Shown piece after piece: positions 1 to 34,553 of a stretch of 34,553 nt of DNA. The stretch covers positions 1 through 34,553 of the IMG/VR virus record IMGVR_UViG_3300009603_000031; one strand, written 5' to 3'. A model generated the notes under the pieces. It ran no database searches, had not been told where the DNA came from, and saw only the letters and a program-made list of their open reading frames with translations. Every line of letters starts with the position of its first letter. Position 1 is the stretch's first letter. Both the position numbers and the translations under genes were made by a program. This DNA is from a virus.

Positions 1-68
1 AAGTTCTTGCATACTATATATTAACTATATTAATATATAGACGTTTATTGACATATATTTGGGAGATA

Positions 69-98
69 TTGACAGGCGAGTTCGAGTGGCGTTTTAAT
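69..98 (+). promoter_or_regulatory. Sigma70-type promoter candidate for the early operon
   Basis: A perfect TTGACA (69-74) is followed after 18 bp by TTTAAT (93-98), five of six matches to TATAAT. A second TTGACA lies exactly 21 bp upstream (48-53), but has no good partner box. Transcription starting near 105 would give a leader of about 335 nt before the first gene at 440. A host-sigma70-read early promoter fits the position. In A+T-rich DNA such matches also arise by chance. Confidence 0.5.
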
Positions 99-156
99 CA
101 AGATAAAAAGGTTATGCCAGCCTTGATGACTAACGAGGGTCAAGCTCCCAATTAAT

Positions 157-239
157 TTTAAGAGGACCATGAGTAAGCAGGTATAAGTCCTAATGAAGGT
201 AAATTCCATTAGGCAAACCAGCATACGAGTCCTCTTAAA
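157..239 (+). ncRNA. Structured RNA element in the early leader (nested stems)
   Basis: Positions 157-167 and 229-239 are perfect 11-nt inverted complements (TTTAAGAGGAC / GTCCTCTTAAA). Inside, 189-195 and 207-213 form a second perfect 7-bp stem (CCTAATG / CATTAGG), and GTAT at 181-184 can pair with ATAC at 223-226 between them. The result is a long stem with internal loops capped by an 11-nt loop. It matches no riboswitch or ribozyme that I can name. It may stabilise the early mRNA, regulate translation or be an independent RNA. The same symmetry would exist as DNA, so a protein-binding site is an alternative. Confidence 0.5.
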
Positions 240-290
240 TAAAATGGTGTTGAATGGTGTAAAAATATTACTGATAACCTGTTGAACGCT

Positions 291-306
291 GATGTAGATA
301 TACATC
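291..306. repeat. Perfect small hairpin GATGTA-GATA-TACATC
   Basis: A 6-bp perfect inverted repeat with a 4-nt loop lies within the gene-free leader, between the large nested stem and the RHH gene. It could be an extra helix of the leader RNA or a half-site pair for a DNA-binding protein. On its own it is short enough to be chance. Confidence 0.35.
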
Positions 307-371
307 TAATCTCTTGAGGATAAAGCTTAGTACATAGAATTGGTAATCCAGACGTGGTTGTATCAACTCAA

Positions 372-405
372 TGATAGTGTAACTCAGTAGCGAGACCAAA
401 CTATC
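372..405. repeat. Inverted repeat GATAGT/ACTATC upstream of the RHH gene
   Basis: GATAGT (372-377) and ACTATC (400-405) are separated by 22 bp, 35 bp upstream of the RHH gene start. AACTCA also occurs twice nearby (365-370 and 381-386). Ribbon-helix-helix repressors often bind repeated short sites next to their own gene, so this is a possible operator; that role is inferred only from position. Confidence 0.3.
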
Positions 406-439
406 GCCATTTAAATTTTTTAAAATAAAGGGTATGAGA

Positions 440-586
440 ATGAGTGAGAAAAAACACATTATACTAACGAATATGGACACGGATTTATGGAAGAAGTTTA
501 AAGGCGCATGTTACACCAATGGTCAATCCATGAATCACGTTGTCTCACAATTAATTACACGATATATTACCAAAAAGTCCGCATAA
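440..586 (+). CDS. Small ribbon-helix-helix DNA-binding protein
   Basis: The 48-residue product has the Arc/CopG-like pattern: a short N-terminal strand (KHIILTNM), then a helix beginning DTDLWKKFKGAC, a turn (NGQSMN) and a second helix (HVVSQLITRYI). Such proteins dimerise and insert a beta ribbon in the DNA major groove, usually as repressors. The start at 440 is preferred over the in-frame ATG at 434 because the GGG at 430-432 is then about 7 nt upstream. The stop lies one base before the next ATG, so it heads the early operon. It probably autoregulates the early promoter or dampens early transcription; the target is inferred. Confidence 0.65.
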   Translation: MSEKKHIILTNMDTDLWKKFKGACYTNGQSMNHVVSQLITRYITKKSA

Positions 587-587
587 C

Positions 588-1385
588 ATGAAATGTCCAG
601 TAAATATAGAAAAGCTATATAACGACTATATTACCACCAAAAACGAAGAAAACTACAAAGATAGGTATGAGGGCAAGGAAAAGTATTATCATGCCTCTGG
701 GGGTGGTTCTTGCTCACGTAAGCTATATTATGAGTCTGTAGAGCAAGTAGAAACTACTAATCCTACCAATCAAGACTCAAATCGTATACTGAGACTAGGT
801 ACAATCGTACATGAAGATTTGCAAAATGCTCTGTCTCATACTATATATAGTAATACTATAGATAGTAATACTATAGATAGTAAAGAAAAAGAAATACAGT
901 ATTTAGAAAAAGAAAAGTTTGACTTTCATATTGAAAAAGAAATAATTTTACCAGAGTTAAATGTACGTGGTTTTTATGACTTAGTGTCTGTCTCTCAATT
1001 TGATGAGTCTGTGTATCTTATAGACTTTAAGACTATGGCTAATTTCTCTTGGTCTAGGAAGTTCGGGTGGAAGAATGTAGACCCTAACCCATCTATTCAT
1101 CAAGAAATTCAGTTGGCTACTTATGGGCTGTTTGTTCAGAAGGAATTTGGGAGACTGGATGGTATGTTTCTTTATTTTTACAATAAAGATAATTCAAAGA
1201 TGAGACCAGTAGAAGTATCTATGATGATGCTTAAGAGAGCAGAGAACTTTTGGATAAATATTAACGAAGAACATAGTAAAGGGTTGCCTCCGTTTAGGGC
1301 AGGAGTATCTCCAGTTCAAGAATGGAATTGTAGATATTGTCGTTTTCTAGACCATTGTAACCCGCCATTTTTTAAGAAAAAGTAA
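588..1385 (+). CDS. Cas4/RecB-type Fe-S nuclease (PD-(D/E)XK exonuclease)
   Basis: This 265-residue protein carries the signature of the AddB/Cas4-type iron-sulfur nucleases. C42 pairs with a C-terminal cluster C248, C251 and C257 to form the predicted [4Fe-4S] site. The nuclease core shows GTIVHEDL (H75), VRGFYDLV (D131), IDFKT (D146, K148) and the QLATYG helix (Q175-G180). Members degrade DNA ends to single strands. With the DUF1071 annealing protein and the SSB-like protein downstream it forms a phage recombination set, acting as the exonuclease partner or in degrading host DNA. The gene starts one base after the RHH stop. A 15-nt tandem repeat makes SNTIDSNTIDS at residues 88-98, in a probable surface loop. 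Confidence 0.85.
   Translation: MKCPVNIEKLYNDYITTKNEENYKDRYEGKEKYYHASGGGSCSRKLYYESVEQVETTNPTNQDSNRILRLGTIVHEDLQNALSHTIYSNTIDSNTIDSKEKEIQYLEKEKFDFHIEKEIILPELNVRGFYDLVSVSQFDESVYLIDFKTMANFSWSRKFGWKNVDPNPSIHQEIQLATYGLFVQKEFGRLDGMFLYFYNKDNSKMRPVEVSMMMLKRAENFWININEEHSKGLPPFRAGVSPVQEWNCRYCRFLDHCNPPFFKKK
847..883 (+). repeat. In-frame 15-nt tandem repeat (2.5 copies) inside the nuclease gene
   Basis: The unit ATAGTAATACTATAG occurs at 847-861 and again at 862-876, followed by a partial copy to 883. Because 15 nt is five codons, copy changes would only add or remove SNTID units. It sits between the histidine and aspartate motifs of the nuclease, where an insertion loop is tolerated. Slippage during replication is the likely source. 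Confidence 0.8.
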
Positions 1386-1395
1386 AGGAGAAATA

Positions 1396-2088
1396 ATGAT
1401 TAAGGCAGAAATAAGATTTAAAAATGCGACTTTTATGAATGCTTTAGAAAAAAGTGAGTATAATTCTATAGCAGAATTATCAAGAGTATCGGAAATACCC
1501 GTATATACTCTTTATCATATTGCGTCTCTTAATCATACGAATATTAGCACAGAGAATCAAATTAAATTAGCAGAAATGCTAAATTGTAATCCATATGACT
1601 TGTTTGAACAATATGAAGAGGTTGTTAAACAAAGTAAAGACTATCCAAAGAAACTAACTAAAGATATTCCCATTGATTCAATGCTATCTTTATCTTCAAA
1701 AGAAGTGTTGCAGTTAGAATCTGATTACAATACAGATGATATCGATGATAAAGAATCCTTAGAGGAGGATATGTCTTATTTATTAAATACTCTAAAAGAT
1801 AGAGAAAAAGATATTCTAAAGTCGCATTTTGGGATTGGGGAAGTCCCTATGAGTATAGGTGAAATAGCAACACTCTATAACCTATCTTATGATAGGGTAC
1901 GGCAAATTAGAGAAAAAGCTCTTAGAAGGCTTAGGTTTAGGTCAAGAGTTGGTCTTTTAAAAAAATATGTTAGAGAAAAAGATATAGTTCGTTCCGATAT
2001 GGGATACATTACTGGTGGTAATTATGCATCTAGATATGGACAAGAATTGACAAGAGAAAATAATAAGAAAAAGCAAAGGAGAAAGTAA
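1396..2088 (+). CDS. XRE-like HTH fused to sigma factor region 4
   Basis: The product has 230 residues. Residues 15-75 resemble an XRE/Cro-type HTH (IAELSRVSEIPVYTLYHIAS, then MLNCNPYDLF). Residues 126-181 match sigma70 region 4.2: REKDILKSHFGIGE, then SIGEIATLYNLSYDRVRQIREKALRRLR (split here into helix, turn, recognition helix), the part that contacts the -35 element and the RNA polymerase flap. Region 2, which melts the -10, is absent. The C-terminal 45 residues are basic and probably disordered. A lone region 4 tied to another DNA-binding domain could redirect host polymerase to late promoters, like other phage middle/late activators. The start follows an AAAGGAG site. Its real promoter targets are unknown. 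Confidence 0.75.
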   Translation: MIKAEIRFKNATFMNALEKSEYNSIAELSRVSEIPVYTLYHIASLNHTNISTENQIKLAEMLNCNPYDLFEQYEEVVKQSKDYPKKLTKDIPIDSMLSLSSKEVLQLESDYNTDDIDDKESLEEDMSYLLNTLKDREKDILKSHFGIGEVPMSIGEIATLYNLSYDRVRQIREKALRRLRFRSRVGLLKKYVREKDIVRSDMGYITGGNYASRYGQELTRENNKKKQRRK

Positions 2089-2222
2089 TGATAAGAAGAA
2101 TGAAGTTAAGTAAAGATAAACCGCCAAATTGGTGGACGAGAACAAGTAGCCCAGAGAAAATGGTAGTCGCATTTTTTTTGTTTGCTATGGGTTATGTTAT
2201 TTATAGAGCAATAATAGGATAG
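2088..2222 (+). CDS. Small single-pass membrane protein
   Basis: The 44-residue product has a charged N-terminus (MIRRMKLSKDKPPNWWTR) and one hydrophobic segment from about residue 26 to 43 (VVAFFLFAMGYVIYRAII). Its ATG overlaps the stop of the sigma-like gene in a TAATG junction and AAAGGAG lies upstream, so translation is probably coupled. The function is unknown; small early phage membrane proteins can be superinfection-exclusion or host take-over factors, but nothing here decides that. Confidence 0.6.
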   Translation: MIRRMKLSKDKPPNWWTRTSSPEKMVVAFFLFAMGYVIYRAIIG

Positions 2223-2232
2223 GAGAAATAAA

Positions 2233-2835
2233 ATGCCAATGAAAAATACAAATAATACGTTTGAAACACTTAATAAAATAGATGTTTCGAAGTTCGTAGA
2301 GAAAAAAGGTCAATTTAATTATTTAAGTTGGGCTCATGCAGTAAGAGAGTTACTAAAAGCTTGTCCAGAAGCTACGTGGGAAGTTCATACGTTTAAAGGT
2401 GTGGATGGAACGGACCAACCATATATGAGAAATGGAACTGGAGCATATGTACAGGTATCAGTAGATGTAAATGGTATTATCAGAAGTCAGATTCATCCAG
2501 TACTCGATAATAGAAATAATACGATTGTAGAACCTAATGCCTTTCAAGTGAATACATCAATACAAAGATGTTTAGCAAAAGCAATAGCACTACACGGATT
2601 AGGACTATATATCTTTGCGGGAGAGGATTTGCCAGAGGCAGATGCTTTAACAAGTGAGCAGAAATATGAGTTAAATGAGCTTGGTAGTAAGATTAAAGAT
2701 GAAGGCTTAAGGAACGGAGTGTACCAAGCAATCAATGACGGCACAGTTAATAGTTCTAACTTTGTGATGTGCAAAGAGAAATGTAATGTGATTATTAAAG
2801 AAGAAAAAGAAAAGGAGAAAACTAATGGCAAATAG
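2233..2835 (+). CDS. DUF1071-type single-strand annealing protein (Sak3-like)
   Basis: The 200-residue product shows the DUF1071 pattern: an N-terminal FNYLSWAHAVRELLKACPEA (residues 28-47), the strand WEVHTF, a TGAYVQVSV strand (69-77) and the conserved helix NTSIQRCLAKAIALHGLGLY (107-126). These are Rad52/Sak-type annealing proteins that pair complementary single strands in phage recombination. The basic lysine-rich C-terminus (residues 180-200) may bind DNA or partner proteins. A GGAGAAATAAA ribosome site precedes the start. The adjacent SSB-like gene and upstream nuclease support the role. Its last codons overlap the SSB-like start by 11 nt, which indicates translational coupling. Confidence 0.75.
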   Translation: MPMKNTNNTFETLNKIDVSKFVEKKGQFNYLSWAHAVRELLKACPEATWEVHTFKGVDGTDQPYMRNGTGAYVQVSVDVNGIIRSQIHPVLDNRNNTIVEPNAFQVNTSIQRCLAKAIALHGLGLYIFAGEDLPEADALTSEQKYELNELGSKIKDEGLRNGVYQAINDGTVNSSNFVMCKEKCNVIIKEEKEKEKTNGK

Positions 2836-3454
2836 CAATGAATTGTTTAATGAAGTATTAAATAAAAAGGAAAGCTTTTTTATTCCTTCAAAGGATAGTA
2901 ATAAGTCTTTTACGGCACCAAATGTTAGAGGTGAGTTCTATGGGCATTTAAAAAATGCTACACAGAAAGAAGTGATGTTTGAAAAGGACGGAGAAAAGTA
3001 TAAGGCTGTTGTGTATAACTATGATTTTGAGATAGCTAAAGAAAATGAAAAGCAATCTTATGCATACACAAGCTATAAGGATGGTTCAAAGCAGAAAGCA
3101 GAAGGCAGAGCTTATATTGGAAGAATCTATAAAGGTAGTGGAGTATTCAGATTCCTAGAGCCAGAAGAAAAAGATGACTTTGTATCTAATGCTACTGGCA
3201 ATCAGAACTACTTAAGATTCTGTGAAACTCTTGGAGTATCAATACCAGTTAAAGAGGTGGAAATGAATGGAGAAAAGGTAGAAGTTCAAGCACTACCATC
3301 TCTTGATACTGGGGAGTTAAACGGAAAGCCGGCTATTGCAGTTATAGATAAAGGTAAGAAGTATACATGGGAAGGTAAGGAAAGAACTCCATATGTAGTT
3401 AAATTTGTAAAAAAATGGGAAGATGGGGAGACAAGTGATGATATTCCTTTCTAG
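2825..3454 (+). CDS. SSB-like single-stranded DNA-binding protein
   Basis: The 209-residue product ends in GETSDDIPF, the acidic tip with terminal Pro-Phe that bacterial SSBs use to recruit partner proteins. The body is rich in strands with aromatic residues (KAVVYNYDFEI, SYAYTSYKDGS, GVFRFLEPEEK), consistent with an OB fold, but I do not recognise a standard SSB N-terminal domain. Its place right after the annealing protein supports the role. AAAGGAG lies just before the start, inside the end of the upstream gene. The DNA encoding its final DDIPF also holds the start codon of the next gene in another frame. Confidence 0.65.
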   Translation: MANSNELFNEVLNKKESFFIPSKDSNKSFTAPNVRGEFYGHLKNATQKEVMFEKDGEKYKAVVYNYDFEIAKENEKQSYAYTSYKDGSKQKAEGRAYIGRIYKGSGVFRFLEPEEKDDFVSNATGNQNYLRFCETLGVSIPVKEVEMNGEKVEVQALPSLDTGELNGKPAIAVIDKGKKYTWEGKERTPYVVKFVKKWEDGETSDDIPF

Positions 3455-3590
3455 AGACAAAAGAAAGAAAGTTGGAGCAACAAAAGAATTTTTAATAAAT
3501 GTTCTTTATGGTGTTGGAGTAAAAGGTTATAAGATATCTAAGATTGTTGGGGTATCGAGAGCTACTGTGTATAGACACATATACAAGTAG
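3438..3590 (+). CDS. 50-residue HTH protein overlapping the SSB-like tail
   Basis: Read in the +1 frame relative to the SSB-like gene, this encodes a 50-residue protein whose C-terminal half (GYKISKIVGVSRATVYRHIY) is a resolvase/Hin-type helix-turn-helix. The N-terminus is strongly basic (SRDKRKKVGATK). The ATG at 3438 has GGGGAG about 7 nt upstream, within the SSB-like gene. It contains only the DNA-binding part of a recombinase, so it is more likely a regulator or DNA-bending protein than an enzyme. The target is not visible, though the inverted repeats at 3700-3750 lie close by. Confidence 0.65.
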   Translation: MIFLSRDKRKKVGATKEFLINVLYGVGVKGYKISKIVGVSRATVYRHIYK

Positions 3591-3594
3591 AGAA

Positions 3595-3705
3595 ATGGGA
3601 GACTTTACTTTCCGTGAGGCAGTAAGAGAGTGTTTTCAATGGGTTTTGATAATCTCTTTCCCATTCCTTTGCACTCTGGTTCAGGTCTCCCATATAATTA
3701 GGTAA
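3595..3705 (+). CDS. Possible 36-residue membrane peptide
   Basis: A short frame starts 5 nt after the HTH stop and encodes MGDFTFREAVREC followed by a hydrophobic stretch (residues 15-35, beginning QWVLIISFPF). The hydrophobic run and the position in the operon favour a real gene; the weak ribosome site (only GAGA upstream) and the small size argue against it. The stretch could instead be a non-coding spacer whose hairpins matter. Confidence 0.35.
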   Translation: MGDFTFREAVRECFQWVLIISFPFLCTLVQVSHIIR

Positions 3706-3750
3706 CTGATGTTACCTCGTCGAAAAGAGAACGGGAGTCTTCGGGCTCCC
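3700..3750 (+). ncRNA. Two tandem perfect hairpins, the second with a UUCG tetraloop
   Basis: AGGTAAC-TGAT-GTTACCT (3700-3717) is a perfect 7-bp stem. It is followed by GGGAGTC-TTCG-GGCTCCC (3733-3750), a 7-bp stem closed by the very stable C(UUCG)G loop, containing one G-U pair as RNA. No T-run follows, so it is not a classical terminator. It lies 18 nt before the start of the repeat-rich zinc-finger gene. It may protect an mRNA end, mark a processing site or slow transcription between early blocks. Confidence 0.6.
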
Positions 3751-3768
3751 TGACTCTGAAAGGAGAAA

Positions 3769-4476
3769 ATGAAAAAATATTGCACTAAATGTAAAGAACT
3801 TAAATCTTTTGATATGTTTTATAAAAGAAAAACAAATAAAGATGGTCTGCGATATTCTTGTAAGGCTTGTAATTCTAAAAACAGCAAAAAATGGAAATTA
3901 AAAAATAAAGATAGATGGGATACATATCGAAAACAATGGAAATTAAAAAATAAAGATAGAATAAGAGAAACAAGTAAACAATGGAGATTAAACAATCAAG
4001 ATAAAACAAGAGAATGGCAGTTAATAAATAAAGATAAAATGAAAGAATGGGGCAAAAAGTATTATTTAATAAATAAAGAGAGAATAATAGAATATAGGCT
4101 AAAAAATGAAGATAAAATAATAAAAACAAGGAGAAGGTATTATTTAAAAAACATAGACAAATTAAGAGAAAAAAACAAACAATGGAGATTAAACAATCAA
4201 GATAAAATTAAAGTATATAGTAAGAAATATAATAAAAAGTGGCGATTAAATAATAAAGATAAAATAAGAGAATGGAATTTAATAAATAAAGATAAAATAA
4301 GAGAATATAATAAGGAACGAAGAGATAGGGATATAAGGGAATGCTCAGATAGTTATATAAAAAAACTATTAACAGGTGGAAACAATTTATCTTTTAAAGA
4401 TATACCACAAGAATTAATAAAGGCAAAAAGACAACATTTGAAAATCAAAAGAATAACAAAGGAGAATAGCAAATGA
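3769..4476 (+). CDS. Zinc-finger protein with about ten lysine-rich repeats (HNH-associated type)
   Basis: The 235-residue protein begins with a four-cysteine zinc ribbon (C5-x2-C8 and C31-x2-C34). About ten repeats of 13-17 residues follow (residues 41-183), built on a W/Y-x-L-x-N-K/Q-D-K-I-R-E pattern. This layout is known from phage HNH/endonuclease-VII-like proteins, in which charged repeats follow a zinc finger, but I see no HNH catalytic residues here. The C-terminal part (DSYIKKLL, DIPQELIKAKRQHLKIKR) matches a tail often found on such proteins. The repeats are probably a helical DNA- or RNA-binding rod. AAAGGAG precedes the start. It may be a homing-endonuclease relic, a moron or a nucleic-acid binder. 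Confidence 0.6.
   Translation: MKKYCTKCKELKSFDMFYKRKTNKDGLRYSCKACNSKNSKKWKLKNKDRWDTYRKQWKLKNKDRIRETSKQWRLNNQDKTREWQLINKDKMKEWGKKYYLINKERIIEYRLKNEDKIIKTRRRYYLKNIDKLREKNKQWRLNNQDKIKVYSKKYNKKWRLNNKDKIREWNLINKDKIREYNKERRDRDIRECSDSYIKKLLTGGNNLSFKDIPQELIKAKRQHLKIKRITKENSK
3889..4317 (+). repeat. Degenerate coding repeats in the zinc-finger gene
   Basis: About ten A-rich units of 39-51 nt encode variants of LKNKDRIREY and LNNQDKIREW. Near-identical pairs are visible: the region around 3940-3961 resembles that around 3889-3910, and the WRLNNQDK-coding stretches at 3982 and 4183 are almost the same. Expansion by unequal exchange or slippage is the simplest explanation. Confidence 0.7.
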
Positions 4477-4712
4477 AAACAGATAAAAAGCAAATAAACG
4501 ACTTTAGTGATTTTGAAGAAATGGTTACTGCTCATAGAGGAGTGTTAAAATCATTAATTGAACAAGATGGGTTCTTTAAAAACAACGAGGCAGTTGAAAT
4601 TAACAATGGTTTTGGTAAGCAATTAAGTTATATGAAATTGAAACTTGAGGCATATAAAATGTTAAGAGAAAAGCCAACGAGAGAAGAATTGTTTTTGCCT
4701 AGTCCGAAATAA
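4473..4712 (+). CDS. Hypothetical early protein, 79 aa
   Basis: This gene starts inside an ATGA overlap with the upstream stop and has AAAGGAG about 10 nt before the ATG, so it is almost certainly translated. The product is acidic and helical, with FSDFEEMVTAHRGVL (11-25) and KQLSYMKLKLEAYKMLREKP (49-68). I see no known motif. It belongs to the run of small early proteins, probably host-interaction or accessory factors. Confidence 0.6.
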   Translation: MKTDKKQINDFSDFEEMVTAHRGVLKSLIEQDGFFKNNEAVEINNGFGKQLSYMKLKLEAYKMLREKPTREELFLPSPK

Positions 4713-4723
4713 TTGGTGAATAA

Positions 4724-4999
4724 ATGAGCTCTCTGATAATATTTAGTGTGATGATTGATGCATATGCATTTATGACATTCTCATCACTACTAGATGAGGC
4801 TTGGAACTGTGCTAATCCCAGACCGTATCCAAAAGAAAAGTATAAAGTATGTCAATGGAGTGAGTCAGATTTAAAGCTTTATAAAGGAACATGGATACTT
4901 AAACCAAAAGATGCAGATGACAATTTTATTGAAAAGAAAGTAAGAAAAGTATATTGGAAAAAACGTGGCTATGATGCTACTAAAATAAGGTTTAAATAA
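4724..4999 (+). CDS. Hypothetical early protein, 91 aa
   Basis: The N-terminus is hydrophobic (SLIIFSVMIDAYAFMTFSSLL) and the rest is charged with many aromatics (YKVCQWSESDLKLYKG, VRKVYWKKRGY). No clear ribosome site precedes the ATG at 4724, and an in-frame ATG at 4751 is an alternative start. The hydrophobic stretch may be a membrane helix if the longer form is right. It is not recognised. Confidence 0.45.
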   Translation: MSSLIIFSVMIDAYAFMTFSSLLDEAWNCANPRPYPKEKYKVCQWSESDLKLYKGTWILKPKDADDNFIEKKVRKVYWKKRGYDATKIRFK

Positions 5000-5000
5000 T

Positions 5001-5180
5001 ATGAATTGTTGGCATTGTAACGAAGAATTGATTTGGCAAGCAGACCATGACTACGAAGATGTGTATGGAGCCCCAAATGATGGGATTATTACTCATTTAC
5101 AATGTCCTAAAAAGGATTGCAATGCGTTTGTTGAAGTCTATTTGAAATTAAGGGGGGATAATGAGAAAAAAGAAGACTAG
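5001..5180 (+). CDS. Small zinc-ribbon protein, 59 aa
   Basis: The 59-residue product begins MNCWHCNEELIWQADHD and later has LQCPKKDCNAFVEVY, giving CxxC (C3, C6) and CPxxxC pairs, a compact zinc ribbon. Short proteins with a MNCWHC start are frequent in phage genomes and have no assigned function. The gene starts one base after the upstream stop and its 3' end overlaps the next start by 20 nt in a different frame. Confidence 0.65.
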   Translation: MNCWHCNEELIWQADHDYEDVYGAPNDGIITHLQCPKKDCNAFVEVYLKLRGDNEKKED

Positions 5181-5379
5181 TCTTGCAAAATTCTCGGATG
5201 TTGCAAGAAGTCAGGGCAAAGGACCGGCTAGAAAATATGCACAAGGGTTGTCATCTTATGAGAGAAGAGTAAAGAAAGTAAAAGAGGTTGCAGGAGATTG
5301 TTGGTGGTTAAAGAATTACTTGATGGATAGATGTGGATTGCAAAAAGATTCAAAGCCAAGAAAGGTTAAGAATGGATAA
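5161..5379 (+). CDS. Basic hypothetical protein, 72 aa
   Basis: The product is strongly basic (many K/R), starting MRKKKTSLAKFSDVARSQG with a middle SSYERRVKKVKEVAGDCWW. The AAGGGGGG run just upstream of the ATG is a strong ribosome site lying inside the previous gene. Binding to nucleic acid is plausible from charge alone. There is no motif I can name. Confidence 0.55.
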   Translation: MRKKKTSLAKFSDVARSQGKGPARKYAQGLSSYERRVKKVKEVAGDCWWLKNYLMDRCGLQKDSKPRKVKNG

Positions 5380-5689
5380 ACAAACACTACATGAATTAAT
5401 GAGTTATATTTTTAACGAGGTTACAAGGACACGTAATGCGGGTCAACAAGAATACGCTAGGGATTTAGATAATGTCTTTGCTAATTTTGAGAGAGTTGCA
5501 TCTTTTATAGGAGAGACTAGAGAAAAAGCGTTGCTAACATATATGATTAAGCACGTTGACGGTCTTTGTGCATATGCAGAGGGGCATAACTCTCAACGAG
5601 AAGATGTGAGAGGAAGACTAACAGATATAATAGTTTATTGTATTTTATTTTGGGGGATGGTAGAGGATAATGCCAAACAAGAAAGCTAA
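5372..5689 (+). CDS. Nmad1/DUF1599-like (MazG-type helical) protein
   Basis: The start at 5372 is chosen because AAAGG lies about 8 nt upstream and the ATG overlaps the previous stop; a longer frame from 5333 lacks a site. The 105-residue product is all-helical. It has QEYARDLDNVFANFERVA (residues 21-38), a KH pair (MIKHVDGLCAYAEG) and GRLTDIIVYCILFWGMVED near the end. This resembles the nucleotide-modification-associated domain 1 family (MazG-like fold), linked to handling of nucleotides in phages. Metal-binding acidic residues are partly present (D28, E35, D85). Catalytic activity is not certain. Confidence 0.45.
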   Translation: MDKQTLHELMSYIFNEVTRTRNAGQQEYARDLDNVFANFERVASFIGETREKALLTYMIKHVDGLCAYAEGHNSQREDVRGRLTDIIVYCILFWGMVEDNAKQES

Positions 5690-5783
5690 AGCAAGAAAAA
5701 TGTTAAGAAAAAAGCGAAGAGAGGCTATCAAGGTCTGGAAACGTAAACAAAAACTACTTAAAAAGGAGAAACGTAATGGGTAG
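5670..5783 (+). CDS. Very basic 37-residue protein
   Basis: The 37-residue product (MPNKKAKARKMLRKKRRE...) has more than half K or R and one tryptophan. It starts inside the end of the MazG-like gene (AATG) and its end overlaps the next start. Short MPNKKA-type proteins recur in phage genomes next to replication genes. Binding to DNA or RNA is likely from charge; the role is unknown. Confidence 0.55.
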   Translation: MPNKKAKARKMLRKKRREAIKVWKRKQKLLKKEKRNG

Positions 5784-5964
5784 AGCAATAGATATGGAAA
5801 AAGATATCGACGTTTTAAAAAGAGAAATGAAAGAGTTGAAAGGTGTCTTGCAAGAAATATTAAAAGGAGTTGAAGATGACAAAAAAGAAACCAAAAAAAC
5901 CGACACTAAACGAAGTAAAAAAAGTAGTGGAAAATCTACTGCACGACCTTCAGATAGTGAATAA
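5776..5964 (+). CDS. Small coiled-coil protein, 62 aa
   Basis: Residues 7-34 (MEKDIDVLKREMKELKGVL, continuing to GVED) have heptad spacing of I, L and V, which suggests a coiled coil. The C-terminal half is K/S/T-rich and probably disordered. AAAAGGAG lies upstream of the ATG within the previous gene. The next gene begins inside it in another frame, so most of its disordered tail is double-coding. Confidence 0.55.
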   Translation: MGRAIDMEKDIDVLKREMKELKGVLQEILKGVEDDKKETKKTDTKRSKKSSGKSTARPSDSE

Positions 5965-6103
5965 TAAAGTTGATTCATTGGCTCTTGTAGTTAATGCATA
6001 TGTAGATTATAAAAAAGATGAAACCGATTTCATGAAGTACATGAAAGAAAAATGGGAGAAAGAAAGTGATAAACAAAGAACTGCTAGTAAAGATTCTAAG
6101 TGA
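5876..6103 (+). CDS. Small helical protein, 75 aa, nested in the previous gene
   Basis: The ATG at 5876 is chosen because AAAAGGAG ends 6 nt before it; an upstream TTG (5870) is too close to that site. After a basic start (MTKKKPKKPTLNEVKK), residues 15-45 form a predicted coiled-coil helix (VENLLHDLQIVNNKVDSLALVV), followed by a charged tail. It overlaps the upstream gene by 89 nt. It may be a partner of that coiled-coil protein. Confidence 0.55.
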   Translation: MTKKKPKKPTLNEVKKVVENLLHDLQIVNNKVDSLALVVNAYVDYKKDETDFMKYMKEKWEKESDKQRTASKDSK

Positions 6104-6245
6104 AAATAATTGGGGATTATATATCACTACTAGTCCTTTAGAGGAGATGACATCGAATTTCGGTAAGATGTATAAAATAAACGATGTTGATATTGATAGA
6201 TTAGTAGAGACGTATAATGCACATTTAGAATCACCAGAAGAATAA
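6066..6245 (+). CDS. GTG-started small protein, 59 aa
   Basis: A GTG at 6066 with GGAGA about 7 nt upstream opens a frame of 59 codons with ordinary composition: INKELLVKILSENNWGLYI, then MTSNFGKMYKINDVDIDRLV. An internal ATG at 6147 would give a 32-residue form with GAGGAG directly against it, which is too close. The longer form overlaps the previous gene by 38 nt. It fills what would otherwise be a gap before the helicase. Function is unknown. Confidence 0.55.
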   Translation: MINKELLVKILSENNWGLYITTSPLEEMTSNFGKMYKINDVDIDRLVETYNAHLESPEE

Positions 6246-6258
6246 AAGGAGAAAATAT

Positions 6259-7599
6259 ATGAACCAAATTGTAGATGAAGCCACAGAGAATGTGGTTCTG
6301 GGGGGTCTTATCCTCAATCCAAGCGAATATAACACAATAGCTCAGTATGTTCCAGAGCTAGAAGTGTTCTCACAAAAGAAAGCTAGAGCATTATGGGTAA
6401 AGGTTTCCAAAATGATAAGAAAAGGGGACCATGTTGATACTCTAACTATATGCACATCATTAACGAGCGAAGAAACATTAAATGGTATTTCAAGAGGATA
6501 TGTAGTAGATTGTACATCTGATGCTTGCGGTCAAGCAACAATGGAAATTTATGCACAAAAAATATATGAAAAATACTTATTAAGAAAAATTGTTGATGAA
6601 TCACAGAACGTAGCTTCTGGAGTAATTAATCATGGAGAAGATGTTTATGACCTAGTAACCAACACCCATACTTTAATGGGGGAATTACTACGAGTGAGAC
6701 CGGGGGAGAAATTTAATATTGAAGAAGTATTGGATAATACTGCAAAAACAATGAAGGACGGAGCCAATAGAATGATTAAAACTGGCTACAGAAAAATAGA
6801 TGATTTTGCCGGTGGATTAACACGTGGAGAAATAAGTATTGTTGGAGGAAGACCGGGGCATGGAAAAACTACATTCTTGGTAAATCTTCTTACCTCTTTT
6901 ATTAAAGGTGGATATAAAGTGGCTATGTTTAACAGAGAGTTACCTAATACGGAAGTTATAAAGAAGATGTTCTGTATTGAAATGCCTAAACTTCAGTACA
7001 GAGATGTTAGGCGTGGTGTTTTGAATGATAGGACAATTAAATTGTTAAAGGAAGCAAGAGAGATTATCACAAATAAATATCCAGAGGATAAATTTATTAT
7101 GTTTGATAATATAAGAGACTTCCCAAAGACCGCCTCAGAAGTAAAGAAATTCAAGCCAGATGTAATTATAGATGATTATATACAGCTTGTAACTCCAACT
7201 GGGAAAGAGGATACTAGAAGATTACAGCTAGAGAGGATATGTAATGACTATAAATGGCTAGCTAAAGAAAATGATTGCTCAGTAGTGATTGCCTCGCAGT
7301 TAAATAGATACTTAGAAACTAGAAGTGGAGATGCTAAGAGACCTCAACTTTCTGATTTGGCAGAGTCTGGAGCAATAGAACAAGTGGCAGAGAATGTATT
7401 CTTTGTATACTATCCTTATAAAATGGACCCAGCTACTCATAGCAAGAATGAGATATATCTTGTTGCTAGTAAAGTACGATATGGAGAAACTGGAGAAATC
7501 GTATTAGGATACCACGGGGATATATGCACAATATATGATGAACTCCCACTAATTAACTATAAGGAAAATAATGATACAAGAGAACTCCCATTCGATTAA
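6259..7599 (+). CDS. DnaB-like replicative helicase
   Basis: The 446-residue protein has the two-part DnaB layout. An N-terminal helical domain (about 1-145) begins VDEATENVVLGGLILNP. The RecA-like motor has Walker A GRPGHGKT (197-204), Walker B DVIIDDYIQL (301-310), the SQLNR motif (346-350) and the LSDLAESGAIEQVAENVFF region (365-382). It unwinds DNA at the phage fork as a hexamer. No separate primase or loader is recognisable in the window, so it may rely on host or outside genes. AAAAGGAG precedes the ATG. Its end overlaps the RuvC-like gene by 29 nt. Confidence 0.92.
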   Translation: MNQIVDEATENVVLGGLILNPSEYNTIAQYVPELEVFSQKKARALWVKVSKMIRKGDHVDTLTICTSLTSEETLNGISRGYVVDCTSDACGQATMEIYAQKIYEKYLLRKIVDESQNVASGVINHGEDVYDLVTNTHTLMGELLRVRPGEKFNIEEVLDNTAKTMKDGANRMIKTGYRKIDDFAGGLTRGEISIVGGRPGHGKTTFLVNLLTSFIKGGYKVAMFNRELPNTEVIKKMFCIEMPKLQYRDVRRGVLNDRTIKLLKEAREIITNKYPEDKFIMFDNIRDFPKTASEVKKFKPDVIIDDYIQLVTPTGKEDTRRLQLERICNDYKWLAKENDCSVVIASQLNRYLETRSGDAKRPQLSDLAESGAIEQVAENVFFVYYPYKMDPATHSKNEIYLVASKVRYGETGEIVLGYHGDICTIYDELPLINYKENNDTRELPFD

Positions 7600-8056
7600 A
7601 TACATAGGTATAGACCCCGGAAAAAGCGGTGGTATTGCCGTAATATCAAATGAAGGTATTGAGGTCAAAAAATGCCCAGAATCAGTTCAAGACATGGCGT
7701 TTCTCTTTGCACTAATATTGCAAGAGACTCCTCCTTCGCACGTACTTGTCATGATTGAAAAGGTCTGGGCACGACCTCATGACGGAAGAACTTCTGTATT
7801 TACATTTGCAGGGAATTATGGACAATGGCAAGGCATTGTAGCATGTCATGAGATAAAGCCACACTATGTTGCTCCTCAAGTATGGATGAAAGCAATAGGG
7901 TGTCCTCCTAAATTAAGCAAAAAAGATAGAAAGAATTATTTAAAAGCATTAGCGAAGGAAAAGTTCCCAGATTTAAGTAAAAAGATGACACTCGCAACAG
8001 CAGATGCTATGCTTATAGCAGATTACTCAAAGAATATTTTTGATAAAACTAAGTGA
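7571..8056 (+). CDS. RuvC-like Holliday junction resolvase
   Basis: The 161-residue product shows the RNase H-fold RuvC signature: IKYIGIDPGKSGGIAVI with D15, MIEKV with E63, and TADAMLIADY with D145 (and D151 nearby) at the C-terminus. A basic KLSKKDRKN stretch precedes the last motif. It should cut four-way junctions made during recombination-dependent replication, before packaging. The start lies inside the helicase gene with AAGGA upstream. A second nuclease follows directly, so junction processing may be shared or backed up. Confidence 0.85.
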   Translation: MIQENSHSIKYIGIDPGKSGGIAVISNEGIEVKKCPESVQDMAFLFALILQETPPSHVLVMIEKVWARPHDGRTSVFTFAGNYGQWQGIVACHEIKPHYVAPQVWMKAIGCPPKLSKKDRKNYLKALAKEKFPDLSKKMTLATADAMLIADYSKNIFDKTK

Positions 8057-8108
8057 TATAGATAAAGTATTTGGACCATTAAAAAGAGTAGCAGAAGGAG
8101 GTAAATTA

Positions 8109-8513
8109 GTGCCAATAAATTACGAAGAAATGAAGAAATTTGATTTAGACCTTAAATTCGGGCATTTAGGGGAAGATTTTGTCCGAGATATGCAGAATGG
8201 TAACACAATGATAGAAGTTAAGACAGAGCGTGATATATGGAAGAATACGGGCAATATAGCAGTAGAGATACGGTGTAATGGCGTTCCTTCTGGCATATCT
8301 ACTACTGGTGCTAAGGTATGGGTGCACCTATTATCATATAAAGATAAGATAGAAGGTGGATTTATATTTGATGTTACAGATTTAAAAGGTAAGATTAGAG
8401 CATTGTTAAAGGAAAAGAAGGCAAAGATTGTTATGGGTGGAGACTTTAATGGCAGTCAGATAGTATTGCTACCAATAAGGGAACTATTTAACGGTAAATC
8501 CAGCTCTTCTTAA
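8109..8513 (+). CDS. PD-(D/E)XK-type nuclease, 134 aa
   Basis: The GTG at 8109 is chosen because a full AAGGAGG (8095-8101) lies 7 nt upstream; an in-frame TTG at 8040 would add 23 residues but has no ribosome site. The core reads FGHLGEDFV (E22), then TMIEVKTERD (E37, K39) and GNIAVEIR (E53), the order of a PD-(D/E)XK fold, followed by GISTTGAKVWVHLL. Small enzymes of this kind in phages are Holliday junction or branch nucleases. It ends the early operon, overlapping the convergent 2246-residue gene by 30 bp. Confidence 0.65.
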   Translation: MPINYEEMKKFDLDLKFGHLGEDFVRDMQNGNTMIEVKTERDIWKNTGNIAVEIRCNGVPSGISTTGAKVWVHLLSYKDKIEGGFIFDVTDLKGKIRALLKEKKAKIVMGGDFNGSQIVLLPIRELFNGKSSSS

Positions 8514-11500
8514 AGATTTTTTAATAGATTTAGCAATTTCTTTGTCTATAATATATTTAGGATTGTCAATAAGTTTTCTTATAGCCATTAATTTTGATTT
8601 ATACATACTTTCACCTATAGCTAGTTCAGACATGTAAGCTTTTCCTCTTTCTTTATCTTTATTTAACCAAGCAAACCATTGTCCAGACATTTTTTCTTTT
8701 TCTTTAGAAAGGTCATCAACAAATGAAATTGGATTTGGATTCAATTTAGTAATTTCTCTTTCAAATCTAGACACTGCATCTTCAAGAGCTTCTTCTATTG
8801 AGTACATAGTTTTTCCGTCCTCAAATCTTTTTTGTCTAAAAATGTCAGTAGCTAAAGCAAATAAAGAAACAATATATTGTTTTGCAGTCTCCTCTGGTGT
8901 CCCCCCATAAAAAACGTCTCTAAAATCTCTATAATGAGGTGATTGTTGTTCGTAGTTTATAGATGGAGATGTTAATTCTGGTAAAGATTCTTTTTTAAAT
9001 TCTCTAAATAACGTAGAACCTTTCAATTTAACTTGATACATCTTGTTTTTCTCGCCTTTTCTCTTATTTATATTTATATAAGCACGGTACCCAGACGATG
9101 TTTTCTTTAAAAAATCTTTTCCAGATTGTTCCCAATTTTTTCTGCCTGCCATTGGAGCTTTTAATAAATCAATCCAAGCAAACCCCCAATTAACTAATGA
9201 TGGGTATATAGTATATTCTGCACTTTCTCCTTCTAACAATCTTAATATATCAGTTCCTAATCCAAAAACCTCGCCTCGCATTATTATCTGCTTTACCCAC
9301 TCAAACCAATTAGAATTTTCAGCTGGCATAGGAGTGCCTAGCATTGCATTATACATACTTACAATCGCTGTTCCGCTCGCAACTGGAGCTAAAGTCATCA
9401 TGCCCAATTTCATATAATCGCCATTTTTTACTGCTAATTTCACATTTCTAATTTGATTGTCTGATGCTGCATAAGCCATTCTTTTAAATAATAGCAAAGG
9501 TTTTGCAATTCTTCCGCTTGCCCAAGAGGGTTGAAATAAGTGCATCGCCGCACCTTGAGTATTTATGTGAGCATAAGTATTTAATTGTTGTTCAATATTT
9601 TTTAGCTCTCTTACTACTTTTCCTTTCTCAAAAGAATTAACAAAATCGTGCCCAGTAACTCCGTGTTCACCATATTTTTGCAATGTTTTAATTTGTGTAT
9701 CATTTAAAAAATAAAAATCTTTCAACCTATTTAATGCTTTTTTTACTTTACGAGGAGAACTGCTAGGATTTGAAATAGTCCTAATTAATCTAGCTTGTTC
9801 ATATTTACTTGTTGCTATTGCAATATATCTATTTGCATTTTCAGTAGGTTTCATTAAACCTAATTTAAATATTCCATCCCAAATCTTTTGAGTTTTAACT
9901 GTTTTAATATCTCTTAAACCTAATTCTGTTGCTCCGCTCATTCTAACAAACTTTTTAAAATCAGAGCCAGTAGCCTTAACTATTCCTCTGATATAATCTC
10001 TCAAATAATAACTTTGCATATTCATTGATTGTCCAAGGATAAAGTTTTTTCCACCAGAAGTAGGAAACCCTAGAGCTGTTTTTGCAAAGACAGTTGCACC
10101 GTAATCCATTCCTCTGCCTATATCATTACCTATACCTTTAGATGTTTCTACCATTCCTAGCTGATGCTCAACTTGTTCTCTAAGCCATCCACCCCATTCT
10201 CTATTACCATTCATAGCTCCCAATAAAGATTCTACATTTCCACTTGCTTTATTTCCAGCTGTATTTAAATGTTTAAGTTTTGTCATTTCAGGGAAAATTT
10301 CTAAATTAGCAATAAACTTAGCCATTCCTAACCCATAAGCCTTAATTGTAGACTCATATGAAGTTTCATAAACTTTTATTCTTTTACCATTAATATTAAT
10401 ATATTCAGGGAGTTTCTCACCTCTAGCTTTAACAAATCTTGTTGAACTTTTTTTCTCAGAAAATGTATATATATCTTGTACCGCTGATTCTGCTACTTTC
10501 ATAGCATTAGGCATTTTTTCCATTATCTGTTCAGTTGTAACCCCTGGACCATGTTCTTCTAATGCCATTTCTTTTGCAATTTTATTTGCAGTTTTTTGCA
10601 ATAAATCTTGATGATATTTTCCACCATGCTGTGGAAATTCCCTTAAAAATTCTTTAGTTGGCATTCTAGGAACATAAATATTACCTCTTATCCACCCAAT
10701 CTCTCCATTATCAAGGTATTCTTTATATTCAGCTTCTGTTTCGAAATTCTTACCAGAAGATTCTTTTATTTCTGCTTCTATTCTTTCAGTAAATTCTGCC
10801 CACTCTTTTGCAACCTTACCTTCTTTAGTATCTAAGTTAAATCCTTCTTTTGGATTTGTTTTATATTTTTTATTTAAAATATATTTACCATCTTTTAATA
10901 CTGCAAAATCAGATACGAATGCTTTTTTAGCAAAACTTTTATTAGATGCACTTAAATCATTTGTATTTAGTCTTTCTATATATCTTTGATTGTCAGCTAA
11001 AAATAAATTATCTCGCATTCCTTTACCGAGAATACCTTCCCATTTACCACCAATTATTTTTTGGGCAACTGCTTCAAACCCTTCAGTAAATTCCCCTTGT
11101 AATCTAGTTTCTATTGCAGCATGTTGAAGTAATTTTGACTGTAAATCTTTTAACCCTAAAGCTCCTACAACTTCATGTGTAGGCATAAAAAGAAGCATTG
11201 CTTTTCTTTTAAGTCCTGTAGCATCCTTAAAATCTTTAGGAATCTTATCAAGAGTTTGAATTTTCATTTCATTTAGATAAGCCATATTATCTGGCTGTCC
11301 AGGAAATTTTATTTTCATTAGATATGACTGATACATCCCTAACTGTTTAAATGTTGCTGAATATAAATTGCCATCCTTAACACCCATAGCTTTTAGTATA
11401 AGAGCCCTATCATTAATATTAACAGCACCTTTTTCAATATTTTCTGCAGCTTGTATACCTTCAATTCTTCTTCCAATATCAGCTAATTTTACTAGCTTTT

Positions 11501-14500
11501 TAAATGGTATAATCTCTAATACATTGTTAAAAGCAACAATGTCAGCTTCGTTCATTTTACCATCACCTAATTTGAATTTAGCGGGGTCAGATATGTTAGC
11601 TTTTTCAGCCATATAATTAATTAATATTTTTTTATCAGATGCTGATAATGTTTGACCTGCTTCTTTGACAGCAAATGTAAAATTATCTTTTACATGTTTT
11701 GCTCGTTCAACATTAGTGGCAAACTGATACATTTGGATACTTTGGCCAGAGGGAGCTTTAGAAGTAGAAAATCCTTTGTATATTTTTTCTCCTAATATTC
11801 TTCTTACATCATTTTTATTTAAATTAGATTTTCCAAAAAATACTTGTTTGATTTTAGTCCACAATCTACCAGCCCAAGATTTCATTTTAGCAGGTACAGT
11901 AGTAGCTTGCCTTCTACCTATAGCCCAATCTGCTAATTCGTCTGCAATAAATTCTTCTATATCTCTGCCTTTAGATTCTTTTTTGAATAATTTTTCTGCC
12001 TGTTTCCATAAAGCTTTTAATTCTTTATTATTTGTAGCGTCTATCATGTTTTTTAATCTATGCGCATTCTCATGATACCAAGTTCGCATATTAGCCTTAC
12101 CTTCTACTACATCTATAACGCCTTTATAGAATCTTCCAGCATAATCTACATCTTTTATAATTCTAGCTTCTACACCTGGATTATTCTTAATTTCTTGTCT
12201 TATAAAATTATCTAATTCTCTGACAGAAGATGGTATTTCTTCAGATTTTAATTCAAATTTACCCTTCATTATTGATTCTAAATTTGCTTCAAATGTAGGC
12301 ACATCTATTTTATTTTCAATTAAATCACGAACATTTTTTGATAATCTTATTTTTTGTGTTGTACTTGGAGCTATTCCATATATTTTATCAGACCATTTTT
12401 GATGACCCATGACTGATTTTATTGTATTTACTCCAGTGCTAGAAAACCCTCTTTGAGATAATATTTCTGATTCTACTAATTTACGAGTAATAAGTTCAAG
12501 TTGAGGTTTAACGCCTACTGCTTTTAATTCTTTGTCTAATCCTGTGAGTTTTAAAGCCTCTTGTGCTAACTTTTTATCAAAAATATTAGTTTCAGGTTTT
12601 ATGTTTTTACTCGTTATATAACTTTGAATATCATTATATAGTTTTTTTGATATAGGAATAGGTCTTGCATACGATTTTGCAACTCTCGTATCTAGTACTA
12701 TCTCATAAACTTCAGTATCTCCATATTTTTTTATTTTAAAATTTTCTGGATGTAATTTATTAATTTCCCCAGTACGCATCCCAAAACCTTCTAATCCGTG
12801 TAGCCTAGCGACTAGATTAGCACCTTTATTTGATGTAGTTCTTGTATCTAAATTATCAAGAACTTTTTTAGCTCCCCCAGATTTTTCAGCGATATTAGCA
12901 ACGTACTCTGATATATCTGTACCACGAGCTTTTATTTGTTCATTAGCATTATTCCATATTTTTTTAAATTGAGCTCTAGTAAAAGGAACTTTACTTAATA
13001 ACCCTCTATCACTAGCATGTTTCGTTATATCACTTATATTTAACATTCTACTTTGATATGTGGAAGCTGTAGCTAACTCATTAACTAATTTGTTAGAATA
13101 TTTTTGTATATCCGAAATATTAATATCAGCTAACTCTCTTTTATTTGCATTTTCTAATAATCCCACTATTCCATCTGAAGCTGTTTTCCCCGTTTGTCGT
13201 ATATGGTCAACAATAGTAGCTTGAGTTTGTTCAGATAAATTTTTATTTTTATCTAAAAATCTACGTTCTTGACTAGGCTTATAAACATCATTTCCAGTTA
13301 CGGGAGATTTTACATTAAAATCTTGTTCTTTTACACCCTTCATTACATTGATAGCATTTTCTAATTCAGTTGTTTGAGGAATACCTGAAGGACCTTTTTT
13401 CGTTGCTTGTAAAAGATTTTCCATATTGGCAACAGTTTTTTCTATTGATATATCGCCTTTTTCATTACGAACATATTGTTCTTCAATATCTTTAAGCCAG
13501 CTTTCTCTACGTTTACTACCTATAGGTGCGACCAATAATTGATTTCTTAAATCTTTTATTCTATCAACTGTTACTTCAGGTGTAACAATAGTAGGAGCAG
13601 GTTCTTCAACTGGCGTAGGAACATCTCTGTTAATATTAGTTAAGTTTTTATTTACTTCTTTAAAAAATCCTTGTAATAAATCAATATTAGAGTTATTTGT
13701 AGTTTCAGCTAATAAATAATCTGATTCTTTTAATGTTTTACCTTTTTTTTTAGCAACTGCATCTAAAGCGCTTCTTAATAAATTAGCATCATTTTTTAAT
13801 GCTATTAAACCGCCTTCTAAATCTAAAAAAGTCTCAGCACCTTCCTTCTGTAAAAATATTGTTTCTTTTTTTGTAGCTTTAGATAAATCTCCATTTGTTC
13901 TATCAATAATCTCGTATATTTTTTTTACGTTACTATTAAATGTAGTACGTTCCATCTTGACATTATTAAAATATTCTACTGATGTAGACATATCTCTCAT
14001 CATATCTTCAGTTACAGATATACCTAAATTTGATTTTAAATTTTCATTAGCTTTAACTTGTTTTTCAGCTACCTCTGATTCTAATTTCATAGCTTCATCT
14101 ACAAGTTTTGAACTTTCTTTAAGCTTATTACGTGCTGAAAAAGCTTTATTCATACCAAACATAGGTGTAACAATAGCTGCATTAAAGCCAGCATTACGCC
14201 ACCAAGGGTCATTAAAATCTAACCAATTTTGAGGCATGTCGGGAAAATCTTGATATGCTTTCATCCCTAGTTCTTTGTATACGTTAGGTATGGCTGAAAA
14301 TGCTGCAATCTCAGATGTTAACTGCCCTGGGGCACCAGTTGCTATTCTGGATAATGATGTAAGAGGTTTTTCTGATAGTTTATGTTTAGCATAGTAATTA
14401 CCTAAAAATCCACGACCTATTAAGCCCATAGGGGCACCTATTACAAATGAATTTAAAAATCCTTCAGAACCAGTATCTACAACTTGTTTAGCGTCTACTT

Positions 14501-15224
14501 GACCAATACCCTTGCCTTGTTCATCTGTTTCTAACATTCTTTGATATGCTGCATCTGCAAAAGCACTATGTGCAGCTCCAAATGTACCAAGACCAACACC
14601 ACCAGATAATGCAGAACTAATAAATGTCGATGATGTCTTACCCAAACCTTTAGTTGCATTATATCCTAATGCATTCATACTATATTTTTTTAATAAACTA
14701 GTTGCTCCTATCCCTAATTTGCCTGCCATTACGCCAAGTTTACCACCCGTTGCAATTATAGAAACTTCGACTGGAGATAACATTCCTAATAAAAATGCTC
14801 CAGCTTCTTGAGCTAATGTCTCATGTTTGTATTCAGAAACATCGTATTTTTCTTCACCAGTTATTGCTGTATTTAAATGACCTGCATTGGATTCCATATA
14901 TGATTTTTGGAAAAATTCTGGGGGCAACCCCATAAAACCAGTTTCTGTAAATAGTTCTGCAGCACCACCTAAAGCAATTTTTTCACCAGCATCATATAAT
15001 TGGTCTACAAAACTAGGTGAAGATTTATCTTCTTCTGTAGGTAAAATTTCATTAGTAGGAGTGTAAATAGGCGCAGGTTTATACTCTGGAAGTCTTTGAC
15101 CTCTGTTTTGGGCCATTTTATTAACTTCAGAATATATATCCTCATCTGACATATCACTGTATATACCAGGATATGTAGAACGCATATGACTTATTAATTC
15201 TTCTTGATTATTAAATTGTGGCAT
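8484..15224 (-). CDS. 2246-residue virion-type polyvalent protein with recombinase and metallopeptidase modules
   Basis: The N-terminus has the short motif ISHMRSTYPGIYSDMSDEDI typical of large phage internal proteins. Residues 140-280 are Gly/Ala-rich and hydrophobic. Residues 690-955 form a tyrosine-recombinase-like module, and H1051-E-x-x-H1055 with EEFIADELADW (1090-1100) is a zinc-peptidase motif. The remaining 1100 residues are mostly helical, with a hydrophobic segment near 1930-1955, and have no catalytic motif I recognise. Position at the end of the late operon after other large structural proteins suggests an ejection protein that crosses the envelope with the DNA. The domain mix fits the polyvalent proteins described for phages and conjugative elements. 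Expression as a virion component is inferred. Confidence 0.8.
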   Translation of the reverse strand: MPQFNNQEELISHMRSTYPGIYSDMSDEDIYSEVNKMAQNRGQRLPEYKPAPIYTPTNEILPTEEDKSSPSFVDQLYDAGEKIALGGAAELFTETGFMGLPPEFFQKSYMESNAGHLNTAITGEEKYDVSEYKHETLAQEAGAFLLGMLSPVEVSIIATGGKLGVMAGKLGIGATSLLKKYSMNALGYNATKGLGKTSSTFISSALSGGVGLGTFGAAHSAFADAAYQRMLETDEQGKGIGQVDAKQVVDTGSEGFLNSFVIGAPMGLIGRGFLGNYYAKHKLSEKPLTSLSRIATGAPGQLTSEIAAFSAIPNVYKELGMKAYQDFPDMPQNWLDFNDPWWRNAGFNAAIVTPMFGMNKAFSARNKLKESSKLVDEAMKLESEVAEKQVKANENLKSNLGISVTEDMMRDMSTSVEYFNNVKMERTTFNSNVKKIYEIIDRTNGDLSKATKKETIFLQKEGAETFLDLEGGLIALKNDANLLRSALDAVAKKKGKTLKESDYLLAETTNNSNIDLLQGFFKEVNKNLTNINRDVPTPVEEPAPTIVTPEVTVDRIKDLRNQLLVAPIGSKRRESWLKDIEEQYVRNEKGDISIEKTVANMENLLQATKKGPSGIPQTTELENAINVMKGVKEQDFNVKSPVTGNDVYKPSQERRFLDKNKNLSEQTQATIVDHIRQTGKTASDGIVGLLENANKRELADINISDIQKYSNKLVNELATASTYQSRMLNISDITKHASDRGLLSKVPFTRAQFKKIWNNANEQIKARGTDISEYVANIAEKSGGAKKVLDNLDTRTTSNKGANLVARLHGLEGFGMRTGEINKLHPENFKIKKYGDTEVYEIVLDTRVAKSYARPIPISKKLYNDIQSYITSKNIKPETNIFDKKLAQEALKLTGLDKELKAVGVKPQLELITRKLVESEILSQRGFSSTGVNTIKSVMGHQKWSDKIYGIAPSTTQKIRLSKNVRDLIENKIDVPTFEANLESIMKGKFELKSEEIPSSVRELDNFIRQEIKNNPGVEARIIKDVDYAGRFYKGVIDVVEGKANMRTWYHENAHRLKNMIDATNNKELKALWKQAEKLFKKESKGRDIEEFIADELADWAIGRRQATTVPAKMKSWAGRLWTKIKQVFFGKSNLNKNDVRRILGEKIYKGFSTSKAPSGQSIQMYQFATNVERAKHVKDNFTFAVKEAGQTLSASDKKILINYMAEKANISDPAKFKLGDGKMNEADIVAFNNVLEIIPFKKLVKLADIGRRIEGIQAAENIEKGAVNINDRALILKAMGVKDGNLYSATFKQLGMYQSYLMKIKFPGQPDNMAYLNEMKIQTLDKIPKDFKDATGLKRKAMLLFMPTHEVVGALGLKDLQSKLLQHAAIETRLQGEFTEGFEAVAQKIIGGKWEGILGKGMRDNLFLADNQRYIERLNTNDLSASNKSFAKKAFVSDFAVLKDGKYILNKKYKTNPKEGFNLDTKEGKVAKEWAEFTERIEAEIKESSGKNFETEAEYKEYLDNGEIGWIRGNIYVPRMPTKEFLREFPQHGGKYHQDLLQKTANKIAKEMALEEHGPGVTTEQIMEKMPNAMKVAESAVQDIYTFSEKKSSTRFVKARGEKLPEYININGKRIKVYETSYESTIKAYGLGMAKFIANLEIFPEMTKLKHLNTAGNKASGNVESLLGAMNGNREWGGWLREQVEHQLGMVETSKGIGNDIGRGMDYGATVFAKTALGFPTSGGKNFILGQSMNMQSYYLRDYIRGIVKATGSDFKKFVRMSGATELGLRDIKTVKTQKIWDGIFKLGLMKPTENANRYIAIATSKYEQARLIRTISNPSSSPRKVKKALNRLKDFYFLNDTQIKTLQKYGEHGVTGHDFVNSFEKGKVVRELKNIEQQLNTYAHINTQGAAMHLFQPSWASGRIAKPLLLFKRMAYAASDNQIRNVKLAVKNGDYMKLGMMTLAPVASGTAIVSMYNAMLGTPMPAENSNWFEWVKQIIMRGEVFGLGTDILRLLEGESAEYTIYPSLVNWGFAWIDLLKAPMAGRKNWEQSGKDFLKKTSSGYRAYININKRKGEKNKMYQVKLKGSTLFREFKKESLPELTSPSINYEQQSPHYRDFRDVFYGGTPEETAKQYIVSLFALATDIFRQKRFEDGKTMYSIEEALEDAVSRFEREITKLNPNPISFVDDLSKEKEKMSGQWFAWLNKDKERGKAYMSELAIGESMYKSKLMAIRKLIDNPKYIIDKEIAKSIKKSLRRAGFTVK
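11940..12074 (-). other. Zinc metallopeptidase motif in the giant protein (residues 1051-1095)
   Basis: TWYHENAHRL carries HEXXH (H1051, E1052, H1055) and is followed 36 residues later by EEFIADELADW, in which E1091 can be the third zinc ligand. This is the gluzincin layout seen in zincin-like domains of phage MuF-type and polyvalent proteins. It may cut the giant protein itself, other virion proteins during maturation, or a host target after injection. Confidence 0.65.
12360..13157 (-). other. Embedded tyrosine-recombinase module (residues about 690-955)
   Basis: A core-binding-like segment (LADINISDIQKYSNKL, then STYQSRMLNISDITKHA) precedes a catalytic-like domain. The conserved residues appear in order: GMRTGEI with R817, K850 in a predicted hairpin, LITRKL with R914, VMGHQKW with H941 and IYGI with Y949, 8 residues after the histidine. 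The first histidine of the HxxR motif is replaced by leucine (L911). Four to five of the six usual catalytic positions are thus present, so activity is possible but not certain. Confidence 0.7.
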
Positions 15225-15232
15225 TAATTATT

Positions 15233-17746
15233 TTAATTTCTTATTCCTTGGAGATGTTGATTTCTTAATTCCTGTGCAGGGTGACGGCCTTCTGGTGTTT
15301 TCTTTAAAGCCGGTGTTATTGGCTCATAATAAGCGTCATCTAGTAATAATTCATCAATAAAATTCCATGCTTCATATCCTGTATATCCAAGAGATGCGAT
15401 AGTCATTAATATACTTAATGTAGCGGAACCTATTGGGCCTCCCCATATTCCTGCTGCTGTGCCAGTAGCTGCATATTTTGCCGCATTTTTTGCTCCTATA
15501 TTACCTAAAAAAGAAACTAATTTTTTCTTTGCAGCTGGACTGTCCATAACTGTTTTAAGTTTACTATACATAGATTGACCAAGTCTATATGTAGCTGCAG
15601 TTGTCACTATTTGTTTCGGAACAGTATCAGTAAATGTTTCAGGTAGGAATGATGCAGCATTCATAGCTATACCATACCCAGCGAATTTATTTATAAACCT
15701 TCCTGATTTATCCATAACATTTTTAATACCATTAGGAAACTTAACTAACATATTTTGTTTCCATTTAAAATAATTCCATTTCCCTCTTTCCTTAAACAAT
15801 TTTGACCATTGGTCATCAGACATATTTCGCATTGAGCCAGACTTAGCACTGTTTTTAACAATATTTTTTATTTTATTCCAACGCTTATTTTTTCTTTTTT
15901 CCAACTCCATATAGTCAAGCGTAGCTTTACGTGGCTGAACTACTTGGCCCTTAATCGTCTGTTTGCCTGCTTTAATCTTCTTGCTAGCTTCCCTGATTTC
16001 ATCATCAATATCATTAATCTCATTCATCAGAGTTTGTATTGGTTTATTTTCATAAAACCATGTTATATCTTTTGCACCTATTCCAAAAGTTGCATGCATA
16101 TATTTAACACCCGTCTGAACATTTTTAATCTGTCGTCCTAAAAAATCCCTAACAGGTTTTTTTGTTAAGGCAAATCCAGTACCTATCGCTGCTTCATCCC
16201 ATAGACCCCATTCCCAATCTTCTTCTTTACCTCTATCCGCATCAACATTATTATATTGCTTTTGTGATACAGCTAAGTCATTAAGAATATTTATACTATC
16301 TGGATTGGCTGTAGAAGAATCAGCTATAACCTCTTCCCAATCACCAGAATTAATCATTGGATTTTCAGTTAAAGATTCATCGGTTGTCGAAGTTTGTAAT
16401 GAGTCTATATCAGAATTATAAGTTAATACCTCTCTTTCTGCAGTCTCTCCAATAGAGATTCCAGTTGTATATCCAAATTTATCAGTTTGACCTGGAATTA
16501 AAACACTTTCATCATCAAACAAACTTTTTTCAACATCTCTTGGGTCAGGTTTATATTCAACTTTACTACTTCCACCCCAAGCTTTTAATCCAGCTATACC
16601 CATAGTTCTATCATCAGCATTTTCTCTAGCTACATCTGCTAATAAAAACTGTAATTTATCTTTAGTTAAGCCATCGTCAGTTGCCATATCTTCTAATATT
16701 TTTGTAAACCTTTCTTCTGCACTTTTCCCTTCTAAAGACCCTAATTCTGCTGGGTAATTTTTTTCTACAATAGGCGATTGTGCCATTGCCATAACACCAT
16801 CTTTTAACCCTGCTCCACCATCATCACCAGTAGCAATAAAAGCATTTAAAATTCCTTGATAATTTGAAGTTTTATCTTTTTTACCTATTAAACTATTTAA
16901 TTTGTTAATAATATTATTTTGAGTTTTCCCAGAATTAGTAACCATTGCCTGATAATCAGCAATTTTTTTATCTCTTATTTTAAAAAATGACTGAACACCA
17001 CGACCGTCTTCACCAGTAATAGCTGCAATTGTCATAGCTTCTTCTCTAGAAAAAATATCATCTTCTAATGCGCCAAATATTATTGCTTCTTGTTGGTCAT
17101 TATATTTTTTAGCTAATCGTTTTACATCTCCCAATCGAAAAGACCTCTCCTCCCCACTATCATCTATATATTTTATTTTATAATTTGGATTTTTATTGCC
17201 AAAAGTAGAATTAAGTAAATTATTGAAAGTTGATAATTCAAAACGCTCTTTAGCTAATTGTGTTGCCCAACCTTCTTTATTGTTTAATCCGTCATAATAA
17301 TCATATAATTCAACTCCACCCATATCTAAAATAGGCATCCCAAATTCATTGTCTGATGATGTTAATTTTTGATAAAAATAAGAAGCTAATACATTCACAT
17401 CTTTAATGTTTGTAGATACAGTACTTATTGCTGAATTTGGATTTGTTTCATTAAACTGTTCTTTTAAAACATTATAATAGGAATTGTTTGACACATAATT
17501 ATCATCTATGATAGTATCATACATTGACTTTAATTGATTAATTCTAGCTAAAGAATCAGCCTCTCCAACTTGCTCTAAAAGAAATTCCATCGCTTCAGCA
17601 CCAGACGTATCCTTTCTTGCACGAATATTACCAATCCCTTGCATAATACCACCACCTACCTGCATTAACTTTAATAATTTATCATATGGAGACTCATCTG
17701 GTAATCCTAAATCAACCAATGCTCCTGAAGGGACTATTTTTGCCAT
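15233..17746 (-). CDS. Large internal virion-type protein, 837 aa
   Basis: The N-terminal 40 residues are small and glycine-rich (LMQVGGGIMQGIGNIRARK). The centre (100-400) is helical and charged, and the last 150 residues include hydrophobic segments (AATGTAAGIWGGPIGSATLS, then ILMTIASLGYTGYEAW) that could cross a membrane. No enzyme motif is visible. It lies between two other structural genes and just upstream of the giant protein, matching the set of internal/ejection proteins of short-tailed phages. AGAAAGGAAATT is a good ribosome site. The assignment rests mainly on context. Confidence 0.55.
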   Translation of the reverse strand: MAKIVPSGALVDLGLPDESPYDKLLKLMQVGGGIMQGIGNIRARKDTSGAEAMEFLLEQVGEADSLARINQLKSMYDTIIDDNYVSNNSYYNVLKEQFNETNPNSAISTVSTNIKDVNVLASYFYQKLTSSDNEFGMPILDMGGVELYDYYDGLNNKEGWATQLAKERFELSTFNNLLNSTFGNKNPNYKIKYIDDSGEERSFRLGDVKRLAKKYNDQQEAIIFGALEDDIFSREEAMTIAAITGEDGRGVQSFFKIRDKKIADYQAMVTNSGKTQNNIINKLNSLIGKKDKTSNYQGILNAFIATGDDGGAGLKDGVMAMAQSPIVEKNYPAELGSLEGKSAEERFTKILEDMATDDGLTKDKLQFLLADVARENADDRTMGIAGLKAWGGSSKVEYKPDPRDVEKSLFDDESVLIPGQTDKFGYTTGISIGETAEREVLTYNSDIDSLQTSTTDESLTENPMINSGDWEEVIADSSTANPDSINILNDLAVSQKQYNNVDADRGKEEDWEWGLWDEAAIGTGFALTKKPVRDFLGRQIKNVQTGVKYMHATFGIGAKDITWFYENKPIQTLMNEINDIDDEIREASKKIKAGKQTIKGQVVQPRKATLDYMELEKRKNKRWNKIKNIVKNSAKSGSMRNMSDDQWSKLFKERGKWNYFKWKQNMLVKFPNGIKNVMDKSGRFINKFAGYGIAMNAASFLPETFTDTVPKQIVTTAATYRLGQSMYSKLKTVMDSPAAKKKLVSFLGNIGAKNAAKYAATGTAAGIWGGPIGSATLSILMTIASLGYTGYEAWNFIDELLLDDAYYEPITPALKKTPEGRHPAQELRNQHLQGIRN

Positions 17747-17768
17747 AATTTCCTTTCTAAAATATTAA

Positions 17769-18620
17769 TTACCCTTTATATGTCGTACTTAAATCTTCCC
17801 AACTAGTCAAAATATCCATAACATCCTGTGTTGCCCCAGCTCTCAATTCGTCAACACCTGAATAAATATCTTCTACTTTAGATAAAAAAGAACCTGTAGC
17901 AACATCCTCTAATTGTCCTCTTCTACCATAACCAGAAAAATCTCCTCCTGCGCCTCTAGCTGTTGCTCTTTTACCAGCTAATTGTGCCGTAAGAGGTTTT
18001 CTTTCTTGCGCAATATATGGAGAATAATATCCGGTATGTAATTTCCTCAATCCTGGTAAAGATAAAGGCTGTACTGCCATCTTCATTTGTTCAAGAGCTG
18101 AACGACTACCAGTTTCTCCAGTATAATCAGGGTCCCCAGCTCCAATAACTCCAGTTGCATAATGAGGACCTACACCAGATAAACTTGAAAATACTTCGTC
18201 TCCTGAAAGAGGATTAAAACCTTCCATTTGTGTTTCCTGACGAGAAATTCCTGCTTGATTAATAGACGATATTTGTGTATCTGTTAAATCCTCAGGGTCT
18301 CTAAGACCTCTTCCACCTGCTATCCCCATCTCCCATGGTGATACATCTGCATCCTCTGGAGCTTCGATTATAACATTACCCAGCATATCGCCAAATCCAG
18401 CAGCTCTAACTCTTCTTTCCCAATCATCTCTATCCCAATTACCTTCACCCTTAGCTTCTTTCCAAGAATTTTCTTCAAATTCAGCGTATAATTTTTCATA
18501 CATATCCATCCCATATTCTCCCGTAGGAGCCATTTGCGACTGTATATCTCTTCGTAATTGTTGCGGAATAAGCCAATCTAACATATTTCCATATTCAGCT
18601 GTTCCAGGGTCGTAAGCCAT
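17769..18620 (-). CDS. Structural/internal protein, 283 aa
   Basis: The 283-residue product is rich in G, D and E in the middle and has a basic Gly-Arg segment (LAGKRATARGAGGDFSGYGR, residues 216-235) followed by a helical end (FLSKVEDIYSGVDELRAGA). No known domain is recognised. AAAGAAAGGATATT lies upstream of the ATG. It sits between two proteins with membrane-like segments, so it is probably part of the same internal-virion complex. Confidence 0.5.
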   Translation of the reverse strand: MAYDPGTAEYGNMLDWLIPQQLRRDIQSQMAPTGEYGMDMYEKLYAEFEENSWKEAKGEGNWDRDDWERRVRAAGFGDMLGNVIIEAPEDADVSPWEMGIAGGRGLRDPEDLTDTQISSINQAGISRQETQMEGFNPLSGDEVFSSLSGVGPHYATGVIGAGDPDYTGETGSRSALEQMKMAVQPLSLPGLRKLHTGYYSPYIAQERKPLTAQLAGKRATARGAGGDFSGYGRRGQLEDVATGSFLSKVEDIYSGVDELRAGATQDVMDILTSWEDLSTTYKG

Positions 18621-18635
18621 AATAATATCCTTTCT

Positions 18636-19499
18636 TTATCCTCTGTATAAATTTCTTTGTCTAATTGGTAATTTAGGGGCTTTCCCAGAAGCAGCAAACT
18701 GAGGTTCTTCTAATTCACCAAGCAACATGTCTGTTAATTTTGGTAATACTGTTGGGGCTAATAATTGATAAGGACTAGGAGTAGATATAGACTTTATAAA
18801 CGGATTAATATATTTAGAATACGCTGGAAATCTTGGGTCTAAATTCATTGCACCGAGACCTTTTGGAAATAATTTCCCCTTGCCTAATGGGTTAGTTAAA
18901 GCATCAATTAAACCTGTACCTGATTTAGTAATTGCTGAAGCTACAGGAATAGGAGTTGCTCCCGCTGCTGCTGTTAAACCTTCTTTTAAACCTTGTAAAA
19001 GATTAGGGGCAACACTTGCCACTGCAGGGACAGCACTTAGTCCAATATCAATCATACTCGCTGTTTTTTGCGCTTTTAATACATCTTTTAAGTAACCTTT
19101 ATATCCAGATTTTGCCTGACTGCCAACAGATTGTGCATAATCCTCCATAAAAGTTCCCATAGATGATGATACTTTTTCTGGAGCCTTTTCAACCTTTGCT
19201 ATCTGTCCTTCTCTAAACCTTTTAGCTTTTTCGGCTTCAACTACAGCCATCGCAAGAGCTGCTATAGGACCTACTCCTGGAATCATACTTACTAACGTAC
19301 GGAATAATCCAGAACCCTTTTTTTTCTCATATTTCTTCTCAGCTATTTCTTTTAATGCATCTAACTTTCGACTTAAATCTCGCTGAGTAATATCTTGAAT
19401 CCCTTTTAATCCAATATTAGCTTCACGTCTTCCAGCCATACCTATATTTTTCAAAAAATCATTTATATTGAATTGACTTAATTCTCTACGAGTTGCCAT
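18636..19499 (-). CDS. Structural/internal protein with hydrophobic segments, 287 aa
   Basis: Residues 35-60 are lysine-rich, followed by a hydrophobic stretch (GLFRTLVSMIPGVGPIAALA, 63-82). A second one is at 147-165 (DIGLSAVPAVASVAPNLL) and a third at 174-190. The alternation of basic helices and Gly/Ala-rich hydrophobic parts is typical of phage proteins that insert in the cell envelope during ejection. AGAGGAG lies upstream. The gene is the first of the internal-protein block, after an 82-bp gap. Confidence 0.5.
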   Translation of the reverse strand: MATRRELSQFNINDFLKNIGMAGRREANIGLKGIQDITQRDLSRKLDALKEIAEKKYEKKKGSGLFRTLVSMIPGVGPIAALAMAVVEAEKAKRFREGQIAKVEKAPEKVSSSMGTFMEDYAQSVGSQAKSGYKGYLKDVLKAQKTASMIDIGLSAVPAVASVAPNLLQGLKEGLTAAAGATPIPVASAITKSGTGLIDALTNPLGKGKLFPKGLGAMNLDPRFPAYSKYINPFIKSISTPSPYQLLAPTVLPKLTDMLLGELEEPQFAASGKAPKLPIRQRNLYRG

Positions 19500-19581
19500 A
19501 ATATTTCTCCTCTAGTCTAACTTATAATTTATAAAATTTTTTTGTATATTCATAGCCTAAATTTACTGACCATTAAACCAA

Positions 19582-20241
19582 TTAAAAATTTGCTCCAAAA
19601 AATACTGCATCATCTTGTGTTGTTAATTTTATATTAGGTCTCAATGAAAGAGGAGACTCAACAAACCTTACTCCTGAATAAGCAGTTGAATGACTAAGAG
19701 GGAAATTACCTCCTGTATTTAATATATCCCTTGACGATAATAAACATATATTTAATCTATCCTGCCCTGCTATATCATTTAAAGCTACTTCTTTTAATGG
19801 AAAATTATTAGAACCTGTAACCCACGATGATGTTGCAGGTGCATAAATAGTTCCAGTACTAGAATTATCAGCATCATGGTCCCAACCTTCTATTGCATCA
19901 AACTCAGAAGTGCTTAGACCTGATTCAATATCAGAAGTAGCTTTTACACAATATACTACAGGGATAGCAGTCGTACTAAACCCATTTATACTAAGTTGCC
20001 CTTTACTAGGTTTGTTAAAAATTCTACTAGTATTAAATGATAAAAAAACACGAGATATATAATGACCACCTCCTCTCCCTGGGGTTGTAAATGAAGTTCT
20101 TATAGAATAAGCACTTTGTGCATAACTAGTATTAACTCCCTCTCCAGTTACTGCATCATGAGCATCTGCCCAAGAACTCTGAGCATCTCTGCGGACATAT
20201 CCATCTACACCAGGATAAAGTGTTACAAGACCTGTAGGCAT
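19582..20241 (-). CDS. Beta-rich fibre or appendage protein, 219 aa
   Basis: The product starts MPTGLVTLYPGVDGYVRRD and has RVFLSFNTSRIF in the middle, a strand pattern like DNRLRE-type beta-sandwich domains of surface proteins, with many S, T, N and G. Its start overlaps the methyltransferase stop as TAATG. With the fibre genes next to it, it is probably a tail appendage or cell-binding subunit, possibly a substrate of the neighbouring methyltransferase. An 82-bp A+T-rich gap without a gene follows it. Confidence 0.45.
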   Translation of the reverse strand: MPTGLVTLYPGVDGYVRRDAQSSWADAHDAVTGEGVNTSYAQSAYSIRTSFTTPGRGGGHYISRVFLSFNTSRIFNKPSKGQLSINGFSTTAIPVVYCVKATSDIESGLSTSEFDAIEGWDHDADNSSTGTIYAPATSSWVTGSNNFPLKEVALNDIAGQDRLNICLLSSRDILNTGGNFPLSHSTAYSGVRFVESPLSLRPNIKLTTQDDAVFFGANF

Positions 20242-20795
20242 TATATCTCTACTTTTGGCATATAATAATTACTTTGTATCTTTGTATAATAATTATCTTC
20301 TGGAGTAACAGATATCTGCTGATAACTTACTGAATCAAATTCATAAGGATTATCTTCAACCTCCTTATTATTCCAATATGTTATCTTTCCACCTGATTTA
20401 ATTCTAGCAAGTGCAAACTCTTTAAAACTATTATAATTCTCTTCTCCATATGTATCAAAAAATATACCATCATATGTATCTGTAAGGCTTAAATCAGCCC
20501 AATCTCCCTCAATTATTGTTACATTGGACTTACCACTAGCCCAAGTATTTAATCTCTCTATTATCTGTGGATGTATCTCTATAATCGTATGTGAGTTAAC
20601 TCCCTGTGCTTGTATGTAATCTGCACATATACCCATACCAAATCCTATTTCAAGTACATCTCCTTTATTATGACAGATAAATTCAGCAGATTTCTCCATT
20701 ATAGGAGCTTCCCAATCCATCATAACTTCCATAGCAAATTCAGTATCCCATATCTGATTATCTGAAAACTCTAATGTATTATCTTTAAATGCCAT
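20241..20795 (-). CDS. Class I SAM methyltransferase (GAMT/RMT2-like)
   Basis: The start at 20795 is chosen because it forms a TAATG junction with the upstream stop; a longer form from 20825 is less likely. The 184-residue product has VLEIGFGMGICADYIQ (47-62, SAM-binding glycine loop), HTIIEIHPQI (69-78, acidic E73), EGDW (96-99) and GIFFDTYGEEN (110-120), then GGKITYWNN. The GFGMG and IIEIHP motifs are like guanidinoacetate N-methyltransferase and RMT2 protein-arginine methyltransferases. The likely target is a side chain or small amine. Its location inside the fibre block suggests modification of a virion protein. Confidence 0.75.
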   Translation of the reverse strand: MAFKDNTLEFSDNQIWDTEFAMEVMMDWEAPIMEKSAEFICHNKGDVLEIGFGMGICADYIQAQGVNSHTIIEIHPQIIERLNTWASGKSNVTIIEGDWADLSLTDTYDGIFFDTYGEENYNSFKEFALARIKSGGKITYWNNKEVEDNPYEFDSVSYQQISVTPEDNYYTKIQSNYYMPKVEI

Positions 20796-22579
20796 TAAAA
20801 ATTCTGTGTTATAGTTGCATAACATACTTCTTCATCAGCATCCCAATAAAAAGACATTATATCTCTTTTACTACCTCCTGCAGTCAAAGTAGGGTTACTA
20901 CCTCCTGCCCATCTTACTGCACCAGCTGTACCCCCATCATTATTACCAGCATTACCTGCAGCATCTTTAGTTGCATAAGCTGCTATAGTACGAGTAGAAC
21001 CATCCTGTTCTACAACTAAAAGAAAATTACCTGAAGTTGCAGGAAATCTTAGTGTTAATGTACCAGATATACTCCCACCTGTCATATCTAAATGAGCTTT
21101 ATTTCCTGTTCTAAAATCAACAGTTACATTAGTAGCATCTGCATACAAAGTTCTATCAAATCCTACTGCACATCCATCAAATTCAACATGACCATCAGGC
21201 TCAATATTTAAATGAGCATTAGCAGCAGCACTATCTATTGTCGATATAGATGTTTCTCCATGCTCTTCAACTATAATATTAAAATAATCATTTGTGCTAC
21301 TTCCACCCATTTCATGCATTCTTAAATTAGTATAACTATCCTCTTCTGAACCAAATATCATGTAAGGATTATCTGCTCCAACACCTTTAAAGGTAACATT
21401 ATCTTGACTCCCGTCTTGAACTTCAATCGTCAAATTAAGTGCAGCTTCAAGTATAATACGTCCATCTGCATCTAAAGTAATATCAGAATCGGTTGTTCCA
21501 TCTCCTACTGTTTTAATCGTCATATCGCCAGTATCGGCTACACTTATATCACCATATTCTGATACATTATCGGCTGGAATTAATCTTATATGATAATCAT
21601 TAGCTCCATCTGGAACAGTTATATCTAAACCATGATTCTTATCTGCACTCGCTACATTAATATCAATTCCTGTTGCAGTATGAGTTCCATCAGTATGACC
21701 ATCTACATCACACACTATACCTTTTACAGTAGAAGTTCCTAAACTACGAGAATCAATATCTAAATTAAGACCAATATCATTATGAGCTGCAGTACCTGAA
21801 GTTGCTACTGTCCTAATCCAACCTATATCCATTGCTGTACTATCTTCTGCATCATTTCCAGAAGAACTGAGAGAAATTTCCCAATTACCTGTATCTCCAT
21901 TTATTCTTCCTGCAGCGGTGAACCCGTTTTTAACATTATCACTAATTCCATCCGCTCCAGGTTTTGATACATTAAATATTATATCTCCTCCACAATTTAC
22001 ACCAGTACCTTGTCCCCCTTGTAAATATAAATGTCCACCTTCTTTATTAACGGGCGCTCCAGAGTCAACTACATAGTTAAATGCACCGCCTGCTCTAATA
22101 TATAAATCATTCCCATCATTGGTAAGAACTCCATCAGTATCCTCCATCATAACATAACTATGATTAATTCCACTTAAACCAATCACATTAGTACCTGAAG
22201 GGCCTCCTTGTATTGCTAATTCCTTGGCGATAACTTTTGCATCACCTGTATCAGCAGCATTTCTAACTTTTAAAACAGCTCCTACATTCTTTAATTGTAC
22301 ATTAGCACTTCCAGGTACTCTAAAAAATGCTGCATCTAAGATAGGTTTATTTCGAATCTTATTTTTTAAACGTCTAACTTCATTAATAAGAGCCCCTACA
22401 TCAAATTCTAATCTTCGTGTATCAATATTAAGATTAATTGAATGCCAATTATTAGTATCTTTAACATATAATTTTCTTCCTAAAGCAGAAGACCTTATAG
22501 TAATATCGCCATTATATCCTTCTCTATTTTGTGGAATTCCTTTTCCAGATGTTATACCTCTTGAACTTTTAATAGCCAT
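20795..22579 (-). CDS. Tail fibre/spike protein, 594 aa
   Basis: The N-terminus (KLYVKDTNNWHSINLN, residues 36-51) precedes a short coiled-coil helix (DVGALINEVRRLKNKIRNKP) as in trimeric fibre stalks. The remainder is strand-rich with G, D, S, N and T and repeated D-x-G-x-like turns (HTDGTHTATGIDINVASAD). The C-terminal part (YADATNVTVDFRTGNKAHLD, then TLRFPATSGNFLLVVEQDG) resembles the C-terminal beta domains of phage fibres. It probably forms a trimer that binds the host surface. Coupled by TAATG to both neighbours. Confidence 0.65.
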   Translation of the reverse strand: MAIKSSRGITSGKGIPQNREGYNGDITIRSSALGRKLYVKDTNNWHSINLNIDTRRLEFDVGALINEVRRLKNKIRNKPILDAAFFRVPGSANVQLKNVGAVLKVRNAADTGDAKVIAKELAIQGGPSGTNVIGLSGINHSYVMMEDTDGVLTNDGNDLYIRAGGAFNYVVDSGAPVNKEGGHLYLQGGQGTGVNCGGDIIFNVSKPGADGISDNVKNGFTAAGRINGDTGNWEISLSSSGNDAEDSTAMDIGWIRTVATSGTAAHNDIGLNLDIDSRSLGTSTVKGIVCDVDGHTDGTHTATGIDINVASADKNHGLDITVPDGANDYHIRLIPADNVSEYGDISVADTGDMTIKTVGDGTTDSDITLDADGRIILEAALNLTIEVQDGSQDNVTFKGVGADNPYMIFGSEEDSYTNLRMHEMGGSSTNDYFNIIVEEHGETSISTIDSAAANAHLNIEPDGHVEFDGCAVGFDRTLYADATNVTVDFRTGNKAHLDMTGGSISGTLTLRFPATSGNFLLVVEQDGSTRTIAAYATKDAAGNAGNNDGGTAGAVRWAGGSNPTLTAGGSKRDIMSFYWDADEEVCYATITQNF

Positions 22580-23385
22580 TACTTAATTGGTTTATCCCTA
22601 TATATTATACTAATATCATTAATTTCAAATTGTCTTGGTATAAATCCTGCATCATAAAATGAAGTAGTATTTAATGTTAAATTATCAGCCAATACATTAG
22701 AATCTACATCAGTTAAATTATCATCTTCAACTGTATCTACAGTTGCATTCTTAGTACTCCCAATATAATTCTTAACTCTATAAGTTGCTCCTGCACCACC
22801 TCCTGCAAATATGTAAATTGGCATCCCATTATAATAATCATCATCACTACTAGCAGAAGTATCTAACTTAAAATAATTTCCAGCAGTCTCTACATAAGAC
22901 AATTTGTAACTATGTCTTCCCGCATCTGCAAATTCAAACTTTAATTGCAGAGAATATATATTTGTTGTACGTAATGCAGTAGTTGGCTTTAGCGCAACAG
23001 TTATCCAATCTGCAGAAGAGTTGGCTTGACTACTATTGAAAGAATCAAATCCTTTAGATGCGCTATAATATGTAGTATCATTAAATACTCCTGTAAAACT
23101 ATTAGAACCATTAGTTGCATATTTTGCAATAACACCAGACATATAACCACCAGCTTTAAATGTTACATATACTTTATATATTTTTTTCCTACGACTAGGA
23201 TTACCTAAATCCATATCTTTTGTTTGAATATTAAAATTACTTGCAGCTCCAGTCCATTGCCATAAATCTTTAGCAGAATCATCCCATTGATTAATATTTG
23301 CTATAGATTCAAATGAATGATTGTTCATAGCAATAATCAGTTTTTTATCTTTAGTTGAAACCATATTTGTTCTATAAATTGCCAT
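22579..23385 (-). CDS. Tail-associated protein, 268 aa
   Basis: The 268-residue product is strand-rich with many aromatics, T, S, N and D (LWQWTGAASNFNI, YKVYVTFKAGGYMSGVIAKY). It lacks signal or membrane segments. No family is recognised. It sits between the 993-residue tail protein and the fibre gene, with TAATG junctions on both sides, so a tail baseplate or fibre-anchor part is likely from position. Confidence 0.45.
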   Translation of the reverse strand: MAIYRTNMVSTKDKKLIIAMNNHSFESIANINQWDDSAKDLWQWTGAASNFNIQTKDMDLGNPSRRKKIYKVYVTFKAGGYMSGVIAKYATNGSNSFTGVFNDTTYYSASKGFDSFNSSQANSSADWITVALKPTTALRTTNIYSLQLKFEFADAGRHSYKLSYVETAGNYFKLDTSASSDDDYYNGMPIYIFAGGGAGATYRVKNYIGSTKNATVDTVEDDNLTDVDSNVLADNLTLNTTSFYDAGFIPRQFEINDISIIYRDKPIK

Positions 23386-26366
23386 TATGTTATTGGTCCA
23401 TCTCCAAGATTAACAGATATAGGAGGTCCAATTGGATTCTTATCAATATCTGCTGCAGAAGACTCATCTGCAATATACCAATTGAATAACTTCTGAGATT
23501 GAGTAATTGCTCCTGTAGCCAAATCATATATAAATCCGCCACTATCTGTTGCAGCTGTATTTAATGTTTGTATAATTACTTTATTTGATTTTTCATCATA
23601 TCCAAGCAAAACAGGAGTTTCTTCATTTTCATTAATTGCCCAATCATCAGATGTAAAATTCTTTTCAGTTATATGATTTAATTTTTCACCATCATATAAG
23701 AATAAACCATTATTATTCACCCATACCACACCATTCTTAGTATTAACAACTTGAGATGGAGATAATACTCCAGCTCCACGCCATGTCTCTTCCAATTCCT
23801 CTCCCTCAGTAGTTACTTTAATCAAATATGCAGTTTTCTTTTTAAATTGTAGAAGTTTATCCCCGAATGATTCTAATTCTGTAATACTGTCTCCATCCGC
23901 TGTAGCTACATCAATATAATGCGCCCCATCATCCGGGAAACTATCAAATCTATCAGCATCTGCTCTTAACATCCTATCTGGATAAGTTCTTTCTCCTATT
24001 TTAAGATTTCCAATATATACTTTTCTTTGAACAACGGTTACAGCTTTATACATAACACCTAAATTAGTATCTGATGAATATCCATTCTCAGATTGATAAG
24101 TCAGTAAAGGCAAGGAAGACACCCTGTCACCTAATATGGCTGTAGTTACTAGAGCTGTAGTATCATCTGTCGCAGTCGACGATACACTCCAATCATCAGC
24201 TGTACTTGCAGGATTTGCTAATTGTAACTTTTCTTCACTGCCATCTTTTCCATGACAAAGATAAGTTCCTTTAACTAAATCTACATCGTATAACATTAAC
24301 CACTCCTCCGATAAACCACCACCAATCATATCAACTTGCTTCATATAAATTCTAAACCCCGAAATACGCTCATTCCAACTATTATTCTGGGTCGCTCCAC
24401 TTCTTGAATTATTACATAAAAATGTTAAGCCTGATAAACCTGCATTAAAAAATCCTCGTAAATCAGCATTCGTATTAAAATCCATTTCGTATGAAGTTTG
24501 TTCCTGAACAGTAACATAATTTAACGAACCATTAAATGAATTTCCTTTTATAGCAATAATATTCGTAACATCTGCACCTGACTCCTGTGCTTGAATTACA
24601 AACTGATGGAATCCGTCTCCATCTATATTCTTTGTTGTCCCTCCACTTGAATCACCATCTTTCCCAACATAAACATCAAAATTCCCAGAAGTATAATTAC
24701 TCATAACTATCGAAACTATATAATAAGCACCTGCAGTTATATTATTTGATGAAATTACATTATCATATAATAACCATCCATTGCCATCACATACCGCATT
24801 GGCAAGGTCTGAATCACGAACCCAATTATCAGATTCTGTTACATTAAAAGTACCTGTAGCAGTTATATCTCCATATTCTGCAGTTTTCCAGAAGCCACTA
24901 TTCAAAAATGCTGCGTGCTCATGACTTAAAATTCTATTGTCTCCATTATCAAAGATAGAACCTATTCTAATATTAGATTCCTGTATTTCACTTCCACCAC
25001 CATCATACAAATAAGACATTCCAAATATCCATTGACTTTTTAAATCATCTGAAATCAATTGTTCTTCTAAAATTACTCTAACTCCTGGCTCAGTATCAGA
25101 ACTCGCTGGAGGAGTATACTGAGCATATTCACATGCAACTTTAACCTCATTTGCATCATCTCCAAAACCAACAATTTCCCAGACACCATTATAAATCACT
25201 CCATCACCTTCAGCTCCATAGACAGTTAATGATTTACCTATAGCAAATCCTTCTCCCATTACATTCACATCACCCTCGGAATCGACTAATGTAAATATGA
25301 CAATATTTTGCTCAGTATTTCCAGCATGTAGTTGTACGAGAGTACCTCCCTCCATAAAATATTCACCTGTAGTAGTCGTAGAAGAATCTTGAATGCCAAA
25401 TATTACTTTTCCAGGCCCATTCGGTTTTAATGATGATGTATTCAATGCTGTTCCAGTATTTCCAATAGGTATAACATTAGGCAAAACTTCTAAAGCTCCA
25501 TAAGGAGGCATCTCAGGAATCTGTATATCTTCAACCCATCTATTAATAATAGTATTTGCTGGAGAAGCTCCTTCAGCTTTTTCAAGTAATGGACGATTAA
25601 TATGAGTTAATATTTTAGGAACATTAATTTTAGAAATATTAGTTCCAGTATCATGAGCTGTTTCTGTAGTTCCAAATTGCGCCCTAACAACAGTTAATGT
25701 ATTACTATCAATACTTGTAATTTTCATAACTTCTGAATTAATTTTAATATATTCCCCTGCAACATAAGAAAGTCCCGATGTAACATCTATAGCTGTTTCA
25801 GTAGTATCTAAATCTTCATTTAAAGAAGATACTATAACTTTCTGTCCAAAATTAGCATCACAAACTCTAAGACCATTATCAGCCTTATAATATATAGGTT
25901 TTACTTTACGTTGATAATTATCAAGGTGCACTTCCCCCATTTTAATAGCACTCTGAATCCATAATTCATTTCCAACATTAGTATGGCAGGAATCCCATAT
26001 ATCTATATGTGCTCCATCATTAATACATATAAATTCAGCATCTAATTCATCTGGATTTCCGCTATCTGTATCTGCCAAACTCTGCATATTAAAATCATGA
26101 GAAAATGCATACAATCCATATCCGGGGGTTAATCCACCTGTTCCATTATCCATAGAATTACTATCACTTCCAGGGCTAACATCCACATCTTTTACATTAG
26201 TAATAGTATGAACCTGTAATGCATTACCTGGCAATGTAATTCTACCTTTATGAGACACATCTGCATTGAACAATTCTTCAAATTGATTATCTTCAATATC
26301 TCTAGGGTCAGCTAACTGATTTATCCCACCCTCAAAGGCTTCTATTTTATGAACTTTTTTTGCCAC
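23385..26366 (-). CDS. Large tail protein (nozzle/stabilisation-like), 993 aa
   Basis: A GTG start right after the previous TAA opens a 993-residue product. The N-terminus reads KVHKIEAFEGGINQLADPRD, a common opening of phage tail hub or nozzle proteins that begin by covering DNA-exit parts. The C-terminal third has repeating blade-like units (ITELESFGDKLLQFKKKTAY, NGVVWVNNNGLFLYDGEKLN, GGFIYDLATG) like the beta-propeller of P22 gp10-type stabilisation proteins. A middle part (DYVTVQEQTSYEMDFNTNAD region) is a probable carbohydrate-binding-like beta domain. Role as tail nozzle is inferred from these patterns and from context. Confidence 0.5.
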   Translation of the reverse strand: MAKKVHKIEAFEGGINQLADPRDIEDNQFEELFNADVSHKGRITLPGNALQVHTITNVKDVDVSPGSDSNSMDNGTGGLTPGYGLYAFSHDFNMQSLADTDSGNPDELDAEFICINDGAHIDIWDSCHTNVGNELWIQSAIKMGEVHLDNYQRKVKPIYYKADNGLRVCDANFGQKVIVSSLNEDLDTTETAIDVTSGLSYVAGEYIKINSEVMKITSIDSNTLTVVRAQFGTTETAHDTGTNISKINVPKILTHINRPLLEKAEGASPANTIINRWVEDIQIPEMPPYGALEVLPNVIPIGNTGTALNTSSLKPNGPGKVIFGIQDSSTTTTGEYFMEGGTLVQLHAGNTEQNIVIFTLVDSEGDVNVMGEGFAIGKSLTVYGAEGDGVIYNGVWEIVGFGDDANEVKVACEYAQYTPPASSDTEPGVRVILEEQLISDDLKSQWIFGMSYLYDGGGSEIQESNIRIGSIFDNGDNRILSHEHAAFLNSGFWKTAEYGDITATGTFNVTESDNWVRDSDLANAVCDGNGWLLYDNVISSNNITAGAYYIVSIVMSNYTSGNFDVYVGKDGDSSGGTTKNIDGDGFHQFVIQAQESGADVTNIIAIKGNSFNGSLNYVTVQEQTSYEMDFNTNADLRGFFNAGLSGLTFLCNNSRSGATQNNSWNERISGFRIYMKQVDMIGGGLSEEWLMLYDVDLVKGTYLCHGKDGSEEKLQLANPASTADDWSVSSTATDDTTALVTTAILGDRVSSLPLLTYQSENGYSSDTNLGVMYKAVTVVQRKVYIGNLKIGERTYPDRMLRADADRFDSFPDDGAHYIDVATADGDSITELESFGDKLLQFKKKTAYLIKVTTEGEELEETWRGAGVLSPSQVVNTKNGVVWVNNNGLFLYDGEKLNHITEKNFTSDDWAINENEETPVLLGYDEKSNKVIIQTLNTAATDSGGFIYDLATGAITQSQKLFNWYIADESSAADIDKNPIGPPISVNLGDGPIT

Positions 26367-26546
26367 TTATTTCATTATTGCTTTTTTAATAACTTCTTCA
26401 ACTGAATCATATATAGCATCAAGTATTTTTTCTTCAGTCTTTTCAGATATAATAGGAATATTTATATTCTCATTTAATTCCTTAACAATCTTTTCTTTCA
26501 TCTCGTCATTAAATACATAATCAACTACCATTTGTTTTAAATCCAT
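26367..26546 (-). CDS. Small helical protein, 59 aa
   Basis: A TAATG junction with the upstream gene opens a frame of 59 residues (MDLKQMVVDYVFNDEMKEKI, then KILDAIYDSVEEVIKKAIMK). It ends directly before the GTG of the 993-residue tail gene (TAAGTG). The protein is helical and acidic, with isoleucine/leucine heptads. Function is unknown; the tight packing shows it is translated. Confidence 0.6.
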   Translation of the reverse strand: MDLKQMVVDYVFNDEMKEKIVKELNENINIPIISEKTEEKILDAIYDSVEEVIKKAIMK

Positions 26547-26749
26547 TAGTCTGTCCCCTCATATTGTTCTATTTTATATTTACATTTATCACATACAATA
26601 AATCTTCTAGGTGGATGTGAATCTTTTTCTAATTTTTCTATTCTTGTAAGCACCATATCCATCTGTTCATCTAAAGCATTTCTCTCAAAAACATAATTCA
26701 TAATACCTTTTAATACTTTAGGTGTTAATATTTTAAGTAATGGAAACAT
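26546..26749 (-). CDS. Small CxxC protein, 67 aa
   Basis: The 67-residue product has a hydrophobic N-terminus (MFPLLKILTPKVLKGIMNYV), a coiled-coil stretch (LDEQMDMVLTRIEKLEKD) and a C-terminal CDKCKYKI (CxxC). The pairing HPPRRFIVCDKC recurs in short phage proteins that I know only as hypothetical. The two cysteines might bind metal together with another chain. TAATG junctions link it to both neighbours. Confidence 0.55.
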   Translation of the reverse strand: MFPLLKILTPKVLKGIMNYVFERNALDEQMDMVLTRIEKLEKDSHPPRRFIVCDKCKYKIEQYEGTD

Positions 26750-26943
26750 TAATAATATCCATCTAGAGCACTATTTAAATCTACTGGATTTTCCTTCTTA
26801 TCAATCTTCTCAATATACTTTTTAAGTTTCTCTAATTTAATATTTACCTCATCTTTATCCATTGATACTTCGCAACATAAATCCACATCATCTTTTATAA
26901 GTGTTTTTACTGTATGTAACGCTTCAATTGTTGTTATACACAT
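26749..26943 (-). CDS. Small hypothetical protein, 64 aa
   Basis: The 64-residue product (MCITTIEALHTVKTLIKDDV, then NIKLEKLKKYIEKIDKKE) is helical with charged ends. It has an AGGGA site upstream and a TAATG junction with the next gene. No family is recognised. It lies next to a putative holin-like gene, but nothing links them beyond position. Confidence 0.5.
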   Translation of the reverse strand: MCITTIEALHTVKTLIKDDVDLCCEVSMDKDEVNIKLEKLKKYIEKIDKKENPVDLNSALDGYY

Positions 26944-26946
26944 ATT

Positions 26947-27240
26947 TTAATAATCCCTATTTTTTCTAGAAAACTTCTCTTTTAGCCCATTTCCGCTCAA
27001 ACTAGAGAGTATTTCTACAATTGCATGGTAACTAGCCTTAATTTCTTTTTGTTCCAATTGCATGCCTTTTTGAGCGTCTATGAGCTTTATAAGAATAGAT
27101 TCTGTTCTATTTTGGCTTTCTTCTAATTCTTCCATCAATGTATTCTGAATCCAACTATTCTGTTTCCAAATAAAAAATCCAAATGCAATACTCATTGCAA
27201 CTGGGACTCCAAAAGTTTCTAAAATACTAAATAAATCCAT
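26947..27240 (-). CDS. Holin-like protein, BhlA/UviB type, 97 aa
   Basis: Residues 4-27 (FSILETFGVPVAMSIAFGFF) form one membrane segment, followed by a polar helical coil (residues 28-80: NTLMEELEESQNRTESILIK and on) and a basic end. This layout of one N-terminal helix then a coiled coil is that of BhlA/UviB holin-like peptides. No endolysin is visible in the window to pair with it. It may instead anchor another protein at the membrane. Confidence 0.5.
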   Translation of the reverse strand: MDLFSILETFGVPVAMSIAFGFFIWKQNSWIQNTLMEELEESQNRTESILIKLIDAQKGMQLEQKEIKASYHAIVEILSSLSGNGLKEKFSRKNRDY

Positions 27241-27379
27241 TTTTAGTCTTTATTTTATGCCATTCGGGAGTATTAAAATAATCTCTAATCTTTTGAGCAG
27301 CATACTCACTTTTTTTATAATTATTATCATATTTATCCATTAACCTTATTATATTACCCCACCTATATTTGGTTTTCAT
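27227..27379 (-). CDS. Small hypothetical protein, 50 aa
   Basis: The ATG follows the metallophosphoesterase TGA directly, with AAAGGG in the end of that gene as ribosome site. The 50-residue product is basic and aromatic (MKTKYRWGNIIRLMDKYDNN, then YFNTPEWHKIKTKNG). Its end overlaps the holin-like gene start by 14 nt. It fills the otherwise empty space of 140 bp. Not recognised. Confidence 0.5.
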   Translation of the reverse strand: MKTKYRWGNIIRLMDKYDNNYKKSEYAAQKIRDYFNTPEWHKIKTKNGFI

Positions 27380-28171
27380 TCATCCCTTTATTACTTCTCC
27401 CCATAAAGATGTTTCACCATCTATTATTTGTAATATATGAACTGTAAAATGACCTTTTGAAAAGAAATCTACAATTGCAAAAGCATGTGCCCAATCAATA
27501 ATTTGTCCTCCAAGCCATTCATTTGCATCTGAACTCATATCTTTAAGACATCCAATACTCCACGCTGACTTTGGGCCATCCATATGTGTGACTGATGCTT
27601 GCATTAAATCGTGGTGGTGTCCATACATAACATTGGCTCCAATTCTTCGTAAATGGTTCTGAGCATGATGTATTCCTGCAAAATGATGTCCATGGTAAAA
27701 GTGTAACTTTCCAATCTGTAACCACTTTTTTGGAGGAAGATTTGCCGGATAAAACTTGTACCCTCTTTCCTTTAGATTTACGCATTCTTTAAACCTATAT
27801 CCTTTCATGTATGAATGTTCATTAACAAAATGATTCATCCATGCATCATGATTACCCTCAATCATATATTTTTCTTTACAATTGACTTTATCAAGAGATT
27901 CGTCAATCCAATCCATACCAGTATTTACTTCTTGAATATCCTGGTCAATAAACGGAATTTGATATTCCAACGGCGGTCTTTTCTTCTTCTTCCATTGCCA
28001 ATGTGAGGCTCCATGCCATTCCCCAACATCACCTAAATCTATATAAATATCTGGTTTTACTATTTCTATTGCTTTTTTAACACAATTAATTGCAGCCATA
28101 TCTGCAAGAGGAAAGTGCTTGTCGGGGGTGACGACTGCTCGTCGAACCACCCCCTTTGTTTTTTTAGCCAT
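27380..28171 (-). CDS. Metallophosphoesterase
   Basis: All calcineurin-like motifs are visible in order: D17-x-H19 (TPDKHF), G47-D48 (LGDVGEW), G106-N-H-D109, H160-GHH and G184-H-H-H187. This makes a two-metal phosphoesterase of 263 residues. Possible substrates are nucleic acid ends, cyclic nucleotides or phosphoproteins; the sequence does not decide. It sits inside the late operon between membrane and tail genes rather than with replication genes, so it may be a packaged enzyme or act late in infection. All metal ligands seem intact. Confidence 0.8.
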   Translation of the reverse strand: MAKKTKGVVRRAVVTPDKHFPLADMAAINCVKKAIEIVKPDIYIDLGDVGEWHGASHWQWKKKKRPPLEYQIPFIDQDIQEVNTGMDWIDESLDKVNCKEKYMIEGNHDAWMNHFVNEHSYMKGYRFKECVNLKERGYKFYPANLPPKKWLQIGKLHFYHGHHFAGIHHAQNHLRRIGANVMYGHHHDLMQASVTHMDGPKSAWSIGCLKDMSSDANEWLGGQIIDWAHAFAIVDFFSKGHFTVHILQIIDGETSLWGEVIKG

Positions 28172-28172
28172 A

Positions 28173-28319
28173 TTACTTCATTTCTTTTCTTAGTCTTACT
28201 ACTACATAAACAAGTGTAGCTATTCCGATGCCAAGTCTAACTAAATCTGGAAGCCATTCCATGAAAGTTAGTACAAATCCACCGACACCTGCGCATGATG
28301 TCTTTAGTGTATCAAGCAC
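28173..28319 (-). CDS. Holin candidate, 48 aa
   Basis: The GTG start at 28319 is chosen because AAAGGAGG lies 6 nt upstream and the stop of the previous gene overlaps it by 8 nt; a frame extended to 28373 lacks a site. The product has one or two hydrophobic stretches (VGGFVLTFMEWLPDL and VRLGIGIATLVYVVVRL) and a basic end (RLRKEMK), consistent with a very small holin or an inner-membrane peptide. Pairing with the other membrane protein nearby is possible. Confidence 0.55.
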   Translation of the reverse strand: MLDTLKTSCAGVGGFVLTFMEWLPDLVRLGIGIATLVYVVVRLRKEMK

Positions 28320-28500
28320 TTTTTTCCTCCTTTTTTTGTTTTGATTCTTTATCCATTTCTTCAAGAACTTCAATAGCTCCTTGAAGTTTAACTGCCGTTG
28401 TAGTTACGGCATTTAATTCTGTTTGCAACTGTTCCCTCTTACTCATTACATCATCCAAGTCTTTATATAGACTGGATATTTTTTCTTTATTATCAGACAT
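28312..28500 (-). CDS. Coiled-coil protein, 62 aa
   Basis: The 62-residue product (SLYKDLDDVMSKREQLQTEL, then LQGAIEVLEEMDKESKQKK) has regular heptads over most of its length and a charged C-terminus. It may be a partner or chaperone for the small membrane protein whose start it overlaps. TAGGAG lies upstream of the ATG. No known family. Confidence 0.5.
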   Translation of the reverse strand: MSDNKEKISSLYKDLDDVMSKREQLQTELNAVTTTAVKLQGAIEVLEEMDKESKQKKEEKSA

Positions 28501-28512
28501 ACTATCTCCTAT

Positions 28513-28914
28513 TTACAATCGTGGAACTGACAATACCCTAACTCCACTCTTACGATGGGGATATTGTTTGATTGTTCTTTCGTATTTTGCCTTGTAATAT
28601 GCTGCTCGTTGCAAATCTCCGGCATCTTCAAGTAATCTTGATTTAATATAATCTATTATTGCAGGTTGCAATGATGTATCTACCCCAGAATCTGTTCTTA
28701 AATCATCAGTAATCTGAGATACTTTGCCATATTTAGCATGATAATGTATTCTAAGCCCACTACTTACACTACTATCAGTATAAGTATCATATTTATCTAA
28801 TGTTGTTTCTGTAGAGTCACTTACATCATTACTTAATACTCTTGAAACAATAGCTAATCTATCATCGTCATTATACCATGCAAAATAATCATTTGGGAAA
28901 TTTCTTTTAGCCAT
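28513..28914 (-). CDS. Virion-associated protein, 133 aa
   Basis: The 133-residue product starts MAKRNFPNDYFAWYNDDDRL and has a helical end (YIKSRLLEDAGDLQRAAYYK, then AKYERTIKQYPHRKSGVR). The helix pair in the C-terminal half resembles small head-tail connector or adaptor subunits, but no family is certain. It follows two beta-rich paralogs and precedes the small coiled-coil protein. The role is inferred from operon position only. Confidence 0.45.
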   Translation of the reverse strand: MAKRNFPNDYFAWYNDDDRLAIVSRVLSNDVSDSTETTLDKYDTYTDSSVSSGLRIHYHAKYGKVSQITDDLRTDSGVDTSLQPAIIDYIKSRLLEDAGDLQRAAYYKAKYERTIKQYPHRKSGVRVLSVPRL

Positions 28915-28922
28915 TTAAACTC

Positions 28923-29420
28923 CTAAGTACTTGCTACAAATATTTCTACATCAACAGCATTAGACCCTGGGTCAACTAGTATACTTTCTAAATCATGTAA
29001 AACAGTTTGAACAGAAGAATCAGTAGTATAAGCTGCTACAGAATCATGTGGTGTTCCCATTACAAAACTATGTCCTGCTGCTAATAATATTGTAGCTGTT
29101 TCATTAGCTGAACTTGCACCACTTCCACTTTCAGTCACATCTATCTGCAAATTGACATTAATAGGTTCTGTATCATCAAGATTAGTTAACCTAATATATT
29201 TAACATCCTGAACATCTACTGACGAATCAGTAACATCTACAGTCACTCCACTTCTAAATACTGTTGTATCTACATTTGCTGGACATGTTACTATTCTTTG
29301 CAACACTTCATTAATGCTATTAACTACTAATATATTACTTCCACCATACCTCTGACCATTAAGTATTATAGACTCTGATAATTTTACTACTAATTTATCT
29401 GCTGTTACTGTACTTGCCAT
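28923..29420 (-). CDS. Beta-rich structural paralog B, 165 aa
   Basis: The product is homologous to its upstream neighbour: both open MAST(V/I)T, carry a LSESI-type motif followed by LNG and GG, and share Y(I/M)R(L/F)TNLDDT in the middle. It is strand-rich and of low charge, typical of capsid decoration or tail proteins. It differs from paralog A by a larger polar insertion around residues 98-115. Tandem duplication is the likely origin. Confidence 0.55.
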   Translation of the reverse strand: MASTVTADKLVVKLSESIILNGQRYGGSNILVVNSINEVLQRIVTCPANVDTTVFRSGVTVDVTDSSVDVQDVKYIRLTNLDDTEPINVNLQIDVTESGSGASSANETATILLAAGHSFVMGTPHDSVAAYTTDSSVQTVLHDLESILVDPGSNAVDVEIFVAST

Positions 29421-29432
29421 TATTACTCCTTA

Positions 29433-29912
29433 TTATACTGATGCTATCATCATTTCTAAATCACAATTACCAGTATTTGCATCCGCTTGAATATTTGTTA
29501 AACTTCCTAAAGCTGTATCAGAGGCAGCATCAGCATCTTGAGTTGCATTAAGAACACCTACCATCCCTGCACTATTATCAGCTGTCCATATAAAAGAATT
29601 ACCTGCATCAAGCTTAATAGCAGCCTCATCATTATCTTGATTCCTAAATGTTAATGTAAGAAAATTTGTATCATCTAAATTAGTAAATCTCATATATCTT
29701 ACAGCTGAATCATTAAAATGCCCAGATGAAGCAACAGCTCCACTCAATGTAGCTATTGTAGATTCATTAGTTGTAATAGTTAATATTCTTTTTGATATTT
29801 CTGCAATAGAAGAAAAAGTTTTAGTTGTAGTCCCACCTTGATTTTTACCATTAAGCGTAATAGATTCTGATACTGTTACTGTCATTGTTGCGGGTGTAAT
29901 TGTACTTGCCAT
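29433..29912 (-). CDS. Beta-rich structural paralog A, 159 aa
   Basis: This 159-residue product is the upstream copy of the pair, with VSESITLNGKNQGG (14-27), ISKRILTITTN and YMRFTNLDDTNF as recognisable blocks. The shared TNLDDT loop suggests a common fold with paralog B. It is strand-rich and weakly acidic. It may be a virion decoration or tail-tube protein; two copies imply either a hetero-oligomer or distinct binding roles. A 9-bp gap with ACTCCT-type ribosome site separates it from its neighbour. Confidence 0.55.
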   Translation of the reverse strand: MASTITPATMTVTVSESITLNGKNQGGTTTKTFSSIAEISKRILTITTNESTIATLSGAVASSGHFNDSAVRYMRFTNLDDTNFLTLTFRNQDNDEAAIKLDAGNSFIWTADNSAGMVGVLNATQDADAASDTALGSLTNIQADANTGNCDLEMMIASV

Positions 29913-29921
29913 TTTTTACTC

Positions 29922-30227
29922 CTATGTTAATGAGCCAGATGTATCATCTGTATCATCTTTTAATAATTTATGTGAGTCAGCCAATTTAGGTATCATCACA
30001 TATCTATCATCTGTATCTAAAATTTCTACTCTAAACACATCAATTACATTATCATCTAAATCATACCATCTCTGTTTCTGATTAAGATTCTGTTTCTTTT
30101 GTAAACTGTAGTGCTGTATTTTTGAAGACATATCCATAAGTGCATCATTAATTAACTGCACCATATATTGCTCTGGCTGTCTTCCCATTAAATATTCTAC
30201 TTGTTGTATTAAATTTTTTACTTCCAT
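29922..30227 (-). CDS. Adaptor-like protein, 101 aa
   Basis: The 101-residue product starts with helices (EVKNLIQQVEYLMGRQPEQY, then LINDALMDMSSKIQHYSL) and ends with strands (VFRVEILDTDDRYVMIPK). This helix-then-strand design is seen in small head-tail or tail completion proteins of phages. It follows directly (TAATAATG) the 237-residue adaptor-like protein. I cannot name a family. Confidence 0.45.
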   Translation of the reverse strand: MEVKNLIQQVEYLMGRQPEQYMVQLINDALMDMSSKIQHYSLQKKQNLNQKQRWYDLDDNVIDVFRVEILDTDDRYVMIPKLADSHKLLKDDTDDTSGSLT

Positions 30228-30229
30228 TA

Positions 30230-30943
30230 TTATCCTTGTTGTACTTGTTGCTTTTGTTGCATTGCTTCCTGTAAAGATTCTAATTGATTAGACTGTTTTT
30301 TACTAACTCCTTGAGAAGTTGGAACCTTCACTCCTAATAAACTCAAAGATTGTATATAATCTTGTTTCAATGTATTAATAATTGGAATATATAAATCATC
30401 ATCTTCCTCTGAAGCTAATAATGATTGAGCTGCCTTTATTGCTGCATATAATACCACAGCACTTTCTACATCATCTGGAAAATTAGCTATACCTGAAGTA
30501 TCTCCATGTACTACTGCAGTTAACGAAACATATGTAACATATGCAGATTGACCAGATGTTGGAACTGGTAATATTTTTATAATAGCATCATCCATATAAT
30601 AAACAGGGTCTGTAGAAGATGAAAACATTAAATCATTTGGGTCAGCAACTCTAGAAGACATAAATTTTGGTATCTGTCTGCACATTTGTTCTACACTAGA
30701 TGAATCTTCACGAGTTACTGCTAATACTGGACCATATGTCGCTGTATCTAAATCAAATCCAGCAGAACTAGTAATTGCACTTGATGTCTTTGCACATTCT
30801 TCTAATTTAGCTGGAGGAAGAATTGATATAATTTGCTTTACTCCATCTTGAAGCCAATCAGATATAGCAGGGTCGCTATCCGTCCCATTAATGACAGCAA
30901 ACCCAGTTAATGCATCTATTCTGTTTCTGAATGTTTCAGCCAT
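30230..30943 (-). CDS. Head-tail adaptor-like protein, 237 aa
   Basis: Residues 1-45 are helical (FRNRIDALTGFAVI, DWLQDGVKQIISIL), the middle is strand-rich with YYMDDAIIKILPVPTSGQSA and FPDDVESAVVLYAAIKAAQS, and the C-terminus is glutamine-rich. The combination of a helical start, a beta domain and a late helix (EYAA-type, here VLYAAIKAAQSLL) is typical of phage adaptor (gp6/gp4-like) proteins. The place in the operon agrees. A TAATG junction links it to the upstream small gene. Confidence 0.5.
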   Translation of the reverse strand: MAETFRNRIDALTGFAVINGTDSDPAISDWLQDGVKQIISILPPAKLEECAKTSSAITSSAGFDLDTATYGPVLAVTREDSSSVEQMCRQIPKFMSSRVADPNDLMFSSSTDPVYYMDDAIIKILPVPTSGQSAYVTYVSLTAVVHGDTSGIANFPDDVESAVVLYAAIKAAQSLLASEEDDDLYIPIINTLKQDYIQSLSLLGVKVPTSQGVSKKQSNQLESLQEAMQQKQQVQQG

Positions 30944-31119
30944 TATCGTCTATTCCTTTCAGCTATATCTTTGTCCATAGTTGTAGTACTAAATTCTACT
31001 TTAGTAGTACCACTCCATGTCTTACGCATATTAATCTGAGGACCATGATTTTTGGGACCTTTATTAGGAAAAAATTCTACACATTTACCATTTTCCATTC
31101 TAAAATATTTTTTAGCCAT
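30943..31119 (-). CDS. Small hypothetical protein, 58 aa
   Basis: The ATG at 31119 overlaps the upstream stop (TAATG) and its own stop overlaps the next ATG in the same way. The 58-residue product is basic (MAKKYFRMENGKCVEFFPNK, then MRKTWSGTTKVEF). No family is recognised; it has no membrane segment. The tight coupling on both sides shows it is a real late gene. Confidence 0.6.
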   Translation of the reverse strand: MAKKYFRMENGKCVEFFPNKGPKNHGPQINMRKTWSGTTKVEFSTTTMDKDIAERNRR

Positions 31120-31376
31120 TATTCCCCTTTTTCTTCTTCAACTTCAAGAGGCACTTCTCCACCTTCTTGATACATCCCAATCTTATTATATCCAGTTTTA
31201 CCACCACCTGCATATTCTATGACAGACCTAGCAGCTCCATCAGAAGTACCACCTGGAGCATAATCTACCTCCCAAGTAGGATTTGTTGCTGCGATATCTT
31301 GTGCCCTAGATTCTCCTTCTGCAGTATAAGGTTGTCGTGAAATTACTTCACCTTTTTCATTTTTTACTGTTGGCAT
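31119..31376 (-). CDS. Hypothetical structural-block protein, 85 aa
   Basis: The 85-residue product has a charged start (MPTVKNEKGEVISRQPYTAE) and a glycine-rich middle (VIEYAGGGKTGYNKIGMYQE), ending in acidic residues (LEVEEEKGE). Glycine-rich GGKxGYN parts occur in small phage scaffold- or tail-associated proteins. It is joined by TAATG to both neighbours. The function is unknown. Confidence 0.5.
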   Translation of the reverse strand: MPTVKNEKGEVISRQPYTAEGESRAQDIAATNPTWEVDYAPGGTSDGAARSVIEYAGGGKTGYNKIGMYQEGGEVPLEVEEEKGE

Positions 31377-31606
31377 TATTTAACTCCTTTATTACGTTTT
31401 CTAGCATCTAAAATTGGCCATACATGCCCACCATGTTTATAACTGCCAGTTTCATTTATTTCTTTTAATATTGGTAATGTTTCATCATTTACCGAATCTT
31501 TTTTTATGATATACTCTCCACCTTCAACTTCAATAGGTATACCACCTTTTTTATGTGAAGGGCCTTTTAATTTGCCACCTTTAACATATTTCTTCTTTTT
31601 AGGCAT
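31376..31606 (-). CDS. Protein with a GGI-VEGGEY motif, 76 aa
   Basis: The ATG at 31606 is chosen because it overlaps the upstream TAA (TAATG); a frame from 31618 would only add four residues. The product contains PSHKKGGIPIEVEGGEYIIK (residues 16-35), a motif seen repeatedly in phage virion proteins, where it forms a small beta unit. The ends are basic. It may be a virion-associated linker; there is no catalytic residue pattern. Confidence 0.5.
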   Translation of the reverse strand: MPKKKKYVKGGKLKGPSHKKGGIPIEVEGGEYIIKKDSVNDETLPILKEINETGSYKHGGHVWPILDARKRNKGVK

Positions 31607-31833
31607 TATGATGTCCAATCACTCTTTGCGAGTTCAGTTAAAATCTCGCTATGGTTATATGTTGTCATTCCATCAAAGCAACTAGGTGTATCACCATCCC
31701 ACTTTAATATTGCTTTGGTTCCATCTAAAGTCTTTTTTAATGTACCTGTGCTTAATTGGATAGAACTTGAAATCATTTCATCTGTTATATCAGATACATT
31801 TACTATTACCCATTTTCTGTTTTCAGAAGCCAT
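31606..31833 (-). CDS. Hypothetical protein, 75 aa
   Basis: The product (MASENRKWVIVNVSDITDEM, then AILKWDGDTPSCFDGM) is a small mixed alpha/beta protein with one cysteine. No known domain is recognised. It is linked by TAATG to the LamG-like gene upstream and the next gene downstream, so it is co-translated with virion components. Confidence 0.5.
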   Translation of the reverse strand: MASENRKWVIVNVSDITDEMISSSIQLSTGTLKKTLDGTKAILKWDGDTPSCFDGMTTYNHSEILTELAKSDWTS

Positions 31834-32564
31834 TATGGAGCATCTCCTACAAAGTCATCTGCACTCATATTTGTCATAGTTCCATTATTTGTAGATGAAG
31901 ACATGTCGTAAATAGTAGTTCCACCACCACCTTCCAACCCATCTCCCATTCTCCACCATCCTTGTAAATTAGCTGATACTACGCCTTCTTTGTGATTATA
32001 TGGTTCTCTTCCATTATATATAGTTGCTACTTGTGATGACGATAAAGCTACATTATATCTTACCAACTCTGATATTTTATTAGAACTTCCAGCAGAACCA
32101 TAATTAGTATCTAGTCTATTTATATAAAGACTAGCAGAATTATCCCAATCTTCAGAATTTGAATCTGTATCTGTATTAACATAACTACCATTTAGATACC
32201 AATTATTTGTACCATCCCTAGAAGATGTAAACGCTAGATGAATCCATTGATTTTCATAAGAAGTAAGTATTGTTGAGCAAACAGCATTCATTTTAGTAGC
32301 TCCACCTACATCACATTGAAATAAGATTTGGTCACTACCATTAGATACAAAAAACCATCTATCATTATCACTTGTTCTTTTAGATATAATATAATTAGAT
32401 GTCCATTGGTCAACTTTAATCCAAAAAGCAAAACTAAATGCTCCAGTTCCTAGGTTATTTGTATTTCCAAGGTCTAAATAATCATTAGTTCCATCGAAAT
32501 CCAATGAATATTCATCTCTAAATGAATCACCACCTAATATTGTCATTGCTCTTGTAGGAAACAT
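31833..32564 (-). CDS. LamG/concanavalin-A-like lectin domain protein, 243 aa
   Basis: After a short start, residues 18-200 show the laminin-G-like pattern: YSLDFDGTNDYLDLGNT, FSFAFWIKVDQW, IHLAFTSSRDGTNNWYLNGS and ISELVRYNVALSSSQVATIY, the typical end strand, followed by GWWRMGDG. Such domains bind sugars or form beta-sandwich surface modules. On a phage head they can help binding to cell surfaces or mucus-like glycans. TAATG junctions on both sides. The ligand cannot be read from the sequence. Confidence 0.75.
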   Translation of the reverse strand: MFPTRAMTILGGDSFRDEYSLDFDGTNDYLDLGNTNNLGTGAFSFAFWIKVDQWTSNYIISKRTSDNDRWFFVSNGSDQILFQCDVGGATKMNAVCSTILTSYENQWIHLAFTSSRDGTNNWYLNGSYVNTDTDSNSEDWDNSASLYINRLDTNYGSAGSSNKISELVRYNVALSSSQVATIYNGREPYNHKEGVVSANLQGWWRMGDGLEGGGGTTIYDMSSSTNNGTMTNMSADDFVGDAP

Positions 32565-33088
32565 TAGTCTTTTATAAATCCTAATCTAATATCAACATTA
32601 GTAGCTACTGTATGGTCACCACTTGCTGCCCCTCTACATACACCAGCACAATAAATACTAGTAGTTCCAGAGGCAGCTTGTAATACAAGCCCAATATTTG
32701 TTTTTGTAGCAATTTGCACATCAACTAAATCTGACCAATCAGATACAGATACATGTCCTAACAACACTGCTGCATCTGCATTATCTGTTTCACTCGAACC
32801 ACCCCAAGTTAAGGCTGACCCTGCTGAACCTAAGTCTTTTGTTACTTGGAAAAACAATAAGTCAAATGTTACATTTTGGTCCCCTTTATGGAATACTGAT
32901 ACTGATTGTAATATTGATGTACCACCATTAACTGCTACAGCATTTTCTATTTCTAATGAATCAAATAATAAATCTGCATCTGCATCAGTACTTCCTGTCG
33001 AAACTGTTGGGGTAACAGTTATTAAATCGACATCCATTTTGTTGAGTTTTTCTGCTACTGTATATTTATGTAATTCTGTTTGTGCCAT
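32564..33088 (-). CDS. Probable capsid decoration protein, 174 aa
   Basis: The 174-residue product is strand-rich and acidic, with GTSILQSVSVFHKGDQNVTF (76-95) and DLLFFQVTKDLG as core strands and KTNIGLVLQAASGTTSIYCA later. It follows the capsid block after a structured spacer. AAAAAGGAG is a strong ribosome site. The beta-sandwich look and proximity to the capsid gene suggest a head surface protein; no family is certain. Confidence 0.5.
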   Translation of the reverse strand: MAQTELHKYTVAEKLNKMDVDLITVTPTVSTGSTDADADLLFDSLEIENAVAVNGGTSILQSVSVFHKGDQNVTFDLLFFQVTKDLGSAGSALTWGGSSETDNADAAVLLGHVSVSDWSDLVDVQIATKTNIGLVLQAASGTTSIYCAGVCRGAASGDHTVATNVDIRLGFIKD

Positions 33089-33103
33089 TTTATTCTCCTT
33101 TTT

Positions 33104-33142
33104 GAGTGTACTTAAAGCTCTGGCGAGAGCATGAACGTACTC
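33104..33142 (-). ncRNA. Hairpin upstream of the decoration gene
   Basis: On the minus strand GCTCT-CGCC-AGAGC (33117-33130) is a perfect 5-bp stem with a 4-nt loop; flanking GAGTAC (33137-33142) and GTACACTC (33104-33111) can extend it through an internal loop. It ends just ahead of the AAAAAGGAG ribosome site of the 174-residue protein, so it lies in the 5' part of that gene's message and may tune its translation or protect a processed end. Confidence 0.5.
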
Positions 33143-33159
33143 TTATTATTAAAATTTTA

Positions 33160-33204
33160 GTAGGTTCGCAGGGCACCTTTTATTGATACCCTGCACAGTC
33201 CTAC
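33160..33204 (-). ncRNA. Compound stem after the capsid-associated gene
   Basis: On the minus strand GTAGG (33200-33204) pairs with CCTAC (33160-33164) and inside them GCAGGG (33189-33194) pairs with CCCTGC (33168-33173), giving 11 bp in two blocks. AAAATTTTAATAAT follows instead of a plain T-run, so termination would be weak or absent. It may limit read-through from the highly expressed capsid genes or protect their mRNA ends. This is the only long spacer in the late operon up to the fibre block. Confidence 0.5.
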
Positions 33205-33231
33205 AAAACTGTTAAACCTTATGATTTCGGT

Positions 33232-33684
33232 TTATGCAAATGGTGTTGCAACAGTTCCTTCAGAATATAAAACTGCTTCTACTTGCCACATTTTATCACT
33301 TAATCCAACAAGTTCAATGGAACCAGAAATACCAGTTGTTCCACCATTCATTGTAATAACATCATCATCTGTTTCATCAGGCGCAAAAACTTTACATTGC
33401 GCAGCTGTTCCATCAGCATCTAACATAAGAGCATATCCACTAAATAAAGTTGTTGTTGCATCGGCTGTAACAGTATGATTGTTACTTGTAACACATCCAA
33501 AAACTATTTTAATTCTATCTCCTACGTTTGGTTCAGGCAGCGTAACAGCACAACCATCAGCATCAGTAACGAGATAACAAAATCCGTCAGCTGCTGTAAA
33601 GGCTGCAGTTTTAGCTGAAAACTTCCATTTGTCTATTTGCTGTCCATAGTTATTACTACTTGAGTTTAATACGTCACTTCTCAT
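33232..33684 (-). CDS. Capsid-adjacent beta-rich protein, 150 aa
   Basis: The product begins MRSDVLNSSSNNYGQQIDKW and has AAFTAADGFCYLVTDADGCA (29-48), VTLPEPNVGDRIKIVFG and TVTADATTTLFSG, a repeated beta-strand scheme found in phage decoration and fibre-tip domains. Its ribosome site AAGGAGC is inside the last codons (GAA GGA GCT TAA) of the capsid gene, so capsid and this protein are translated together. A head decoration or cement protein is the best guess. Confidence 0.55.
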   Translation of the reverse strand: MRSDVLNSSSNNYGQQIDKWKFSAKTAAFTAADGFCYLVTDADGCAVTLPEPNVGDRIKIVFGCVTSNNHTVTADATTTLFSGYALMLDADGTAAQCKVFAPDETDDDVITMNGGTTGISGSIELVGLSDKMWQVEAVLYSEGTVATPFA

Positions 33685-33686
33685 AA

Positions 33687-34553
33687 TTAAGCTCCTTCTA
33701 TATTAAACAAAGCATGAGTTTCAGGAAGAGATATTTCAAGACCTGCTTCTGTTAGAATCAAGTCTTTTCGTAAATCTTCATCAGCTTGTTGTACGTTTGT
33801 TGTTATATGAGTGTCTCTATTAACACCATTGCCAACTAGAGGCCTATATGAAACGTGGTCAAGGTCAACTAAAGCCATAAATGTAGAAGACAATCCTCGG
33901 AATAACGGCTCTTTAACAAGAGTGAAGTCTCCGTGAACTGTTTCTATTTTCATTACTTTATGACCAAATGAACCTTTTCCAGAATCAAAATTATAAGCGT
34001 ATGGATTCGCAGAATGCCCCATAGAAGCATCAACAAAAGCACCATCACCTAACTTATTGAACAATGATATTACAGGTAAAGAAGCTAATGCTAATTTACT
34101 TGAACTTCCGCCTCTAGCAGGGTCAAACACAACTTCTAAGTCAGAAAGAAAGTTATCATATGTCATTGAGCCTGAAGCTATAGACTTATGATATGCTTTA
34201 CCTTCTGAATAAGACAATTGAGTAGTATCTGTTGTTGGAGCAGCACCTTCAGCGATAATATGTCCTACCACACCTTCTGAGTAGTTCACGCCACCAACTT
34301 GAGCACGTTGTCCAAATAACATTGTTCTCTCTATGTCTATTTTATGTTCTCTTAATTTAAGATTCCATAATCTTTGCCATTCATCAGCATATCCTTTATA
34401 CACAGTAGCTCTTGCTGTATTAGACATCTCACAAGCTGTTTTAAAGATTTGGGTATAACCATAATCATTATCTAACTCTTGAGACCATACATCTGGAGCT
34501 CCTGAACCTTCAGCATACGCTGTACCAATTACCTGACAATTAACAGCAGTTGA
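33687..34553 (-). CDS. Major capsid protein (HK97-type, SU10/DUF5309-like), partial
   Basis: The frame stays open from the ATG at 34427 to the window edge, adding 42 codons (ending TQIFKTACEMSNTARATVYK across the apparent start), so the true start lies outside and 34427 is an internal methionine. The visible 288 residues include YADEWQRLWNLKLREHKIDI and ERTMLFGQRA, the long-helix region of SU10/DUF5309-type capsid proteins, and later FDPARGG and VDLDHVSYRPLV. It forms the icosahedral shell. It is the first gene in the window for the late operon, whose promoter is outside. Confidence 0.7.
   Translation of the reverse strand, partial: STAVNCQVIGTAYAEGSGAPDVWSQELDNDYGYTQIFKTACEMSNTARATVYKGYADEWQRLWNLKLREHKIDIERTMLFGQRAQVGGVNYSEGVVGHIIAEGAAPTTDTTQLSYSEGKAYHKSIASGSMTYDNFLSDLEVVFDPARGGSSSKLALASLPVISLFNKLGDGAFVDASMGHSANPYAYNFDSGKGSFGHKVMKIETVHGDFTLVKEPLFRGLSSTFMALVDLDHVSYRPLVGNGVNRDTHITTNVQQADEDLRKDLILTEAGLEISLPETHALFNIEGA

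Follow-up and report, generated by a model that had tools for sequence, protein, structure and literature searches.

The window analysed here is the whole of IMG/VR record IMGVR_UViG_3300009603_000031, a linear record of 34,553 bases, the genes and features of which are collected in Table 1. Its leftward late operon ends in the gene for a giant protein, which stands convergent with genes for a small protein, a RuvC-like resolvase and a DnaB helicase, and this arrangement was found to be conserved in approximately 50 records, in agreement with the placing of the giant gene last in the late operon by a sequence-only reading of this DNA. The window also encodes a PD-(D/E)XK nuclease. Another late gene (31833-32564) encodes a Laminin_G_3/concanavalin-like domain (1.1e-18), and the C-terminal part of its product matches a tail-terminator PHROG; a small early protein (1396-2088) has a weak HTH_26 N-terminus and a sigma-70 region 4 domain (3.7e-11), making it a possible transcription switch factor.

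Table 1. Positions of the genes, domains and catalytic residues in the window (aa, amino acids; TR, tyrosine recombinase; A1, A2 and A3 are alignments described in the text).
Feature	Position	Strand	Observation
SU10-type major capsid protein (MCP)	33687..34553	-	PF17236 1e-16; truncated at the end of the contig; first identified gene in the late block
Upstream late gene, 837 aa	15233..17746	-	Diverges quickly; closest relatives have it at the same place
Giant late gene, 2246 aa	8484..15224	-	ATG start; last in leftward late operon
N-terminal region of giant, residues 1-560	13545..15224	-	Conserved family-wide; Gly-rich; hydrophobic stretch 141-159 (hydropathy)
SAM-like core-binding domain, residues ~662-781	12882..13241	-	All helical; AlphaFold2 model; Pfam matches of homologs
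TR catalytic domain, residues ~784-969	12318..12875	-	Profile and fold searches
R817, catalytic Arg I	12774..12776	-	RxxE motif with E820; 20/20 in A2
K850, beta2-beta3 hairpin	12675..12677	-	Lys within hairpin in 20/20 of A2
L911, HxxR histidine position	12492..12494	-	His in 0/20 of A2; present (HHFRH) in L146
R914, catalytic Arg II	12483..12485	-	R 17/20, K 2/20 in A2
H941, GH motif	12402..12404	-	19/20 in A2
Y949, predicted nucleophile	12378..12380	-	20/20 in A2
Zincin-like metallopeptidase, residues ~999-1106	11907..12230	-	HENAH 1051-1055; likely third ligand Glu 1091; A3 alignment and model
Conserved C-terminal half of giant, residues ~1450-2000	9225..10877	-	A1 alignment
Convergent 157-aa gene, phrog_13596	8040..8513	+	Opposes giant in almost every homologous contig
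RuvC-like Holliday junction resolvase, phrog_1770	7571..8056	+	Neighbour kept across relatives
DnaB-like helicase	6259..7599	+	Neighbour kept across relatives

The giant protein and its relatives

Relatives of the MCP numbered at least 599 in viral_contigs (IMG/VR), and the only cultured phages to match it were Roseobacter phage CRP-810 and Microcystis phage Mel-JY34, at ~26% identity; judged from these sequence matches, the capsid lineage is abundant and lacks close cultured members. When the module described below, the whole giant and the C-terminal piece from the window were each queried directly against viral_contigs, 0 matches were returned. Homologs were reached by way of the capsid gene relatives, through their records, to a profile of the C-terminal half of the giant (A1), with homologous giants present in 8 of the 44 records searched behind capsid loci and 51 loci found by the A1 profile. 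Giants occur in approximately 50 viral (IMG/VR) records of marine, uncultured viruses whose host group is bacteria, as single ORFs of ~1890-2500 aa, as two ORFs (~1210 + ~1020 aa) or in shorter forms of ~1330-1600 aa. By tblastn against phage records, a recognisable homolog of the giant was found in no cultured phage of the collection, and the large late-region genes of CRP-810 and Mel-JY34 (1894 aa) showed neither a detectable TR nor detectable homology to the giant. That of CRP-810, gp35 (L002, 24064-30141), specifies a late giant with 2016 aa, and the match of this protein to ART-PolyVal, an ADP-ribosyltransferase domain of polyvalent proteins, is weak (7e-5), under the curated cut-off. Record G044 (IMGVR_UViG_3300030376_005787; 45.4 kb) is classed as linear without end repeats, yet it starts and ends with the same 77 bases and is for this reason probably a complete genome.

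Alignment of the N-terminal region across 19 members (A4) gave Y31, S112, G115, G123, G263, G267 and Q301 as invariant. Searching the conserved C-terminal half against the PDB gave no match, and a profile search with the N-terminal part of the giant and the 837-aa upstream protein against solved ejection proteins returned coiled-coil noise only. The 837-aa protein is a candidate for a second internal or ejection protein.

The tyrosine recombinase module

Residues ~662-969 of the giant are almost certainly homologous to tyrosine recombinases and make up a diverged, two-domain member of that superfamily. From the window sequence alone, the best Pfam match was Phage_int_SAM_4 at E=0.11, PF00589 was absent from the record, and the module had neither a PHROG nor a PDB match; being under every significance threshold, the resemblance would by itself be indistinguishable from chance. 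Single homologs did match Pfam significantly (Phage_int_SAM_4 1.9e-6, SAM_1 2.8e-6, Phage_integrase 4.4e-6). For one giant (L107) the Phage_integrase score was 28 bits against a curated cut-off of 27.1, and 26 bits in another scan. The PF00589 matches in the 47 related records all lay within giants, with 0 in separate genes, and no separate integrase gene was found in these records with this profile.

From an iterative search that gave 31 modules, the 20 clean ones with recognisable boxes were hand-picked for alignment (A2). The A2 profile matched PDB sequences of XerA (4a8e, 2.4e-8; 5hxy, 6e-6) and E. coli XerD (1a0p, 9e-4), and in these matches Arg I, the lysine hairpin, Arg II, His and Tyr lined up with their counterparts in XerA and XerD. 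A leave-out profile made from 18 relatives, from which the window and the relative closest to it were omitted, found the window module at E=8.4e-22, the best value among 100 reversed proteins used as a decoy control being 0.016. With the homologs included, the resemblance to tyrosine recombinases is far beyond chance.

An AlphaFold2 model built from A2 (pLDDT 83, pTM 0.70) was compared with the PDB by Foldseek, and all 50 of the 50 matches listed were TRs or type IB topoisomerases, headed by Tn1549 Int and Cre (from 1.6e-4), with human Topo I and the vaccinia topoisomerase lower down among the same listed matches. Likewise, the top matches in a fold search of a viral library were annotated Integrase (1.7e-6). 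TM-scores of the fold matches were moderate (0.3-0.5) and rmsd was high, as would be expected if the two domains were angled differently than in DNA-bound clamps. A type IB topoisomerase as first choice was set aside; the module shares with the vaccinia and human enzymes the catalytic fold and the R-K-R-H-Y set without the HxxR histidine, but a recombinase is preferred because the SAM-like core-binding domain, which is of recombinase type, is present and because recombinases match better and rank higher. Compared with XerA, XerC, XerD, Cre, lambda Int and Tn1549 Int (PF00589 plus a SAM-like N-terminal domain), the two-domain fold, the order and spacing of R-K-R-H-Y, the RxxE box and the hairpin lysine are held in common, whereas here the module lies inside a giant late protein, has its HxxR histidine replaced and is fast-evolving.

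Family profile, leave-out profile and fold searches thus agreed on a TR module embedded in the giant, as the sequence-only reading had claimed from 12360-13157 (residues 690-955 of the 2246-aa protein), and the fold search gave no unrelated fold. R817, K850, L911, R914, H941 and Y949 lie where that reading had placed them; its extent for the module fell slightly short of the full domain, and the conserved E820 has to be added to the motif. The conservation it had called for at R817, R914, H941 and Y949 was found in A2 (Table 1), where the HxxR histidine alone of the catalytic residues is replaced. The only invariant columns across the 20 modules were R817, E820 and Y949, and in modules other than that of the window the HxxR histidine position was occupied by Asp, Glu, Thr, Lys, Asn, Tyr or others. 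Across all 31 modules, aligned without selection, R817 remained the most conserved residue (25/31) and E820 came second (23/31); R914 stood at 18/31 and H941 at 17/31, and Y949 was aligned in 5/31, a scatter due in part to misalignment because the spacing from His to Tyr varies. Median pairwise identity of the A2 modules was 18%, compared to ~45-80% for neighbour genes.

Type IB topoisomerases, enzymes that cut and rejoin DNA by means of Arg-Lys-Arg-His-Tyr, do not have His at the HxxR histidine position. Since these enzymes also lack that histidine, its loss excludes neither membership of the superfamily nor activity, and we consider the recombinase module likely to be catalytically active.

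The module was variable across the family. In the giant of L146 (record G066, IMGVR_UViG_3300030382_002467; giant at 3447-9944) the equivalent slot, residues ~620-957, holds a canonical integrase, whose E-value against Pfam Phage_integrase was 2.9e-16 when computed for one genome and 2.6e-13 in the library scan, and whose motifs (PKRISEM, HHFRHSAAT, LSH...THY) include all of the catalytic residues. The A2 profile gave no match when run on this module, though the remainder of the giant is homologous, and for this reason the L146 module may be a separate capture or a replacement. Ten giants split into two adjacent ORFs (~1210 + 1020 aa; L103, L104, L105, L137, L141, L143, L145, L147, L151 and L152) have a middle part with degenerate TR-like boxes, perhaps in tandem (FRK...GLGH, then ARIGELF), and HExxH is absent from them. 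In L132, L134, L136, L150 and L154 a segment resembling box A (TGPRLNEV in L132 and L134) follows one with FRK that resembles box II, an order that would be consistent with a tandem recombinase that has degraded; the zincin motif is retained. Giants of ~1330-1600 aa, some of them cut by contig ends (L111, L115, L161 and L163-L169), had no detectable recombinase or HExxH. Since a considerable share of the members have a degenerate module or none, recombination is not essential family-wide, and part of the family can do without the module.

The adjacent zincin-like domain and the protein class

Directly C-terminal of the TR module sits a zincin-like domain. In the alignment of 27 HExxH-bearing homologs (A3) the only invariant columns were H, E, H and one Glu downstream; since A3 was picked by the HExxH motif, the independent evidence it offers is limited to the downstream Glu being invariant. 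The model of this domain (pLDDT near 90) consists of a helix, three strands, the HExxH helix and a Glu helix, and its fold search against the PDB was not significant, with small zincins in the weak tail. The same succession of a helix, three strands, an HExxH helix and a Glu helix is described for the core of the MPTase zincin, the commonest domain of polyvalent proteins, in a survey of this class which argues that MPTase processes such proteins into functional units (Iyer et al. 2017, PMC5512222). From the alignment and the model, the domain after the TR is likely to be a zincin metallopeptidase with a processing role.

Polyvalent proteins of the phage type, a class which includes the N4 virion RNA polymerase and P1 DdrB (Iyer et al. 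2017, PMC5512222), resemble the giant in being very large multidomain late proteins in which an HExxH zincin is joined to a nucleic-acid enzyme. With a TR and an HExxH zincin-like domain, the giant carries disparate enzymatic domains within 2246 aa, a feature of this class. The main text of that survey contains neither the word recombinase nor the word integrase, and a recombinase would add an enzyme class unnamed there (PMC5512222).

The T7 proteins gp14, gp15 and gp16 and the P22 ejection proteins are likewise large proteins that end the structural block of phages of the short-tailed type, but the giant has no sequence match to the solved ones. These T7 and P22 proteins are not known to carry a recombinase. 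The literature search, in which much subscription literature fell outside the scope, found no report of a tyrosine recombinase carried in a phage virion. Enzyme superfamily and protein class are each known, but we did not find their combination, as it occurs in the giant, described.

Possible roles of the module

Phage integrases are normally early, stand-alone enzymes. Because this TR is built into a giant late protein and is not a separate early gene, it may be carried into the cell along with the viral DNA, and by analogy of protein class and operon position we regard such entry as fairly probable. On balance, we read the giant as a phage-type polyvalent protein, probably packaged in the virion, which carries a TR and a zincin metallopeptidase, the TR acting on the incoming DNA. 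The giant would be packaged in the virion and ejected together with the DNA, the peptidase would free the TR from the chain, and the TR would make a covalent phosphotyrosyl nick in the incoming phage DNA and then reseal it, by a topoisomerase- or Xer-like chemistry able to dispense with the HxxR histidine. The most likely result would be that ends are circularised or resolved, or that incoming DNA is relaxed, and not that the chromosome is entered by integration. As to the substrate, we lean slightly towards phage rather than host DNA. If this is true, recombination chemistry would be deliverable ready-made with phage DNA. A wider and more tentative proposal is that a widespread lineage of uncultured marine phages might deliver an active TR within an ejected, self-processing giant, allowing DNA recombination or control of topology to begin on the incoming genome ahead of any phage gene expression, with TR modules swapped in the slot (canonical in L146, others without the HxxR histidine).

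The alternative that survives best, though we think it unlikely, is a catalytically dead module of TR fold, captured from an integrase and serving DNA binding only, for example as an anchor for the genome end or in pulling in DNA. This would accord with the loss of the HxxR histidine in 20/20 modules, with boxes degraded or missing in several family members and with the very fast divergence of the module beside much more similar neighbours. For mere binding, however, it would be unexpected that Arg I and Tyr are invariant and His is kept in nearly all of the clean set, where little else is conserved, and in L146 the whole canonical site has been kept.

If delivered and active, the TR could instead act on host DNA in a conflict function, for example by taking over or blocking dif/Xer sites or by nicking the chromosome early in infection. 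A role for polyvalent proteins as effectors in conflict has been proposed (PMC5512222), an arms race would agree with the rapid divergence, and Xer proteins are the best sequence matches, but the resemblance to Xer is shared by the superfamily as a whole and we hold this role to be rather improbable. We judge to the same degree a TR that is not injected but works late in the producing cell, in concatemer or Holliday junction resolution during packaging. The location in the late operon would suit such a role, and the neighbouring RuvC-like resolvase shows that recombination intermediates matter; that same gene means, however, that a separate resolvase is already encoded, and delivery is the better fit for a multidomain chain of 2246 aa in which a processing peptidase is likely.

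Integration into the host genome had been given in the sequence-only reading as an example of what a virion-carried enzyme could do without new synthesis, and this part of it was not upheld. Membership of the TR family, the 47 related records without a separate integrase and the canonical catalytic residues of the L146 module are all compatible with an integrase of this kind. Against it, the MCP patterns that gave the viral contigs counted above gave 0 relatives in 84,980 bacterial and archaeal species genomes (a pattern scan of limited sensitivity, in which no prophage was found), no tRNA was found in the window, the search for recombination or attachment sites gave overlapping palindromes of chance quality only and no convincing candidate, and the module has been lost in several relatives. 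As these scans found neither capsid relatives in species genomes nor a separate integrase, a tRNA or a convincing site, host integration is unsupported, and a virion-carried integrase inserting the phage genome is very unlikely.

Chance resemblance or an assembly artefact, which the lack of a significant match for the window sequence alone might have suggested, is refuted by the recurrence of one architecture in over 20 giants, each a single ORF and located on different contigs, and by the profile and fold E-values, single ORFs in so many contigs ruling out misassembly.
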